NCBI GenBank assembly: GCA_040219515.1
Contig: JAVJSI010000005.1
Location: 1-64,000, forward strand
Source of the DNA: Acidimicrobiales bacterium
GTDB lineage: Bacteria > Actinomycetota > Acidimicrobiia > Acidimicrobiales > Aldehydirespiratoraceae
Direction of reading: 5' to 3'
Length of the DNA stretch: 64,000 nucleotides
The position numbers and the translations under genes were made by a program. The notes under the pieces are model-generated. The model made no database searches. It was not told the origin of the DNA and worked only from the letters and a program-made list of their open reading frames with translations. Positions within the stretch are counted from its first letter, which is position 1. Each line of letters starts with the position of its first letter. Of the stretch, positions 1 to 64,000 are shown one piece after another.

Positions 1-1
1 C

Positions 2-115
2 GCCCTACGCGCCCTCGCCAACCGTCTCGTCGGCATCCTCCACGGCTGCCTCAAACACCAAACCCACTACGACGAACACACCGCCTGGGCACACCGCCAC
101 GAACTCGCCGCTTGA
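2..115 (+). mobile_element. IS110-family transposase, C-terminal end only
   Basis: The window opens inside a reading frame that ends in TGA at 113-115 and encodes the last 37 residues of a protein. The run RALANRLVGILHGCLKH followed by YDE..AWAH is what I recognise as the C-terminal end of IS116/IS110/IS902 (DEDD) transposases. The rest of the protein and the left end of the element lie outside the window. IS110 elements lack long terminal inverted repeats, so the right boundary cannot be fixed. A weak inverted repeat (ACGACC at 121-126, GGTCGT at 140-145) follows the stop. The family call rests on this short segment alone. Confidence 0.7.
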
Positions 116-193
116 CACCTACGACCCGTGGGATGTCTAGGTCGTCGGTCGGGCGGTGAGCGATCGCCTGCCCTCGCTCGACCGGGCCGGTGA

Positions 194-649
194 TCAGTTG
201 GGGCGGTGCCAGGCGGCGATGACCTGGCCTCGGTCCTGACGCAGCGCGGCGATGATCCGACCGACGTCCAGTCGGAACGCGTCGGTCTGCGAGACGAACT
301 CGAGTCCGAGAATCTGGCTGCCCGCTTCGGCCGACCGCGCGGTGTACGCGACCCGACAGGCCGCGGTGGAGTCGCCGTCGCCGATGGTGACGGTGGCGCC
401 GCAGTGGACCCGCAGCGTGCCCGTCACTGCGAGGCTGATGCCGGTGATCGAGACGTTGACGACATCGGCGGGGACCGGCCGATTCCGGGGGTTGGGGGTA
501 CCGCCCGGAAGAATCGGGGTGGCGCCCAGACGAAGATGCACCCGGAGTCGTATCCCGGCGGTGAAGCGGGGCACGAGGCGATCGTTCCGATCGGCACGAC
601 CGCGTGCGTCCTGCCGCTCGAGATCGGATGGGTACGGGTAGAAGGACAT
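194..649 (-). CDS. PilZ-like domain protein
   Basis: This 151-residue soluble protein has a segment NVSITG (about residues 65-70) followed by alternating beta-strand-like stretches and GLEF (115-118). That matches the D/N-x-S-x-x-G and strand pattern of PilZ domains, which bind cyclic di-GMP. The upstream RxxxR half of the motif is not clean: Arg residues cluster at about 18-28, but spacing to the second half is longer than usual, so ligand binding is uncertain. It lies just beyond the transposase tail and is transcribed toward it. A target of c-di-GMP signalling is the likely role if the domain call is right. Confidence 0.5.
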   Translation of the reverse strand: MSFYPYPSDLERQDARGRADRNDRLVPRFTAGIRLRVHLRLGATPILPGGTPNPRNRPVPADVVNVSITGISLAVTGTLRVHCGATVTIGDGDSTAACRVAYTARSAEAGSQILGLEFVSQTDAFRLDVGRIIAALRQDRGQVIAAWHRPN

Positions 650-724
650 GGCAGCTCCGGTGCCGGATGGGCACCTGCCAGTCCTATCGGTGGAAAATCC
701 GTCGAGCTGAGCGAACGACGGCGC

Positions 725-940
725 TCAGCCGGCCACCGGTGGTTGACGTCGAGCCGTCGCCAACGCCTGAGCACGACGAGCTTCGTGCTCGCGCTCGCGA
801 GCGGCGGCGAGCAGCGCGGCGATCCGGGTGGTGCCCGTCGCGGGGTACTGCGGGTCGGTGATCGACGCCGCTCGTTCGGCCTGGCGGCGCTCGCTGCTCA
901 TGACGCTGGTGGGGAGGCTGGTGTTGCGGCGTTCGGACAT
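725..940 (-). CDS. Small hypothetical protein, 71 residues
   Basis: An ATG at 940 opens a 71-codon frame rich in Arg, Ala and Glu, with a predicted helical C-terminal half (ALLAAAREREHEARRAQALA). No signal peptide, membrane segment or known domain is visible. A longer frame extends upstream across the YihY gene region, but that part reads as a shadow, so I chose the internal ATG. No strong ribosome binding site precedes it. Function is unknown and it may not be a real gene. Confidence 0.35.
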   Translation of the reverse strand: MSERRNTSLPTSVMSSERRQAERAASITDPQYPATGTTRIAALLAAAREREHEARRAQALATARRQPPVAG

Positions 941-1029
941 GTGGGGATCGTTCGGTGAGGGTCGAAGGTCGGCGGATCTTGCCGTGTATGGGTACAACGA
1001 CCCAGGCGGCTCGAAGTCGCGAGATTTGT

Positions 1030-1875
1030 TCAGAAATCCGTTGCCCCGGTGTCGTCCCCGACTTCGAAGGCGTCCCGCGGTGCGCGCCCGGGCTTGCGCT
1101 CGAAGCGAGCGCCGTCGACCTCTGCCCCGATCAGGGCGGCGAGGGCCGAGAGGTAGAGCCACGCCATCAGGGCGGCCACGGCGCCGAGGGACCCGAACGT
1201 CGACTCGATCCGGCCGACGTAGCCGTAGACGACGCTGAGGCCGAACGTGCTCGCCACCCAGATGACCGTGGCGATGATGGCGCCCCACGAGATGAAGTGG
1301 AACCGGCCGGTGCGATGCCCGACGACGGAGCGGTAGAACAGCGAGAGGGCGGTCATCGACACGACGAGCGTGAGCGGCCAACGGCCGATCGAGACGACCC
1401 AGCGGTAGACCCCGCCGATGTTGGCGTCGTCCATCACCGGCGGGAGCACGACGATGAGCCAGATCATCGCCGCCACCGTGATGACGGCGACCACACTCAG
1501 GCGGAGCGCGAAGATCCGACCCTGGATCCAGTTGTGCGGGCTCGGCATCTCGTGGGCGATGCGGACGGCCATCACCATGGCGTTGATGGCGTTGGAGATG
1601 GCCCAGGCGACGCCGATGAGGGCGATGACGAGGCCGAGCGTGATCTCCCTGCCGTCGACCTGGGTGACGTTCTGGAGCTGTTCGATGAGCAGTTGGCCGG
1701 CCTCTTCGGGAAGGACGTCGACCAGCGGCCGCACGTGGGACTCGACGTCGGACGGTGAGGCCACGAGCCCGTAGACGGCGACGACCGCGACCATCGCAGG
1801 GATCAGGCCGAACACACAGCTGAAGGCCACGCCGCTGGCCACGAGCATCGTGTGGTGAGCCGTGACGTTGCGCAC
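1030..1875 (-). CDS. YihY/BrkB-family inner membrane protein
   Basis: This 281-residue protein has about six hydrophobic membrane segments, beginning with VASGVAFSCVFGLIPAMVAV and ending with a helix around GAVAALMAWLYLSALAALIGAEVDG. The Gly-rich late segment ending ALIGAEVD is typical of the YihY/BrkB family, once mis-called ribonuclease BN. The start is a GTG. In-frame sequence continues upstream to a stop without another ATG, so the N-terminus is short compared with relatives. The C-terminal tail is charged and cytoplasmic. Its biochemical role is not established for the family. It is divergent from cydA across about 160 bases. Confidence 0.8.
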   Translation of the reverse strand: MRNVTAHHTMLVASGVAFSCVFGLIPAMVAVVAVYGLVASPSDVESHVRPLVDVLPEEAGQLLIEQLQNVTQVDGREITLGLVIALIGVAWAISNAINAMVMAVRIAHEMPSPHNWIQGRIFALRLSVVAVITVAAMIWLIVVLPPVMDDANIGGVYRWVVSIGRWPLTLVVSMTALSLFYRSVVGHRTGRFHFISWGAIIATVIWVASTFGLSVVYGYVGRIESTFGSLGAVAALMAWLYLSALAALIGAEVDGARFERKPGRAPRDAFEVGDDTGATDF

Positions 1876-2034
1876 GATCGTGCGCAGCTCGGGGCGCGCG
1901 GCGCGAACGCCCGGCGTCGGGACGCGCTCAGAGATGGTCGCGGCTCCACGTCGGCATGAGAGGAAACGCTAATGGCCAAGGGGGAGGGAACCGATGACCG
2001 CCCGTCGAGACGCCGCCCGCCGAGATGAGCGACC

Positions 2035-3483
2035 ATGGAGTCCATGACCGTCGCCGCGTTGCTGGGTGCCTCCGACGCGCTGACCCCGGCGCGCAACCAG
2101 ATGGCCCTGTCGCTCGGTTGGCACATCATCATCGCCTGCTTCGGCATGGTGCTGCCGGCGATGATCTTCGTGTTGCACCGACGCGGTCTGCGCGGTGACG
2201 CCGACGCCCTCGAGATCGCGAAACGCTGGTCGAAGGTGGGCGCCGTCCTGTTCGCCATCGGCGCGGTGAGCGGCACGATCCTGTCGTTCGAACTCGGACT
2301 GCTCTGGCCGGGGTTGATGGAGCAGTTCGGCGACGTCGTCGGGCTCGCCTTCGCACTCGAGGGCATCGCGTTCTTCACCGAGGCGATCTTCCTGGGAATC
2401 TACGTCTACGGCTGGGGACGCCTTCCCGGTCGGATCCACTCGCTGATGTTGCTGCCGATCATGGCGGCCGGCGTGATCGGCTCCTTCATGGTCGTGTCGG
2501 TCAATGCCTGGATGAACGCGCCGACGGGGTTTCGCGTCGACGAGACCGGTGCCGTCGTCGACATCGATCCGGTGGCCGCGATCTTCAACGACCATGTCTG
2601 GTACCAGTCCGCCCACATGTACCTGGCCGCGGTGATGGTCGTGGGATTCACCCTCAGTGCGGTCTATGCGTTCCGGATGCTGCAGGGCCACACGGACCGA
2701 CTGCACCGTCTCGGCGCGGCGGTGCCGTTCGCGTTCGCCGCGTTCGTCACGCCGCTCCAGCCGGTGGTCGGTCATTTCGCCGGTCAGCGGATCGCCGACG
2801 ACCAACCGATCAAGCTCGCAGCGATAGAGGCGCTCGACGAGACCGAATCGTCGGTCCCGTTGAAGCTCGGGGGTCTCGTGATCGACGGAGAACTCCGGGG
2901 CGCGATCGAGATCCCCATCCCGGGCCTGCTGAGCTTCCTCGCCCAGAACGACTTCGACGCCGAGGTGATCGGTCTCGACGCGGTGCCCGAGGACGAGCAG
3001 CCCCCGGTCGGCATCGTCCACCTCGCCTACACGATCATGATCGGGATCGGCACCGCGCTCGTCGGGCTCGCGCTGTGGGGTGGCTGGCGCCTGATGCGGG
3101 CAAGACGGCGCGGGAGGGAGGGGGCCTGGGCCGAGATGTTCGCCAACCGATGGTTCCTCCGGGCGATCGTGGTGGCGGGGCCGGCGGCGATCATCGCCCT
3201 GGAGACGGGGTGGATCACCACCGAGGTCGGTCGCCAGCCCTGGATCGTCCACCGGGTGATGCGCACCGAGGACGCGGTCACGGACGCGGGATACATCTGG
3301 GTGACCCTGGCGGTCCTAGTGGTCGTCTACGCGGGAATGACGGTCGGCGCACTGGCCACCATCGCCTCGATGTCGCGGCGTTGGGCGGCCGGGGAGAAGG
3401 ACCTGGCCACGCCCTACGGGCCCGCGCCCGAGACCGGTATCGCCGACCCCGGGGGCACCGACGGCGGGAGCACCGAGTCGTGA
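2035..3483 (+). CDS. cydA: Cytochrome bd quinol oxidase subunit I
   Basis: This 482-residue polytopic membrane protein is the haem-bearing subunit of the bd-type terminal oxidase, which oxidises quinol and reduces O2 to water. Visible landmarks are His30 (GWH, the b595/d haem ligand position), Glu110 and Glu116 in FALEGIAFFTE, His194 (SAHM) and Met335 (TIMIGIG) at the b558 ligand positions, and the signature GWITTEVGRQPW at about 392-403. The stretch between helices 6 and 7 (about 250-325) is short, so this is a short-Q-loop (CioA-like) enzyme. ATGs at 2035 and 2044 are both possible starts. The stop overlaps the cydB GTG start (GTGA), indicating coupled translation. No cydDC or cydX homologue is visible next door. 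Confidence 0.95.
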   Translation: MESMTVAALLGASDALTPARNQMALSLGWHIIIACFGMVLPAMIFVLHRRGLRGDADALEIAKRWSKVGAVLFAIGAVSGTILSFELGLLWPGLMEQFGDVVGLAFALEGIAFFTEAIFLGIYVYGWGRLPGRIHSLMLLPIMAAGVIGSFMVVSVNAWMNAPTGFRVDETGAVVDIDPVAAIFNDHVWYQSAHMYLAAVMVVGFTLSAVYAFRMLQGHTDRLHRLGAAVPFAFAAFVTPLQPVVGHFAGQRIADDQPIKLAAIEALDETESSVPLKLGGLVIDGELRGAIEIPIPGLLSFLAQNDFDAEVIGLDAVPEDEQPPVGIVHLAYTIMIGIGTALVGLALWGGWRLMRARRRGREGAWAEMFANRWFLRAIVVAGPAAIIALETGWITTEVGRQPWIVHRVMRTEDAVTDAGYIWVTLAVLVVVYAGMTVGALATIASMSRRWAAGEKDLATPYGPAPETGIADPGGTDGGSTES

Positions 3484-4481
3484 GCCTCGTCGACGTCGTC
3501 GCCGCGATCATGTTCCTGGCGGTGGTGCTCTACGCCGTCTTCGCCGGCGCCGACTTCGGCAGCGGGGTGTGGGACCTCGCTGCGGGCGGGGCCGACAAGG
3601 GCGGCCGGGCCCGACGTCTCATCGATCACGCGATCGGCCCGGTGTGGGAAGCGAACCACGTGTGGCTCATCTTCGTGCTCGTCTTCCTCTGGACCGGTTT
3701 CCCCGACGCGTTCGCCCAGCTGATGCGCACGCTCGCCATCCCGTTCTGGCTGGCCGGTCTCGGCATCGTCCTGCGAGGCGCAGGCTTCGCGTTCCGCAAG
3801 TTCTCCGCCTCGTTGCGCTGGGCCCGGGTGGCCGGCGCGATGTTCGCCGGCTCCTCGCTGATCACTCCGTTCTTCCTGGGTGCCATCGCCGGCGGTGTCG
3901 CCTCCGGCCGGGTGCCGGCCGCGGGCACCGGCGACCTGTGGACGTCGTGGCTCAACCCCACCTCCATTCTCGGCGGCGTGCTCGCCATGCTGACGTGCAC
4001 GTTCCTGGCCGGTGTGTTCCTCGCTGCCGACGCCGAGGGACTCGGCGCCGACGACCTCGCCGAGTCGTTCCGTCGCCGTTCGATCGGGGTCGGGCTCGTC
4101 ACCGGCGCAGTGGCGCTGATGGGCGTGGTTCCCCTGGCGATCGACGCCGAGACGCTCTTCGACCGTCTCATCTCCCGCGGCGCCCCGGTCGTGGCCGTGT
4201 CGGCGGTCGGCGGCCTGACCACCTTGGCCCTGCTGCGCGCGCACCGGCTGCGGGCGGCGCGGGCGGCGGCGGTGGTGGCGGTCGGCAGCATCGTGGTCGG
4301 GTGGGGGGTCGCCCAGTACCCGTGGGTGCTCGTCGACGAGATGCGCATCGACGACATGGTCACCGAGTCGGCGACGTTGTGGGGTCTCGTGATCGCGTTC
4401 GGTCTCGCTGCGGTGCTGGTGGTGCCCCCGCTCGTGTACCTGCTCGTACTCGCCGATCGCAACGAAGTCGGCACCGAGTAG
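3480..4481 (+). CDS. cydB: Cytochrome bd quinol oxidase subunit II
   Basis: This 333-residue membrane protein is the partner of CydA in the bd oxidase. The N-terminal motif GADFGSGVWDL (about 23-33) and GPVWEANHVWLI (about 53-64) are hallmark CydB sequences, followed by further hydrophobic helices to the C-terminus (VPPLVYLLVLAD). The GTG start at 3480 shares bases with the cydA stop, so the two are translated as a coupled pair. A longer frame in the same phase runs back through cydA but has no coding meaning there. The gene is followed after 22 bases by the M3 peptidase gene. Confidence 0.95.
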   Translation: MSLVDVVAAIMFLAVVLYAVFAGADFGSGVWDLAAGGADKGGRARRLIDHAIGPVWEANHVWLIFVLVFLWTGFPDAFAQLMRTLAIPFWLAGLGIVLRGAGFAFRKFSASLRWARVAGAMFAGSSLITPFFLGAIAGGVASGRVPAAGTGDLWTSWLNPTSILGGVLAMLTCTFLAGVFLAADAEGLGADDLAESFRRRSIGVGLVTGAVALMGVVPLAIDAETLFDRLISRGAPVVAVSAVGGLTTLALLRAHRLRAARAAAVVAVGSIVVGWGVAQYPWVLVDEMRIDDMVTESATLWGLVIAFGLAAVLVVPPLVYLLVLADRNEVGTE

Positions 4482-4503
4482 GCAGCACCTACACTCCGAA
4501 GCG

Positions 4504-6321
4504 ATGACTGCCACCGAGACCAACGAAGCCGCGACGGGCGCCGAGGGCGTCGCCTGGAACATCGAGACCCTCGTGGCGACGAGCGGCACGACCGGCCCCG
4601 AGGGTGCGCTCGCACTCCTCGACCGGGCCGACGAGCTGGCGGCCGCCCTCACCGCCGAGGCCAAGGGCGGGCTCGCCACCGCCGATGCGCCCACGATCGC
4701 ACGCTGGCTCGCCACCCAGGCCGAGCTGCTCGACGCCGCCCACCGGGCCGCGAACTATGCGTCCCTTCGCTTCTCGACCGACGTGGCCGACCCGGCCAAT
4801 GGTGCGTTCATGGCCGAGATCCAGGAGCGCACCGCACAGCTCGGTGCCGAGCTCGTGTGGTTCGACCTCGAATGGGTGGCGCTCGACGACGACCGGGCCG
4901 CGGCGATGATGGATGCACCGGAGCTGGCCGGGCATCGTCACCATCTCGAGACCGCCCGCCTGCGTCGGCCCCACGTGCTGAGCGAGGCCGAGGAGAAGCT
5001 GTTGGCCCACAAGGCGCCCACCGGCCGTTCGGCCTGGGTGCGGCTGTTCACCGAACTCACGTCTGCCATCCGGGTCGAGATCGACGGCACCGAGATGCCG
5101 CTCGACGCCGGACTCTCGCGACTGATGCATCCCGACCGCGAGGTGCGCCGGGCCGCGGCCGAGGCCGTCACGGTCGGGCTCGAGCCGGGCCTGCGCAACC
5201 GGGCGTTCGTGTTCAACACGCTCCTGGCGGACAAGAGCACCGATGACCGCCTCCGGCAGTACCCCACGTGGATCTCGGCGTGGAACCAGGGCAACGAGGC
5301 CAGCGATGCCTCCGTCGACGCACTGATCGAGGCCGTGGTCGGCCGCTACGACCTGCCGCAGCGCTGGTATGCGTTGAAGGCCCGGGTTCTCGGGGTCGAT
5401 CGGCTCGCCGACTACGACCGCGGCTCGTCGGTGGCCGAGACCAACGTCGAGGTGTCGTGGGACGACGCCACCGCCACGGTGCGCGACGCCTACGCGAGCT
5501 TCAGCCCCGAACTGGCGGAGATCGTCGACCGCTTCTACGACGAGGGCTGGATCGACGCGCCGGTGAGGGAGAACAAGCGGGGCGGTGCCTTCTGCGCCTA
5601 CACGGTGCCCGATCACCATCCCTACGTCTTCCTGAACTACACGGCCACCCCCGGCGACGTGCTGACGCTGGCCCACGAGTTGGGTCATGCCCTCCACGGG
5701 TATCTGTCGCGTCCGCAGGGCATCTTCCACCAGTCGACCCCGCTCACCCTGGCCGAGACGGCGTCGGTGTTCGGCGAGACGGTGACGTTCGAGCGCCTGC
5801 TCGGCCGGACGGACGACCCCGGCGACCGCTTCGCGCTGCTCGCCCAACAGGTCGAGGGCAACATCGCCACGGTGTTCCGTCAGGTGGCGATGAATCGATT
5901 CGAGGACGCGGTCCACACCCACCGCCGGTCGAAGGGCGAGCTGTCCACCGACGATTTCGCCGAGCACTGGGCTCGCACGCAGGGCGAGTTGTTCGGTGAC
6001 ACCGTGGAGGTGACCGAGGGCTATCGCAGCTGGTGGTCCTACATTCCGCACTTCATCGGCACGCCGGGCTACGTCTACGCCTACGCCTACGGGCAACTGC
6101 TGGCCCTGTCGGTCTATGCCCAATACGAGGAGCAGGGCGCGGCGTTCGTGCCCAGCTATCTCGAGCTGCTCGGAGCGGGCGGGTCGTGCTGGCCCGAGGA
6201 ACTCGCATCAATCGTCGGCTGCGATCTGACCGACCCGACGTTCTGGTCCTCGGGACTCGACATCGTCGATGCGCAGATCGCCCGAGCCGAAGCCGCAGCC
6301 GAGGCCGCCGGCCGGGTCTGA
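4504..6321 (+). CDS. pepF: M3-family zinc oligopeptidase (oligoendopeptidase F type)
   Basis: This 605-residue protein has the zinc motif HELGH at 391-395, with the downstream metal-ligand glutamate in LAETASVFGE (Glu418), as in M3 metallopeptidases that cleave short cytoplasmic peptides. The long helical N-terminal half covers the deep cleft typical of the family, and the length matches PepF enzymes (about 600). There is no signal peptide. It starts 22 bases after cydB, so it could be transcribed with the oxidase, although no functional link is known. The symbol reflects family resemblance only. Confidence 0.9.
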   Translation: MTATETNEAATGAEGVAWNIETLVATSGTTGPEGALALLDRADELAAALTAEAKGGLATADAPTIARWLATQAELLDAAHRAANYASLRFSTDVADPANGAFMAEIQERTAQLGAELVWFDLEWVALDDDRAAAMMDAPELAGHRHHLETARLRRPHVLSEAEEKLLAHKAPTGRSAWVRLFTELTSAIRVEIDGTEMPLDAGLSRLMHPDREVRRAAAEAVTVGLEPGLRNRAFVFNTLLADKSTDDRLRQYPTWISAWNQGNEASDASVDALIEAVVGRYDLPQRWYALKARVLGVDRLADYDRGSSVAETNVEVSWDDATATVRDAYASFSPELAEIVDRFYDEGWIDAPVRENKRGGAFCAYTVPDHHPYVFLNYTATPGDVLTLAHELGHALHGYLSRPQGIFHQSTPLTLAETASVFGETVTFERLLGRTDDPGDRFALLAQQVEGNIATVFRQVAMNRFEDAVHTHRRSKGELSTDDFAEHWARTQGELFGDTVEVTEGYRSWWSYIPHFIGTPGYVYAYAYGQLLALSVYAQYEEQGAAFVPSYLELLGAGGSCWPEELASIVGCDLTDPTFWSSGLDIVDAQIARAEAAAEAAGRV

Positions 6322-6341
6322 GCGGGTCTGGTCCGGCCGGG

Positions 6342-7505
6342 TCAGGCGGAATCGTCGTCGGCAGGCTCGTCCCCGGACCGGGGGTCCGTCGCCGATGTCG
6401 TGTGGCCACGACGGCGGACGCCGGTGACGGTGCGCAGCGGGGTGATCGAGATCTCGAACGCGGCGCTCACGAGCTCGATCGGTGCCCGGGCGCCCTCGAT
6501 CAGGCCTCGGCCCACCAGGGCGCTGGCGTCGCGCCCCGACGGCCGACGGATCCAGCCCAGGGCGACGAACATGCCGAGCGAGAGCGCGGTGAGCACGGCC
6601 ATGGCGATGGTGACGACGAGCCAGCCGTCGTCGGTCCCGGTGCCCGGGAGGTTCTCGAAGTTCATGCCGAAGTAGCCGACGATCAGGCTCAGCGGCAGCA
6701 GGATCGCCGCATAGATCGTGAGCACCTTGCTGACCTCCGTGGCCTGCTTGGCCTCGGCTCCCCGGTAGGCGTCGAGTGTCTCGGTGAGCGCAGTGCGGGC
6801 CGCGTCGATCCCCGAGGTGACCCGGGTGGCGACGTCGAACACGTCGGAGAATCGACGCCGGCCGCCGTGGCTCAGCAGTGACGAAGTGGAGACGCGGAGT
6901 TCGTCGAGGATCTCGCGTTGTGGGTGGATCGCTCGGCGAAGGGCGGCGAGGTCCTTGCGAACGGTGGTGACCTCGCGGATCAGGGAGCCGTCGGCCGCCA
7001 ACGCGAGCTCGACGAGGGTTTCGTTGTGATCGTCGAACACGTCGAGCACGGGGATGAGTCGCCGAGTGAGCACGTCGGCGAGACGGGCGAGGAGTTCGTC
7101 GGCGTCGCCGCTGGTGAGCTCGACCCGGCGTTGCACGCCCTCCCACAGCGCCTCGACGGCCGGCGACCGTTCGCGGCGCACCGTGATGAGCGTCTGGGCG
7201 ACCAGGAAGCAGTCGAGTTCGTAGGTGGCGATGCGGTCCTCGGCCAGTCCGTGGAGCACGACGAGGAGGGAATCGCCGAAGTCGTCGAGTTTGGGCAGGT
7301 CGTGATCGCCGATGGCATCGCGCACCGCCAGGGAGTCGAGACCGAACGGCGAGGTGAACGACACGAGGGCCGCGGTCTCGGTGGGATCCGTGGCGTCGAC
7401 CTCGATGTCGACCCATCGCCATCGGGTGGCCGGGGGACGGGGCGTGTCGGCGTCGACGGGGACGGCGGTCGCCGCCGCGGCACAGTCGAGCGCTCGGATC
7501 TGCAT
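6342..7505 (-). CDS. corA: CorA-family divalent cation channel
   Basis: This 387-residue protein has the CorA layout: an N-terminal alpha/beta cytoplasmic domain, a long helical stalk (about 150-265) and two C-terminal membrane helices. The pore motif GMN sits at 280-282 (YFGMNFENLP). It should form a pentameric Mg2+/Co2+ channel in the membrane. Relatives usually end a few residues after the second helix. Here about 68 further residues follow, ending in an acidic, Asp/Ser-rich tail. The gene converges on the peptidase gene, with 20 bases between stops, and no convincing terminator hairpin was found there. Confidence 0.9.
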   Translation of the reverse strand: MQIRALDCAAAATAVPVDADTPRPPATRWRWVDIEVDATDPTETAALVSFTSPFGLDSLAVRDAIGDHDLPKLDDFGDSLLVVLHGLAEDRIATYELDCFLVAQTLITVRRERSPAVEALWEGVQRRVELTSGDADELLARLADVLTRRLIPVLDVFDDHNETLVELALAADGSLIREVTTVRKDLAALRRAIHPQREILDELRVSTSSLLSHGGRRRFSDVFDVATRVTSGIDAARTALTETLDAYRGAEAKQATEVSKVLTIYAAILLPLSLIVGYFGMNFENLPGTGTDDGWLVVTIAMAVLTALSLGMFVALGWIRRPSGRDASALVGRGLIEGARAPIELVSAAFEISITPLRTVTGVRRRGHTTSATDPRSGDEPADDDSA

Positions 7506-7570
7506 GCCTGCATGATCCCGCGGGTCGCGTGGGATGCGGGTGACCCCGCTCGTCGTCGTAGGGTCGACCC

Positions 7571-8467
7571 ATGCAGATCGGCATCTTCACCCAGACGGAC
7601 GACATCGACGACCTGGTGCGCCAGGCCCGCCAGATCGCCGAGGAGGGCTTCGAGACCATGTCGGTGCCCCAGATCTTCGGCGTCGATGCGATCACGGCGC
7701 TCGCCGTCGTGGCGAGGGAGGTCCCGACGTTGAAGTTCGCCACCGCGGTGATCCCGACCTATCCGCGCCACCCCGCGATGCTGGCCGCGCAGGCGAAGAC
7801 GCTCAGCCGCATCAGCGACGGTCGGTTCACCCTCGGGATCGGCCTGTCACACCAGATCGTGATCGAGGGGATGTTCGGGATGTCCTACGAGAAGCCCGTG
7901 CGGCACATGCGCGAGTACCTCGACGTGCTCCTCCCGTTGCTGGCCGACGAGCCGGTAACGGCGGCCGGCGACACCTCGACCTTCCGGGGCGGCCTGTCGT
8001 TCGACTCACCGCCGACGCCCGTCCTGATCGCCGCGCTCGGCCCGGCGATGCTGCGGCTGTGCGGCTCGAGGGCCGACGGTACGTCGACCTGGATGACCGG
8101 GCCCAAGACCATCCGCGACCATGTCGTGCCGACGCTGCACGACGCTGCGGCGGCGGCGGGTCGTCCGGCGCCACAGGTCGTCGCCTCGGTGCCCGTGTGC
8201 GTCACGACCGATCCGGCACCGGCGCTCGAACGCGCCGCCGCGCAGTTCGAGATGTACGGCGGGTTGCCGTCGTATCGGGCGATGATGGATCGCGAGGGTG
8301 TCGACGGGCCCGCCGGCATCGCCATCGTGGGATCGGCGGACGAGGTGGTCGAGCGGATCCAGTCCTTCTTCGACGCCGGCGCGACCCAGTTCAACGCGGT
8401 CACGTTCGGTACCTCCGACGAGCAGGCCACCGCGCGAGAGGTGCTGGCGCTCGCCAATCGCGGCTGA
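7571..8467 (+). CDS. LLM-class oxidoreductase, probably F420-dependent
   Basis: This 298-residue protein starts MQIGIFTQTDD and shows the TIM-barrel pattern of luciferase-like monooxygenase (LLM) proteins. Examples are LKFATAVIPTYPRHPAMLAAQAKTL, the GRFTLGIGLSH turn and the late GSADEVVERI region. In actinobacteria, close relatives with this opening and YEKPVRHMREYLDVLLPLL use coenzyme F420 rather than flavin. The cofactor assignment is by family, not by a visible diagnostic residue. The substrate is unknown. A paralogue lies at 31546-32463. The promoter would sit in the 65 bases shared with the divergent corA gene. Confidence 0.85.
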   Translation: MQIGIFTQTDDIDDLVRQARQIAEEGFETMSVPQIFGVDAITALAVVAREVPTLKFATAVIPTYPRHPAMLAAQAKTLSRISDGRFTLGIGLSHQIVIEGMFGMSYEKPVRHMREYLDVLLPLLADEPVTAAGDTSTFRGGLSFDSPPTPVLIAALGPAMLRLCGSRADGTSTWMTGPKTIRDHVVPTLHDAAAAAGRPAPQVVASVPVCVTTDPAPALERAAAQFEMYGGLPSYRAMMDREGVDGPAGIAIVGSADEVVERIQSFFDAGATQFNAVTFGTSDEQATAREVLALANRG

Positions 8468-8555
8468 CTGTCACAGGCGGCGAGCAGACTGTGGTTCTGC
8501 TCGCCGGTGGCATCCGCCGGCCTCCACAGTGCAAGAGGCAAGAGGGAGGCCACGC

Positions 8556-9008
8556 ATGTGCATGCGTTGCGACGGCTACAGCTGGGAAGAAATCGAGCGT
8601 CACACCGACCTGGTGATCCGGGTCCACGGATTCACCACCGTCCATGTCGAGGGGCCCTCGCCGTGGACCTACACGATCGGTGCCTACGAGAGTTGGGATC
8701 AACCCGAGCTGCTCGTGGTCGACATCGAGGCGTCGATCCAGAAGGCCCTGGTCCACGCCATCGCCGAGGACTACGCCGATTTCGGTGAGGTCGGGCACGA
8801 CACGCTCGACCTACTCGACGTCGAGCTGGCGCCGGTCGACGAATCGCATTTCGACGACGGCCTCGTGGCGGCCTGGGAGGGGCGCTACTCGTTGTCGGCC
8901 GCGGCAGGCGATTTCGTGCAGGTGGTTCCGGGGCGATCGTGGTTCGGCGGTGGCGCCGGCCGGGTCCGACGACTCGATCGACCCCGGAGTCGACCCGGGG
9001 CCCGGTGA
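8556..9008 (+). CDS. DUF4262 domain protein
   Basis: This 150-residue protein starts at the ATG at 8556, preceded by a good GAGGGAGG ribosome site. The core TYTIGAYESWDQPELLVV is the hallmark of DUF4262, whose members carry a Gly-Leu/Ala turn followed by HPE/QPEL. The N-terminus MCMRCDGYSW begins with two Cys residues three positions apart, which could bind a metal. The function of DUF4262 is not known. The C-terminal 15 residues are Arg-rich and may be poorly ordered. It is followed directly, without spacing, by the next gene at 9009. Confidence 0.65.
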   Translation: MCMRCDGYSWEEIERHTDLVIRVHGFTTVHVEGPSPWTYTIGAYESWDQPELLVVDIEASIQKALVHAIAEDYADFGEVGHDTLDLLDVELAPVDESHFDDGLVAAWEGRYSLSAAAGDFVQVVPGRSWFGGGAGRVRRLDRPRSRPGAR

Positions 9009-9398
9009 ATGTCACACCCCGTCGTCAGGATGGGTGACATGTTGACCGAACTCGCGGCCACACCCTCGTCGACCGTCGCGGCATCCGTTGCCGCGGCCGA
9101 GGAGATCCGTCGACGCCGATGCGATGCAACGGCGATGGTCGAGCGACTGGCCGGGCGCGCCCACACGGCCGGGCTCGACCATCCGGTGGCGGCTGCTCTC
9201 GCGCTCGCCGCTCGCATGAGTCGTCTCTGCGGGCCCGAGGAGTTCGCGGCCGCGGCCGGCCTGTCGTCGGCGGAGGTGGTGGCGGCCGAGGCCGGAGCGG
9301 TCCCGTTCGGGTCACTGCCGAGGGCCTACGACGCGTTGTTCGCGGCGATGGGCGTCGACCTCCTGAGCCTCGCCGACCTTGCCCGAACCTTGCACTAG
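9009..9398 (+). CDS. Hypothetical protein with a possible XRE-like helix-turn-helix
   Basis: This 129-residue protein is Ala-rich and helical. The C-terminal half reads GPEEFAAAAGLSSAEVVAAEAGAVPF, followed by PRAYDALFAAMGVDL. That has the rhythm of a cro/CI-type helix-turn-helix (a helix, the turn AAGLSSAEV, then a recognition helix and an E-x-G step). The usual polar recognition residues are mostly replaced by Ala/Val, so DNA binding is doubtful. The ATG abuts the preceding stop (TGAATG), suggesting coupling with the DUF4262 gene. An in-frame ATG at 9039 is an alternative start. Confidence 0.5.
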   Translation: MSHPVVRMGDMLTELAATPSSTVAASVAAAEEIRRRRCDATAMVERLAGRAHTAGLDHPVAAALALAARMSRLCGPEEFAAAAGLSSAEVVAAEAGAVPFGSLPRAYDALFAAMGVDLLSLADLARTLH

Positions 9399-9526
9399 CG
9401 GCCGACCCATGGCTACCCGCCGGTCACTTCCGGCCACTTTGCGTGGCGTGACACAGGTGTCTCACCGAACTGTGCAAACTTGCGTTACCGGTCCCGGTTG
9501 GTGGATCGGTCATCGGAGGCTCGGCA

Positions 9527-9682
9527 ATGTTGAGGATCGAAAGGCCGCTGACAGAAAGCCAGGAACGCGAAGAGACCCGCGACGGCGAGGGCGACGGGCT
9601 CCTGCTGCTCGGGCTGCTCGCCGCCTCATGGGTGGTCGCGTTGGGTGTGGGTTGGGTCGTGTGGAGGCTTGCGCCCTTCTGA
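9527..9682 (+). CDS. Small single-pass membrane protein, 51 residues
   Basis: An ATG at 9527 with the ribosome site GGAGG about 8 bases upstream opens a 51-codon frame. The first 24 residues are charged (Glu, Arg, Asp). They are followed by one hydrophobic helix (LLLLGLLAASWVVALGVGWVVW) and a short RLAPF end. This is a classic small membrane protein layout. It sits between the possible regulator gene and the large lipoprotein gene, 62 bases before the latter. Function is unknown. Its Shine-Dalgarno and clean TM segment are the reasons to accept it. Confidence 0.5.
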   Translation: MLRIERPLTESQEREETRDGEGDGLLLLGLLAASWVVALGVGWVVWRLAPF

Positions 9683-9744
9683 ACCGGTCGTTCAGACGGC
9701 GTTCGGGTCGCCCGGCCCGGCGGTTCGTGCGAAGCTCGTCGGCC

Positions 9745-11853
9745 ATGAGACGACGAATGCGATTCCTCCTGGTGAGCGTGGTGGCCGCGAGCCTGATGGC
9801 GACATCGTGCGGCAGTGACGGTGACGACGGTACGGATGCGCCCGAGTCCACGAGCACGGTCGCCGATTCGACCGACGGCGATGTCGAGTCCCCGACGGAT
9901 GGCAATGCCGAGACCTCGGCGGATGGCGAGAGCGCCGCCTTCGAGTTCGCCGGTTCCCTCGACCTCAGCCTCGACCAGGACCCGGGCTGTGAGCTCGTGG
10001 GCAACGAGTGTCTCCTCCCATTCCCGAGCGATGCGCTCACCGTCGACGATCCGACGTCAGTCACCGGTCGCCGGGTGGCGCTCCCCGCCGCGCTGATGCC
10101 CGAGAACAGCGATGGCGTGCTCGTCGACCCCGTCCGACAGAACCGGGCCGACGGTTTCTCGCCGGGCAGTGCCGGACTGGTCCTCGTTCCCGGGGTCGAC
10201 CCGACCGGTTCGCGCCTCGCGCCCATCACCGACATCGCCCGGTCGCTGGCCGACGACTCGGGCAGCATCGTGGTCGACGCCACGACCGGCGATCGCTGGC
10301 CGCACTGGGCCGAGCTCGACGCCAATGCCACCGACCCGCAACGCCAGGGGCTTTTCGTGCGGCCGGCCGAGAACTACACGGAAGGTCACCGGATCGTCAT
10401 CGGACTACGCAATCTGGTCGACGAATCCGGTGCGCCGATCGAGCCGACCGACACGTTCCGGGCCTACCGCGACCGGTTGGAGACCGATGTCGCCGAGGTC
10501 GAGGCCCGCCGCCCGGCCATGGAACGGGTCTTCGCCGATCTGGCCGCGGCCGGCGTGACCCGCGAGGACCTGACGATCGCCTGGGAGTTCACGGTGATCT
10601 CCACCGAGAGCCTCACCGGCCCGCTGGTGCACATGCGTGACGATGCGTTCGGCATTCTCGCTGACACGGCCCCTGCGTTCACCGTCGATGCGGTCACGCG
10701 CAACGACGACGACACCCACACGGTCATCGAGGGCACCTACGAGGTGCCGCTCTATCTCACCGACGACGGGTCGACCGGCAACGGCCTGAACCTCTCGGGT
10801 GATCCCGACCTGCCGGAGGTCAACGGCACGATCTCGTCGGTCTATCGGTGCATGGTCACCGACACGTCCACTGCGGCCGAGCCCGGCGGCGGCGTGATCT
10901 ACGGCCATGGCCTGCTCGGCACCCGCAGCCAGGTCACCTCGGCCGGACCACGGTTGTTGGCCGAGAACTTCAACCACGTCGTCTGCGGCACCGACCTCAT
11001 CGGCATGGCCGCGGAGGACGTGCCCAACGCGGTCGCCGCGCTCGGCGAGCTGTCGACGTTCCCCACCCTCCCCGACCGGCTCCTCCAGGGTCACCTCAAC
11101 ACGCTGTTCCTGGGCCGTCTGATGCGTCACGCCGACGGTTTCGTCGCCCACGAGGCGTTCCACGATGCCGACGGCAACGCGCTCCTCGACACCGCACAGC
11201 TCGCCTACTACGGCATCAGCCAGGGCGGCATCATGGGTCCGGTGTCGACCGCCGTCGCCAACGACTGGGACCGCGGTGTGTTCGGCGTGCCCGGCGTGAA
11301 CTACTCCACGCTGCTGAATCGCAGTATCGATTTCGACACCTACCAGGCGCTGCTCGATCCGGCCTATCCCGACAAGCTCGATCAGGCGTTCCTGCTGCTC
11401 GCCATCCAGATGTTGTGGGATCGCGGTGAGGGCAACGGTTACGTCAACCACTACGGCGAGCCGCTCGAGGGACTCGAGCAAAAGGTCGGTCTGCTCCACG
11501 GTGCGCTCGGTGATCATCAGGTGGCCAACGTCGCCATGGACGTGATGGCCCGGTCCATGGGGGCCTCGGTGGTGTGGCCTGCAGTGGGCGATGGTCGCTC
11601 CAGCGACGTCGAGCCCTTCTGGGGAATCCCCCGGATCGAGGACTACCCGTTCGAGGGGTCGGCGACCGTGATGTGGGACAGCGGCCAGCCCGTGTCGCCG
11701 ACAGAGAACGTGCCGCCACGCGAGGGCACCGACCCTCACGAGGATCCTCGCCGACACGTCGTGGCCGTCGAGCAGATCGACGCGTTCCTGCGAACCGGCA
11801 CCGTCATCGACGTCTGCGGCGGCGAGCCCTGCCTCTCGCCGCAACGTGACTGA
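9745..11853 (+). CDS. Large secreted lipoprotein with alpha/beta-hydrolase nucleophile motif
   Basis: The ATG at 9745 gives a 702-residue protein with an Arg-rich n-region, a hydrophobic core and a lipobox ending ATSC (Cys22). A Ser/Thr/Asp/Glu-rich linker follows (about 23-65). The mature part begins with a Cys-flanked segment reading LPFPSDALTV, resembling the N-terminal domain of VolA-type extracellular lipases. It contains YGHGLLG, an oxyanion-hole-like loop, and the nucleophile elbow GISQGG with Ser492. I infer an outer-surface esterase or lipase. The exact acid and His are not assigned with certainty. The frame extends further upstream, but the signal peptide fixes the start; a second ATG at 9757 is equally possible. 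Confidence 0.7.
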   Translation: MRRRMRFLLVSVVAASLMATSCGSDGDDGTDAPESTSTVADSTDGDVESPTDGNAETSADGESAAFEFAGSLDLSLDQDPGCELVGNECLLPFPSDALTVDDPTSVTGRRVALPAALMPENSDGVLVDPVRQNRADGFSPGSAGLVLVPGVDPTGSRLAPITDIARSLADDSGSIVVDATTGDRWPHWAELDANATDPQRQGLFVRPAENYTEGHRIVIGLRNLVDESGAPIEPTDTFRAYRDRLETDVAEVEARRPAMERVFADLAAAGVTREDLTIAWEFTVISTESLTGPLVHMRDDAFGILADTAPAFTVDAVTRNDDDTHTVIEGTYEVPLYLTDDGSTGNGLNLSGDPDLPEVNGTISSVYRCMVTDTSTAAEPGGGVIYGHGLLGTRSQVTSAGPRLLAENFNHVVCGTDLIGMAAEDVPNAVAALGELSTFPTLPDRLLQGHLNTLFLGRLMRHADGFVAHEAFHDADGNALLDTAQLAYYGISQGGIMGPVSTAVANDWDRGVFGVPGVNYSTLLNRSIDFDTYQALLDPAYPDKLDQAFLLLAIQMLWDRGEGNGYVNHYGEPLEGLEQKVGLLHGALGDHQVANVAMDVMARSMGASVVWPAVGDGRSSDVEPFWGIPRIEDYPFEGSATVMWDSGQPVSPTENVPPREGTDPHEDPRRHVVAVEQIDAFLRTGTVIDVCGGEPCLSPQRD

Positions 11854-11921
11854 GCCCGGCTGAACATCGCATCGTTCGGTCGTGCCCCGAGGGGCGTGGT
11901 CAGACGTGCGAACATGGCCCG

Positions 11922-13271
11922 GTGTTTCGTCGCGTCATCGCCGGCCTGATTCTCGGCCCCGCCCTCCTCATCGGTTCGTTCGCGTGGTGGGGGTTCCTCT
12001 CCCTGCGCACGGTCTTCGACGAGAGTCGGACGCCGACGATCGCCGAGGAACTGCTCGACAACGAGGCCGTGGTCGAGCAGATCGGCGTGAACATCGGCCG
12101 GACGCTCGAGGCGGCCATGCCCCCCTCCGTGCCGCTCACGGACGAACAGGTGGATGCCGGCGTCGAGATCATCCTCACCGATCCTGTTGTGCGTGACCTG
12201 ATCATCGAGTCGCTGGCCACCACCCATCGCGCCTTCCTCGGCCTCGATGACGCACCGAGCACGATCGACCTCGGCCCCGCCCTCGAATCGGCCCGGGAAC
12301 GCATCGGCATCTTCGCCCCGACGGTGGCGGCCGAGATCCCCCCGACGTTCGAGGTGAAGCTGCCCACCGAGAACATCCCCAACGCCTCACCGGTGAAGAC
12401 CTTCCTCGAGCGAGCGGTGCCGGTGCTCGCCGGGGTCTCGCTGGTGATGGTCCTGTTGGCCTTCCTGACCACGAGCGACCGGTCGGCGGTCCTCGGCAAG
12501 GCCGCCCGGTGGGCGATCGGCACCTCCGCGTTCTATCTCGTCGTCGGCCTCGGTCTGCCCTACCTGCTGCGCCGGTTCGCGCCCGACCAGGCCGAGGTGC
12601 TGGCGGCCCTGCTCACCGCGGTACTGCGGGCCGCGCTGGTGCCCTCGATCGTGCTCGGCGGCATCGGGGCGGTGCTGCTGCTGGCATCGATGTTCTGGCC
12701 TGCCGGCGGCCGCCGGCGGACCCGTGAGCCACGCCGGGAGCCGACGCCGGCCGTGGCCGCTCGCCCCGCATCGGCCCCGCCGCCACGCAGGGCCTCTGCG
12801 CCCGCGCCTGCCCCCAGGCCGCGACCCCCGGCGCCGGCGCCCCCGGCCGCCGCGCCGCCACCGGCCGCCGACGCAACGACGGCGATCCCGGCGTCGCCCG
12901 ACGCGCCGCCACTGGCACCACCCCAACCCCAACCCCGACCAGCCCCGCGCCCGGCGGCCCCGCCGCCTTCCGCGGTCGACCCCACGGCCGCGCACCGCCC
13001 GACGCTGCCCACCCGGGCCCGGCCACCAGGCTCCGCAGGACCCGCCGTGCCGCCGGCATCGGCCGGCGACGTCGGTCTGCCCGCATGGACGGGCGACGCC
13101 GACCCGGTCGCCGCCGAGCGGGGCTCGGACGAGGACGAGAAATGGCGCGCACCGTCGTGGGTCGAGGGTCACGGTTGGGTGATGGACCCGCAGGATCCCC
13201 GCCAGCCGCCGAACAACGCCCGCTTCGTCGAGGGTGTCGGCTGGGTCGTTCCCGGGCCGCCACCCGCCTGA
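11922..13271 (+). CDS. Membrane protein with long proline-rich tail
   Basis: This 449-residue protein starts with GTG and has an N-terminal membrane helix, an extracytoplasmic region of about 130 residues, then three more hydrophobic segments (about 165-260). A low-complexity tail of about 140 residues follows, very rich in Pro and Ala. The last 35 residues hold two similar blocks, VEGHGWVMDP and VEGVGWVVPG. I do not recognise the N-terminal domain. The tail could reach across the cell wall or bind partners. Pro-rich GC repeats make alternative frames look open here. Its stop lies 6 bases from the stop of the convergent ligase gene. Confidence 0.65.
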   Translation: MFRRVIAGLILGPALLIGSFAWWGFLSLRTVFDESRTPTIAEELLDNEAVVEQIGVNIGRTLEAAMPPSVPLTDEQVDAGVEIILTDPVVRDLIIESLATTHRAFLGLDDAPSTIDLGPALESARERIGIFAPTVAAEIPPTFEVKLPTENIPNASPVKTFLERAVPVLAGVSLVMVLLAFLTTSDRSAVLGKAARWAIGTSAFYLVVGLGLPYLLRRFAPDQAEVLAALLTAVLRAALVPSIVLGGIGAVLLLASMFWPAGGRRRTREPRREPTPAVAARPASAPPPRRASAPAPAPRPRPPAPAPPAAAPPPAADATTAIPASPDAPPLAPPQPQPRPAPRPAAPPPSAVDPTAAHRPTLPTRARPPGSAGPAVPPASAGDVGLPAWTGDADPVAAERGSDEDEKWRAPSWVEGHGWVMDPQDPRQPPNNARFVEGVGWVVPGPPPA

Positions 13272-13277
13272 CCCCGC

Positions 13278-14810
<1,533 letters not shown>

Positions 14811-14870
14811 GGACAGCCCCCTCGGCTCGATGTGAACCCGGCGCGAACCTAGCGCGACACCCTCCGGGCG

Positions 14871-15488
14871 TCAGTTGGCCGACCGTGGGTCCCGGAGCCC
14901 TCGATCGAAGTGGGGAAGCATCCACTGCACGGCGGGGCCGATGGTCAGCAACCACCAGAGCGTTCCCCAGCCGAACGTGCCGCCGAGGACCACGCCGGCG
15001 GTGAACGCGGCGGCTTCGATCCCGAATCGGGCGGTGCGGATGCTGAGCCCCCGCTCGTTGAGTCCGGTCATCAGACCGTCGCGAGGCCCGGGTCCGAGGT
15101 GGACGCCGAGGTACAGGCCCGAGCCGAGGGCGGTGAGGATCGGACCCGACAGCGTGAGCAGCGCACGGGCAACCGCCGAGTCCGGGGTGTCGACCAGCCA
15201 GATCGTGGTGTCCGTGGCCGGTCCGATGAGGGCGACATTGAGGATGGTTCCGAGCCCGATCGGCACGCGCATGGCGATCGTGGCACCGAGGACGACGACG
15301 CCGGTGACGATCGTGGCCGTGCCGATCGTGAGCGGGGTGTGGTCGGCCAAGCCCTCGTGGAAGACCGTCCATGGCCCCTGCCCGTTGGTGCCCTGCACCA
15401 TGAGCCCGAGTCCGGCCCCGAAGATCAGCAGACCGAGAACGAGCTGGGGTGATCGGCGAAGAGTCGACCCGACCGACCGGCCGGTCAC
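14871..15488 (-). CDS. YczE/YitT-like integral membrane protein
   Basis: This 205-residue protein has about five membrane helices. It carries the family hallmark of a Gly-Pro-Trp turn (NGQGPWTVFHEGLADHTPLTIG) followed by a helix beginning IVTGVVVLG, as in Bacillus YczE-type membrane proteins of unknown role. The GTG start at 15488 overlaps the stop of the upstream nitrilase-type gene (GTGA), so translation is probably coupled. A much longer frame in this phase overlaps the nitrilase gene and is not coding there. Transport is often guessed for this family but is unproven. Confidence 0.75.
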   Translation of the reverse strand: MTGRSVGSTLRRSPQLVLGLLIFGAGLGLMVQGTNGQGPWTVFHEGLADHTPLTIGTATIVTGVVVLGATIAMRVPIGLGTILNVALIGPATDTTIWLVDTPDSAVARALLTLSGPILTALGSGLYLGVHLGPGPRDGLMTGLNERGLSIRTARFGIEAAAFTAGVVLGGTFGWGTLWWLLTIGPAVQWMLPHFDRGLRDPRSAN

Positions 15489-16426
15489 CCGCCTCCGTCG
15501 AGGAGGGCGGCGAACTCGCGTTGCACGAGTTCGGTGACCGGGCGTTGCTGCTCGCGTCGCCACTGCGTCCACGGCAGCCAGTCGTGCCAACGGGCGGCCT
15601 GCTCGAAGTCGATGTCCGCCACGATCAGCTCCTCCTCGGCGCCGGCCGTGGCCAGCGCCTTCCCGAAGCCGGGGAAGTCGGGGCCACCGATGACACTGCC
15701 GCCGGCCCAGGTGGATCCGCCGTGGGTGTTGCCGACCCGATTGCTCGAGGCAGCGAAGACGAGATTCTCCTGGGCCCGCACCAGCGTGGCGTGGGTCAGG
15801 TTCTCGCGAGCATGTGGCAGGTCGGACCGTCCGGTGGGGTTGACCAGCAGGCGGGCGCCCTTGAAGCACAACAGCCGCGACAGCTCGGGGTTGTTGTAGA
15901 AGTCGTAGCAGATCGAGATGCCGATCGGTCCGAGCGCGGTGTCGAACACCGGTAGCTCGGCGCCGGGGGTGAAGCGGTCGGTCTCCAGCGGGATCCCCAG
16001 GTGGAGCTTCCGGTAGGTGCCGATGCGCCCCTCGGGACCGATCAGGTTGGCGCTGTTGTGGATGATCCCCGGCGAGTCGCCCGCTTCCTCGAAGCCGTAG
16101 ATCACGTGAACGCCGAGTTCGGCCGCCACCGCGGCGATCCGCTCGCACGACGGACCATCGGCGCCCTCGGCCTCGGTGAGGTGCCAGCCGCAGGGGGCGT
16201 GGGCATCGGCGCACTCGGCGCAATGGCCCCACGTGTTGATGGCGAGTTCCGGGAACACCACCAGATCGGCACCGAGCGCGACCGCATCGCGGGTGACCGC
16301 GATCAGCTTGTCGACGCTCGCGGCCTTGTCGCGGGGCGGCGTGGAGAAGTTCGCGCACGCGACCGTGATGGTCGTGGGCCAGCGGGGGTCGTTGACGGCG
16401 TGCGCACCCGGCGACATGTCGGACAT
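15485..16426 (-). CDS. Nitrilase-superfamily carbon-nitrogen hydrolase
   Basis: The ATG at 16426 gives a 313-residue protein with the Glu-Lys-Cys triad of the superfamily: Glu60 (VVFPELAINTW), Lys140 (TYRKLHL) and Cys173 (ISICYDFYNNPE). These enzymes hydrolyse amides or nitriles. The CYDFYNNPE sequence and the Cys-rich insert CAECADAHAPCGW (about 69-81) set it apart from the classic aliphatic nitrilases. I cannot name the substrate. It is followed by the overlapping YczE-like gene and is divergent from the S4 protein across 24 bases, so the promoters must overlap the 5' ends. Confidence 0.85.
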   Translation of the reverse strand: MSDMSPGAHAVNDPRWPTTITVACANFSTPPRDKAASVDKLIAVTRDAVALGADLVVFPELAINTWGHCAECADAHAPCGWHLTEAEGADGPSCERIAAVAAELGVHVIYGFEEAGDSPGIIHNSANLIGPEGRIGTYRKLHLGIPLETDRFTPGAELPVFDTALGPIGISICYDFYNNPELSRLLCFKGARLLVNPTGRSDLPHARENLTHATLVRAQENLVFAASSNRVGNTHGGSTWAGGSVIGGPDFPGFGKALATAGAEEELIVADIDFEQAARWHDWLPWTQWRREQQRPVTELVQREFAALLDGGG

Positions 16427-16450
16427 CGGGCCATTCTGCCAGACTCGTGC

Positions 16451-16831
16451 ATGGCCGTTCGCATCGACAAGTGGTTGTGGTCGGTCCGGGCGTTCAAGAC
16501 CCGCACGCAGGCATCGGCCGCCTGCGACGACGGCCACGTCACGGTCAACGACGCGACCGCGAAGCCGGCCACGCGGATCGACGTGGACGACGTGGTCACC
16601 GCCCGCCGGGGCGACCGGACTCTGGTCCTCGTGGTGAAGGAGCTGATCGAGAAGCGTGTCTCCGCCACCCGCGCCGCCGAGTGCTACGAGGACCGTTCGC
16701 CGCCGCCGGTTCCGCGAGATCGTCCGGGCGAAGCCGTCTTCGCCCGTCGCGATCGCGGCGCGGGGCGGCCGACCAAGCGGGATCGTCGGCAGATCGACCG
16801 GTTGCGAGGTCGTTCGTCCCGACCGGACTGA
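16451..16831 (+). CDS. hslR: S4-domain RNA-binding protein, Hsp15-like
   Basis: The ATG at 16451 gives 126 residues with an N-terminal S4 domain: VRIDKWLWSVRAFKTRTQASAACDDGHVTVN, then DDVVTARRG. This is the Hsp15 (HslR) signature. Hsp15 binds stalled 50S subunits carrying peptidyl-tRNA after heat shock and helps recycle them. The C-terminal 45 residues are basic and Arg-rich, as expected for rRNA contacts. The symbol is given by family resemblance. The earlier in-frame region overlaps the nitrilase gene antisense and is excluded. Confidence 0.85.
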   Translation: MAVRIDKWLWSVRAFKTRTQASAACDDGHVTVNDATAKPATRIDVDDVVTARRGDRTLVLVVKELIEKRVSATRAAECYEDRSPPPVPRDRPGEAVFARRDRGAGRPTKRDRRQIDRLRGRSSRPD

Positions 16832-16963
16832 GCCACCGGCCGGAGTTGTCCAGACCTTGTCGCGGGTATCTGACATCGCTCTGGCCGCCGGGCGCGTCGC
16901 AGCTGAACAACAAGTGACGTTCGGATGTGGCGGCCCGCGGTGGCCCGCTGTGATCGGCCGGAC

Positions 16964-18415
16964 TCAGGGGGTGGCGGCGTCGTGGGGCAGGGTGCCCCGG
17001 GCGGCGCGGAGGTAGCCGTAGGGCGTCTCGGCCCGGAAGTTGCTGACCCGACTCGTGTAGACGTCGGCGTACTTCTCGACCTGCCGAGCGAAAAGGCTCT
17101 TGTCGACCCCGGCACGCATCAGCGGACCCCAGGCCTCGTTGCCCTGCTCGGTCGACGCCCGGGCGAGCGGGGCGATGCGCTCGTCGATCTCGGCCACGGC
17201 GGCCGCCGCGGCCTCGACGGCGGCGTCGATCTCGGCATGCGGTTCCTCGGCGACCACCAGGTGACGGCGAGCCATCCGCAGCCGTGAGTGGGACCGCTCG
17301 AGGTCGATCTTCTCGGCCATCATGTCGCGCAACTGGTGGTTCTGGGTGCGGAACTCGTCGGCCGCGTCGACCTCGGCCTCGAGTTCGCGGGCGATGAGTG
17401 CGGTGCGCCACCGGAGGGTGTCCTTCGTGACGTGCACATCGCCGAAGAGATGGTCGCCGACGTAGAGGAACTGTGATGGATCGTGGCCGAGACTCTCCTC
17501 GACCATGTGGGCGTTGCCCCCGTGGTAGACGGTGCCGGATTCGAGCGGTCCGAGGTGGGGTTCGAGCAGGCCCCGCTGCTCGTCGACCACTCGGTAGATC
17601 GGGCCGGCCTCGGCGAAGAACCGGGGTTTCGCAGCGGCGACGATCACGATGTCGAACAGATCCCGCCAGGTCTGCCCTTCGGGCATGAAGCGGTCGAACG
17701 CCCAGGTCATCATGAACTGGGTGTAGTTCCACTCGGAGTTGGTGACGAGCAGGAGTTGCTTGCCCGCGAGGCGCTGATCCCGCAGTGTCGGAACGAGGCC
17801 CGGATCGAGGTCGACGAACCGCTCGGGTTCGGCCACGATCGCGGCCTTGAGCGAGCCGTCGGTGTGCACCGTGCCGAGGGCGAGGTCGATCGCCCGGTAG
17901 AGAACGGCGTAGGACGCGATGCCGGGCAGCGGGGAGCGATCGTGCAACTCGACCAGCTGGCACCACAGCGATGCACGGCTGAGCTCGAACAGCGTGTTCA
18001 TGAACTCGAAGCGATCCTCGCCCAGCTCGACCACGGTGCCGTAGTAGTTGTCGCGCAGCTCCCGGAACGACAGGACGTTGCTGCCGTGCTGGGCCCGCAC
18101 CGCGTAGCCGAAGCGGGTGGACTTCACCAGGTTGCCGAGGTCGAGATCGAAGGTGAGTCCGAGGGTGTAGGCGGTCGGGTCGAAGGTGAGGTCCTCGACC
18201 GGCCAGCCCTGCGCCATGAGCACGCCCCTGGCGTGCTCGAAGGCGGCCCGCTCCCACTCCTCGACGAAGTAGTGGATGAGCGTGTAGTCCATGTCGTAGC
18301 CGATGGCCCGCACGCCGCGGAGGTTGAGCGTGCGGTTGCAGAACACGCCCCGCGACGGTGGCAGGGTGGGTGTCGGATCGTCGGCCGGGTCAGCGCTCAC
18401 AGGGTCAGTGCTCAC
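16964..18415 (-). CDS. HAD-superfamily 5'-nucleotidase, cN-II (IMP/GMP) type
   Basis: The GTG at 18415 gives 483 residues. HAD motif I is YDMDYTLIHY, with Asp41 and Asp43. Motif II is LLLVTNSEWNYT and motif IV is YVGDHLFGDVHVTK. This arrangement is that of the cytosolic purine 5'-nucleotidase family (PF05761), best known from eukaryotes and found in some bacteria, which dephosphorylates IMP/GMP. The C-terminal region is helical with heptad-like Ala/Glu runs. It is the last gene of a leftward string starting at dinB. Substrate preference is inferred from the family. Confidence 0.85.
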   Translation of the reverse strand: MSTDPVSADPADDPTPTLPPSRGVFCNRTLNLRGVRAIGYDMDYTLIHYFVEEWERAAFEHARGVLMAQGWPVEDLTFDPTAYTLGLTFDLDLGNLVKSTRFGYAVRAQHGSNVLSFRELRDNYYGTVVELGEDRFEFMNTLFELSRASLWCQLVELHDRSPLPGIASYAVLYRAIDLALGTVHTDGSLKAAIVAEPERFVDLDPGLVPTLRDQRLAGKQLLLVTNSEWNYTQFMMTWAFDRFMPEGQTWRDLFDIVIVAAAKPRFFAEAGPIYRVVDEQRGLLEPHLGPLESGTVYHGGNAHMVEESLGHDPSQFLYVGDHLFGDVHVTKDTLRWRTALIARELEAEVDAADEFRTQNHQLRDMMAEKIDLERSHSRLRMARRHLVVAEEPHAEIDAAVEAAAAAVAEIDERIAPLARASTEQGNEAWGPLMRAGVDKSLFARQVEKYADVYTSRVSNFRAETPYGYLRAARGTLPHDAATP

Positions 18416-18441
18416 GGCAGCAGTCTCGCACGGGTGGGCGG

Positions 18442-18885
18442 TCAGGAGGCACGGCGGCGCGGTTCGATCGCGTCGACGTAGTCGGCCAGTCTCGCCGCGA
18501 TCTCGATGGGCGCCTCGGGGTCGTCCGGATCGGGCGGGTCCCACACCTCGGAGACGCGTCGCCACGTGGTGTTGCCGAGGAAGGGCCCGGCGTGGGCCTC
18601 CTCGCCGAGGGCCGCCCGCCATGCCGAGGGGGCACCGGTCGTGCCGAAGCCGTCGAGGACGGCCTGGCTCTCGGCCTCTGTCCGGTACTCGGCATGGAAA
18701 CCGATCTCGAGTGCGGCCTCGCCGTCGACCCGGATCAGCTGCGCCTCATAGTGCTCCCGCGGGGCTGCCGGATCGAACCAGACCTTGAGGCCGCGACGGT
18801 GCCAGCTGGACAGGGGTTCACCGAGCTCGTCGTCGACGAAGCTCTCGAACGCATCGAGCACGTGCTCGAAGAACGACCGTTCCAT
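18442..18885 (-). CDS. Hypothetical protein, 147 residues
   Basis: The ATG at 18885 opens MERSFFEHVLDAFESFVDDELGEPLSSWHRRGLKVWFDPAAPREHYEAQLI in an acidic soluble protein with a mixed alpha/beta pattern and no signal peptide. I do not recognise a domain. It lies 26 bases before the 5'-nucleotidase start and 22 bases after the PPOX gene stop, so it is almost certainly co-transcribed with both. The GC-rich, Asp/Glu-rich coding pattern and conserved-looking Trp/Tyr residues support a real gene. A longer upstream frame overlaps the PPOX gene and was not used. Confidence 0.65.
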   Translation of the reverse strand: MERSFFEHVLDAFESFVDDELGEPLSSWHRRGLKVWFDPAAPREHYEAQLIRVDGEAALEIGFHAEYRTEAESQAVLDGFGTTGAPSAWRAALGEEAHAGPFLGNTTWRRVSEVWDPPDPDDPEAPIEIAARLADYVDAIEPRRRAS

Positions 18886-18907
18886 CCTCGGTTCCCGACC
18901 CGCGATC

Positions 18908-19324
18908 TCAGTGCAGCTGGCCGGTGACGGATCGGGGTGTGAGCGTGATGACGCAACGGCCTTCCTCGACCATGGCGGCCCGGAACTCGGCCCAGTCGTC
19001 GTGTTCGCCGGCCACGATGCGATAGAGCGCCACGAGCTGGTCGGCGACAGGACCGTCGACATCATCGGCGACCGGTGACACGGCGGCGGTGGCGTCGATG
19101 GAGAGATAGGACCAGGTCGACGGGTCCGAGAAGTGGAGCACGGCGCGAGGATCACGCAGGAGGTTGCGGGTCTTCGCCCGATCGTGGGTGACCGAGATCC
19201 TGATCACGTCCGCGTCGACGGCGTAGACGATGTCGGATGATTGGGCTCGACCGTCGCGGCGCAACGTGATCAGGGTGGCGTTCTTGTGGTCGGCGAGGCG
19301 AGCGAGGGCGGTGCTGATCTCCAT
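18908..19324 (-). CDS. PPOX-fold F420-binding oxidoreductase
   Basis: This 138-residue protein has the split-barrel fold pattern of the pyridoxamine 5'-phosphate oxidase-like family: LADHKNATLITLRRDGRAQSSDIVYAVD, then RISVTHDRAKTRNLLRDPRAVLHF and WSYLSIDATA. Short members with this opening in actinobacteria bind coenzyme F420 and reduce unknown substrates. It lies 33 bases after dinB and 22 bases before the 147-residue unknown gene, in one leftward string. The cofactor is inferred from the subfamily. Confidence 0.85.
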   Translation of the reverse strand: MEISTALARLADHKNATLITLRRDGRAQSSDIVYAVDADVIRISVTHDRAKTRNLLRDPRAVLHFSDPSTWSYLSIDATAAVSPVADDVDGPVADQLVALYRIVAGEHDDWAEFRAAMVEEGRCVITLTPRSVTGQLH

Positions 19325-19357
19325 GAGTGGGGTCTACCACCCGAGCGGGCGAGCCGG

Positions 19358-20623
19358 TCAAGGGGCGGTCGTGGCGTCGAGGGCCGTGGGCCGGATCAGG
19401 GCGGGCACGCCGCCGGCGTGATCGAGCAGCGAGGCGCGGGCCATGGCGGTGGCCCCCCAGCGGCCGCGGATGTCGTCGACCATGCGATCGAGTTCCTCGG
19501 TCGCTCGGCCTTCTTCGGGAAAGCGGAGGGCGAGCTGGATGGCGTCGGGGCGACCGAGCCCGGCGTAGGTGATGCCGACGAGTGTGCAGCCCTTCCGGCC
19601 GAGGGCGCCGCCCGGCCCGTGGGGTCCGTCGATGAGGTCGAGCAGCAGCTCGTCGGCCGTGGCCGTGAGCACGTCGGTCTGCTGGGTGGGCTCGACCAGG
19701 GTGCGTGACCGGCTCTCGTGCTTCATTTCCTGGGTGCGGTAGCGGACGGTGACGGTGCGGGTCACCCGATCGGCCTTGCGGAGCCGGGCCGCGACCTTCT
19801 CGGCCAGGCCCAACAGCTCGCGTCGGAGCTCCTCGCGGGTGCGAACGCGCGAGCCCAGCGCGCGTTGCGCACCCATGGACCGGTCGCGGCGGGTGGTGTC
19901 GACCGGGCGGGGATCGAGATTGTGGGCGAGGTCGCGCAGATGCCGACCGGTGTGCGTGCCGAGATAGCCCTGGAGCTCGGCCCGGCCACTCGCGGCGAGA
20001 TCACCGACGGTGTCGACCCCGTGGTCGTGCAGCTTGGCCGCGGTGACCGGCCCGACCCCCCACAGGACCTCGACCGGGAGTGGATGCAGGAAGTCGAGCT
20101 CGCGACCCGGCTCGACGTGGAGGAGGCCGTCGGGCTTCGCCTGGGCGCTCGCCACCTTCGCCAGGAACTTGGTGCGAGCGACCCCGACCGACAGTGGGAG
20201 TCCGACGTCGACGAGCACCCGCGTGCGCAGCTGTGCCGCGATCTGCAGCGCCGGGCCGAACAGGTGCTCGGCGCCGGCGACGTCGAGGAAGGCCTCGTCG
20301 ACCGAGATGGGCTCGACGAACGGCGTGACGTCGCGGAACTTCTCGAACACCGCGGCCGACGCGTCGGCATAGGCGTCCATCCGGGGCTCGACGACGATGG
20401 CATCCGGGCAGAGCAAGCGGGCCTGACCGCCGTTCATGGCCGACCGCACGCCGCGGCGCTTGGCCTCGTAGCTGCACGCCAGCACCACGCCACCGCCGAC
20501 GATGACCGGCCGGCCGCGGAGCCGGGGGTCGTCGCGCTGTTCGACCGACGCGTAGAAGGCATCCAGATCGGCGTGGAGAATGGTGGCGCCGGGCGGCCGG
20601 CACGCCGACGGGGGAGGGGACAT
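19358..20623 (-). CDS. dinB: DNA polymerase IV (Y-family translesion polymerase)
   Basis: This 421-residue polymerase has the catalytic carboxylates in HADLDAFYASVEQ (Asp19) and PISVDEAFLDV (Asp109, Glu110), the Y-family steric segment VLACSYEAKRRGV, and a helix-hairpin-helix thumb (LWGVGPVTAAKLHDHGVDTVGDL). A QLALRF segment in the little-finger/tail region is a plausible beta-clamp contact. It copies past damaged bases. A near-perfect LexA box lies 16 bases upstream of the ATG, so SOS control is expected. It heads a leftward string with the PPOX protein, an unknown gene and the 5'-nucleotidase. Confidence 0.95.
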   Translation of the reverse strand: MSPPPSACRPPGATILHADLDAFYASVEQRDDPRLRGRPVIVGGGVVLACSYEAKRRGVRSAMNGGQARLLCPDAIVVEPRMDAYADASAAVFEKFRDVTPFVEPISVDEAFLDVAGAEHLFGPALQIAAQLRTRVLVDVGLPLSVGVARTKFLAKVASAQAKPDGLLHVEPGRELDFLHPLPVEVLWGVGPVTAAKLHDHGVDTVGDLAASGRAELQGYLGTHTGRHLRDLAHNLDPRPVDTTRRDRSMGAQRALGSRVRTREELRRELLGLAEKVAARLRKADRVTRTVTVRYRTQEMKHESRSRTLVEPTQQTDVLTATADELLLDLIDGPHGPGGALGRKGCTLVGITYAGLGRPDAIQLALRFPEEGRATEELDRMVDDIRGRWGATAMARASLLDHAGGVPALIRPTALDATTAP

Positions 20624-20638
20624 GGCGTCACCCTAGAC

Positions 20639-20652
20639 CGAACAGATGTTCG
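20639..20652. promoter_or_regulatory. LexA (SOS) box
   Basis: The sequence CGAAC-AGAT-GTTCG is a perfect 5+5 inverted repeat around a 4-base spacer. It matches the core of the actinobacterial and Bacillus-type LexA operator, whose consensus is CGAAC-N4-GTTCG. Its edge lies 16 bases from the dinB start codon and 43 bases from the divergent ATG at 20696, so LexA bound here could repress both directions. Confidence 0.85.
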
Positions 20653-20695
20653 TATCCAGCGCAGACTGTCACACCGGTCAGGGCACACTGCATCC

Positions 20696-21247
20696 ATGGC
20701 AAACCGTCGATACGGCACGATCGTGCGTCACCTCACCGACGACCCCGACACCGCGGTCGAGCTCGCCGCGAAGCTGTCCGACGAGGTGTTGCACCACCTC
20801 GCCGAGGCGCTCCACGACGAGGCCCGGCAGCGGGCGATCCGGAGCGGTGACCATGATGCGCTCATCGCCGAGACCTTCGAGACCGGGTTCGGTCGCGACG
20901 GCCTCGGTGTCGATCCGTGGATCGAGGGTGACGTCGTCGTCTGCCCCGGGGCGATGGTGGCCAAGAGCAAGTCCAACCACCGGTGCCGGTTCGTGAGCGT
21001 CGACGACGTGTGGATCTGGGAATCGGGCGAGCTCCTGCAGGAGGACAAGCGATCCAACCCCGGGGCGGAGGACGGCTTTCGGGCGGTGGCGCTGCTCCCC
21101 ATCATCAACGGGATGACCCTCGACGTGGTCAGCGGCCGGGCCCGGGGTGGCCAGCACAACGTCGACCGGGTCACCAGCTACGCGGTTCGCCGCGGCAAGC
21201 TCGTCGAGGTCAGCCAGCGAAACGTGAGCGCCCGCGGCATGCAGTGA
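20696..21247 (+). CDS. Hypothetical protein, divergent from dinB
   Basis: The ATG at 20696 gives 183 residues. The first 60 are helical and acidic, and the rest is beta-rich with WIEGDVVVCPGAMVAKSKSNHRCRFVSVDDVWIWES and LEVSQRNVSA-like strands. The single Cys before PGAM and the Cys near HRC are notable. I recognise no domain. It starts 43 bases from the LexA box shared with dinB, so it may be an SOS gene. Long in-frame sequence upstream is antisense to dinB and excluded. Function unknown. Confidence 0.7.
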   Translation: MANRRYGTIVRHLTDDPDTAVELAAKLSDEVLHHLAEALHDEARQRAIRSGDHDALIAETFETGFGRDGLGVDPWIEGDVVVCPGAMVAKSKSNHRCRFVSVDDVWIWESGELLQEDKRSNPGAEDGFRAVALLPIINGMTLDVVSGRARGGQHNVDRVTSYAVRRGKLVEVSQRNVSARGMQ

Positions 21248-21282
21248 CGGGCACGGCGCGTCCGCAGGTGGGAGACTCGCGC

Positions 21283-22056
21283 ATGGCCGATGACGGACTT
21301 CGTTTCTCCTTCGACGGCGAGGTCGAGCGCATCACGCTGGCCGAGCCCGAGAACCGCAATGCGCTCGGGCTCGACAAGATGCGGGCCCTCACCGCACATC
21401 TGCGCGCCATCGACGATTCGGCGTCGGCGTCGCTCGTCGTGATCGACGCCGAGGGTCCGGCGTTCTCGGCCGGACACGACCTCCGCGAGATGGTCGACCA
21501 CGACCTCGAGACCGCCCGCGAACTCTTCGATGCGTGCACCGATCTGATGACGACGATCCACGAGATCCGCCAGCCCGTCATCGCCGCGGTCGACGGCATC
21601 GCCACCGCCGCCGGCTGCCAGCTGGTGGCGTCGTGCGATCTGGCGATCGCCTCGTCGCCATCGAGCTTCGCCACGCCCGGGGTGCGCATCGGCTTGTTCT
21701 GCTCCACGCCGATGGTGGCGCTCACCCGGGCGATCGGTCGGAAGCGGGCCATGCAGATGCTGCTGACCGGCAACCCGGTCACGGCGGCCACCGCCGCTGA
21801 CTGGGGTCTGGTCAACCTGGTGGTCGAACCGGATCAGCTCGATGCGGCCGTGGCGACGATGGCCGACGACATCATTCGCTGGTCGTCGCAGACGATCGCC
21901 CGGGGCAAGGGTGCCTTCTACGAGCAGATCGACCGGTCGGAGGTCGACGCCTACGAGTTCACGTCGAGGGTGATGCGCGAGAACTCCGTCGATGCCGTCG
22001 CCCAGGAGGGCATCGCCGCCTTTCTCGACAAGCGTGACCCGGTGTGGCCGGACTGA
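21283..22056 (+). CDS. Enoyl-CoA hydratase/isomerase family protein
   Basis: The ATG at 21283, with GGGAGA upstream, gives 257 residues. Crotonase landmarks are RNALGLDKM, the oxyanion loop GPAFSAGHDLREM and the second loop DGIATAAGCQLVASCDLAIAS, followed by the helical trimerisation region. The catalytic acids of classical hydratases are not clear. The sequence AGCQLVASCDLAIASSPSSFATPGVRIGLF resembles ECHDC3-type and related members, so the exact reaction is open. It stands alone, convergent with the DUF2277 gene. Confidence 0.85.
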   Translation: MADDGLRFSFDGEVERITLAEPENRNALGLDKMRALTAHLRAIDDSASASLVVIDAEGPAFSAGHDLREMVDHDLETARELFDACTDLMTTIHEIRQPVIAAVDGIATAAGCQLVASCDLAIASSPSSFATPGVRIGLFCSTPMVALTRAIGRKRAMQMLLTGNPVTAATAADWGLVNLVVEPDQLDAAVATMADDIIRWSSQTIARGKGAFYEQIDRSEVDAYEFTSRVMRENSVDAVAQEGIAAFLDKRDPVWPD

Positions 22057-22081
22057 AGCGGCACTGGTCGACGACGGTCGT

Positions 22082-22333
22082 TCAGGACTGTCGGGCGAGG
22101 CGGCGCAGCGGTGGCTCGGACTTCGGCGGCACCTTGCGGGGTGGCAACGCGGCGATGAGGTCGGTGGTGGCATCGGCGATGATCGCCACCGCACGTTCGA
22201 ACGCCTCTTCGGTGGCGGCCGACGTCTTCTGGACCCCGCTGACCTTGCGGCAGTACTGACGGGCAGCGGCGATGATCTCTTCCTCTGTGGCGACCGGTTC
22301 GAGTCCTCGGAGTGTGGTGATGTTGCGGCACAT
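22082..22333 (-). CDS. DUF2277 protein
   Basis: This 83-residue protein begins MCRNITTLRGLEPVATEEEI and continues AARQYCRKVSGVQKTSAATEEAFERAV, which is the diagnostic pattern of DUF2277. The basic C-terminus (PPRKVPPKSEPPLRRLARQS) is also typical. Family members are small, helical and of unknown function, though often annotated from actinobacteria. It is transcribed in the same direction as, and lies 23 bases downstream of, the UvrD2-like gene. Confidence 0.85.
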   Translation of the reverse strand: MCRNITTLRGLEPVATEEEIIAAARQYCRKVSGVQKTSAATEEAFERAVAIIADATTDLIAALPPRKVPPKSEPPLRRLARQS

Positions 22334-22356
22334 GATCCGATCGTAGACCCGAACCT

Positions 22357-25212
22357 CTACTCCTCGGAGAGCGCTGCCTCGATGATGGCGAGGATGTCGG
22401 CCCCGTACTTCTCGACCTTCACCGGACCGATACCGGGTACCGAGAGAAGTTCGTCGTCGTCGATCGGCCGGAGTCGGGCGAGGTCGTAGAGGGTGGCGTC
22501 GTTGAAGACGACATAGGCGGGCATGCCGGCGGCCTGCGAGGTCTCGGTCCGCCAGGCCTTGAGTCGTTCGCGCAGGCCGGCTTCGGCCAGGCTGCCGACC
22601 TCGGGAACCGGCCGGGCGGGCTTCCCACCGCCGGCGGACGACCGCGGGGCGCGGGGCTCGTCGTCGGGATCGGGCGCAGCGTAGGGATCGCGTGGCGTGT
22701 GCAGCTGGGCGATGAACGGCGAGGGTGGTGTGCCGGCCGTGATCAGCACCCGCTCACTCCCACGGGTGAGGGCCACGTGGAAGACCCGACGTTCTTCCTC
22801 GCGGTCGGCGGCGAGGCGGTGGGGCATGAGGCCGGCGGTGGCGTCGTGCACGATGACGTGGGGCCACTCGCGCCCCTTCACCCGGTGGATCGTCGAGAGT
22901 CGCACCCCGGACCAGTCGGGCTGGGACTCGCGAAGGCGAGAGCCGAGCCATTCGGGGAACGCGGCCGGGTCGGGCTGGACCGCAGCGATGGCGAGGAGTG
23001 CGGCCAGGTCATCGCCGTGGGCGCTGCGGTCGACGGAGCGGCGGCTGGCATCGAGTCGCTGGTCGAGCGCCTGGCCCAGTCCGACACGATCGCGGATCGC
23101 CTCGAGGAGCTGTGCCGTGGTGGCGCCGTCGTCGGCCAGCGAGCGCATGAGTCGGACGTCATCGGTGAAGGCGATGATCTTGTCGGTGTCGCGCTGGTTG
23201 TTGAGCCGCCCGGCGAGTTGTTCGAGCTGCCGGGGACTGCGCTGCTCGCCGACCCACTCGGCCAGGCGTCGGCTGATGCCCCTCGGTGGTCGCCGCACGG
23301 CCGTCTCGAGCGCGACGGCAGGCAGCATCTGCTCGGGGGCGATGGCGGCCTCGAGCCAGGCGAGCGCGCCGGCCACCCCGGTGCGATCGAGGAAGTGCGC
23401 GTCGACCGGGGAACTCGTGGGGATGCCGGCCTCGCCGAGCAGGAGCATCGGGCCGAGCAGGGTGGCGTTGACCCGGGTGAGCACGGCGATGTCGGAGGGG
23501 CGCACACCCGATGTCACGAGCTCGGTGACACGGTCGACCGTGGCGGCGAGCGGATCGGCGCCGGTGACCACGTCGAGGTCGCCGTGGACCGCATCGCGGC
23601 CCGGGCGGGCGTCGATGGTCTTCGCGATTCGGCGACGGTTGTGGGTGAGCAGGGTGGCGGCAGCATCGACAACGGCGGGTGGGCACCGGTAGTTGACCCG
23701 GAGGTCGTGGGCGGCGCTGCCGGGGAAGAGGTCGGCGAAATCGATGAGCCACGCGGGTGATGCGCCGGCGTAGCCGTAGATCGTCTGGTCGTCGTCGCCG
23801 ACCCCGAACACATCGGCGGTGGGTCCCGCGAGGAGCCGGATGAGCAGGACATGGGCCGGGGTGAGGTCCTGGAATTCGTCGACCAGCAGCACACCGCAGG
23901 CTCGTCGGGCAGCGGCCCGGGCGACCGGGTCGGTGCACAGCACCTCGATGGCGCCGAGGATCTGCTCGTCGAAGTCGACCACGCCGGCCCGCCGGAGCCG
24001 ATCGCGGAACTCGGGTACGACGGTGGCGAACGCCTTGACGTCGCCCCCGAACTCCTTCTCGACCGCCGCCGGCGAGCGCAGTCCGAGCCGGGTGGCCGTG
24101 AGGGCTTCGATCCACACCGCCATCGGGTCGGCCATCGCCTGCCGACGGCCACCGACGAGGTCGTCGAGCACCCGCCGGACCTCGCGCTCGTCGATCACGC
24201 GAGGCGCCCGCCGTCCGGCCGGGGCGACGAAGGGACCGCGGCCCGACAGGACCGCCAGGGCCAACGAGTTGAGGGTGCGAATCTCGAGGCCGGCCAGATC
24301 GGTCGTGCGCTCCTGCATCTCTTCGCGGGCCCGCACGTTGAACGCCACCATGCAGATCGTGGTCGGGTCGATGCCCCGGTCCTTCACGAGATGGCGAGCC
24401 CGCTCGGTGAGCACCCGTGTCTTGCCCGACCCGGCCGGCGCGATGATGCGGGCGCCACCACCGCCATGGCTGACCGCGGCGAGCTGGTCGGGGGCGAGGT
24501 CGGCGTCGGGAGGTGCGGTCCGGATCGTGTGGAGTGAGCCGATCCGCAGGTGGGCCGCAGGAACGACCGGCGCCGACAGTGTGTGGTCGTCGAACCAGTC
24601 GAGCGGCCCGCCGTCGACCCACGCCGCGCCGTCGGGGGTGTCGATGTCGCCCGGACCGGTGGTGCGCACCGTCGCTCCGGCCGCCACAGCCGCGCTCACC
24701 TCGGCAATGGAAGGACTTGCCGGGTCTCGGGCATCGACCGCGTGGCCGAGCACGAGGTGGCGCAGCGTCTCCCCGTCGAGGTCGGTCTCGGGGGCGAGAT
24801 GCCAGTAGTCGACGTCGAGCACCGGGTGAGGCGCCGGGAGCGCGGTCACGAGTTCGATCACGACGCGCTGACGAGCGTGGCGGGCATCGCGAACCTTCTG
24901 GAGACCGTCGGGACCGTCGTCGACCACGATCCTGGGGACGTCGGCCCAGGGCGGTGGTGCCTCCTGGCCGGGCCCCACGACCAGATTGCGGGCCAACGGG
25001 GCGGGACCGGCCAGGTGGGCCCAGTCGGGCTCGAGGGCGACCTCGGCGACGATGGAGGTCGGGGCGCCGCCCCCGGTGGCCGGCGACGGGGACGGCCGGC
25101 GAACCGGGTCGTCGAACATCGGGCGGTCCGGCGCGGCGCCGGGTTCGGTGGCGCAGTCGCGCACCTCGGCGACGGTGGCGTGGCGGCCTCCGCAGTGGCC
25201 ACAGGAGATCAT
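22357..25212 (-). CDS. uvrD2: UvrD2-like SF1 DNA helicase with HRDC tail and N-terminal extension
   Basis: The ATG at 25212 gives 951 residues. Helicase motifs are the Walker A site APAGSGKTRVL, DEFQDLTPAH, GDDDQTIYGYAGASP, LRVNYRCP and STIHRVKGREW, followed by VALTRGSERVLI. The C-terminal segment about 870-945 (LYDLARLRPIDDDELLSVPGIGPVKVEKYG) is an HRDC domain, as in mycobacterial UvrD2, a 3'-5' unwinding helicase. About 240 residues precede the helicase core and include a Cys cluster C-x2-C-x10-C (SCGHC..VRDC, residues 4-18). Typical UvrD2 is shorter, near 700 residues. The upstream extension to 25320 in frame lacks support. Confidence 0.9.
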   Translation of the reverse strand: MISCGHCGGRHATVAEVRDCATEPGAAPDRPMFDDPVRRPSPSPATGGGAPTSIVAEVALEPDWAHLAGPAPLARNLVVGPGQEAPPPWADVPRIVVDDGPDGLQKVRDARHARQRVVIELVTALPAPHPVLDVDYWHLAPETDLDGETLRHLVLGHAVDARDPASPSIAEVSAAVAAGATVRTTGPGDIDTPDGAAWVDGGPLDWFDDHTLSAPVVPAAHLRIGSLHTIRTAPPDADLAPDQLAAVSHGGGGARIIAPAGSGKTRVLTERARHLVKDRGIDPTTICMVAFNVRAREEMQERTTDLAGLEIRTLNSLALAVLSGRGPFVAPAGRRAPRVIDEREVRRVLDDLVGGRRQAMADPMAVWIEALTATRLGLRSPAAVEKEFGGDVKAFATVVPEFRDRLRRAGVVDFDEQILGAIEVLCTDPVARAAARRACGVLLVDEFQDLTPAHVLLIRLLAGPTADVFGVGDDDQTIYGYAGASPAWLIDFADLFPGSAAHDLRVNYRCPPAVVDAAATLLTHNRRRIAKTIDARPGRDAVHGDLDVVTGADPLAATVDRVTELVTSGVRPSDIAVLTRVNATLLGPMLLLGEAGIPTSSPVDAHFLDRTGVAGALAWLEAAIAPEQMLPAVALETAVRRPPRGISRRLAEWVGEQRSPRQLEQLAGRLNNQRDTDKIIAFTDDVRLMRSLADDGATTAQLLEAIRDRVGLGQALDQRLDASRRSVDRSAHGDDLAALLAIAAVQPDPAAFPEWLGSRLRESQPDWSGVRLSTIHRVKGREWPHVIVHDATAGLMPHRLAADREEERRVFHVALTRGSERVLITAGTPPSPFIAQLHTPRDPYAAPDPDDEPRAPRSSAGGGKPARPVPEVGSLAEAGLRERLKAWRTETSQAAGMPAYVVFNDATLYDLARLRPIDDDELLSVPGIGPVKVEKYGADILAIIEAALSEE

Positions 25213-25303
25213 CGTGTCGTTCCCGGCATTGGCGTGCACCGTACGCCGCCCCGGTGACAGTGCGAACCCCGATCGGGCGACCGGAGGGTCACACGTCCTG
25301 GAC

Positions 25304-26695
25304 TCACACCGCCGAGCCACCCCGGGCGTGGAGGCGAGCGGCGAGGGGGGCGCCGAGCAGGCTCAGGGCGATCAGCAGGATCATCACGGAACGAACGCCG
25401 TCGATGATCGATGCCTCGCGGGCGAGGAGTGCGATCACGATCGCCGCCGACACCGTCTGGCCGATGTCCTGGGCGATGCGATTCATGGCACTGCCGATGC
25501 CGAGTCGCCGTTGTTCGACGTTGGACAGGGCCGCGGCCTGGCACGCGGCGTGGGCGAGTCCGACCCCGAGCCCGTAGATCGCCACGAACGGCAACCACAC
25601 CTGGACCAGCTGGCGTTCGGCGTCGACCGACCAGTACATGAACACGCCGCCGGCCGCCATGAGCAGCGAACCCGGCAGGATCACGGACTTGTGGCCGTAG
25701 CGATCGGCGATGCGTCCCGACACCACCGACATCGGGCCGGCAACCGCCGGGATGAGTCCGACGGCCAGGCCCGACTGGAGCAGCGAGAGGTCCCATCCCT
25801 CGTTCATGAGCTGCACGAAGGCGAGAAACGTGCCCGCGAAGGTGCCGGCGACCAGGAACGACAGGCCGCTGCCCAGCGCGAAGTCGTGGTCGCGGAACAG
25901 CGGCAGATGCAGGATCGGTTCCGCATGGTTCGCCGATCGCCGGAGGAGCAGTGTGATGAAGACAGCGGCCGCGGCGAGGGCGCCGAGCGTCTTCGGATCG
26001 ACGTAGCCCCAGTCATCGCTCTGGACGATGCCGAGGGCCAGAGCGGCCACACCCACCATCAACAGGGCGACACCGACGAGATCGGGTCGGCGGCGGCCGG
26101 AATCGGGCACGTAGGTCCGGGGCAGGCGGGGCGCCACGAGAATGAACACGAGGATGCCCAGCGGGACGTTGAGGAAGAAGGCCCACCGCCAGGTGAGGTA
26201 GTCGATGAGCGCGCCGCCAACGGCCGGACCGACCGCAGTCGCGACGCCGCCCGCGGCGCCGAGCGCACCCACTGCGGTCGAGCGCTTCTCGGCCGGGAAC
26301 TCGTCGAGGACCAGCGCGAGTGAGGCGGGTGCCTCGATGGCGAGTCCGGCGGCCTGGATCATGCGGGCGAGGATCAGTACCTCGACCGTGGGCGCGGTGG
26401 CGACGAGGAAACTGCCCACGATGAACGTGCCCAGCCCGATCAGGAACATGCGGGTGCGGCCGAACCGATCGGCGGCCCAACCGGCGGGTACGAACACCGC
26501 GGCGGTGGTGATCGAGTAGGCGGTGAGGGTCCACGAGACGGTGCCCGGGCTCGCGCTGAAGCTCGCCTCGATGTCGCTGAAGGCCACGAAGACGATCGAG
26601 AAGTTGAGGGTGCCGAGCGCGATCGCGCCGGCGACCAGGCCATAGACGCGCCACGGTGAGCGCGGCCGTTCCGCCGGTTGGTCGTGTGTGTCCAC
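25304..26695 (-). CDS. MFS multidrug-type transporter
   Basis: This 463-residue protein starts with GTG and shows 12-14 membrane helices. The DHA2/EmrB-type motifs are AYSITTAAVFVPAGWAADRFGRTRMF in the first loop (motif A) and GPAVGGALIDYLTWRWAFFLNVPLG (motif C). It should be a proton-driven exporter of a hydrophobic compound. The substrate is unknown. The gene is transcribed toward the helicase gene, with 91 bases between. The next gene upstream is divergent, sharing a 56-base promoter region. Confidence 0.9.
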   Translation of the reverse strand: MDTHDQPAERPRSPWRVYGLVAGAIALGTLNFSIVFVAFSDIEASFSASPGTVSWTLTAYSITTAAVFVPAGWAADRFGRTRMFLIGLGTFIVGSFLVATAPTVEVLILARMIQAAGLAIEAPASLALVLDEFPAEKRSTAVGALGAAGGVATAVGPAVGGALIDYLTWRWAFFLNVPLGILVFILVAPRLPRTYVPDSGRRRPDLVGVALLMVGVAALALGIVQSDDWGYVDPKTLGALAAAAVFITLLLRRSANHAEPILHLPLFRDHDFALGSGLSFLVAGTFAGTFLAFVQLMNEGWDLSLLQSGLAVGLIPAVAGPMSVVSGRIADRYGHKSVILPGSLLMAAGGVFMYWSVDAERQLVQVWLPFVAIYGLGVGLAHAACQAAALSNVEQRRLGIGSAMNRIAQDIGQTVSAAIVIALLAREASIIDGVRSVMILLIALSLLGAPLAARLHARGGSAV

Positions 26696-26751
26696 CAGGG
26701 ATGGCTACACCCCGGAACGCGCTCCCCCGAAATCGTGCGAGAATCGATGCC

Positions 26752-27489
26752 ATGAGTGAACGAATCGGCGTCATGGGCGCAGGAGTCATGGGATCGGGCA
26801 TCGCCCAGGTCCTGGCCATCTCGGGTCACGAGGTCATCTGCCGAGATCTGAGCGACGACGTGCTCGCCACCGCCCGGGAAGGGGTCGACACCGGCCGGTT
26901 CGGTGTGCGGGGCGCGGTCGAACGCGGCAAGTTGACCGACGACGAGGCCGATGCCGCTCTGGCCCGGCTCACGTTCACGACCGACCTCGACGCCGCGGTC
27001 GACGTCGATCTCATCATCGAGGCCGTCCCCGAGAATCTCGGCCTGAAGGTGAAGTTCTGGCGGGACCTCGATGCCATCGCCCCGGCCGACACGATCTTCG
27101 CGAGCAACTCCTCGGGCTTCCCGATCGCCGCGATGGCGGCGGGCACCGACCGGCCCGACCGGTTCATCGGATGGCACTGGGCCTCGCCCGCGCCGGTGAT
27201 GAAGTTGGCCGAGATCGTTCGGGGTCCGGAGACCAGCGATGCGACGGTCGACACGATCGTGCGTTTGGCCGCGGCGGCCGGCAAGAACCCGGTGGTAGTG
27301 CAGGACACCGACCAGTCGTGGGGCTACGTCGCCAATCGTGTGTACTTCGCCATGGTTCGTGAGGCGAACCGTGTCGTGTCGGAGGGCATCGCCGATCGGG
27401 CGCAGGTCGACCAGTTGATGCGCGACTGTTTCCGCTGGCCGTCCGGCCCCTACGGAATGGTGGCCGGCGCAGGCTCGGGCTGGTCCTGA
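26752..27489 (+). CDS. 3-hydroxyacyl-CoA dehydrogenase family protein, short form
   Basis: The ATG at 26752 gives 245 residues. The NAD-binding motif GVMGAGVMGSGIAQV opens the protein, and VDLIIEAVPENLGLK, FASNSSGFPI and FIGWHWASPAPVMKLAEIVRG are the family landmarks. It should oxidise 3-hydroxyacyl-CoA to 3-ketoacyl-CoA. Full-length relatives are about 280-290 residues. This one stops after CFRWPSGPYGMV, so roughly the last third of the C-terminal substrate/dimer domain is absent. The stop overlaps the start of the next gene (TGATG). Confidence 0.8.
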   Translation: MSERIGVMGAGVMGSGIAQVLAISGHEVICRDLSDDVLATAREGVDTGRFGVRGAVERGKLTDDEADAALARLTFTTDLDAAVDVDLIIEAVPENLGLKVKFWRDLDAIAPADTIFASNSSGFPIAAMAAGTDRPDRFIGWHWASPAPVMKLAEIVRGPETSDATVDTIVRLAAAAGKNPVVVQDTDQSWGYVANRVYFAMVREANRVVSEGIADRAQVDQLMRDCFRWPSGPYGMVAGAGSGWS

Positions 27490-27746
27490 TGGAGCTGCTG
27501 TCCTGGATCGTCCCGGGACTCATCGTCGGGCTCGTCGCCCGCGTGTTCGTGCCGACCGGCCGCGACTGGGGATGTCTGGGCACGATTCTCCTCGGCATCG
27601 CCGGCTCGTTCGCCGGAGGATTGATCGCTTCGCTCATGGCCGACGGCGACTTCGAGGTGCAGCGAACCGAGAGCTGGATCGGTGCGACCGTCGGCGCCAT
27701 CGTGATCCTGGTCGTCCTGCGGGTGAGTGACTCGCGCGCCCGCTGA
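27489..27746 (+). CDS. GlsB/YeaQ/YmgE-family small membrane protein
   Basis: This 85-residue protein has three hydrophobic segments with conserved small residues: LLSWIVPGLIVGLVARVFVP, GCLGTILLGIAGSFAGGLIA and WIGATVGAIVILVVLRV. The layout and the PG...GCLGTI.LGI..S..GG..A pattern are diagnostic of the GlsB/YeaQ/YmgE stress membrane protein family. Its ATG shares a base with the stop of the dehydrogenase gene. The precise role is not known. The family is associated with cell-envelope stress. Confidence 0.85.
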   Translation: MELLSWIVPGLIVGLVARVFVPTGRDWGCLGTILLGIAGSFAGGLIASLMADGDFEVQRTESWIGATVGAIVILVVLRVSDSRAR

Positions 27747-27791
27747 CCGGACCCGGGAGAACTCGGCGGGTCGACGGAGTACCGTCAGAGC

Positions 27792-28481
27792 ATGGATTTC
27801 GACGAGGTGATGGCGGCGCTGGAGGCCGAGGGCACCGAACAGAACCGGAAGATCTATCCGCGCCACGGCGCCCGCGAGCCGATGTTCGGGGTCAGCCTCG
27901 CCGCACTGGGAGAGCTCGAGAAGAGGATCAGGGTCGACCACGAGCTGGGTCTTGCCCTGTGGGATTCGGGCAATCACGACGCGCGGATGCTGGCCGCGAA
28001 GGTGGTCGATCCCGGCGAGTTCACGGTGAAGCTGGCCGATCAATGGGCCCGAGAGGCCGTGTGCTACCAGACCGCCGGGGCGGTTGCCGACGTGGTCGCC
28101 CGGTCGCCGCTGGCGCGGTCGCGCGCCGATGTCTGGTGTGATCGCAAGGGTGAGTGGGTCGCCAGTGCCGGGTGGGGAATCGTGGCGCGCACCTGCGAGG
28201 ACGAAGACCTGTGGGACATCGCCGAACTGCGTGCCCTGCTCCGCCAGATCGAGGAGGAGATCCACGACCGCCCCAATCGGGTCCGCCACGAGATGAACAT
28301 GGCCATGATCTCGATCGCCCTGCGCAACGCCGCGCTGCAACGTCTGGCGGCCAGCGCCGCCAGGCGGGTGGGTCCCGTCGAGGTCGACCACGGCGACACC
28401 AACTGCACCACGCCCGACGCGGGTGACTACATCGAGAAGACCGTCGGCTATCGCCAGCGGCGGGCGGTCAGATCCGGCTGA
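27792..28481 (+). CDS. DNA alkylation repair protein, AlkD-like
   Basis: This 229-residue, largely helical protein shows the HEAT-like repeat pattern of the AlkD/AlkC family: RHGAREPMFGVSLAALGELEKRI, LALWDSGNHDARMLAAKVVD and DRKGEWVASAGWGIVARTC. AlkD-type glycosylases remove bulky alkylated purines without base flipping. The match to DNA-glycosylase PF08713 is by motif, and some family members have lost activity. It overlaps, tail to tail, the 3' end of the AlkA-like gene by 14 bases. Confidence 0.8.
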   Translation: MDFDEVMAALEAEGTEQNRKIYPRHGAREPMFGVSLAALGELEKRIRVDHELGLALWDSGNHDARMLAAKVVDPGEFTVKLADQWAREAVCYQTAGAVADVVARSPLARSRADVWCDRKGEWVASAGWGIVARTCEDEDLWDIAELRALLRQIEEEIHDRPNRVRHEMNMAMISIALRNAALQRLAASAARRVGPVEVDHGDTNCTTPDAGDYIEKTVGYRQRRAVRSG

Positions 28482-29385
28482 TGTCGCTGCGGAACGGGGC
28501 GGGCCCGTGGGGGTTGGGTCTCGGGCCGTACGCCTTCACGAGTCGCACCACTCGCTGGCGGTGACCGGCGAACGGCGCCAATGCCTCGAGCATGGTCTCG
28601 TCGGTGCCGTTCTGCTCGCCGGTGAGCGCAAAGGTGACGAGGCGGGGAAGGTGGAAGTCGCCGACGGGGACGGCGTCGGGGTCGCCACCGGCCACCGCCG
28701 TCGTCAACCCCGTCGTCCACGGGCCGACGCCCGGCAGCCGTTGCAACCACTCCGTGGCATGGGCGGCCGGTTCGCCGTCGAGTCGTTCGAGACGCTCGGC
28801 GTATTTTGCCGCCACCCGCAACACGCGGGCCCGGCTGCGTTCGATCCCGACCCGATGGAAGTCGTGGTCGGCGAGCGCGAGCAGACGGTCCGGTGAGGGA
28901 AACGCGCCGGTCGGTCCGGCCGCCGCCGGCTCGCCATGGCGGTGACACAGGCGTTCGCGACTCGCCTTGGCGTCGGCGGTGACGACCCGTTGACCGATGG
29001 TGTTGGTCGTGAGGGCTTCGTACCAGCGGCCGGTCGCCCCGATCCGCAGCGACCCGGACACCGCGGGGCCGGATCGTTGCAGGAGTGAGGCGAGGGCGGG
29101 ATGGGCCCGCGGCTCGAAGTCGTCGACGTCGTCGTCGCGAGCGCCGAGCAGTGCCGGTAGCTGGGTGAGCGCCCAGTCGGTGCCGGTGCCCCATGCGTCG
29201 GCCCGCACGAGATCGCCGCCGGCCCGAAAGGCCACCGCGGCGACGCCCTCGGGGGTGTCGGTGGTCCACCAGTGGACGCCCTGGCGGCGGCGAACCGTCT
29301 TCACACCGCGTACCGCGAAGGCGATGTCGAGCTGGTGGCGCGGACGAATCGTGGTGGACGCCGTCGGCGGTGGCGCGTCGGTCAC
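28468..29385 (-). CDS. DNA-3-methyladenine glycosylase II family protein
   Basis: This 305-residue protein has the helix-hairpin-helix and catalytic region EWLQRLPGVGPWTTGLTTAVAGGDPDAVPVGDFHLPRLV (about 210-250), the HhH-GPD signature of AlkA-type base-excision glycosylases. The catalytic Asp is most likely the one in VGDFHLP. The N-terminal half is the AlkA-like beta-domain, with TGTDWALTQLPALLG. Alkylated purines are the expected substrate. It overlaps the AlkD-like gene tail to tail by 14 bases, so the two repair genes are convergent. Confidence 0.85.
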   Translation of the reverse strand: MTDAPPPTASTTIRPRHQLDIAFAVRGVKTVRRRQGVHWWTTDTPEGVAAVAFRAGGDLVRADAWGTGTDWALTQLPALLGARDDDVDDFEPRAHPALASLLQRSGPAVSGSLRIGATGRWYEALTTNTIGQRVVTADAKASRERLCHRHGEPAAAGPTGAFPSPDRLLALADHDFHRVGIERSRARVLRVAAKYAERLERLDGEPAAHATEWLQRLPGVGPWTTGLTTAVAGGDPDAVPVGDFHLPRLVTFALTGEQNGTDETMLEALAPFAGHRQRVVRLVKAYGPRPNPHGPAPFRSDISRI

Positions 29386-29410
29386 CTGGCCATCATGGCG
29401 CAGGAGTGCG

Positions 29411-29803
29411 TCAGGACGCGCCGATCAGGGGTGTGTCGGCCGACTGCTCGTCGGCAAAGGTGAGGAACTCGCGGTCACTGGGGTCGGTCAGCCCCCATTC
29501 GTCGGCGGCTTCGGCCATCGCCGCACGGGTCTGGGTGCCGATGATGCCGTCCACCTGGGAGGGGTCGTCGAGGAAGCCGGCGACGACCAGGTGGAACTGG
29601 AGGCGGGCCCGTTCCTCGTCGTCGAGCGGGGCTTCGACGCTCTCGGCGCCGACGACGAGGTCGACGACATCGCCGGACTCGGCCTGCAGCGCGCCGTCCT
29701 CGTCGAGCGCGTCGCTGAGCGCAGGCGAAACCATCTTGGTGAGGCCCCAGAGGGCGACGACCAGAAAGCCGAGAAGGGCGATGCCCTGGAGATGAGTTCG
29801 CAT
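29411..29803 (-). CDS. Membrane-anchored protein with peptidoglycan-binding-like repeat
   Basis: This 130-residue protein begins MRTHLQGIALLGFLVVALWGLTKM, a membrane anchor or signal peptide. A mixed acidic segment follows, then LQFHLVVAGFLDDPSQVDGIIGTQTRAAMAEAADEWGL. The VDGIIGTQTRAA block is the signature turn of PG_binding_1 (PF01471), so the C-terminal domain probably contacts the cell wall. No catalytic domain is present. The ATG at 29803 is preceded on the minus strand by an unusually strong purine run (CTTCCTCCC complement), supporting the start. Confidence 0.65.
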   Translation of the reverse strand: MRTHLQGIALLGFLVVALWGLTKMVSPALSDALDEDGALQAESGDVVDLVVGAESVEAPLDDEERARLQFHLVVAGFLDDPSQVDGIIGTQTRAAMAEAADEWGLTDPSDREFLTFADEQSADTPLIGAS

Positions 29804-29940
29804 GGGAGGAAGGCCTCGAAGGGAAAGGGTGTCACTCTTGGACGTACCGGGTCACGGGGAGGTTCCCGATCGTCACCAAGCTGACATGTGGCAGCCGGCC
29901 CCGGACAGGGCCGAACGGACGGTTTCGCCCGATATCGGGT

Positions 29941-31008
29941 CTACCCGGGGAGCCCGCCGCCAAACACGGGTGTGAGATCGAGGGTGCCCAGTACGCGGTT
30001 CTCCGCTGCGATCACCGCGGGGATGGCGTTGACGAGCCGGGCCGCCGCGGTGGCGTTGCCGCCGTCGGCCGGGTTGTCGGAGTCGTCGGTGGCGTGGATC
30101 GACATCTCGATGCGGGGGCGTCCCTCGATGATGAGGCGGTGCTCACCGGTCTTGCCCGCAACCGGCGACGGCCATCGGGGCGCGAGTTCGGGCGAGATGC
30201 GGGTGATGTGTTCGATGACGAGCCGGGGTTCGCCGGCCACCACGCCGACCACCTCGAAGCGGAATGCTCCCTGGGTGCCGGCGTCGAAGCGGCCCTGGAC
30301 GGTGTCGACGGATTCGTCGAGCTCGAGCCGCTCGATCGACTCGGTGATCTCGTCGACGGTGACGCCGAGACCATCGGCCATCGTGTGGATCATCGGCCCC
30401 CAGATCATCGTGGGCACCGAAGGGATGAGCATCGGTGGGAGCTGGTCCATCGGCCTGCCGAAGCCGATGACGTCGCGCACGATCTCGGGCGCGTCGTAGG
30501 TGGAGTAGTCGAAGAGTTCCTGCACCCGGATCTCGTCGATGCGTCCGCTCACCCCGCTGACGAGCAGGGGCAGGATGTCCTGGGCCCATCCCGGGTCGAT
30601 GCCGGAGACGTAGAGCGACGCGCCGCCCTCGGCACACGCCTCGTCGACCTTGTCACGAAGGCGGGCGTTGGCGGTGGCGGGATGGAGTAGTCCGTAGATC
30701 GCAGGGGTGACCACGTCGGCCCCGGCCCGAAGGCAGGCGAGCACGTCGTCGAGGGCATCGTCGGGGCGGGTGTCGCCGCTGGCGGCGTAGACGACGGCGT
30801 CGGGCCGGCGAGCCAGCACGGCTGCCGCATCGTCGGTGGCGATCACCCCGGTCGTGTCGACCTCGGCCAGTTCACCGGCGTCGCGGCCGACCTTGGCGGG
30901 GTTCGCGACGACGACGTCGACGAGTTCGAGATCTCGATGGCTCAGGACCGTGCGGATCGCCGTGCGACCGACGTTGCCCGTCCCCCAGACGACGACCCGA
31001 ATCGTCAT
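29941..31008 (-). CDS. NAD(P)-dependent dihydrodipicolinate reductase-like dehydrogenase
   Basis: This 355-residue protein opens with the dinucleotide site VVVWGTGNVGRTAIRTVL, followed by VVANPAKVGRDAGELAE and the AAVVYAASGDTRPDD region. This is the pattern of the DapB-like family that includes 2,4-diaminopentanoate dehydrogenase. A substrate cannot be read. The start codon overlaps the stop of the upstream flavodoxin gene (ATGA), which argues for coupled translation. The two may be partners in an unknown reductive pathway, but that is inference. Confidence 0.8.
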   Translation of the reverse strand: MTIRVVVWGTGNVGRTAIRTVLSHRDLELVDVVVANPAKVGRDAGELAEVDTTGVIATDDAAAVLARRPDAVVYAASGDTRPDDALDDVLACLRAGADVVTPAIYGLLHPATANARLRDKVDEACAEGGASLYVSGIDPGWAQDILPLLVSGVSGRIDEIRVQELFDYSTYDAPEIVRDVIGFGRPMDQLPPMLIPSVPTMIWGPMIHTMADGLGVTVDEITESIERLELDESVDTVQGRFDAGTQGAFRFEVVGVVAGEPRLVIEHITRISPELAPRWPSPVAGKTGEHRLIIEGRPRIEMSIHATDDSDNPADGGNATAAARLVNAIPAVIAAENRVLGTLDLTPVFGGGLPG

Positions 31009-31451
31009 GCGTCCGCCGTCACGCCGAGGCGTGCTTCTGCCTCGTCGAGGGCGGCGACGACGAATCCGGCGATGCCGGCCGGGAGCTTGTGGCGCTTGAA
31101 GACGTTGCCGCCGATCCAGTCGCCACCTCGGAGCTTCACCACGTCGCCCAAGCCGTCGACGACCTTGCCGGCGTGGATCGCGTAGGTGAGAAAGCCTGCG
31201 GTCGGCTTACCCCAGATGCCGGGCAGGTCGAGCAGCCGACCGGCGTCGCCGGGGCGATGCCCGCCGATGACGATCCCGTCGGTCCAGGTGCCGACGAACA
31301 CCATGTCGGCGGCCTTGAGGAAATCGAGATTGGCCTTGCGGGACGGCCACACGCCCACCTCGTGGCCGAGCTCTTGCGCGACCGCGCCGATCATCTCGGC
31401 GGCGCGGGCAGTGTTGCCGGTACGGCTCTCGTAGACGACGGCGACTTTCAC
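31005..31451 (-). CDS. Flavodoxin-like protein
   Basis: The GTG at 31451 follows a strong ribosome site (AGGAG, 8 bases upstream) and gives 148 residues. It begins VKVAVVYESRTGNTARAAEMIG, the FMN phosphate-binding loop (SRTGNT) of flavodoxins. MVFVGTWTDGIVIGGH then supplies the second flavin-binding loop. It is an electron-transfer or FMN-binding protein. The earlier in-frame ATG at 31481 gives an N-terminal tail with no family match and is less likely. It overlaps the following dehydrogenase start by four bases. Confidence 0.85.
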   Translation of the reverse strand: MKVAVVYESRTGNTARAAEMIGAVAQELGHEVGVWPSRKANLDFLKAADMVFVGTWTDGIVIGGHRPGDAGRLLDLPGIWGKPTAGFLTYAIHAGKVVDGLGDVVKLRGGDWIGGNVFKRHKLPAGIAGFVVAALDEAEARLGVTADA

Positions 31452-31545
31452 GTGGAACTCCTGGGATACCGATGGCGCCACGGACGTGGGCTGCCGTGAT
31501 TCTCGCAGGTCACCGGCGTTCGCGCCTGTTTCGGCGGACGGCGAT

Positions 31546-32463
31546 TCAGGCCTCGGCGTTGATCTCGCGGAGCAGGGCTCGGGTGCGGGCGAAGTCCTCG
31601 CTGCTCGTACCGATCTCGGCGGCGGAGAACTCGGTGGCTCCGGCGGCCGAGACCGCTTCGAGCTGCTGGCGCACGGACGTCTCGTCGCCGCAGATCATCG
31701 CCTCGCCCGGGCCGGCGTGGCCGTCGAGGTCGAGCATGGCCCGATAAGACGGAAGGTCGCCGTAGTTCGACAGCACCTGGCCGATGAAGTCCCGCATCCC
31801 GCCCTCGTCATCGGTCACCGAGATCGGCAGCGAGCACACGATGCGGGGCGCGGGTCGGCCGGCGTCGGCCGCGGCCTCGTTGACGTGGGGGGCGATCTGG
31901 GTGGCGATGGCCTTCTCGCCGGTCATCCAGAGAATGGTGCCGTCGGTGCGCTGACCGGCCACCTTCAGCATCTGCGGGCCCATGGCCGCGAGCACGAGAC
32001 CCGGCGTGCGATCGGTGGGTCGGGCACCCTCGAAACGGGCCGTGTAGTCCTCGCCGGCGTAGTCGGCGGAGCCGGTCTCGAGCAGGGGCTGGAGGCAGGA
32101 AAGGTAGTCGCGCACGTGGCGAATCGGCTTCTCGAAGTTCATGCCCCAGGTGTGCTCGACGACGGGTGCGTGGTTGACGCCCAGGCCCAGGGTGAGGGGT
32201 CCAGCGACCACGGCCTGCGTGGTGAGGGTCTTCGCGGCGAGGGCGGTGGGGTGGATCGGGAAGGTCGCGTTGACGGCCGTGCCCAGCTCCATCTCGCCGG
32301 TTTCGGCGCCGGCGAGGGCCAGCACGGTGAGCGCGTCGACGATGCCGACCTGCGCGAGCCACCATCCGGCCATGCCGTCGGCCGCAGCCTTCTCGGCGTG
32401 GGCGAGGAGCCGGGCCACGTCGGAGTGGATCAACTCCGAGCTTCCGTTGATCGAGATCTTCAT
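31546..32463 (-). CDS. LLM-class oxidoreductase, probably F420-dependent (second copy)
   Basis: This 305-residue protein has the LLM TIM-barrel pattern: MELGTAVNATFPIHPTALAAKTL, GPLTLGLGVNHAPVVEHTWGMNFEKPIRHVRDYLSCLQPLL and LAAMGPQMLKVAGQRTDGTILWMTG. It is paralogous to the gene at 7571 (shared EKPxRHxRxYL, GPxML and WMTG blocks). F420 dependence is inferred from the subfamily. The start MKISINGSSEL is an ATG. The reaction is not identifiable. Confidence 0.85.
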   Translation of the reverse strand: MKISINGSSELIHSDVARLLAHAEKAAADGMAGWWLAQVGIVDALTVLALAGAETGEMELGTAVNATFPIHPTALAAKTLTTQAVVAGPLTLGLGVNHAPVVEHTWGMNFEKPIRHVRDYLSCLQPLLETGSADYAGEDYTARFEGARPTDRTPGLVLAAMGPQMLKVAGQRTDGTILWMTGEKAIATQIAPHVNEAAADAGRPAPRIVCSLPISVTDDEGGMRDFIGQVLSNYGDLPSYRAMLDLDGHAGPGEAMICGDETSVRQQLEAVSAAGATEFSAAEIGTSSEDFARTRALLREINAEA

Positions 32464-32492
32464 ACTGTCCCCCCGGGTGCCGCCGGAGCGGC

Positions 32493-32750
32493 TCAGTTGC
32501 TCTTGCGGGCGTCGAGCTTGGACTTGATCTCGGCGCAGGTCTTGCAGATCGGGTACTTCGACGGATCGCGGCTGGGCACCCAGACCTTGCCGCAGATGGC
32601 CACGACGGGCGTGCCTTCGACGGTCGCCTTCGTGATGTCGGCCTTGCGGGCGTAGTGCGCGAACCGGTCGTGGTTGCCGTCGTCGGTGACGGGGTTGGCG
32701 ACCGTCTCTTCGGTGATCGTCGTCGTTTCGAGCGGGGCGATATCCGGCAT
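32493..32750 (-). CDS. DUF3039 protein
   Basis: The ATG at 32750 gives 85 residues. The C-terminal half AICGKVWVPSRDPSKYPICKTCAEI matches DUF3039, a small actinobacterial family with the conserved pattern C-x5-P-x-R-x6-P-x-C-x2-C, suggesting a zinc site. The middle HDRFAHYARKADI is the other conserved block. Function unknown. It lies about 40 bases downstream of the 3' end of the DNA ligase gene, in the same orientation. Confidence 0.8.
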   Translation of the reverse strand: MPDIAPLETTTITEETVANPVTDDGNHDRFAHYARKADITKATVEGTPVVAICGKVWVPSRDPSKYPICKTCAEIKSKLDARKSN

Positions 32751-32790
32751 GTTTCCAGTGTGCCTGCTCACTTCGGCGACCGCACGGTGT

Positions 32791-34284
32791 TCAGCCGAGG
32801 GCACGAACCGTCTCGATGGTGTCGGCCTGAGCGGCGGGCTTGTCGTCGCGATAGCGAACCACCCGAGCGAACCGCAGGGCGACGCCGCCCGGGTATCGGG
32901 TCGATCGTTGGATGCCGTCGACTGCGACCTCGACCACCTGTTCGGGGCGCAGGGCGACCACCGGTCGGGTGTCGCCATCGGGACCGTCGATGGCCAGCTC
33001 CCGGAAGCGCTCTGTCTGCCAGCGCAGCATGTCGTCGGTCATGCCCTTGAAGGTCTTGCCGACCATCACGAACTCGCCGGTGCCGGGATCTCGCGCGGCC
33101 ATGTGGATGTTGCTCAGCCAACCCCGGCGGCGGCCGCTGCCGGGTTCGACGGCGATCACCACGAGATCGAGGGTGTGGACCGGCTTGACCTTTCGCCACG
33201 TCTTTCCGCGACGGCCGGCCTGATAGAGAGAATCGGCGGCCTTCACCATCACGCCTTCGTGGCGGCGGGCCAGCGCGTCCTCGAGAACGGTGGCGGCGAC
33301 ATCCCCGGAGTCCGTGACGACTCCGGGGATCGCGCGCTCGCCGACCACCGCTTCGAGCCGTCGGCGTCGGTCCTCGAGGGACACGTCGAGGAGGTCGTCG
33401 CCGTCGTGATGGAGCAGGTCGAAGAAGAACGGCGCGGTCGTCGTCGTGCTGGTCATCGTGTCCTGGAACATGAGGGGGTCGCCCAGCTCGTCGATGCCGA
33501 GCACCTCGCCGTCGAGCACGAGGGAGCGCGCCGGCAGCAGTCGCACGATGCGGACGACTTCGGGCACCCCTTGCGTGATCTCGTTGAGGTTTCGGGTCCA
33601 GACACGGACGTCGTCGCCCTCCTTGTGGACCTGGATGCGCACCCCGTCGAGCTTCCATTCGACCGAGCTGCGTCCGTTCTCCTCGATGGCCTCGAACACG
33701 TCTTTGGCCGTGCTGGCCAACATCGGCTGGATCGGCCGCTGGAGCTCGAGTCCGACCGCCTCCAGGCCCTCACGCCCGTCGCAGACGGCGATCTCGGCTG
33801 CCCGGCCGAGATCGCCCGAGAGCATCACGGCTCGGCGGAGCACGGTGGGCGGAACGTCGGTGGCACGGGCGACGGCATCGGTGACGAGTCCCGCGTTGGC
33901 GCCCTGGCGGAGCTCGCCGATCAGGAGTCGGCGAACGAAGTCGGTCTCCTCGGCACTCGTCTCGGCGAGGAACTCGGTGAAGAGCCGGATCCGTTCCGCC
34001 TTCGACCCCTCGCCGTGGGTCGCGGCGACGCGGTCGAGCAGGCTGTCGAGATCGGCGATCGTGCGAGACGAGCCGGTCGATGTCCCCGACGGCACGTCGC
34101 GCACCGTGGCCCACCCCACGCCGATCCGACCCTGGCGGGGCTCGCCCGACAGGAGGCCGACCACGACCCCGATCTCTTCCGCTGTCGCCGCCCGCAGCAG
34201 ATCGGCGAGAAACATCACCTTCTCCTTGCGGGCCCGCGTCGCCCCGACGGCGATGGTGGTGGCGACGAGATCGGCGAGGAGCAC
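32791..34284 (-). CDS. ligB: ATP-dependent DNA ligase, LigB-like
   Basis: The GTG at 34284 gives 497 residues, matching mycobacterial LigB (about 507). The N-terminal helical domain LADLVATTIAVGATRARKEKV is the DNA-binding domain. The adenylation motif I is VEWKLDGVRIQVH, with the nucleophilic Lys in KLDG, followed by LDGEVLG (motif III-like) and EGVMVKAADSLYQAGRRGKTWRKVKP (motifs IV-V). It seals nicks using ATP. A GTG at 34299 is an equally formal start but adds five residues that do not fit relatives. The region upstream to 34707 in frame is not coding. Confidence 0.85.
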   Translation of the reverse strand: MLLADLVATTIAVGATRARKEKVMFLADLLRAATAEEIGVVVGLLSGEPRQGRIGVGWATVRDVPSGTSTGSSRTIADLDSLLDRVAATHGEGSKAERIRLFTEFLAETSAEETDFVRRLLIGELRQGANAGLVTDAVARATDVPPTVLRRAVMLSGDLGRAAEIAVCDGREGLEAVGLELQRPIQPMLASTAKDVFEAIEENGRSSVEWKLDGVRIQVHKEGDDVRVWTRNLNEITQGVPEVVRIVRLLPARSLVLDGEVLGIDELGDPLMFQDTMTSTTTTAPFFFDLLHHDGDDLLDVSLEDRRRRLEAVVGERAIPGVVTDSGDVAATVLEDALARRHEGVMVKAADSLYQAGRRGKTWRKVKPVHTLDLVVIAVEPGSGRRRGWLSNIHMAARDPGTGEFVMVGKTFKGMTDDMLRWQTERFRELAIDGPDGDTRPVVALRPEQVVEVAVDGIQRSTRYPGGVALRFARVVRYRDDKPAAQADTIETVRALG

Positions 34285-34324
34285 ACGGCAGTCTTGCACC
34301 TCGCCGACGCGGGTTGACGGCCGG

Positions 34325-34624
34325 CTACCGCCCGGACAACAGCAGCAGTCCGCCGATGGCGGCAGCGGCCACGACCATGCCCACGGCCAGCCGCGTCGCT
34401 CGACGTGCCGCGTCATCGTCGTCGTCAACATCGTCGCCTTGGCCGTCGACGACATCGACCGCGGTGTCGGCATCGGCGACGTCCGCGCCGGTCGAGGTCG
34501 GCAGGTCCTCCGTGTCGACGACCTGGGTCGTCGCGGCACCGGCGGGGTCCGGGAGAACCGCCATTCCGAGCAGTACGGCTCCGAGAGTGAGCGCGAGGCT
34601 GACATGGACCCGGTGATGTCGCAT
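34325..34624 (-). CDS. Secreted or membrane protein with acidic middle and C-terminal anchor
   Basis: This 99-residue protein starts MRHHRVHVSLALTLGAVLLGMAVLPDPAGAA, a good signal peptide with an AGAA cleavage site. A Thr/Asp-rich stretch follows (about 36-70, with the run DDVDDDDD), then RRATRLAVGMVVAAAAIGGLLLLSG, a C-terminal membrane helix. It is a small surface protein of unknown role. It ends 25-40 bases before the ligase start in the same orientation, and is divergent from rarD. Confidence 0.55.
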   Translation of the reverse strand: MRHHRVHVSLALTLGAVLLGMAVLPDPAGAATTQVVDTEDLPTSTGADVADADTAVDVVDGQGDDVDDDDDAARRATRLAVGMVVAAAAIGGLLLLSGR

Positions 34625-34763
34625 GAACGTGAGACGCCTGGGTGCCGCGTTTGGTTCCCATCGCCCGGGACGTCGGCGTGTCCGGCCCCCGAGGCCGATG
34701 GGTTCATCTGAATTCCGACGGGGTGGGACGGGGTGCGACTGTGCCCAGGGATAGCGTGCCGAG

Positions 34764-35648
34764 ATGATACGGGGCGTGGCGATCGGGACGGTGGCCTACG
34801 TCCTCTGGGGACTGTCGCCGGTCTATTGGCGCTCGGTCGGTTCGGTCGCCTCCGGCGACATCGTGATCCATCGCGTGCTCACCAGCGCGCTGCTCCTCGC
34901 AGCGTTCCAGTTCGCCGGGCACACCTTCGCACGGGTGCGGGCCCTGCTCATCGACCGACGAGCACGAGGGATGTTCGTGCTCACGGCTGTGTTGCTCGTG
35001 TCGAACTGGTTGGTGTTCGTCTGGGCCGTCAACGACGACCGGGTGCTCGAGGCGAGCCTCGGCTACTTCATCAACCCGTTGGTGAGCGTCGTGCTCGGCG
35101 TGGTCGTGCTGAAGGAACGCCTCCGGCTCGGTCCGATGCTCGCAGTGGGCATCGCCGCCGGTGGTGTCGTGGTGCTCACGATCGATGTCGGCAGCGTTCC
35201 CTGGGTGTCGTTGTTCCTCGCCGGCACATTCGCCCTCTACGGGCTGGTCAGGAAGATCTCGCCGGCCGGTTCTCTCGACGGCCTCAGCCTCGAGATGTTC
35301 GTGCTCTTCCCGTTCGCTCTGGTCGTGCTCCTCATCCAGATGGCCTCGGGCGACAGCGTGTTCACCACGTCGTCGGTGGCCATGAACGTCTGGTTGCTCG
35401 GCGCAGGAGTGATCACCGCCGCGCCCCTCCTACTGTTCGCCACGGCCGCTCGCCAGATCGAACTCTGGCTCGTCGGCATGCTGCAGTTCATCGCGCCCAC
35501 CCTCCAGTTCATCCTCGGTGCCATCGTGTGGAACGAGCCGTGGAGCGGAGGCCAGGCGGCCGGGTTCATCATCATCTGGATCGCACTCGTCGTGTTCGCC
35601 CTCGAGCCGCTCGTGAAGCCGAACCGCCGGATGCAGCCGATCGGCTGA
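34764..35648 (+). CDS. rarD: RarD-type EamA transporter
   Basis: This 294-residue protein has ten membrane segments in two EamA halves. The run SNWLVFVWAVNDDRVLEASLGYFINPLVSVVLG is highly diagnostic of the RarD subfamily, followed by PLLLFATAARQIELWLVGMLQFIAPTLQFILG. RarD-type proteins are inner-membrane drug/metabolite transporters, some linked to chloramphenicol sensitivity. The substrate is unknown. The C-terminus (LVKPNRRMQPIG) is short and basic. Upstream lie 140 bases without a clear promoter motif. Confidence 0.9.
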   Translation: MIRGVAIGTVAYVLWGLSPVYWRSVGSVASGDIVIHRVLTSALLLAAFQFAGHTFARVRALLIDRRARGMFVLTAVLLVSNWLVFVWAVNDDRVLEASLGYFINPLVSVVLGVVVLKERLRLGPMLAVGIAAGGVVVLTIDVGSVPWVSLFLAGTFALYGLVRKISPAGSLDGLSLEMFVLFPFALVVLLIQMASGDSVFTTSSVAMNVWLLGAGVITAAPLLLFATAARQIELWLVGMLQFIAPTLQFILGAIVWNEPWSGGQAAGFIIIWIALVVFALEPLVKPNRRMQPIG

Positions 35649-35668
35649 GCCGGCCCGGCTGAGTCGAT

Positions 35669-36748
35669 TCAGTCGAGCAGGTCGAGCGCGTCGTGGTCGA
35701 CGATCTGGGCGGCCGACCGCTCGGCCATCGCCATGAACATGTGGTCGCCCCGGTCGGTCTGGCCGACCGCGATCGATCCCAGCATGGTGATGAACGGACC
35801 CTGGAACGTGCCGTGCCGGTACATCGAGAGCACGTCGTCGGCGGCCAGATCGATGCCGAGGGCGGCCATCGCCGTGCGATAGCGCTCGAGTGCCTCGGGT
35901 TCGTGGCGACGCCGGTCCTCCGGCGGCGCCGAGTTGCCGAGGAGGTAGGCCACATCGCGCAGCCCGCACCCGAGGCCGAGGGTCTGCCAATCGACCGCGC
36001 TCACCGCCGCGCCGCCGAACGCGGTCGCGAACATCAGATTGTCGAGTCGGTAGTCGCCGTGGACGAGGGTGTGGGTGGTGGGTTCCCGCTCGATCCACGC
36101 CGCTGATCGGGCGCCGTAGGCCTCGTAGACGGTGCGGGCCCGGTCGCTGAGCCGGTCGCGATAGCGCTCGATGAACATGGGAGTCACGAGTTCGACGAAG
36201 GCCACCGCATCGCCGCCGCTCGCCTGGAGCCAATCGATGTCGGTCAGGGTGGGGTCGCCCCATCGCGGCGCGTGCAGACCCGCCAGATTCTCGACCGCGA
36301 GCATGATCTGCTCGTCGGTGGCGCCGGTGATCTGGTCGCCCTGCTTGGCCGGAGCGAGATCCTCGAGCACGAGGGTGAACGACGTCGAGTCGTCGGTGAC
36401 CGCGCCGTAGAGACAGTGCGGCACGACGATCGAGAGATCGGCGGCGAGGTCGGTGTAGAAGCGGACCTCGTTGCGGTAGCCGCCGGCGCCTCCCGCGGCG
36501 CGGCTCTCCTCGGCCGGAGAGGGGAACTTGACGACCACCGAGCCGGGTGCGTCGCCCTGGTCTCCGGCGAACGTGAACCGGTACCGCTCGTTGTGGGCCA
36601 TCTGTCCGGTGCCCACCGCCTCGCGGTGAATCGACGCGATGGTGGCGGTGTGTCCGGCCCGGGCCAGCACTCGGCCGAGCCAGTGCGCCGTGACCTCGGC
36701 CGGGTCGTCGATGATCGCGGGGCTGAGCGGGTGTTCGGGACCGGTCAT
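35669..36748 (-). CDS. APH-like phosphotransferase
   Basis: This 359-residue kinase-like protein has the catalytic loop TLVHGDYRLDNLMFATAFG and the metal-binding DWQTLGLGCGLRDVAYLLGNS. The N-terminal ATP lobe contains VVVKFPSPAEESR. This is the aminoglycoside phosphotransferase/choline kinase superfamily. In actinobacteria such genes usually phosphorylate an unknown small metabolite rather than antibiotics. It lies 10 bases after the alpha/beta hydrolase gene in the same direction, so they are probably co-transcribed. Confidence 0.8.
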   Translation of the reverse strand: MTGPEHPLSPAIIDDPAEVTAHWLGRVLARAGHTATIASIHREAVGTGQMAHNERYRFTFAGDQGDAPGSVVVKFPSPAEESRAAGGAGGYRNEVRFYTDLAADLSIVVPHCLYGAVTDDSTSFTLVLEDLAPAKQGDQITGATDEQIMLAVENLAGLHAPRWGDPTLTDIDWLQASGGDAVAFVELVTPMFIERYRDRLSDRARTVYEAYGARSAAWIEREPTTHTLVHGDYRLDNLMFATAFGGAAVSAVDWQTLGLGCGLRDVAYLLGNSAPPEDRRRHEPEALERYRTAMAALGIDLAADDVLSMYRHGTFQGPFITMLGSIAVGQTDRGDHMFMAMAERSAAQIVDHDALDLLD

Positions 36749-36758
36749 GACGTCGACC

Positions 36759-37631
36759 TCAGGCTCGACGGATGTTGCGGATGATCGCGTCGACGATCTC
36801 GGGCCAGCGAGGCACCGGAAGGTCGTGGCCCATGTCGCCGAACATCAGCAGCCGGGACCCGGGAATCGCCTTGGCGGTGGCGATGCCGCCGCTGGGTTTG
36901 ACCAGCGGATCGGCCAGCCCGTGGATCACGAGCGCCGGCACTCTCACCTGCCGGAGTCGGGCGGTGCGATCGGGACTGGCGCCGATCGCCGCGGTCTGTC
37001 GAGCGACGCCGGCAGGGACGAAACCCCGGGCCAGCGACTCGGCAGCCTGCTTGCGATGCTCCTCTTCGTCGAAGTGTTCACCGGAGATGGCCGAGAACGT
37101 GAACACCGAGGAGTCGACGAAGTTCTCGATCGTCGGCTCGGGGCGCCGGATGAACTGGCGGATCAACGACATCGCGATGCCGCCGTGCTTGCGGTCGCCC
37201 GTGTTCGACATGATCGAGCAGATGCTCTTCACCTTCGACGGATGGTTGATCGCCATCGCCTGGGTGATCATCCCGCCCATCGAGACACCCACGACGTGGG
37301 CGGCGTCGATCCCGAGCGCTTCGAGCAGCGCGGCCCCGTCGGCGGCCATGTCCTCGACCGTGTAGCCGGCGCCGCTCAGTGGTCGCCGGGTGATCATCGA
37401 GGCGATCGTCCGACGCTGTGAGGGCGGCTCCCAGTCGGTGTGGGTCGAAAGGCCGATGTCGCGATTGTCGAAGCGGATCGCCTGGTAACCCTCGGCCACG
37501 AAGAGATCGACGAACTCCTCGCGGAAGTCGATCAGCTGACCGCCGAGGCCCATGACGAACAGGATCGGTTCGCCCTCGCCCCGGATGTCGTACTCGAGGG
37601 TCATTCCGGTGGAAACGTCGATGCTCGCCAT
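36759..37631 (-). CDS. Alpha/beta hydrolase
   Basis: This 290-residue protein has the nucleophile elbow GVSMGGMI (Ser117 region) in VVGVSMGGMITQAMA, the strand FVMGLGGQLIDF as oxyanion hole region and the late His in GDMGHDLPVPRW. The Asp is likely in VIHGLADPLVKPSGG. Relatives include epoxide hydrolases, dehalogenases and carboxyl esterases. The N-terminal motif GEGEPILFVMG is generic. The substrate is unknown. It lies between the acetoacetyl-CoA ligase gene and the phosphotransferase gene. Confidence 0.85.
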   Translation of the reverse strand: MASIDVSTGMTLEYDIRGEGEPILFVMGLGGQLIDFREEFVDLFVAEGYQAIRFDNRDIGLSTHTDWEPPSQRRTIASMITRRPLSGAGYTVEDMAADGAALLEALGIDAAHVVGVSMGGMITQAMAINHPSKVKSICSIMSNTGDRKHGGIAMSLIRQFIRRPEPTIENFVDSSVFTFSAISGEHFDEEEHRKQAAESLARGFVPAGVARQTAAIGASPDRTARLRQVRVPALVIHGLADPLVKPSGGIATAKAIPGSRLLMFGDMGHDLPVPRWPEIVDAIIRNIRRA

Positions 37632-37673
37632 CCGGGCAGCGTAGAGCGACGGCGACCCGTCGCGCGGCGTGTC

Positions 37674-39609
<1,936 letters not shown>

Positions 39610-39617
<8 letters not shown>

Positions 39618-40614
39618 TGGCGTGGCGCGCGAGCTTCTCGACGAAGTCGCCGAAGATGTCGTTGCGACGGGCCCGGTAGGCCTCGTGCATCCACCCGCCG
39701 GTCGGTTCCCAGGTGTGGCGATCGGTGACCCGGGCCCTGGTCGTTTCGTGGGTCGGTGCCCAGTCGGGGTCGAGCAGCCAGGCGATGGCGATGATGTCCC
39801 AGATCACCCAGCTGCGGCCCGGCCTGGTGACGTCGGCATCGATCGGGTTGTCGACATAGATCTGATACAGGAGGTCGCCCAGGGGACCGGCGCCCCTCAC
39901 CCACGTCTCGACATCGGGCAGCGAGAGTCCGAGCACTTCGGCCACGTGGTAGCCGGGCTGGTAGAGCAGCGGCGCGGCCGACTCGAACAGCACGTTCGTG
40001 GCGAATCGATCCTGGACCAGGTTGAAGCTGTCGTCCGCGTGGGGCGCGGCCGAGGGGTAGCCGGCCAGGAAGACGAGCACCACCTTCTCGGCGATCGTCG
40101 GGTCGATCAGCAACGAGGCCGCGACGTTGGTGGGCGCACCGATGATCGGGACGTAGAGCGGTCCGTCATTCCCATGGGCGAGGGCGATCAGGTTGTGGGC
40201 GGCGTCACTCTCGACGATGTCGTCGGGGGCCGTCATGAAGCGGTCGCTCCCCGCGAACACCGGGGGTGGTGCCGGGAGATCCATCACCGCGAGGAGGCGG
40301 TGGATCTCGTCGCGAGATGCCCGTTCGCCATCAGCGGGGGATCGCTGCGACCGCATTCGGGCGCGACGTTCGGGACCGACGTGGGAGGCGAGCGCCTCCA
40401 TCGGGGTCCGGTCGCCGCCGCGTCGCTCGGCCGCCGCGTCGATCGCCTCGAAGTAGTGGCCGTGGCAGAACGGGGCGGCGTGGACAGCCTCGACGTGTAG
40501 CTGCTCGGGCGACAGCAGCGCCCACGCCAGCGCGAACTGATCGTCGATCTCGTTCGCCGTGTCAGTGTCGATCACGACCCGAAGAGGGCCCTCGGCGCGG
40601 GGCGGCAACGTCAT
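39610..40614 (-). CDS. Inosine-uridine-type nucleoside hydrolase
   Basis: This 334-residue enzyme opens VVIDTDTANEIDDQFALAWAL, the calcium-binding DTDxxNEIDDQ motif of nucleoside hydrolases. Such enzymes cleave the N-glycosidic bond of ribonucleosides to ribose and base. Downstream, PLYVPIIGAPTNVAASLLIDP and DIIAIAWLLDPDWAP supply the second metal and substrate loops. The base preference cannot be read. It overlaps the acetoacetyl-CoA ligase gene by 8 bases, suggesting a shared transcript. Confidence 0.9.
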
Positions 40615-40682
40615 CGATCGCCACGGTAGTCCCCGGCTTTCGTCGACGACACCGCGACGATCGACGCGCGGTCAGCGGTCGC

Positions 40683-41000
40683 TCAGACGGCAGCCGCGGT
40701 TGCCTCGACCATGATCGGGACCGGGTGTTCCGCTTGCGGTCGAGCGGCGTGTCGCCGCTCGACGTCGATCTCGTGGAAGCCGTTCCCGAAGATCGCGCCG
40801 CCCAACGGACACATCCAGAAGCCGAACATGGCCCCGACGCCGGCGGCGACGCCCCAGCCGCCCTCGGGATCGGCGACATGCATGAGCACCGACACCGACA
40901 CGGCGATGATCACCGCCGAGACCAGCGTCGCAACGACGAAACGATGCATTCGAAGTCGATCGTCGTCCTCGAGCAACGGGGTGGAGAAATCATCGGTCAT
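40683..41000 (-). CDS. Small two-helix membrane protein
   Basis: The ATG at 41000 follows a consensus ribosome site (AAGGAGG, 5 bases away) and gives 105 residues. Two hydrophobic segments (about 21-41 and 49-74) flank an HVADPEGGWG loop. The second helix ends with the conserved-looking CPLGGAIFGNGFHEIDVER. Cytoplasmic ends are charged. I do not recognise the family. The strong translation signal makes it a confident small gene. It stands between the ABC-F gene and the nucleoside hydrolase gene in the same direction. Confidence 0.7.
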   Translation of the reverse strand: MTDDFSTPLLEDDDRLRMHRFVVATLVSAVIIAVSVSVLMHVADPEGGWGVAAGVGAMFGFWMCPLGGAIFGNGFHEIDVERRHAARPQAEHPVPIMVEATAAAV

Positions 41001-41058
41001 GGGCCCTCCTTCGGTCCACCACCGATCGTGGAGCACAGGCCCGCCCGGGGGTAGGGAC

Positions 41059-42987
41059 CTAGGTCCCGGTTCCCTCGAGCTCCTCGGCCGCCGCCGTCCA
41101 CGCCTCGACCAGCTCGGCTGCCCGGGTCTGCATCCGCTCGTGCTCCTCGGCGAGACGGTGCACCTCCTCGGGCCTGTCGTAGATGTCGGGATCGGCCAGC
41201 TGCGAGTGCAGCTCGGCCACCCGGGCCTCGGTCTTCTCGAGGTCGCGCTCCAGCTTGTTGACCCGCTTGCGAAGCCCGGGATCCTGTCTGGTCCCTGCAT
41301 TCGGCGTCGGCTCGGTTCGGCGTGCGGGCTGGCTCAGGCCCTTCTTGCCCGCTCCTGTGCCGCTCAGGCCCTTGCCGCTGTTCACCTTGCTGGCGTCGGG
41401 CGGGGTGAGGACCTCGTCGGGAACGCCCGGGTGCCAGGTGGCGGTGCCGTCGCGGACCTCGATCAGCGCATCGGCCACGTTGCGAATCAGATGGCGATCG
41501 TGGGTCACGAGCAGGACCGTGCCGGGATACGCGGTCAGCGCATCCTCGAGCACGTCGCAGCTGGGAAGGTCGAGATGGTTGGTGGGCTCGTCGAGCACCA
41601 GCAGATTGACCGGCTCGATCATCGTGCGGGCCAGGGCCAGCCGGGTGCGTTCCCCGCCGGAGAGATCGCTGATGCGGCGATCGGCAGCGTCGCCGGGGAA
41701 CCCGAACGAGCCGAGCACGGTGCGCAGGTTGCGCTTGCCGGGATCGATCCCGCCGGAGAACGCCTCGATCACCGTCTTGTCGAGATCGAGCTCGTCGGCC
41801 TGGTGCTGATGGAAGGTGGCCACCGACACGTTGTTGCCCAGCTCGGCCGACCCGCCGCTCGCCTCGAGCTCGCCCAGTATGAGCTTGAGCAGGGTGGTCT
41901 TGCCGCCCCCGTTGGGGCCGACGAGCGCGACGGTGTCGCCCCGTTCGATGGCCATCGACACGTTCGAGACGATCGGCACGCCGGTCTCGTAGCCGACCGT
42001 CGCGTCGTGGAACTCGGCCACCGTGCGGGAGGACCGCGGTGGTTCCGGGAAGGCGAACCGGGCGACGAGCTCCTTGCGGGTCGGCACCTCGATCTTCTCG
42101 AGCTTCTCGAGGGTCTTGATACGGCTCTGTACCTGCCGGGCCTTGGTCGCCTTGTAGCGGAACCGGTCGACGAACTGCTCGACCTTGGCGATCTGGCGAG
42201 CCTGACGCGCCGCCGCGGCCTCGATGCGTTGCAGCCGCTCCTCGCGCTGCACCACGAACTCGGCGAACCCGCCGACGTATTCGAGCGCAGTGCCTTCGGC
42301 GAGCTCGACCACCCGGTCGGCGACGGCATCGATGAAGTCGCGATCGTGACTCACGAAGAGCAGCGCGCCCGACCAGTTGGCGAGCTGCTGCTCGAGCCAG
42401 GCGACCGAGTCGACGTCGAGATGGTTGGTCGGCTCGTCGAGGATCAGGACGTCGGGCTTGGCCAGCAGCAGCCGGCCCAGGGCGACGCGCATCCGCCAGC
42501 CACCCGACAGCTCGCGCACCGGTCGGTTGACGGCGGCGTCCTTGAATCCGAGGCCGGCGAGCACCTTGTGGGCGTCGGCTTCGAGTGCGTAGCCGCCCAT
42601 GGCCTCGAAGCGGCCCTGGGTCTCGCCGTATTCCTCCAGGACCTGATCCTGGTCGGCGTCGGGGTCGCCCATCAGGGTCTCGAGTTCGCGCAGGCGGTCC
42701 GACAGTGCGGTGAGCTCGCCGGCCCCGGCGAGCACTTCCTCCATCACGGTGCCGGTGGCGGTGTCGACCAGATCCTGTGGGAGGTAGCCGAGCACCATGT
42801 CGCGCGGTCGGGTGATGGACCCGGTGTCGGGTTCGGCGTCGCCGACGAGGATCTCGATCAGCGAGGTCTTGCCGGTGCCGTTGCCACCGACGAGGGCGAT
42901 GCGGCGACCCGCGCTGAGCTGGAGGGTGACATCGTCGAAGAGCGTCCGGGGTCCGTAGGAGCGCGAGATGGCGCTGGCGGTCAACAC
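41059..42987 (-). CDS. ABC-F ribosome-associated ATPase
   Basis: This 642-residue soluble protein has two ABC domains. The first P-loop is GGNGTGKTSL with signature LSGGWRMRVALGRLLLAKPDVLILDEPTNHLD. The second P-loop is GPNGGGKTTLLKL with signature LSGGERTRLALARTM. A linker of about 80 residues lies between them, and a coiled-coil tail closes it (about 590-640, ELHSQLADPD). That is the ABC-F plan of proteins that act on the ribosome (EttA/Uup/Vga types), with no membrane domain. The start is GTG or the next TTG. It lies 6 bases after surE. Confidence 0.9.
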   Translation of the reverse strand: MLTASAISRSYGPRTLFDDVTLQLSAGRRIALVGGNGTGKTSLIEILVGDAEPDTGSITRPRDMVLGYLPQDLVDTATGTVMEEVLAGAGELTALSDRLRELETLMGDPDADQDQVLEEYGETQGRFEAMGGYALEADAHKVLAGLGFKDAAVNRPVRELSGGWRMRVALGRLLLAKPDVLILDEPTNHLDVDSVAWLEQQLANWSGALLFVSHDRDFIDAVADRVVELAEGTALEYVGGFAEFVVQREERLQRIEAAAARQARQIAKVEQFVDRFRYKATKARQVQSRIKTLEKLEKIEVPTRKELVARFAFPEPPRSSRTVAEFHDATVGYETGVPIVSNVSMAIERGDTVALVGPNGGGKTTLLKLILGELEASGGSAELGNNVSVATFHQHQADELDLDKTVIEAFSGGIDPGKRNLRTVLGSFGFPGDAADRRISDLSGGERTRLALARTMIEPVNLLVLDEPTNHLDLPSCDVLEDALTAYPGTVLLVTHDRHLIRNVADALIEVRDGTATWHPGVPDEVLTPPDASKVNSGKGLSGTGAGKKGLSQPARRTEPTPNAGTRQDPGLRKRVNKLERDLEKTEARVAELHSQLADPDIYDRPEEVHRLAEEHERMQTRAAELVEAWTAAAEELEGTGT

Positions 42988-42993
42988 TTCGGG

Positions 42994-43821
42994 TCAGCCG
43001 AAGAAGGTGTCGAGCGCGCCCTCGGCCGGGCCTGCGATCCCGGCATCGGGTTCGACCGCTTCGAGCATGCCGAGCCAGGAGATCGAGGCGTAGCCCTTCG
43101 TGACCGCGCCGGTGTCGGTGTTCTCCGTGGAGGTCGCGTCGAACACGTCGCCCCACGACATCTCGACATGGAATGTGCCCTCGTGGCCGGGCTTGGCGAC
43201 GAGGTCGGCGGTGGCCAGCGAACGGGGTGGGCCCATGGCGATCGAGGTGCGCCGCCACCCTTCCATCTCGGCGGCGGGACGGTTGGGCACGTTGAGGTTG
43301 ACGACGACCGGCTGAGTGGGGAGGTTGCCGAGGAGTTGTTCGACCACGACGGCGGCGACGTCGGCCGCGCCCTGCCATTGCTGGTCGGCGAGGATCTCCT
43401 CCATCGCCTGACCCTCGATCGAGAAGTCGGCAGCCTGGCTGACGGCGACGGCACTGAGACCGCCGTTGCGAGCGGTGAGGCAGGCGCCGACGGTGCCGGA
43501 GTGGTAGACGGCACGTCCGACGTTGGCGCCGGGGTTGATGCCCGAGACGACCAGATCGATGTCGCCGAATGCACCGAGACGAGCGAACATGGCGCACAGC
43601 GCCGGGGGCCCGGTGACGGCCCACGCCTCGTCGATGCCCTCGATCTGTGTGCGGTGCACCTCGGGCTTCATCAGCCACACCGAGCCGATCGCTGCGCCGT
43701 ACCCGGAGTACTCCTCGTCGGGCGCGGCGATCACGACGTCGCCCAAGGGCTTCATCGCCCGGGCCAGTACGTGGAGGCCGACCGAGTCGATGCCATCGTC
43801 GTTCGTCACCAGAATTCTCAC
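42994..43821 (-). CDS. surE: 5'/3'-nucleotidase SurE
   Basis: This 275-residue enzyme opens MRILVTNDDGI, with metal ligands Asp8 and Asp9. Ser39 sits in DEEYSGYG and Asn96 in VVSGINPGANVG, completing the SurE metal site, and YHSGTVGACLTARNG follows. SurE removes phosphate from nucleoside 5'- or 3'-monophosphates. The upstream divergent gene is the response regulator, so the promoter lies in the 150-base gap. It precedes the ABC-F gene by 6 bases. Confidence 0.9.
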   Translation of the reverse strand: MRILVTNDDGIDSVGLHVLARAMKPLGDVVIAAPDEEYSGYGAAIGSVWLMKPEVHRTQIEGIDEAWAVTGPPALCAMFARLGAFGDIDLVVSGINPGANVGRAVYHSGTVGACLTARNGGLSAVAVSQAADFSIEGQAMEEILADQQWQGAADVAAVVVEQLLGNLPTQPVVVNLNVPNRPAAEMEGWRRTSIAMGPPRSLATADLVAKPGHEGTFHVEMSWGDVFDATSTENTDTGAVTKGYASISWLGMLEAVEPDAGIAGPAEGALDTFFG

Positions 43822-43933
43822 CCGTTGACCCTATCGGCGGGCCATGGCGGCCCGATGACGAACGGGTGGCCGGGAGGAAAACGGCGCCTGCCCTTTCGGC
43901 GCCGGGTGCCCTGCCGGACTCGCGGTCGATCGG

Positions 43934-43953
43934 TCTCTCACCGTTCTCTCACC
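43934..43953 (+). promoter_or_regulatory. Candidate response-regulator direct repeat (TCTCTCACC twice)
   Basis: The nonamer TCTCTCACC occurs twice, starting at 43934 and 43945, an exact 11-base step. That is one helical turn, the spacing used by OmpR/PhoB-type dimers on direct repeats. It sits 3-21 bases upstream of the ATG at 43957 and thus just ahead of the response-regulator gene, suggesting autoregulation. A related TCTGAC/TCTTAC pair with the same spacing lies upstream of the secreted-protein gene at 46170-46841. Confidence 0.5.
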
Positions 43954-43974
43954 TGCATGTGCGACGCTGGTCCG

Positions 43975-44655
43975 GTGGCCACCATCCTGATCGCCGAAGA
44001 CGATCGCCGAGTACGCGAGAGCCTCGATCGTGCGCTGCAGTTGGAGGGCTACGAGGTCATGACGGCGAACGACGGCGCCCGGGCGCTCGAACTGCACGCC
44101 GACGCCCACGCCGACCTGCTGCTGCTCGATGTCTCGATGCCGAACGTCGACGGTCTCACCGTGTGCCGCACGATCCGCTCGAAGGGCGACGACACCCCCA
44201 TCCTGATGCTGACCGCGCGACACGAGATCGACGATCGTGTGGCCGGTCTCGACGCCGGTGCCGACGACTATCTCGTGAAGCCGTTCGCCCTCGAGGAGCT
44301 GCTCGCCCGTGTCCGTGCCCGCCTGCGGTCGAGTGTGGTGGTCGACGACGGCACGCTCGTGCTCGGTGACCTGGTGATGGACCTCGACGGTCGTAGGGTC
44401 GATCGCGACGGCAAGGTGCTCGATCTGAGTCGCACCGAGTTCGATCTGCTCGAGGTGTTGGTGCGCAATGCCGGAGTGGTCCTCGGGCGCGACGTGCTCT
44501 ACGAGCGGGTGTGGGGTGGGGAGCTCGACATCGAGTCCAAGACCCTCGATGTCTACGTGGGGTATCTGCGCAAGAAGTCGGAGGTCGACGGGGCGGCCCG
44601 TCTCGTCCACACCGTCCGCGGCGTGGGTTACGTCGCCCGTGAGGGCGAGCAATGA
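43975..44655 (+). CDS. OmpR-family response regulator, MprA-like
   Basis: The GTG at 43975 gives 226 residues. The receiver domain has Asp52 as phosphoacceptor (LLLLDVSMPNVDG), Thr80 and Lys102 (LVKPFALEELL). The winged-helix output domain ends with KTLDVYVGYLRKK and HTVRGVGYV. The block RESLDRALQLEGYEV and GLDAGADDYLVKPFALEELLARVRARLR closely resembles MprA of mycobacteria. An in-frame ATG at 43957 is an alternative start with six more residues. The stop overlaps a 10-codon mini-ORF that leads to the kinase gene. Confidence 0.9.
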   Translation: MATILIAEDDRRVRESLDRALQLEGYEVMTANDGARALELHADAHADLLLLDVSMPNVDGLTVCRTIRSKGDDTPILMLTARHEIDDRVAGLDAGADDYLVKPFALEELLARVRARLRSSVVVDDGTLVLGDLVMDLDGRRVDRDGKVLDLSRTEFDLLEVLVRNAGVVLGRDVLYERVWGGELDIESKTLDVYVGYLRKKSEVDGAARLVHTVRGVGYVAREGEQ

Positions 44656-44684
44656 GCACAGTCGCCCGTGAGGGCGGGCGGTGA
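44652..44684 (+). CDS. Ten-codon mini-ORF bridging regulator and kinase genes
   Basis: ATG at 44652 shares bases with the regulator stop (ATGA) and reads MSTVAREGGR, then TGA at 44682-44684, which overlaps the GTG start of the kinase gene (GTGA). It exists because of a local 29-base duplication: 44632-44650 and 44661-44679 differ at one base. It may keep ribosomes moving from regulator to kinase. Such a short peptide need not have a function of its own. Confidence 0.3.
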   Translation: MSTVAREGGR

Positions 44685-46069
44685 CGCTGCGGGTCCGGAT
44701 CGTCGCCGTGGTGACGGTGGTGGTCGCCGCAGTGGTCGTGGTGATCGGTGGGACGTTGTTGCGCAGCACCGAGGCGTCGTTGGTGGGCGAGATCGACTCG
44801 GATCTCGTGGGCCGGGCCCGGGCCTTCCACGACGAGCGAGCGTTGCCGTCGGACGCGGCCGCCGCCGATGTCGATCGCCTTCAGGACTTCGAGGGTTTCG
44901 GGACGCGGTTGCGGGGCGACCGCACGGATCCGTTCGGGCTGACGGTCGGCTTCGACGCCCTGGCTCGGGTCCTCGACAATTCGGGGACGGTGAGGTTCGT
45001 CCTCGACCAGGAGTTCGACGCAGCCACCGACGCCGCCCTCCTCGACCGTGCGGAGTCGGCGCCGGTCCTGTCGAACGGTTCGGATGATCAGGGGCGTGTC
45101 CGGGTCGTCACCACTGCGCTTCCTCGACGTGGTTTCGTGCAGCTCGCCCGACCGCTCGACGAGGTCGACTCGGTGCTCGACGCGTTCCGCCGACGAACTG
45201 CCGCGATCGGGTTGGCCGCGATCGTCGGTGCGGGGATCGTGGCGTGGTTCCTGGCCGGACGCACGGTCCGGCCGATCCGAGACCTGACCGAGGCGACCGA
45301 GTACGTCGCCGCCACCGGCGATCTCGAACGCGGTGTCGCGGTGACGGCCTCGGGCGACGAGGTCGGCCGGCTGTCGGTGAGTTTCACGTCGATGCTCGAT
45401 GCCCTCTCGGCCTCGCGGCGTCAGCAACGTCAACTGGTGATGGACGCCTCCCACGAGCTGCGGACACCACTGACGAGCCTGCGGACCAACGTGGACGTAC
45501 TGCGCCGAGGTCACCAGCTGTCGACCGACGATCGCGAGGCCGTGGTCGCCGATCTCGACGCTGAGCTGGGTGAACTGAGCGACATCGTGGCCGAGCTCGT
45601 CGATCTGGCGACCGACGTCCGAAGCGGCGAGGATCTCGCGCCGCTCACCTTGGCCGAGGTCGCGGAGCCGGTCGTCGAGCGAGCACGCCGGCGGACCGAT
45701 CGGACCATCGAGATCGACCTCGTCCGGTCGACGGTGCTCGAAGCCCGCCCCGAGGCGATCTCCCGGGCGATCCGGAACCTCGTCGACAACGCTGCGAAGT
45801 TCTCCCCGCCGGGCACGGCCATCCGGGTGGAGATCGACGGTGGACGGGTCGCGGTGCACGACCAGGGTCCCGGTGTCCCCGAAGCGGAACGGGATCGGAT
45901 CTTCGATCGGTTCCACCGGCTCGATTCGAACCGCTCGCAACCCGGTTCGGGGCTCGGCCTCGCCATCGTCCGCCAAGTCGCCGAGGCGCACGGTGGCACC
46001 GTGTTCGCCGGGTCGTCGAGCGACGGTGGCGCAGCGATCGGGTTCGCGGTCCCCACGATCGACGACTGA
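44681..46069 (+). CDS. HAMP-containing sensor histidine kinase, MprB/BaeS-like
   Basis: The GTG at 44681 gives 462 residues: a first membrane helix (about 5-27), an extracytoplasmic sensor of about 145 residues, a second helix (about 173-193) and HAMP (VRPIRDLTEATEYVAATGDLER). The dimerisation/phosphoacceptor box VMDASHELRTPLTSL contains His258. RNLVDNAAKFSPPG, HDQGPGVP and GSGLGLAIVRQ are the N, G1 and G2 boxes. It should phosphorylate the regulator encoded just upstream. Translation is probably coupled through the GTGA mini-ORF junction. Confidence 0.9.
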   Translation: MTLRVRIVAVVTVVVAAVVVVIGGTLLRSTEASLVGEIDSDLVGRARAFHDERALPSDAAAADVDRLQDFEGFGTRLRGDRTDPFGLTVGFDALARVLDNSGTVRFVLDQEFDAATDAALLDRAESAPVLSNGSDDQGRVRVVTTALPRRGFVQLARPLDEVDSVLDAFRRRTAAIGLAAIVGAGIVAWFLAGRTVRPIRDLTEATEYVAATGDLERGVAVTASGDEVGRLSVSFTSMLDALSASRRQQRQLVMDASHELRTPLTSLRTNVDVLRRGHQLSTDDREAVVADLDAELGELSDIVAELVDLATDVRSGEDLAPLTLAEVAEPVVERARRRTDRTIEIDLVRSTVLEARPEAISRAIRNLVDNAAKFSPPGTAIRVEIDGGRVAVHDQGPGVPEAERDRIFDRFHRLDSNRSQPGSGLGLAIVRQVAEAHGGTVFAGSSSDGGAAIGFAVPTIDD

Positions 46070-46103
46070 ATTCCGGCGCCGGTTCAACCCCGGGATCGAC
46101 GCG

Positions 46104-46136
46104 GCGGCGCCGGGGCCACGAGGGCCCCGGCGCCGC
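46104..46136. terminator. Strong bidirectional hairpin
   Basis: The 14-base arms GCGGCGCCGGGGCC and GGCCCCGGCGCCGC pair perfectly around a 5-base ACGAG loop. The hairpin sits between the converging kinase gene and secreted-protein gene, where a terminator is expected. The flanking sequence lacks a long T run, as is common in high-GC actinobacteria, so termination strength is not certain. Confidence 0.8.
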
Positions 46137-46169
46137 TGGGGGGAGGGTCAAGGATTCCTGGGTATCGGG

Positions 46170-46841
46170 TCAGGCGTCGGGGTCGGACTGATCGAGCGTG
46201 CCGTCCGCGGGGCCGCCGCGATGGCCGCGACGTCCCTGGAACTCGAGTTCGCCGTTGACCAGGTCGGTCGCCTTCTCCTCGGCATCGGCGAGGATCTCGT
46301 CGGCCCGCTCCTGCTCGATGCGGCCGTCTTCGAGACCCGTGGCGACGCGGGCCTCGGCGGCATCGACGAGCGCATCGAGCAGGTCCTGGGTGTCCACTCC
46401 CTGGGCGGCGGCGACGTCGGCGAGCGTCTGGCCGCTGACGAGCGCTTCGCGGAGCTCTGCCTGCTCGAGGTCGAGGATCTCCGCGATACCGGCGTCGCCC
46501 GCGAAGAACCCACGGCGGCCATGACCTCGCTCGCCGCGCTCGGGGGCGGCTGCGACGAGAGTCTCGACGACGGCGTCGAGCTGGGACTGGGTGAGCGTGC
46601 CGTCGTCGACGAGGCCCTGGAGGACGTCGGCGATGCGGTCGCCGGGCTCATGGTCGGCCGCCGCAGACGTGGTTTCCTCGGTGGTCGTCTCGTCGGTGCT
46701 CGGCTCGGTGTCGTCCTGGGCGCCGGCCAGGCCGGGAGCGAACAGGGTTGCGCCGGCGAGAGCACCGCCGAGTGTCGTTGCCACGGCGGCGGTGGCGAGG
46801 GTCTTTTTCTGGAGGGGGTTGTTGGGAACGGTCATTTTCAT
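46170..46841 (-). CDS. Secreted helical protein beside the two-component system
   Basis: The ATG at 46841, with AAGGA 5-6 bases upstream, gives 223 residues. KKTLATAAVATTLGGALAGATLFAPGLAGAQ is a signal peptide, with cleavage near AGA-Q. A Thr/Glu-rich linker follows (about 40-60), then three helical segments, each carrying a short loop (DGTLTQSQLDAVVETL, SGQTLADVAAAQG, EDGRIEQERADEIL). The repeated GTLTQxQLDAV-type units suggest a helical repeat. I do not recognise a family. An in-phase ATG at 46883 is possible but lies over the promoter region. It is convergent with the kinase gene. Confidence 0.7.
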   Translation of the reverse strand: MKMTVPNNPLQKKTLATAAVATTLGGALAGATLFAPGLAGAQDDTEPSTDETTTEETTSAAADHEPGDRIADVLQGLVDDGTLTQSQLDAVVETLVAAAPERGERGHGRRGFFAGDAGIAEILDLEQAELREALVSGQTLADVAAAQGVDTQDLLDALVDAAEARVATGLEDGRIEQERADEILADAEEKATDLVNGELEFQGRRGHRGGPADGTLDQSDPDA

Positions 46842-46901
46842 GGTCCTTCTGGGTTGGGTGGTGTGTCGGTGCCTCTCGGACACCCACCATGAAGGTGCCG
46901 G

Positions 46902-46918
46902 GTAAGAGGATTGTCAGA
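46902..46918 (-). promoter_or_regulatory. Candidate response-regulator direct repeat (TCTNAC twice)
   Basis: On the minus strand the hexamers TCTGAC and TCTTAC occur 11 bases apart, 61 bases upstream of the secreted-protein ATG. The same TCTNAC-N5-TCTNAC shape occurs in front of the adjacent regulator gene. This makes the secreted protein the likely direct target of the regulator. The site is weak in isolation; the shared spacing is the argument. Confidence 0.45.
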
Positions 46919-46972
46919 ATCGGAGAATTCGACGGTCTTCGTCGGCTCGCGGCGAGCTTCTACACTCGGGCT

Positions 46973-48145
46973 GTGACCACACCGGCCCCGTATCTGCACG
47001 AACGCCTGCAGGGTTTCGGCACCACGATCTTCACGGCGATGTCGGCCCTGGCGGCCGAGACCGGTGCCGTCAATCTCGGGCAGGGCTTTCCCGACACCGA
47101 CGGTCCGGGCACCGTGTCGCAGGCGGCGATCGATGCGATCAACGCGGGCCACAACCAGTATCCGCCGCTGCCCGGCATCGAAGAGTTGCGCCGGGCGATC
47201 GCCCGTCATCGCCGCCATCATCGCGGTCAGACGTTCGACCCGGACAGCGAGATCCTCGTGACCACCGGGGCCACCGAGGCGCTCGCTGCGGCGCTTCTCG
47301 CCCTCACCGGTCCCGGCGACGAGGTGGTCACGTTCGAGCCCTACTACGACAGCTATGCCGCCGGCATCGCGATGAGTGGTGCCACGAGGCGCGTGGTCAC
47401 GCTGAGGGGCGACGACTACTCGTTCGATCCCGACGAACTGGTCGCTTCGTTCACGTCGTCGACGAAGTTGCTGCTGCTCAACAGTCCCCACAATCCGACC
47501 GGCAAGGTGTTCAGCCGGGCGGAGCTGGAGTCGATCGCTCGCGTCTGCATCGAACGCGACGTGCTGGTGGTGACCGACGAGGTCTACGAACACCTCGTCT
47601 ACGACGACCACGAGCACATCCCCATCGCCACTTTGCCCGGCATGGCCGAGCGCACGCTCACGATTTCGTCGGCGGGGAAGATCTTCTCGTTCACCGGTTG
47701 GAAGATCGGTTGGGCGTGTGGCCCCGCGCCGCTCGTCGCCGCGGTGCGAACGGCGAAGCAGTACCTCACGTTCGCGTCGGGCACACCCTGGCAACACGCA
47801 GTGGCGGCCGGGCTCGGACTCGGCGACGAGTTCTTCCACGGGTATGTCGCAGAGATGCAGTCGAAGCGGGATCGATTGTGCGGCGGTCTCGAGGCGGCCG
47901 GCTTCGAGATCATCCGCCCGCAGGGGACCTACTTCGTCACCGCCGACATCAGGTCCGTCGGCGCTGAGGACGGCATCGACTTCTGTCGGTCGTTGCCGAG
48001 GACGGCAGGTGTGGTGGCGGTGCCGAGCCAGGTCTTCTACGACCACGAGAACGAGGGCCGGCACCTCGTGCGCTTCGCGTTCTGCAAGAAGGACACCGTC
48101 CTCGACGAGGCCGCTCACCGGCTGCTGGCGGCGGAGGGATTCTGA
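46973..48145 (+). CDS. PLP aminotransferase, glutamine transaminase/MtnE type
   Basis: The GTG at 46973 gives 390 residues of fold-type I aminotransferase. LLLNSPHNPTGKVFSRAEL, VVTDEVYEHLVYD and the Schiff-base Lys236 (SSAGKIFSFTGWKIGW) are diagnostic. The opening VNLGQGFPDTDGP is typical of kynurenine/glutamine transaminase K and methionine (YbdL-like) aminotransferases. The next gene encodes an omega-amidase and overlaps this stop (TGATG), so the two likely act together on glutamine-derived ketoglutaramate. The exact amino acid substrate is inferred from context. Confidence 0.85.
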   Translation: MTTPAPYLHERLQGFGTTIFTAMSALAAETGAVNLGQGFPDTDGPGTVSQAAIDAINAGHNQYPPLPGIEELRRAIARHRRHHRGQTFDPDSEILVTTGATEALAAALLALTGPGDEVVTFEPYYDSYAAGIAMSGATRRVVTLRGDDYSFDPDELVASFTSSTKLLLLNSPHNPTGKVFSRAELESIARVCIERDVLVVTDEVYEHLVYDDHEHIPIATLPGMAERTLTISSAGKIFSFTGWKIGWACGPAPLVAAVRTAKQYLTFASGTPWQHAVAAGLGLGDEFFHGYVAEMQSKRDRLCGGLEAAGFEIIRPQGTYFVTADIRSVGAEDGIDFCRSLPRTAGVVAVPSQVFYDHENEGRHLVRFAFCKKDTVLDEAAHRLLAAEGF

Positions 48146-48903
48146 TGCTCCGGGTTGCAGCGATCCAACACGACGTCGTCTGGGAGAAGGTCGACGAGAA
48201 CATCGCCGCGGTCACGCCGTTGATCGACGCGGCGGTCCATGACGGCGCCCGCATGGTCGTGCTCGCCGAGATGTGGTCGACCGGGTTCTCGATGAATGCG
48301 GACGAGGTGGCGGAGAAGCCCGACGGCGCCACGGCCACCTTCATGCGGGAAACGGCGGCTCGCACCGGCGCGTGGATCGTGGGCTCGTTCCCCGAACACA
48401 CAGAGGGCTACGACCGGCCGACGAATCGACTGCTGATGGCCGGACCCGGCGGCGAGGATCATCGCTACTCGAAGATCCACCCGTTCACGTTCGCTCGCGA
48501 GCACGAGCACTACGCCGCGGGTCGTGACCGTCTGACGGTCGAGGTCGAGGGCGTGCGGGTGACCCCGCTGGTCTGCTACGACCTCCGGTTCACCGACCTC
48601 TTCTGGGACGCGGCGGCCACCACCGACTGCTTCGTCGTACCGGCCAATTGGCCACGGGCCCGTCGCGAGCACTGGACCACCCTGCTGCGAGCCCGGGCGA
48701 TCGAGAACCAGGCCTACGTGGTCGGCGTGAATCGTGTCGGTTCGGCCGGGCGGCTCGACTACTCGGGTGACACCTGCATCATCGATCCGCTGGGGGAGGT
48801 CCACGCCGCACCGGTCGGCGAGATCGCCACCGTCCTGGCCGACGTCGACCCGGCCGAGGTGACCCGGGTGCGCGCCGAGTTCCCCTTCATGCAGGACCGC
48901 TGA
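48145..48903 (+). CDS. Omega-amidase (YafV/MtnU-like)
   Basis: This 252-residue nitrilase-superfamily enzyme has the triad Glu42 (VVLAEMWSTGF), Lys110 (YSKIHPF) and Cys144 (LVCYDLRFT). CYDLRF is the YafV-type signature, and the ARAIENQAYVVGVNRVG loop fits omega-amidase. It should hydrolyse ketoglutaramate or ketosuccinamate to release ammonia. Its ATG shares a base with the stop of the aminotransferase. Together they fit the glutaminase II (transaminase plus omega-amidase) route, also used in methionine salvage. Confidence 0.85.
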   Translation: MLRVAAIQHDVVWEKVDENIAAVTPLIDAAVHDGARMVVLAEMWSTGFSMNADEVAEKPDGATATFMRETAARTGAWIVGSFPEHTEGYDRPTNRLLMAGPGGEDHRYSKIHPFTFAREHEHYAAGRDRLTVEVEGVRVTPLVCYDLRFTDLFWDAAATTDCFVVPANWPRARREHWTTLLRARAIENQAYVVGVNRVGSAGRLDYSGDTCIIDPLGEVHAAPVGEIATVLADVDPAEVTRVRAEFPFMQDR

Positions 48904-48939
48904 ACGCGCCGCATCCTCACGTCGACTCGCTCAGCACCC

Positions 48940-50661
48940 TCACACCGACTCGCTCAGCTCGTCGCGGAGTGCGCGTTTGAGGAACTTGCCGTTGGCGTTC
49001 TGCGGCAGCGGTTCGTCGCGGAACCACACGTGCTCGGGGATCTTGAACTTGGCGAGCCGTGGCTCGAGATGGACGCGCAGCTCGTCGGCGGTGAGCGTTG
49101 CCCCCTCCGCGAGGTGGACGGCGACACCGACGGCCTCGCCGAGGCGATCGTCGGGCACCCCGAACACGGCGGCCTCGGCGATGGCCGGGTGCTCGTAGAT
49201 CGCCGCCTCGACCTCGGCGCAGTAGACGTTCTCCCCGCCGCGCAGCACCATGTCCTTGGCCCGGTCGACGATGTGGACGAAGCCGTCGTCGTCGATGTGG
49301 ACGATGTCGCCGGTGCGGAACCATCCGTCGACGATCGCCTCCGCGGTGGCCTCGGGGCGGTTGAGGTATCCCTTCACGACCACGGGACCCTTCACGCAGA
49401 GCTCGCCCCGCGACCCGGGGGGAAGATCATTGCCGTTCTCGTCGATCACCTTCGCCTCGAGGGTCGGCATCACGAGCCCGGCCGACGTCGGCCGGGCACT
49501 GAAGAAGATGTCGCTGACCGCGGTGATGATGCCGTGGGTCTCGGTGAGCCCGTAGCCGGTGCTCGGTTTCACGGCGCCCTTGGCATCGGCGATCTTCTCG
49601 ACGAGGTCGGGCTGCAGCGCCGCGCCACCGCCGCCCATCGAGGCCATGCTCGACGTGTCGCGGGTCTCCCAGTCCGGGTGCATGAGCATCTCGCGGCTCA
49701 TGGTCGGTACTCCGGTGAAGGTACCGACCTTCTCGCGTTCGATGAGCTCGAGGGCGCGGCCGGCATCCCATTTGTGCATGAACACCAGCTTGGCGCCGGT
49801 GAGCGTGCCCGGGTGGAGCACACAGTTGTTGGCGGTCACGTGGAAGAGCGGTGTCGGCACCATGATCGCCGGGTCGGCCGGTGCCGATCGCTCCTCGGTG
49901 AGTTCACCTGCTTCGGCCAGCTTGGCTTTGGCCATTCCCGCCGCGGTCGTCGCGAACGCGAGGTGCAGCAGATTGTGCACCGACCCGCGATGGGTGAGCT
50001 GGGCGCCCTTGGGGAAGCCCGTCGTGCCCGACGTGTAGAAGATGCACATGTCGTCGTCGGGATCGATGTCGGCCACCGGCAGGGCGTCGGGCGCGGCGGC
50101 GGCGTCGACCACTTCGGCCCAGCGGCTGGCGTCGTCGGGAAGCTCGCGCCCGGAGCGAACGGCCATCACGTGCATGGGCGCCTCGGCTCGGAGTGCCGCG
50201 AGCACCGGCAGCAGTCGCTCGAGACGTTCGTCGTCGGCGATCACGACCTTGGGGCGTGAGTCGCTGAGTCCGTACTCGAGTTCGCTGCTCGTCCACCACG
50301 CGTTGACACCGACCGCGGCAGCGCCGAGAGAGATGGTCGCCCAGTAGGCGATGGCCCACTCGGGATAGTTGCGCATGGCGATCGCCACCCGGTCGCCCTT
50401 GCCGACACCATGGGTCTCCGCGAGGACTGTGGCCAGTGAACGGACGAGCGCATGGGCCTCGGTGTAGGTGAGGCGTTCGTCCTCGAAGACGATGTAGGGC
50501 TTGTCGCCGAAGCCGGCCGACATCTCCCAGAGAACGCGCATGTTCGGAGGAGCCTGGTCGAACACCCGCATCGTGATGCCGCGCACGTCCTGTTCGGACC
50601 AGGCGAACTGGGCACCGGGGGCGGTCAATTCTTCCCACGTGGATTTCAAGACGTCGATCAC
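48940..50661 (-). CDS. Acyl-CoA synthetase, FadD-like
   Basis: This 573-residue class I adenylate-forming enzyme opens with about 30 residues of N-terminal domain and YIVFEDERLTYTEAHALVRS. It has FYTSGTTGFPKGAQLTH, the STGYGLTETHGIITAVS block, and GWFRTGDIVHIDDDGFVHIVDRAKDMVLRGGENVY, then LPQNANGKFLKRALRDEL with the catalytic Lys. It should form acyl-CoA from a fatty or aromatic acid. The start is GTG. The 3' end includes a 23-base tandem repeat just beyond the stop. Confidence 0.9.
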   Translation of the reverse strand: MIDVLKSTWEELTAPGAQFAWSEQDVRGITMRVFDQAPPNMRVLWEMSAGFGDKPYIVFEDERLTYTEAHALVRSLATVLAETHGVGKGDRVAIAMRNYPEWAIAYWATISLGAAAVGVNAWWTSSELEYGLSDSRPKVVIADDERLERLLPVLAALRAEAPMHVMAVRSGRELPDDASRWAEVVDAAAAPDALPVADIDPDDDMCIFYTSGTTGFPKGAQLTHRGSVHNLLHLAFATTAAGMAKAKLAEAGELTEERSAPADPAIMVPTPLFHVTANNCVLHPGTLTGAKLVFMHKWDAGRALELIEREKVGTFTGVPTMSREMLMHPDWETRDTSSMASMGGGGAALQPDLVEKIADAKGAVKPSTGYGLTETHGIITAVSDIFFSARPTSAGLVMPTLEAKVIDENGNDLPPGSRGELCVKGPVVVKGYLNRPEATAEAIVDGWFRTGDIVHIDDDGFVHIVDRAKDMVLRGGENVYCAEVEAAIYEHPAIAEAAVFGVPDDRLGEAVGVAVHLAEGATLTADELRVHLEPRLAKFKIPEHVWFRDEPLPQNANGKFLKRALRDELSESV

Positions 50662-50688
50662 GGGTTCATTGCTAGCAGGCCTGTGAGT

Positions 50689-52068
50689 TCAGGCGAGGTG
50701 GATGTTCAACAGCTTGGACAGTCGCGCCTGGGCATCGTCCCAGGCCGGGTCCGTCGCGAGGTTCACGAATTCTCCGGGATCGGCGGCCAGGTCGTAGAGC
50801 TCGCGCTCACCGGTGTGGAGGATGCCGAGCTTCATCGACGGGACCGTCGGGTGATCGGGTCCGGTCACGACGGAGTCGTGGCCGGGCCAGGGCGTGAAGA
50901 CGGCGAGAGGCAGCGACTGGAGCAGGACCGATCGGTTCGCCATGATGCCGGAGAACTCCCGGACGAGACGGAGGTCGATGCCGTCGAGATCGTGGCTCGG
51001 TTGGGCGCCGGCGACACCGACCACGGTGGTGGTGATGTCGGCCTGGGTGACCGGCACCGAGGTCGAGCCGGCCGGGAAGCCCGGACCGGTGACGAGCAGT
51101 GGTGTGCGAACGACGGGCTCGTAGAGCGTCACCTTCTGCACGGCGGCGGGCACCCCGAACGCGTTGCCGAAGCGATGCTCGCCGTAGTGCACGCCCTGGT
51201 CCGAGGAGAGGATCACCAGGGTGTTCTCGAGTTGGCCTGACTGCTCGAGGGCGACGAAGAAGCTCTCGATCGCGTCGTCGACCCCGGTGAGCACCTGGGC
51301 CTGCTGCATCTGGGCTCGTTCGAAATCGGCGATCTGCGCCTCGCTCAGGGGCGGGAGGGCCTGGATCCACGCCGGCTTGCCGGTGACGTCCTCGTCGACG
51401 GGAGCCGGCGACGGGAGATCGGTCCAGAGTCCCGTGTGCTCGGGTCGAGGCTGGAGCTCGCCCGTTTCGGTGATGGTGTGGGGGTGCTGTGGGTTCCACG
51501 AGGCGAACCACGGGCCGGTGGAGGTCGTCGCGAAATCGATCAGCGCGTCGGTCATGTAGTCGAGGTTGCGGCCGCCGGGCGCGAAGGGCTCAGGTGGCGT
51601 GAGCCCCTCTTCCACCTCGAAGGTGAACTCGTCGTGACCGTTGGCCGTGTAGGTCTTCCACACATCCCAGCCGGGCTGGATCCCTTGGTCCCAGTGGATG
51701 GTCGTGATGTACTCGCCGAACAGGCCTGTGCGATAGCCGGCCGCCTGCAACCAGTAGCCCCAGGTCTTCGTGGGGTCGAGCTCCGTTGCCGTCAGGTACC
51801 ACTTCCACGGATGATTCTTGAGGTTGGTCCCGGTGAAGAGGCCCAGGCGGGTGTCGATACAGGCGCCGCCGTTGGCTCGTGACTGGGTGAACCGATGGTC
51901 GAAGCGGGCCATCGTCTTCGGCATGTAGTTCAGGCCGTCTTCTCGCATGTCGTCGAGGTAGAGGACCGCGATGTTCGTGCCGGGGATGGGTGGACCGGTG
52001 CAGGCGATGCTCGGAAACGCGGCGAAGGCGAGGGAGCCGACCACGAACTCCCGCCGAGTGATGTGCAT
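50689..52068 (-). CDS. Tat-exported sulfatase-family protein with degenerate signature
   Basis: The ATG at 52068 gives 459 residues. TRREFVVGSLAFAAFPSIAC is a Tat signal (TRREF) joined to a lipobox (Cys23), so it is exported, folded and lipid anchored. NIAVLYLDDMREDG (Asp39, Asp40), the loop GGACIDTRLGLFTG and NPQHPHT and SSDQGVHYGEHRF are the sulfatase-fold landmarks. Two key residues differ. The canonical C/S-x-P-S-R is CIDTR, with Pro missing. The metal-binding D-N/H of SD(H/N)G is Asp290-Gln291. Activity as a sulfatase is therefore doubtful. It diverges from psuG across 64 bases. Confidence 0.8.
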   Translation of the reverse strand: MHITRREFVVGSLAFAAFPSIACTGPPIPGTNIAVLYLDDMREDGLNYMPKTMARFDHRFTQSRANGGACIDTRLGLFTGTNLKNHPWKWYLTATELDPTKTWGYWLQAAGYRTGLFGEYITTIHWDQGIQPGWDVWKTYTANGHDEFTFEVEEGLTPPEPFAPGGRNLDYMTDALIDFATTSTGPWFASWNPQHPHTITETGELQPRPEHTGLWTDLPSPAPVDEDVTGKPAWIQALPPLSEAQIADFERAQMQQAQVLTGVDDAIESFFVALEQSGQLENTLVILSSDQGVHYGEHRFGNAFGVPAAVQKVTLYEPVVRTPLLVTGPGFPAGSTSVPVTQADITTTVVGVAGAQPSHDLDGIDLRLVREFSGIMANRSVLLQSLPLAVFTPWPGHDSVVTGPDHPTVPSMKLGILHTGERELYDLAADPGEFVNLATDPAWDDAQARLSKLLNIHLA

Positions 52069-52132
52069 CGCGCGCAAGGTACACCTCGTGTCGTCGAATT
52101 GGTAGAACAATCTGGCGCCTAGAGTTCCCACG

Positions 52133-53044
52133 ATGACCCCCGCGTTCCGGACCAGCGAAGAGGTGGGTGCCGCCGTCCGCGACGGCGTCCCGGTCGTCGC
52201 CCTCGAGTCGACGATCTTCAGTGGGCTGGGCCTGCCGTCGCCGGCCAATCGCGAGTGTTTCGAGCGGTGCGAGCAGGCCATTCGGTCGGGCGGCGCGGTG
52301 CCGGCTCTGACCGCGGTGATCGATGGTGTGGCCGTCGTGGGCGTGACGGCAGCGGAGCTCGAGCGGGTGCTCGCCGGGTCCGCCAAGGTCGCCGCCCGGG
52401 ACCTGCCCCACGCAGTCGCGTCGGACCTCGACATCGGGGTCACGACGGTCTCGGCCACGGTGACGTTGGCCGCCGCCGCGGGCATCGAGGTCTTCGCCAC
52501 CGGGGGCATCGGCGGGGTCCACCGGGGGTCGGCGCTCACCGGCGACATCAGCCATGACCTCGTCGCACTCTCGCGCCACCCTGTCGTGACGGTGTCCGCA
52601 GGGGCGAAGGCCTTTCTCGATCTGGCGGCCACCCTCGAGTACCTCGAGACCCTGGGGGTGCCGGTGGTGGGGTGGAGAACCGACCGGTTCCCGGCCTTCT
52701 ACACACGAGACAGCGGGGTCGCCGTCCCCGCCATCGTGACGTCCGGCGCCCAGGTCGGGGCGATGCTCCGAGCGTCGGGCGAACTCGGTCATCCGGGCGG
52801 GATCCTCGTCGCCAACCCGATCCCGGATTCTGCCGAGCTCGACGTCGAACGCATCGACCGTGCCCTCGATGCGGCGTTGGCCGAGGTCGATGCTCGAGGG
52901 CTCCGAGGTCCTGCGGTCACGCCTCTGGTGCTCGCCGCGATCGCCGAGGCCACCGAGGGTGACAGTGTTCCCGCCAACCTCGCCCTGGCCGAGCACAACG
53001 CCGTCGTCGCGACCGAGATCGCCGCAGCGATCGCGGCGCACTGA
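52133..53044 (+). CDS. psuG: Pseudouridine-5'-phosphate glycosidase
   Basis: This 303-residue enzyme has the opening VALESTIFSGLGLPSPANRE, and VTLAAAAGIEVFATGGIGGVHRG as the active-site block typical of PsuG. PsuG reversibly cleaves pseudouridine 5'-phosphate to uracil and ribose 5-phosphate. The catalytic Lys and metal ligands lie in the expected VALES and TGGIGGVH regions. No psuK kinase gene is adjacent. It is the first of four genes spaced by 10, -4 and 19 bases, implying one transcript. Confidence 0.9.
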   Translation: MTPAFRTSEEVGAAVRDGVPVVALESTIFSGLGLPSPANRECFERCEQAIRSGGAVPALTAVIDGVAVVGVTAAELERVLAGSAKVAARDLPHAVASDLDIGVTTVSATVTLAAAAGIEVFATGGIGGVHRGSALTGDISHDLVALSRHPVVTVSAGAKAFLDLAATLEYLETLGVPVVGWRTDRFPAFYTRDSGVAVPAIVTSGAQVGAMLRASGELGHPGGILVANPIPDSAELDVERIDRALDAALAEVDARGLRGPAVTPLVLAAIAEATEGDSVPANLALAEHNAVVATEIAAAIAAH

Positions 53045-53054
53045 GGCGATCGGG

Positions 53055-53594
53055 ATGGGCGCCGCACGCGACTGGACCCGCAGTCAGCACGAGCGATGCC
53101 CCGACTGCGGCACCGATGCATCGAATTTCGCCGATCGCGAGCTCGGTGCCCAGGTCCTGCGGGAGGTCGCCGAGTGGGGAAGGTTGCTCGCGTCGGCCGA
53201 CCCTGCCGCGGTGCGCCGCCGACCCGCAGCCGAGGTGTGGTCACCGCTCGAGTACGCCTGCCACGTGCGCGACCTACTGCCAGTGATGGCCGGTCGGGTC
53301 GAACTGATGCGCACGGAGGACTCGCCCGACCTCGGGTGGTGGGACCACGAGGCCGAGGTCGTCGCGTCGTGCTACAACGAGCAGGTGCCGGTTCTCGTGG
53401 TCGAGCAGATGACCACCAACGCCCGTGGCTTCTCCCTCACCCTCGACCGTGTCGTCGGTGACGAGTGGGAGCGGCGCGCCGAACGTCGACCGGGCGAGGT
53501 GTTCACCATTCGCGGAACCGCCCGGTTCGTTCTCCACGAGGTCATCCACCATCGTGACGATGCGTCCCGCGCGCTGAAAGGCATCGCTCCATGA
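53055..53594 (+). CDS. DinB-superfamily (four-helix metal-binding) protein
   Basis: This 179-residue protein has the His triad pattern of the DinB/maleylpyruvate isomerase-like fold: EYACHVRDLL gives one His, and LHEVIHHRDD gives two spaced His near the C-terminus. The four-helix bundle binds a divalent metal. Members use mycothiol or another low-molecular-weight thiol to modify electrophiles, but others have unknown roles. The N-terminal CPDCGT is a possible extra zinc site. It overlaps the P450 gene (ATGA), so a shared reaction is plausible but unproven. Confidence 0.75.
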   Translation: MGAARDWTRSQHERCPDCGTDASNFADRELGAQVLREVAEWGRLLASADPAAVRRRPAAEVWSPLEYACHVRDLLPVMAGRVELMRTEDSPDLGWWDHEAEVVASCYNEQVPVLVVEQMTTNARGFSLTLDRVVGDEWERRAERRPGEVFTIRGTARFVLHEVIHHRDDASRALKGIAP

Positions 53595-54799
53595 CGGCCA
53601 GCCCCGATGAGATTCTCCTCACGCTGATGATGGATCCGGCGGCGATCCCCGATCCCCATCCGCTGTACCGGCAGCTGCGGGAGACAGCGCCCCTCTTCAA
53701 GACGGCGATCGGGGAGACCTGGGTGGTGTCGGGGTTCGAGAACTCCCGAGCGCTGCTCCGCGATCCACGTTGCGGCCAACCACCCCGCGACGCGGCCGAG
53801 GGTCGAGTGGCCATCGACGGTTCACCGAGGCGGAACAGGGGCGGCGATGCCCAACCGATGCTCTTCATGAATCCGCCCGATCACACGCGAGTGCGAGGCC
53901 TCGTGAGCCGGGCGTTCACCCCCCGCCGGGTCGAGCTCCTGCGGGACGAAGTCGTCGCGATGACCGACCGACTGCTCGATGCACTCGACGGCGAGGGCGA
54001 CTTCATCGACGGGCTCGCCTTCCCGCTGCCGGCCAACGTCATCAGCGCGCTCGTGGGCGTCCCCGAAGCCGACCGGGATTGGCTGCGCCCGCTGATCGCC
54101 GATCTGGTGCCGACCATCGAGCCCACCGCCACGGCGGAGGTGATGGAGAAGGCCGACGTCGCCGGGGCCCGGGTGAGCGAGTACCTCACCGACCTGATCG
54201 CCACCCGGCGCGCGGAACCGCGTGACGACATGTTGTCGGCGCTCATCCAGGCGAGCGACGGCGACGATCAACTCAGCGAGGCAGAGGTCATCGTCAACAT
54301 CTTCCTCATCTACGCCGCCGGATTCGAGACGACCACCCACCTTCTCGCCAACATGGTGCGTCAGCTCGTCGCCCACCCGGGTGAGCTGGATCGCCTGCGC
54401 GGCGATCGTTCGCTCATTCCCAACACCGTCGAGGAGACCTTGCGGTTCGATCCGCCGGTGCAGCTCGACGCCCGGTTCGCCTTCGACGACATCGACATCG
54501 ACGGGGTCACGATCGAGAAGGGCTCGTCGATCATCACGCTGCTGGCCGGCGCCAATCGGGATCCCGCAGTATGCGACAACCCCGACGACTTCGACGTCGG
54601 GCGGACCGATGTCCAACTGATGTCGTTCGGCTCGGGCATCCACTACTGCCTCGGCGCAGCCCTGGCCCGCCTCGAAGCGCAGGTGGTGCTCGAACGCCTG
54701 CTCGATCGCTACGGCTCGTGGGAGATCACGGCCGAGCCGGTCTGGCAGACCCGGATCACAATCCGCGGTGTCGAGCGCCTCGACGTGAAGTTCGCCTGA
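53591..54799 (+). CDS. Cytochrome P450
   Basis: This 402-residue enzyme has the I-helix AGFETTTHLL, the K-helix EETLR, and the haem-binding FGSGIHYCLGAALARLEA with the thiolate Cys. Its length is that of a soluble bacterial P450 (CYP) that needs ferredoxin partners, none of which lies next door. It hydroxylates an unknown, probably hydrophobic, substrate. The ATG overlaps the stop of the DinB-like gene, and a thioesterase-like gene follows after 19 bases, so the three may act in one pathway. Confidence 0.9.
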   Translation: MTASPDEILLTLMMDPAAIPDPHPLYRQLRETAPLFKTAIGETWVVSGFENSRALLRDPRCGQPPRDAAEGRVAIDGSPRRNRGGDAQPMLFMNPPDHTRVRGLVSRAFTPRRVELLRDEVVAMTDRLLDALDGEGDFIDGLAFPLPANVISALVGVPEADRDWLRPLIADLVPTIEPTATAEVMEKADVAGARVSEYLTDLIATRRAEPRDDMLSALIQASDGDDQLSEAEVIVNIFLIYAAGFETTTHLLANMVRQLVAHPGELDRLRGDRSLIPNTVEETLRFDPPVQLDARFAFDDIDIDGVTIEKGSSIITLLAGANRDPAVCDNPDDFDVGRTDVQLMSFGSGIHYCLGAALARLEAQVVLERLLDRYGSWEITAEPVWQTRITIRGVERLDVKFA

Positions 54800-54818
54800 T
54801 CCCGATACAACACCTGTC

Positions 54819-55652
54819 GTGACCGACTGGCGTGACAGCAAGGCCGAGCCCGACGAGTACCTCGTCGAGGTCGACGGCGACACCATCGAGCCGACCCACC
54901 TCTGCGGTGGACCCTGGTCGCCCGACGCGCAGCACGGCAGCGCAGTAGCGGCCACTCTGGCGTGGGCGGTCGAGCAGGTCGAGACACCCGTTCCGATGCG
55001 TCCGGTCCGCTTCACCGCGGACCTCCTGAGCCCGGTGCCGCTCACCCCCCTTCGATGGGAGGCCCGCACCGTCAAGGCGGGTAAGCGCATCGCCGTGGTC
55101 GATTCGGCGCTCTACGACGGTGATCGTCTCGCCGCTCGCGCCTCCACCCTGTTGATGCGCAGCGAGGTCACGATCGACATCCCCGACGATGTGAACCAGC
55201 CGCCTCCCGTCCCGTTGCCGCCACGCGAGCCGCTGCCCGTTGACGACTTCGTGGTGCCGGAGGGAACGGAGTGGACACCACCGGGCTTCGCGTTCGCCAT
55301 GGACTACGAGCGCACCGCCGGCGCGATGTCGCAGGGCGCCCCCGCGTCGATCTGGATGCGGCTCCGTTGCCGGACCGTTGCCGGTGAGGACGCGACGCCG
55401 TTCCAATGGGCCGTCGCCGCGGCCGACATGGGCAGCCAGCTCGGTGGATTCCTCCCGTTCGCCACGTATCGCACGATCAATGCCGACATCACGCTGCACC
55501 TGCATCGGTTGCCGACGACGTCATGGATCGGCCTCGACGGCACCCATCGGGTGGCCCCCGACGCGATCGGGCAGACGAACGCCTCGATGTTCGACGAGGA
55601 GGGGCTCGTCGCCCAGATGCAGTCGTCGGTGCACATCGACCGCTGGGGGTAG
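54819..55652 (+). CDS. Acyl-CoA thioesterase-like protein (TesB-type hotdog)
   Basis: This 277-residue protein starts with GTG. It has the two-hotdog pattern HLCGGPWSPDAQHGSAVAATLAWAVE...PMRPVRFTADLLSPVPLTPLRWEARTVKAGKRI, typical of 4HBT_3/acyl-CoA thioesterase II-like proteins. The QTNASMFDEEGLVAQ block is the second domain's conserved end. It should hydrolyse or bind an acyl-CoA. A substrate is not identifiable. It is the last gene of the psuG-P450 string. Confidence 0.8.
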   Translation: MTDWRDSKAEPDEYLVEVDGDTIEPTHLCGGPWSPDAQHGSAVAATLAWAVEQVETPVPMRPVRFTADLLSPVPLTPLRWEARTVKAGKRIAVVDSALYDGDRLAARASTLLMRSEVTIDIPDDVNQPPPVPLPPREPLPVDDFVVPEGTEWTPPGFAFAMDYERTAGAMSQGAPASIWMRLRCRTVAGEDATPFQWAVAAADMGSQLGGFLPFATYRTINADITLHLHRLPTTSWIGLDGTHRVAPDAIGQTNASMFDEEGLVAQMQSSVHIDRWG

Positions 55653-55731
55653 TGACCGACGGACACCTTTGCATCTGCGGGTCGGTGTCGCTTCGTAGAG
55701 ACCGCAACACACCCCAACGAAAGGTCCCACG

Positions 55732-57540
55732 ATGCGACGCGTTCTCGTCGCCGTCCTGGCGCTCCTGACGGCGGCCGGCCTTTTGGCCGCCTCGCCCGCA
55801 GGAGCCGTCGGCGGCACAACCAACACCACGGTGGTCCACGGAATCCCCGGACTCACCGTCGATGTCTACGTCGACGGCGGACTCGCCCTCGACGACTTCG
55901 CTCCCGGGACCGTCGCCGGCCCGCTGACGCTGCCGGCCGGCTCCCACTCCGTCGCGATCACCGCCGCTGATGCGACAGACGACTCCAGTCCGGTGCTCGC
56001 CGCCGACGTCGTGCTCGTCGCCGGCGCCGACATGTCGATCGTCGCCCATCTGACCGAGTCGGGCGACCCGACCGTGTCGGTCTTCACCAACGACACCTCC
56101 GCGCTCGCGTCCGGCGAGGGTCGTCTCACCGTCCGCCACACCGCCGCCGCCCCTGCGGTCGACGTTCTCGCCGGCGGCACCGTGGCGTTCGCCGATCTGA
56201 GCAGCGGTAATTCTGCCGCCGCTGATCTCGCGGCCGGCACCTTGCCCGTGTCGCTGAACGCCGCCGGTACGTCCACGCAGGCCTTCCCCGCCTCCGGCAC
56301 CGTCGACGTCGCGCTGCCCGCCGGCGTGAACCTCGTCGTCTACGCGATCGGCGATCTCGGCGCGTCGACCTTCGACCTCGCCGTTCAGACGATCGGCGAG
56401 GGCACCATCGGGGCACCCTCGCAGATCAGTGTCGTGCACGGCGTGCCCGGCCTGACCGTCGACGTCTACGTGGGCGGCGTGCTCCTCCTCGAGGACTTCG
56501 CTCCCGCCACCGTCGCCGGACCGGTTCTTCTCCCGGCCGGTACCTATGACATCGAGGTCTTCGCCGCCGATGCCACCTACGAGGCCGGCATGGGTGCCAT
56601 CTTCGTCGACGACGCAGTGGTCCCTGGCGGGGCCAACATCTCCGTCGTCGCCCACCTCGACGCCGCCGGCGCACCCACTGCGTCGATCTTCGTCAACGAC
56701 ACGTCGGCGATCGCCGACGGTGAGGCCCGCCTCGTCGTGCGCCACACCGCCCAGGCTCCCACCGTCGACGTCCTGACCGGCACGACGAAGTTGGCCGACA
56801 GCATCAGTAACGATCCGACCGCCGAATCGCAGCAGGTCGACGTCCCGGCCGGTACCTACCCGGTCACCGTGAACGCGGAGGACGACCCGACCCCGGCCGT
56901 TGATCTGGGTGACGTGAGCCTCGCCGAAGGCCAGGCGACCATCGTCTATGCCATCGGGGAGCTGGGCACGTCCTTCGCCGTCGCCGTCCAGTCGATCGTC
57001 GGCCTCGCGGCCGACGGTGCGTTCGACGACTCCGGCAGCACGGAGTTCTACAGCGACGACGTGCGGACGCTCCTGCAGCTCGGCATCACCACCGGTACCT
57101 CGCCGATCACGTACTCGCCCGACGACTGCGTGACCCGCGGTCAGATGGCGGCCTTCCTGGTCCGCACGCTGAACCTGCCGGCCTCGAGTGTCGACGCCTT
57201 CACCGACGACGACGGCACCCGCTTCGAGGACGACATCAACGCCCTCGCAGCATCGGCGATCACCACCGGTACGTCCGCCACGACGTACTCGCCGGACGAC
57301 TGCGTCACCCGCGAGCAGATGGCGCTGTTCCTGGTCCGTGCGTTCAACGTGCCGGCCTCCGGAACCGACGCCTTCGGCGATGACGATGGCCTCACCGGCG
57401 AGCCGGCGATCAACGCTCTCGCCGCGGCCGACATCACCACCGGCACCTCGCCGACGATGTTCTCGCCGACCGACCTGGTGACCCGGGGCCAGATGGCGTC
57501 GTTCATCGCCCGATCGCTCGCTCTCGGCTCCCTCGGCTGA
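55732..57540 (+). CDS. Secreted DUF4397 plus SLH-like surface protein
   Basis: This 602-residue protein has a signal peptide (LVAVLALLTAAGLLAASPAGA), with a ribosome site AAAGG upstream of the ATG. Two DUF4397 units follow, each opening VVHGIPGLTVDVYVDGG or VVHGVPGLTVDVYVGG and containing VRHTA..P.VDVL. The C-terminal about 160 residues hold three repeats with GITTGTSPITYSPDDCVTRGQMAAFL, resembling SLH domains that bind the cell wall. It is a likely S-layer-associated or wall-attached protein. The repeats make internal recombination possible. The stop is followed by a perfect 32-base terminator palindrome. Confidence 0.8.
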   Translation: MRRVLVAVLALLTAAGLLAASPAGAVGGTTNTTVVHGIPGLTVDVYVDGGLALDDFAPGTVAGPLTLPAGSHSVAITAADATDDSSPVLAADVVLVAGADMSIVAHLTESGDPTVSVFTNDTSALASGEGRLTVRHTAAAPAVDVLAGGTVAFADLSSGNSAAADLAAGTLPVSLNAAGTSTQAFPASGTVDVALPAGVNLVVYAIGDLGASTFDLAVQTIGEGTIGAPSQISVVHGVPGLTVDVYVGGVLLLEDFAPATVAGPVLLPAGTYDIEVFAADATYEAGMGAIFVDDAVVPGGANISVVAHLDAAGAPTASIFVNDTSAIADGEARLVVRHTAQAPTVDVLTGTTKLADSISNDPTAESQQVDVPAGTYPVTVNAEDDPTPAVDLGDVSLAEGQATIVYAIGELGTSFAVAVQSIVGLAADGAFDDSGSTEFYSDDVRTLLQLGITTGTSPITYSPDDCVTRGQMAAFLVRTLNLPASSVDAFTDDDGTRFEDDINALAASAITTGTSATTYSPDDCVTREQMALFLVRAFNVPASGTDAFGDDDGLTGEPAINALAAADITTGTSPTMFSPTDLVTRGQMASFIARSLALGSLG

Positions 57541-57570
57541 CCCCGAGCGGCTCTATCCGCCCCCCAACGG

Positions 57571-57602
57571 AAGCGGCGTCACCCGATCGGGTGACGCCGC
57601 TT
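57571..57602. terminator. Perfect palindromic terminator
   Basis: The 16-base arms AAGCGGCGTCACCCGA and TCGGGTGACGCCGCTT are exact complements with no mismatch, and three T residues follow on the plus strand. It lies between the DUF4397 gene (ends 57540) and the convergent hydratase gene (ends 57622), so it can end transcripts from both. Its arms begin AAG and end CTT, giving A/T flanks on both strands. Confidence 0.9.
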
Positions 57603-57621
57603 TCGGCGCGTCTGGTCCTGT

Positions 57622-58461
57622 TCAGTAGCCCTTCCATTCGGGGCTCCGGCGCTCCCGGAAGCTGGCGACGCCTTCCTCGGAGTCGGCGGTGTAGGTGTTG
57701 AGCTCCACCGCCAGTGCCTCGTTCTCCATCATCGTCTTTCGGTCGGTGTCGAGGCTCTGATTGACGAGCCACTTGGTGAACCCGAACGACCGGGTCGGTC
57801 CGGCGGCGAGGCGCTCGGCCCACTCCATGGCCGAGTCCATGAGGTCGGCCTGGGGCACGACCTTGTTGGCGAGGCCCCATTCGAGGGCTTTCTCGGCCGG
57901 CACGTCCTCGGCGAAGAGCATGAGTTCCATCGTGCGGCGTACGCCGATGATGCGGGGGAGCAGCCACGGGCCCAGCGCGTCGGGTACGAGACCGCGGCGG
58001 GCGAAGACCTCGACGAACTTGGCGTTGTCGGCGCAGATGACCAGGTCACAGGCCAGCGCCAGGTGCGCCCCCATGCCGGCGGCCGTGCCGTTGACGGCCG
58101 CGATCACGGGAACGTCGCAATCGAGCAGGGCCGGGAACAGGGTGTACTGCCCGTCCATCATCATGCGACGAGGGTCGCCGATCACCCGGTCGGGGATGTC
58201 CTCGGCCCGGTCGTTCTCGTAGACGTGGGAGAGGTCGGCGCCGGGGCAGAAGAGCTTCTCGCCCGAGGCGGTGAGAATCACGGCACGAGCCCGATGGTTC
58301 ACGTTGAACTCGTTGAAGAGGTCACGGATCCGGTTGCGGCACGGCGGGTTGAGGGCGTTGCCCACGTGCGGCCGATCGATGGTGATCACCGCCACCTTTC
58401 CGTGGTACTCGAGGCGGATCTCCTCTTCGATGGAGCGGGGGGCATCTTCGGCGCTGGGCAT
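57622..58461 (-). CDS. Enoyl-CoA hydratase/isomerase family protein
   Basis: This 279-residue crotonase-fold protein opens GKVAVITIDRPHVGNALNPPCR, with oxyanion loops GEKLFCPGADLSH and VNGTAAGMGAHLALACDLVICAD. The acidic catalytic residues are not the classic Glu pair, so hydration is not certain. The C-terminus EGVASFRERRSPEWKGY is the typical crotonase ending. The gene stands alone on the minus strand, convergent with the surface-protein gene. The substrate is unknown. Confidence 0.85.
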   Translation of the reverse strand: MPSAEDAPRSIEEEIRLEYHGKVAVITIDRPHVGNALNPPCRNRIRDLFNEFNVNHRARAVILTASGEKLFCPGADLSHVYENDRAEDIPDRVIGDPRRMMMDGQYTLFPALLDCDVPVIAAVNGTAAGMGAHLALACDLVICADNAKFVEVFARRGLVPDALGPWLLPRIIGVRRTMELMLFAEDVPAEKALEWGLANKVVPQADLMDSAMEWAERLAAGPTRSFGFTKWLVNQSLDTDRKTMMENEALAVELNTYTADSEEGVASFRERRSPEWKGY

Positions 58462-58558
58462 CCGTCGAATCTACCGATGCGGGTGCGCCGCGGTCGCATC
58501 GCAGGTGGCTATCGTCGGCCGCCGTGTCATCCCCCGCGCCGGCCCCAGTGGGGGTCCC

Positions 58559-60253
58559 ATGAACCGGAGCATCACGCTTCGCAAGTGGCAGCACTCGGCC
58601 ATTCGCGACTTCCTCGACAAGGTCGCGAAGGAGAAGGACATCGAGGGCGGACACCGCGATTTCCTCGCCGTCGCCTGCCCCGGCGCAGGAAAGACGACCT
58701 TCGCGCTCACCGCCGTGCGGCACTGGTTGGCAGGGGAGCGGCGGCCCTTCGTCGTCGTGGTGCCCACCCGCCACCTGAAGACCCAATGGGCGACGGCCGC
58801 CGAGCGGTTCGGGTTCCACCTCGAGCCCGATTGGGAGGGCCGCGAGCCGACCGTGCCGAGCGACATGCACGGCATCATCGTCACCTACGCCCAAGTGGCC
58901 ACCTCCTCGCGGCTGCTGCGCAAGCTGTCCGAGAACGGCATCGTGATACTCGACGAGATCCACCACGCCGGCGGCGACAAGACCTGGGGCGAGGGTGTCG
59001 AGATCGCGTTCGAGAACGCCGGGGCCCGCCTGCTGCTGTCGGGTACGCCCTTCCGGTCCGACGACGCGCCGATCCCGTTCGTCACCTACACGCTCGGCGA
59101 TCATGGCGATGCGTTGGCCGACTACGAGTACGACTACGGCAATGCCCTGGTCGACGGTGGCGTCGTCCGCCCCGTCTTCTTTCCCCGCTTCGACGGGCTC
59201 ATGGAGTGGATCGGGGCCGACGGGTCGCTGAAGGAGGCGAGCTTCGGCGACGACCTCGACCAGGAGGACCGCAGCGCCCGCCTCCGCACCGCCCTGAGCG
59301 TCGACGGCGACTGGCTCTCGACCGTGCTGGTGAAAGCCGACGAGCGGCTGCGCTCGATACGCCGCCAGACCCCCGACGCCGGCGGACTGGTGATCGCGAT
59401 GGACCAGGAGCACGCACGCGGCATCGCCCGGCTCCTCGAGCGGTGGACGGGCGAGACGCCGGCGCTTGCCGTATCCGACGATCCCCGCGCCTCCGAGGTG
59501 ATCGAGGAGTTCGCGCGCAGCGACGATGCCTGGGTGATCGCGGTCCGCATGATCTCCGAAGGCGTCGACATCCCGCGTCTGCGGGTCGCCGTCCATGCCA
59601 CCACCACGATCACACCGCTGTTCTTCCGCCAGGCGGTCGGCCGGATCGCCCGGTGGACCCCGGGCCGCCAGTCACAGAAGGCGTACTACTTCGTTCCCGA
59701 CGATCCCCGGCTGCGACACCACGCCGCCAACATCGCCGAGACCCGCCGCCACTCGATCGACAAGCGCATCGCCAACGACGTGCAGAAGGACACTGCGCTC
59801 GACGACCTCAGCCGCGCGGTCGAGATCGAGGAGCAACCGTCCCTCTTCCAGGCGTTGTCCTCCACGGCGATGGACACCGACGACGACTCGTCGTCGCTCT
59901 CGTCGTCGATCGACGACGGGACCGACCCGAACGAGGACGTGATCGTCGAGATGGACGAGCTGGCGGGACTTCCCATCGACCTGCCGCCGCCACCGGCCCT
60001 GCCCGGCCGCGGAACGGACCCGAGAGCGGCGCTGGGCGACCTGCGTTCGCGCCACGCCCGCAAGAAGGACCTGCGGCAGTGGAACGCCGACAAGGTCCTC
60101 GAACTCGTGCGCTCGACGGGTATGGACCATCGATCGGTCAATGCCGAACTGAACCGGCGCAGCCGCGTCGAGCGGGTCGCCGAGGCCGACGAGGTGTCGC
60201 TGCGGCGCCGCCTCGACACCGCAAACGCCTGGCTCGAGAGCCTCCGGCGGTAG
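58559..60253 (+). CDS. SF2 DEAD/DEAH-box helicase with C-terminal extension
   Basis: The ATG at 58559 gives 564 residues. The helicase core is Walker A VACPGAGKTTFAL (Lys45) and ILDEIHHAGGDKTWGEG (DEIH at 132-135). SGTPFRSDD is motif III. VRMISEGVDIPRLRVAV and FFRQAVGRIARW are motifs V and VI. The layout resembles SSL2/XPB-like helicases. An acidic Ser/Asp linker (about 440-470) precedes a basic helical tail of about 90 residues (RKKDLRQWNADKVLELV). The tail has no match I can name. It may bind DNA or RNA. The function is not known. Confidence 0.8.
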   Translation: MNRSITLRKWQHSAIRDFLDKVAKEKDIEGGHRDFLAVACPGAGKTTFALTAVRHWLAGERRPFVVVVPTRHLKTQWATAAERFGFHLEPDWEGREPTVPSDMHGIIVTYAQVATSSRLLRKLSENGIVILDEIHHAGGDKTWGEGVEIAFENAGARLLLSGTPFRSDDAPIPFVTYTLGDHGDALADYEYDYGNALVDGGVVRPVFFPRFDGLMEWIGADGSLKEASFGDDLDQEDRSARLRTALSVDGDWLSTVLVKADERLRSIRRQTPDAGGLVIAMDQEHARGIARLLERWTGETPALAVSDDPRASEVIEEFARSDDAWVIAVRMISEGVDIPRLRVAVHATTTITPLFFRQAVGRIARWTPGRQSQKAYYFVPDDPRLRHHAANIAETRRHSIDKRIANDVQKDTALDDLSRAVEIEEQPSLFQALSSTAMDTDDDSSSLSSSIDDGTDPNEDVIVEMDELAGLPIDLPPPPALPGRGTDPRAALGDLRSRHARKKDLRQWNADKVLELVRSTGMDHRSVNAELNRRSRVERVAEADEVSLRRRLDTANAWLESLRR

Positions 60254-60465
60254 CCGATCCACCCTCACCACGACCGTCCTGTACTGGATTGAGTCGTTCG
60301 GCTCACCGAATCGGCCCCTTTGCCCCTCATCAGTGGGAAGATTCGTCTGGCAACCTCAGTAGTGAGGCCCGAGACGCCGAACGGGTATGACCGGTGCCAC
60401 ACCGCAGCGGACACATTTTCACCGAATTCGGAAACAACAACCGGTAGGGAGACGTTGGCAACGAC

Positions 60466-60723
60466 ATGAGCGAGTTCGAGCTGGAAACCATCATCCGAGC
60501 CCTGCGTGATGACATCGTGGGCGACGTCTGCAGCCGATCGCGGGTGATCGACGCGCTGCTCGATCTCCGTCTCGACGCGACCCGTCGTGCCGATGTGGTC
60601 GAACTGGTCGATCAGTCGTTGTCGGCGGTGCCCGGCAAGAACATGGTGCCGGCCGACTGGTGGCGCGATCAGCTCGACATGTTCGAGCTCGTGGCCATCA
60701 ACCCCGCCGAGCCGGTCGGCTGA
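60466..60723 (+). CDS. Small hypothetical protein, 85 residues
   Basis: The ATG at 60466 gives a helical acidic protein (LETIIRALRDDIVGDVCSRSRVIDALLDLRLDATRRADVVELVDQSL) with one Cys and a Trp-Trp near the C-terminus (ADWWRDQLDMFEL). No known domain is visible. It follows the helicase gene by 212 bases and precedes the SDR gene by 67. The upstream gap has a CCGAATTCGG palindrome at 60422-60431 that might be an operator. A weak ribosome site (GGGAG) lies too far upstream for a strong start. Confidence 0.6.
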   Translation: MSEFELETIIRALRDDIVGDVCSRSRVIDALLDLRLDATRRADVVELVDQSLSAVPGKNMVPADWWRDQLDMFELVAINPAEPVG

Positions 60724-60790
60724 ATCAACCGAGACCGAAACCCCGGGCCGCTCTGGCCCGAAGGGTCGTGAACCTGGCAATCTCCGGGGC

Positions 60791-61539
60791 ATGACTCGAA
60801 ACGCGCCCTCGCCCACCACCGCCGTTGTCGTCACGGGGGGCGCCTCCGGCATCGGCCGGGCGTGCGCCGACGCCGTCGCCGCCGACGGGCGCCCGGTGGC
60901 GATCTGGGATCTCCAAGGTGATGCGGCGACCGGAGCGGCGGACGAGATCGCGTCCGAGCACGGTGTGGCCACGATCGGTCTGGGCATCGACGTCACCCGG
61001 ACGGACCTGCTGGCCGGTGCTGCCGCCGACGCAGTCGCGGCCGTGGGTCCGTTGGGCGGATTCGTCCACGCCGCGGGGGTGGTCAGCGCGGACGTGATCG
61101 GTGCGCTCGATCACGACGCCTGGGACAGGGTCGTCGACGTGAACCTGACCGCCCACGCCATGCTCAGCCAGGCGCTGCTGCCCCACCTGCGGGAGGCCGG
61201 CCAGGGTTCGGCCATCGTCGGCATCTCCTCGATCGAAGGCATCATCGGCCACGCGTTCATCCCGGCCTACTGCGCGTCGAAGGCCGGACTGCTCGGACTG
61301 ACGCGGTCGATGGCCGCCCAGCTGGCCCCTGACGGCATCCGGGTCAACGCGGTCTGCCCCGGCTACATCGACACACCGTTGCTCCCGCAGGGTGACGGGA
61401 TGACCGAGGTGTACACGGCAGGACAGCCCATGGGCCGCCTCGGGCGGCCCGAGGAGGTTGCCACGGCGGTGCGTTTCCTCCTGTCCGACGAGGCCTCGTT
61501 CATCACCGGCACCCAGCTGGTGATCGACGGCGGCTCTAC

Positions 61540-61552
<13 letters not shown>
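60791..61552 (+). CDS. SDR-family oxidoreductase
   Basis: The ATG at 60791 gives 253 residues of short-chain dehydrogenase. VVTGGASGIGRACADAV is the NAD(P) site, VHAAGVVSADVIGAL the NAG-like segment, GISSIEGIIGHAFIPAYCASKAG the Ser/Tyr-x3-Lys catalytic region, and VCPGYIDTPLL the C-terminal loop. Next to galK and an alpha-galactosidase, it could act on a sugar (for example galactose dehydrogenase). That role is context-based inference only. The gene overlaps galK by 13 bases. Confidence 0.85.
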
Positions 61553-62678
<1,126 letters not shown>

Positions 62679-62682
<4 letters not shown>

Positions 62683-64000
62683 CCAAGATCTGTTTCGTCG
62701 GTGCGGGCAGCACCGTGTTCGCCAAGAACCTGCTCGGCGACATCCTGTCCTTCCCCGAGCTGGCTTCGGCTACGATCGCCCTGCACGACATCGACGCCGA
62801 CCGGCTCGCGACGTCGACACTCGTGGCGAGACGAATCGCGCAGACCCTCGACGTCGAACCCGTCATCGAGGCGACGACCGATCGGCGGCGCGCTCTCGCC
62901 GACGCCGACTACGTGATCACGATGTTCCAGGTGGGCGGCTACGAACCGGCCACGGTCACCGACTTCGAGATCCCCGGTCGGTACGGGCTGCGCCAGACCA
63001 TCGCCGACACCCTGGGCATCGGTGGGATCATGCGGGGACTGCGCACCATTCCGGTCCTCCTCGACATCTGTCGCGACATGGAGGAGGTCAGTGGCGACGC
63101 GACGCTGCTCAACTACGTGAACCCGATGGCCATGCTGTGCTGGGCCGTCGACCGGGCGACCACGATCGACACCGTCGGCCTCTGCCACAGCGTGCAGGGG
63201 ACCGCGGCCCAACTGGCCGACGACCTGGCGATCCCGATCGACGAGATCCGCTATCGATGCGCCGGCATCAACCACATGGCCTTCTATCTCGAGTTCGAGC
63301 GCGAGACGGCCGACGGCCGGATCGACCTCACGCCGGCCATCGCGGCGAGGGCGCAGGGCGAGATGCCGAAGCGCCACGGGTACCTGTCCGATGCGGTCCG
63401 CTACGAGATGTTCCGACGTCTCGGCTACTTCGTGACCGAGTCGAGCGAACACTTCGCCGAGTACGTGCCGTGGTTCATCAAGGACGGGCGGGACGACCTG
63501 CTCAACCGGTTCGGGGTGCCGCTCGACGAGTACCCCCGTCGCTGCGAGTACCAGATCGAGCGCTGGGAGACCGAACGGGCTCGGCTCGAGGACCCGTCGC
63601 AGCCGCTCGAGGTGCAACGCAGTCCCGAGTACGGCTCGGAGATCATCCACAGCATGGAGACGGGCACCCCCCGGGTGATCTACGGCAATGTCCCCAACCG
63701 GGGGCTGATCTCCAACCTGCCCGACGGCTGCTGCGTCGAGGTGCCCTGTCTGGTCGACGCCAACGGTGTGCAGCCGACGGTGGTCGGCGAGCTGCCGCCG
63801 CAGCTCGCGGCGATGATGCAGACGAACATCAACGTGCAGTCGCTGACCGTCGAAGCCGTGCTCACCGGCCGCCGAGACCATGTGGTCCACGCCGCGATGC
63901 TCGATCCGCACACCGCCGCGGAGCTCGACCTCGACCAGATCGAGTCGTTGGTCGACGAACTCATCACCGCCCACGGCGACCTCATCCCTCCGGCCCTTCG
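62679..64000 (+). CDS. melA: GH4-family alpha-galactosidase, incomplete at window edge
   Basis: The ATG at 62679 overlaps the galK stop (ATGA) and has GGAGG 6 bases upstream. The frame stays open to the last base, giving 440 codons without a stop. VGAGSTVFAKNLLGDIL is the NAD site, and NYVNPMAMLCWAVD is the family core. GLCHSVQGT supplies Cys169 and His170 of the metal site, and GINHMAFYLEFE has Asn198 and His199. GH4 enzymes need NAD+ and Mn2+ and open the sugar by redox chemistry. The AGIN and CHSVQG pattern is that of alpha-galactosidase (MelA). Only a few residues should be missing at the 3' end. Confidence 0.9.

Follow-up and report, generated by a model that had tools for sequence, protein, structure and literature searches.

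Introduction

CpxAR/CpxP, CseA and HbpS-SenSR represent systems in which a kinase has a small secreted partner, and in PhoB promoters an 11-bp direct repeat replaces the -35 element at a distance of 10 bp from the -10 element. Loosely conserved direct repeats have been described as an MprA box, and the mycobacterial form of the operator may therefore be in print; our search of the open-access literature found no published TCTCAC or TCTCAG operator for the MprA/CssR family. The accessible parts of PMC5157995 and PMC12802291 call the CssR site undetermined and the CssR regulon undefined, and that of the latter source also reports that CssR of S. lividans acts on htrA1 and htrA2 and that the CssS and CutS sensors carry two conserved cysteines.

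Here we compare with these systems a two-component locus from the Acidimicrobiales, an order known in the analysed genomes almost only from metagenome assemblies. The window, i.e. the whole stretch of DNA analysed, comprises 64,000 nucleotides of contig JAVJSI010000005.1. As in CpxAR/CpxP, CseA and HbpS-SenSR, a small exported protein is encoded beside the sensor kinase, and as in MprAB-PepD of mycobacteria and rhodococci a protease or secreted target gene lies next door; in contrast to MprAB, however, the neighbour of the window kinase gene encodes a secreted helical protein and not PepD/HtrA, the genome's own htrA lying on contig C9. The locus differs from CssRS-HtrB of Streptomyces in having a sensor without cysteines and no htrB neighbour. 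With the class II activation of the PhoB/PhoP type it shares the 11-bp direct repeat in the -35 place, 10 bp from the -10, whereas the repeated word is different and no phosphate-gene target was found. We consider, with a rough probability of 0.75, that the locus encodes an MprAB/CssRS-like two-component system which activates its own operon and the neighbouring secreted-protein gene via TCTNAC-N5-TCTNAC.

Results

Direct repeats and promoter layout

The features of the locus are as follows.

43936..43952, + strand: proposed operator in the regulator's own promoter, TCTCAC-N5-TCTCAC, present in 7/7 genus genomes
43963..43968, + strand: -10-like hexamer GACGCT, 10 bp 3' of the repeat and 6 bp 5' of the start codon
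43975..44655, + strand: OmpR/PhoB-type response regulator (Response_reg, Trans_reg_C) with recognition-helix Lys189
44681..46069, + strand: sensor histidine kinase (HAMP, HisKA, HATPase_c)
46170..46841, - strand: secreted helical protein of a weakly DUF2680-like family, convergent to the kinase gene
46869..46877, - strand: leader GAGAGGCAC, directly 3' of the proposed transcription start, kept in many relatives
46886..46891, - strand: CATGGT, -10-like hexamer in the promoter of the secreted gene, 10 bp 3' of the repeat
46902..46918, - strand: proposed operator of the secreted gene, TCTGAC-N5-TCTTAC, conserved in relatives

Both repeats named in the initial annotation were found at their places and in the right orientation for each gene: TCTCACCGTTCTCTCAC lies 22 bp 5' of the GTG codon of the response regulator (43975) and TCTGACAATCCTCTTAC lies 60 bp 5' of the ATG codon of the secreted-protein gene (46841), the half-site period being 11 bases in both. 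The regulator possesses the receiver and winged-helix domains of the OmpR/PhoB type; the 11-base step appears to fit such a regulator, as had been proposed, and the distance to the -10 hexamer would likewise fit an activator of this type. Since the repeated words are short and one of the two sites, the second, is imperfect, a chance likeness might be suspected; the expectation for TCTNAC-N5-TCTNAC in the window is, however, 0.04 matches, two or more matches appeared in 0/100 dinucleotide shuffles, and the presence of both sites in all seven genus genomes refutes this explanation, whose probability we regard as negligible.

Each repeat is followed, at 10 bp, by a -10-like NANNNT sequence, which corresponds to a class II (PhoB-like) layout, and this distance is constant in the regulator, secreted and htrA promoters. 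The repeat occupies the -35 place, no other -35 element being visible, and in many relatives additional upstream half-sites stand in register with it. Among 27 regulator promoters (selected because they score 9-10 on the + strand, two of them from other families of the order) NANNNT is found at a fixed distance, with its A in 26/27 and its T in 25/27, and 16 of the 17 operator columns are invariant in the seven aligned loci, the sole variable column belonging to the spacer. The regulator mRNA is probably leaderless, with the hexamer 6 bp before the start codon. In the secreted-gene promoters both the A and the T of NANNNT are present in 23/23 aligned sequences; this profile, made without L071 and L026, was anchored on TCTTA(C/G), and the conservation of that half-site therefore comes partly from selection, of which the distal CT and the -10 columns are free. 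In the secreted promoter, deviations of the distal half-site from TCTNAC are frequent, which counts against the main reading.

In the mechanism that we propose, the kinase would sense protein-folding or envelope stress as a disturbance outside the membrane and then phosphorylate the regulator, which would bind TCTNAC-N5-TCTNAC as a head-to-tail dimer. The repeat, covering about -39 to -23, would substitute for the -35 element, and the bound regulator would activate transcription from the -10 hexamer 10 bp downstream. The targets would be the regulator's own operon, positively autoregulated and transcribed as a leaderless mRNA, and the neighbouring gene of the helical secreted protein, whose product may work extracellularly, either as an effector of the stress response or as a partner that feeds back on the kinase. 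What the comparison of genomes shows are the sites, their conservation and spacing and the co-inheritance; the mechanism built on them, from DNA binding by this regulator to the role of the secreted protein, is an inference.

The same regulator could also use the same sites for repression, occupying the core promoter and blocking the polymerase (negative autoregulation) until the signal relieves the block. The repeat does overlap the core promoter, and in Streptomyces, according to the accessible part of PMC12802291, htrB is repressed by CutR binding at -17; the -35 placement without another visible -35, the constant 10 bp in three kinds of promoters and the extra upstream half-sites nevertheless argue for activation, as does the positive autoregulation of C. 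glutamicum MprA reported in the accessible part of PMC12113857, and we consider repression unlikely.

Occurrence of the motif in the genome, genus and family

Genome-wide occurrence was counted by pattern searches with the reversed pattern as a control. TCTNAC-N5-TCTNAC has four matches in the 4.02-Mb genome versus one for the control; the third match, C9:232194, overlaps a coding sequence at its 3' end, and the fourth, C18:133160, lies before a beta-lactamase-family gene whose product has a Tat/lipoprotein-like N-terminus. This gene was rejected as a target, since none of the six other genus genomes has an equivalent of its site, and the naming of targets by a two-mismatch pattern was abandoned as too noisy (42 matches in the own genome versus 18 for the control). 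The enrichment upstream of other genes on which the initial annotation had staked its proposal was not seen in the own genome beyond the two sites and one possible third; this counts against the main reading, and the regulon thus looks tiny.

A slightly widened pattern, written before the secreted-gene sites of two of the seven genus genomes had been seen, gave 15 matches in these genomes versus two for the reversed control. Fourteen of them are the regulator and secreted promoters, one of each in every genome; the conservation in relatives, whose absence had been named as refuting, turned out in favour of the proposal. Family-wide, the strict pattern combined with the -10 has 29 matches in 51 genomes (two for the control), and a perfect repeat precedes 29/107 homologous regulators versus 0/4280 shuffles. 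The retention of the 11-bp repeat before both genes in relatives is consistent with the suggested autoregulation and direct target.

The secreted protein and its link to the kinase

A signal peptide, recognised by visual inspection, and the predicted helical structure agree with the description of the neighbouring product as a secreted helical protein. Seven of 18 aligned relatives match DUF2680 (PF10925, YckD-like secreted proteins) at E up to 0.1 (best 5.6e-6), while the window protein itself has no match at that level. In contrast to CpxP/Spy, none of the 18 secreted-family relatives has an LTXXQ/Spy-CpxP Pfam match. With the secreted protein as query, the fold search found no solved structure at E up to 0.001; the family's best sequence match to a solved chain, a 'CAP repeat', was discarded as uninformative for its low per-repeat scores, and DUF2680 or YckD was named in no title or abstract found by the literature search. 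The proposed system would place a secreted family without known function under a regulator and an operator and in a probable setting.

That the secreted gene accompanies the two-component pair in relatives was borne out: close homologues (E below 1e-30) occur in 23 family genomes, 23/23 with the kinase, and in 20 of these the two genes share a contig, at most about 10.5 kb apart. The gene is present in 23/37 family genomes with the kinase and in 0/14 without it (p = 5.6e-5, related genomes being taken as independent); the count leaves out a G018 homologue (E 4.4e-26, no kinase), with which it becomes 23/37 versus 1/14.

The main role of the protein may be to inhibit the kinase by feedback, in the manner of CpxP or CseA, rather than to serve the stress response as an effector (for instance a chaperone or a wall protein), which would leave the circuit unchanged. 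The linkage in 20/23 family genomes is in favour of this role, as are the relatives of the secreted protein that adjoin homologous kinases elsewhere in the order. Mycobacterial DnaK is also reported to bind the MprB outer domain and to hold MprB off (accessible part of PMC8561658). On the other hand, the kinase is kept without the secreted gene in 14/37 family genomes and the apparent target in genus g6 is HtrA, an effector, so that we give the inhibitor role a substantial but minority chance.

HtrA-type protease genes as targets in relatives

In genus g6, which lacks the secreted gene, the repeat stands before an HtrA-type protease gene in 11/12 readable genomes with the kinase versus 0/3 without it (p = 0.009, again with related genomes taken as independent; G041 was omitted because of a contig edge, and for G037 the score comes from a match located at the end of a contig). 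The target appears to have changed here from the secreted protein to HtrA, which would be a natural example of stress-regulon rewiring with the switch kept. Counted against the main reading are the degenerate htrA site of G048, the g6 regulator's own promoter with only 8/10 positions, and the own htrA of the window genome (C9), which is without such a repeat. The notion of an envelope-stress unit, put forward in the initial annotation, gains indirect support from the similar repeats before HtrA-type protease genes in relatives; the stress signal itself we infer.

Similar repeats are common to OmpR-type regulators, of which the family genomes hold several each, and a regulator other than the neighbouring one might therefore read these sites. 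We judge this improbable: the repeat stays beside the window-type regulator over long distances, and the g6 htrA site goes with the presence of the regulator-kinase pair.

Discussion

In the regulator tree (midpoint root, for drawing only) the window regulator groups with MprA-type regulators, encoded beside PepD, and CssR-type regulators, encoded beside HtrB, in a shared 63-row clade (95/93), yet its lineage forms a distinct 49-row subclade (98/94). All NCBIfam equivalogs (MtrA, PhoB, CseB and others) remained under their cut-offs for this regulator. Rhodococcus has three genome matches of TCTNAG-N5-TCTNAG, at mprA, a pepD-like gene and sigB, and its regulator and pepD-like promoters carry TCTCAG-N5-TCTCAG, likewise 10 bp from NANNNT. 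Because of this grouping and these sites, the system may be regarded as a variant of MprAB/CssRS. The half-sites differ in position 6, which is C in the window lineage and G in Rhodococcus; TCTNAG-N5-TCTNAG has 0 matches in the window genome. Neither the CutR motif TAWATAAA (accessible part of PMC12802291) nor the C. glutamicum MprA motif TKTTAAGAAM (accessible part of PMC12113857) matches the repeat.

The recognition helix has Lys in the window's lineage versus Asn in MprA- and CssR-type regulators, the counts resting on 35 of 88 loci since 51 are without a perfect repeat and two without an aligned residue. Tentatively, and with more doubt than confidence, one may suppose that this single residue sets position 6 of a common operator TCTNA(C/G)-N5-TCTNA(C/G) in a large family of actinobacterial regulators of extracytoplasmic stress, the output being swapped between HtrA proteases and the unassigned secreted helical family, which would serve as a dedicated chaperone or kinase partner of this response. 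The MprA/CssR family would then have an operator rule open to testing, which, if true, would also indicate the missing operator of Streptomyces CssR. The Streptomyces htrB-regulator-kinase locus has 11-bp repeats in the htrB promoter region, and several observations are counted against the idea that these are a CssR operator: the htrB repeats of G101 are imperfect (7/8 fixed positions), the two other htrA-like promoters examined in this genome have no site of 7 or more, and both of its perfect TCTNAG repeats lie before other genes. In the htrA-regulator-kinase clusters L174 and L177, with regulators of the Asn type, the htrA strand lacks any site of 7 or more.

The outer domain of the window kinase was modelled as PAS/Cache-like, and the fold search with it gave no match at E up to 0.001. 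Sensor-domain cysteines are absent from 18/19 kinases; the exception, with two, is L070, which belongs to a different family of the order.

Repeats before the regulator and the secreted gene

The pattern TCTNAC-N5-TCTNAC stands in the window before both the response regulator gene and the gene of a secreted protein that converges on the sensor kinase, each time exactly where the initial annotation had placed it:

43936-43952, + strand: direct repeat TCTCACCGTTCTCTCAC, its end 22 bp upstream of the regulator GTG
43975-44655, + strand: OmpR/PhoB-type response regulator gene, GTG start (domain search)
44681-46069, + strand: sensor kinase gene downstream of the regulator (domain search)
46841-46170, - strand: secreted protein gene, convergent, fold predicted helical
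46902-46918, - strand: direct repeat TCTGACAATCCTCTTAC, upstream of the secreted protein gene
surE: neighbour of the regulator gene, divergent from it
aminotransferase gene: neighbour of the secreted gene, divergent from it

The window would contain 0.04 copies by chance, and two copies never appeared together in 100 shuffles. The genome scan that the annotation proposed showed no wider enrichment before further genes: in 4.02 Mb the pattern occurs four times (reversed control, once), twice at the promoters already named and twice elsewhere. One extra match covers the point where a coding sequence ends. The second is TCTGAC-N5-TCTTAC at 133160-133176 (-) of contig C18 of the same genome (G000; loci L102/L004), upstream of a gene of the beta-lactamase family whose product has a Tat/lipoprotein-like N-terminus, with TACAAC 10 bp after the repeat and ATG another 6 bp downstream; none of the six other genus genomes has an equivalent of this site.

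The regulator-kinase junction is spanned by a 16-bp direct duplication (GTCGCCCGTGAGGGCG, 44632-44647 and 44661-44676).

Conservation and co-inheritance

The homologous locus was taken from 40 places in related genomes. Among seven genus loci, every column of the 17-bp regulator-promoter repeat is invariant except one in the spacer, and the 20 bp upstream of it show no conservation. A widened pattern, TCTNWC-N5-TCTNAC-N11-A, was derived from five genus genomes and run on all seven; when it was drawn, G001 and G005 had been seen at their regulator sites and not at their secreted-gene sites. It gave 15 matches (reversed control, 2), of which 14 are the regulator and secreted-gene promoters, one each per genome, so that the repeat is conserved before both genes in 7/7 genomes, as had been anticipated.

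Across 51 family genomes, the strict pattern followed by a -10 element occurs 29 times (control, 2): 18 matches precede the regulator and 3 the secreted gene, 1 follows the G007 kinase, 4 precede htrA in the genus g6, and 3 lie elsewhere, in G012, in G027 and at a copied promoter of G036. Upstream regions of 107 homologous regulators, near to far, hold 29 perfect repeats and 17 with nine of the ten fixed positions, against 0 and 20 in 4280 shuffles, and these counts are not independent events because the loci are related. Six Streptomyces loci of the window's regulator subclade carry the repeat (9-10/10) 64-82 bp upstream and on the opposite strand.

In G036 (C6:13306, +; L090) a duplicate regulator promoter, together with the first ten or so codons of the regulator, is joined to the front of a lipoprotein-like gene, an apparent promoter capture. 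In G012 (C12:6088, +; L077) a glycosyltransferase-like gene has repeat, -10 and start codon arranged in the same way; no kinase match was found in this genome at E up to 1e-40.

With cut-offs of E below 1e-100 for the kinase and below 1e-30 for the secreted family, 37/51 family genomes have the kinase and 23/51 the secreted family, all 23 within the 37 (Fisher p = 5.6e-5, genomes being counted as independent despite kinship). In 20 of these 23 genomes the two genes share a contig and lie within some 10.5 kb, and in the remaining three the kinase contig is under 5 kb; the expectation that the secreted gene accompanies the pair in relatives was thus borne out. Secreted homologues also adjoin homologous kinases in the wider order (G056, twice; G069, G074, G075, G077) and at L143, L146, L154 and L166, and G006 has one beside a second pair. 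On this comparative evidence the secreted gene is part of the two-component system.

The kinase occurs without the secreted gene in 14 genomes, 13 of g6 and G007. Behind the G007 kinase (C37:23655-23687, -; L101) the repeat and -10 persist with the secreted gene absent, an apparent promoter remnant.

In four g6 genomes the strict pattern was found before a Trypsin/PDZ (HtrA-type) gene. Inspection of htrA in all 16 g6 genomes, with presence scored at 8 or more of 10 positions, located the repeat in 11/12 genomes with kinase and readable promoter versus 0/3 without kinase (p = 0.009); the site of G048 is degenerate, and the unreadable G041 promoter was uncounted. Among the 16 htrA loci examined beyond g6 (of 33 in all), a single 8-of-10 match was seen (L279) and none at the other 15, the window genome's own included.

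Promoter geometry

NANNNT starts 10 bp past the repeat in 27 regulator promoters whose repeat scores 9-10/10 (25 from the family, 2 from the order), with A in 26/27 and T in 25/27. At the same distance it follows the repeat in 23 secreted-gene promoters (A and T 23/23), whose distal half-site keeps CT in 23/23, and a TAG-type hexamer starts there in the 11 g6 htrA promoters with the repeat. Since the hexamer lies at a fixed 10 bp, the repeat would span about -39 to -23 and replace the -35 element, which is the layout of PhoB-type promoters. The regulator mRNA of the window is probably leaderless, as the start codon lies 6 bp after the hexamer.

Ahead of the secreted gene many relatives, though not the window, carry up to three additional half-sites in an 11-bp register, and 45/52 TCA(C/T) words there share one of 11 registers. 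At L036, L043, L046, L049 and others, two or three extra half-sites that keep exactly to the 11-bp register of the proximal pair lie close to the divergent aminotransferase promoter. A leader GAGAGGC (46869-46877, -), just past the proposed secreted-gene transcription start, is kept in many relatives.

Proposed function

The best account of the locus would be a small extracytoplasmic-stress switch, positively autoregulated and with a single dedicated output, its sites, conservation, spacing and co-inheritance being established by comparison; binding by this regulator, activation, the signal and the secreted protein's role we infer. That two-component systems control extracytoplasmic quality-control genes is well known. 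A fold search with the secreted protein found no match, and the protein's similarity to DUF2680 is weak at best. Instead of acting as an effector it may bind the kinase, a serious alternative given that mycobacterial DnaK reportedly restrains the kinase MprB via its outer domain (PMC8561658). The modelled outer domain of the sensor has helices and five strands, with weak fold matches including PAS and Cache (best E 0.017). The sensor has no cysteines, unlike CutS and CssS as described in PMC12802291.

Regulator family and recognition helix

PrrA is the closest solved regulator. The best Rhodococcus qingshengii match is 55% identical and lies in a regulator-kinase-HtrA cluster (MprAB-PepD type); a Streptomyces regulator is 56% identical, in the order htrB-regulator-kinase (CssRS type). 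In a midpoint-rooted tree of 93 regulators all three belong to one supported 63-row clade (95/93), the window's within a supported subclade of 49 (98/94).

The likeness to MprAB-PepD extends to the promoters: the Rhodococcus regulator and pepD-like promoters have TCTCAG-N5-TCTCAG with the same 10 bp to NANNNT. In 6.5 Mb of this genome (G100; L325, L327) TCTNAG-N5-TCTNAG occurs three times, before the MprA-type regulator, the pepD-like gene and, 114 bp upstream, a gene named SigB by NCBIfam; as the reversed control gave 7 matches, the location of these sites is informative and not their number. Identity was tested for SigB, HtrA and the hydrolase. In mycobacteria sigB and sigE are MprAB targets, according to PMC12113857. 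Two Frankiales loci (L174, L177) have the order htrA-regulator-kinase, with a regulator related at about 56% identity; on their htrA strand no TCTNA repeat reaches a score of 7.

Recognition-helix position 189 is Lys in window-type regulators and Asn in those of MprA and CssR type. A perfect TCTNA-N6-TCTNA repeat together with an assigned residue is available at 35 of the 88 loci examined; among these, C occupies proximal position 6 in 29/29 Lys-type and G in 5/6 Asn-type loci (exception L146). At the Asn-type loci L143, L146 and L154 the repeat near the secreted gene, just behind the kinase, ends in TCTTAG, the corresponding end in the Lys-type family being TCTTAC. We hypothesise that Lys or Asn at 189 sets C or G at operator position 6; the Lys/C correlation may represent one evolutionary event, the Lys-type regulators being essentially one clade. 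Extension of the rule to CssR is weakly supported, and two observations from a CssR-type Streptomyces genome speak against it and slightly lower the probability of the wider rule: its htrB repeats are imperfect, and the repeat is absent from two other htrA-like promoters. PMC5157995 and PMC12802291 describe the Streptomyces CssR operator as undetermined and its regulon as undefined, respectively.

Within the open-access literature searched, novelty lies in the proposed TCTNAC operator and how it is laid out, in the secreted family's place as its target, in the apparent replacement of that target by HtrA in one genus, and in the Lys/Asn versus C/G correlation.

The regulators of L150, L158 and L165, from assemblies titled Bifidobacterium breve, group among Acidimicrobiia/Microthrix-like rows of the tree, so these titles look wrong.
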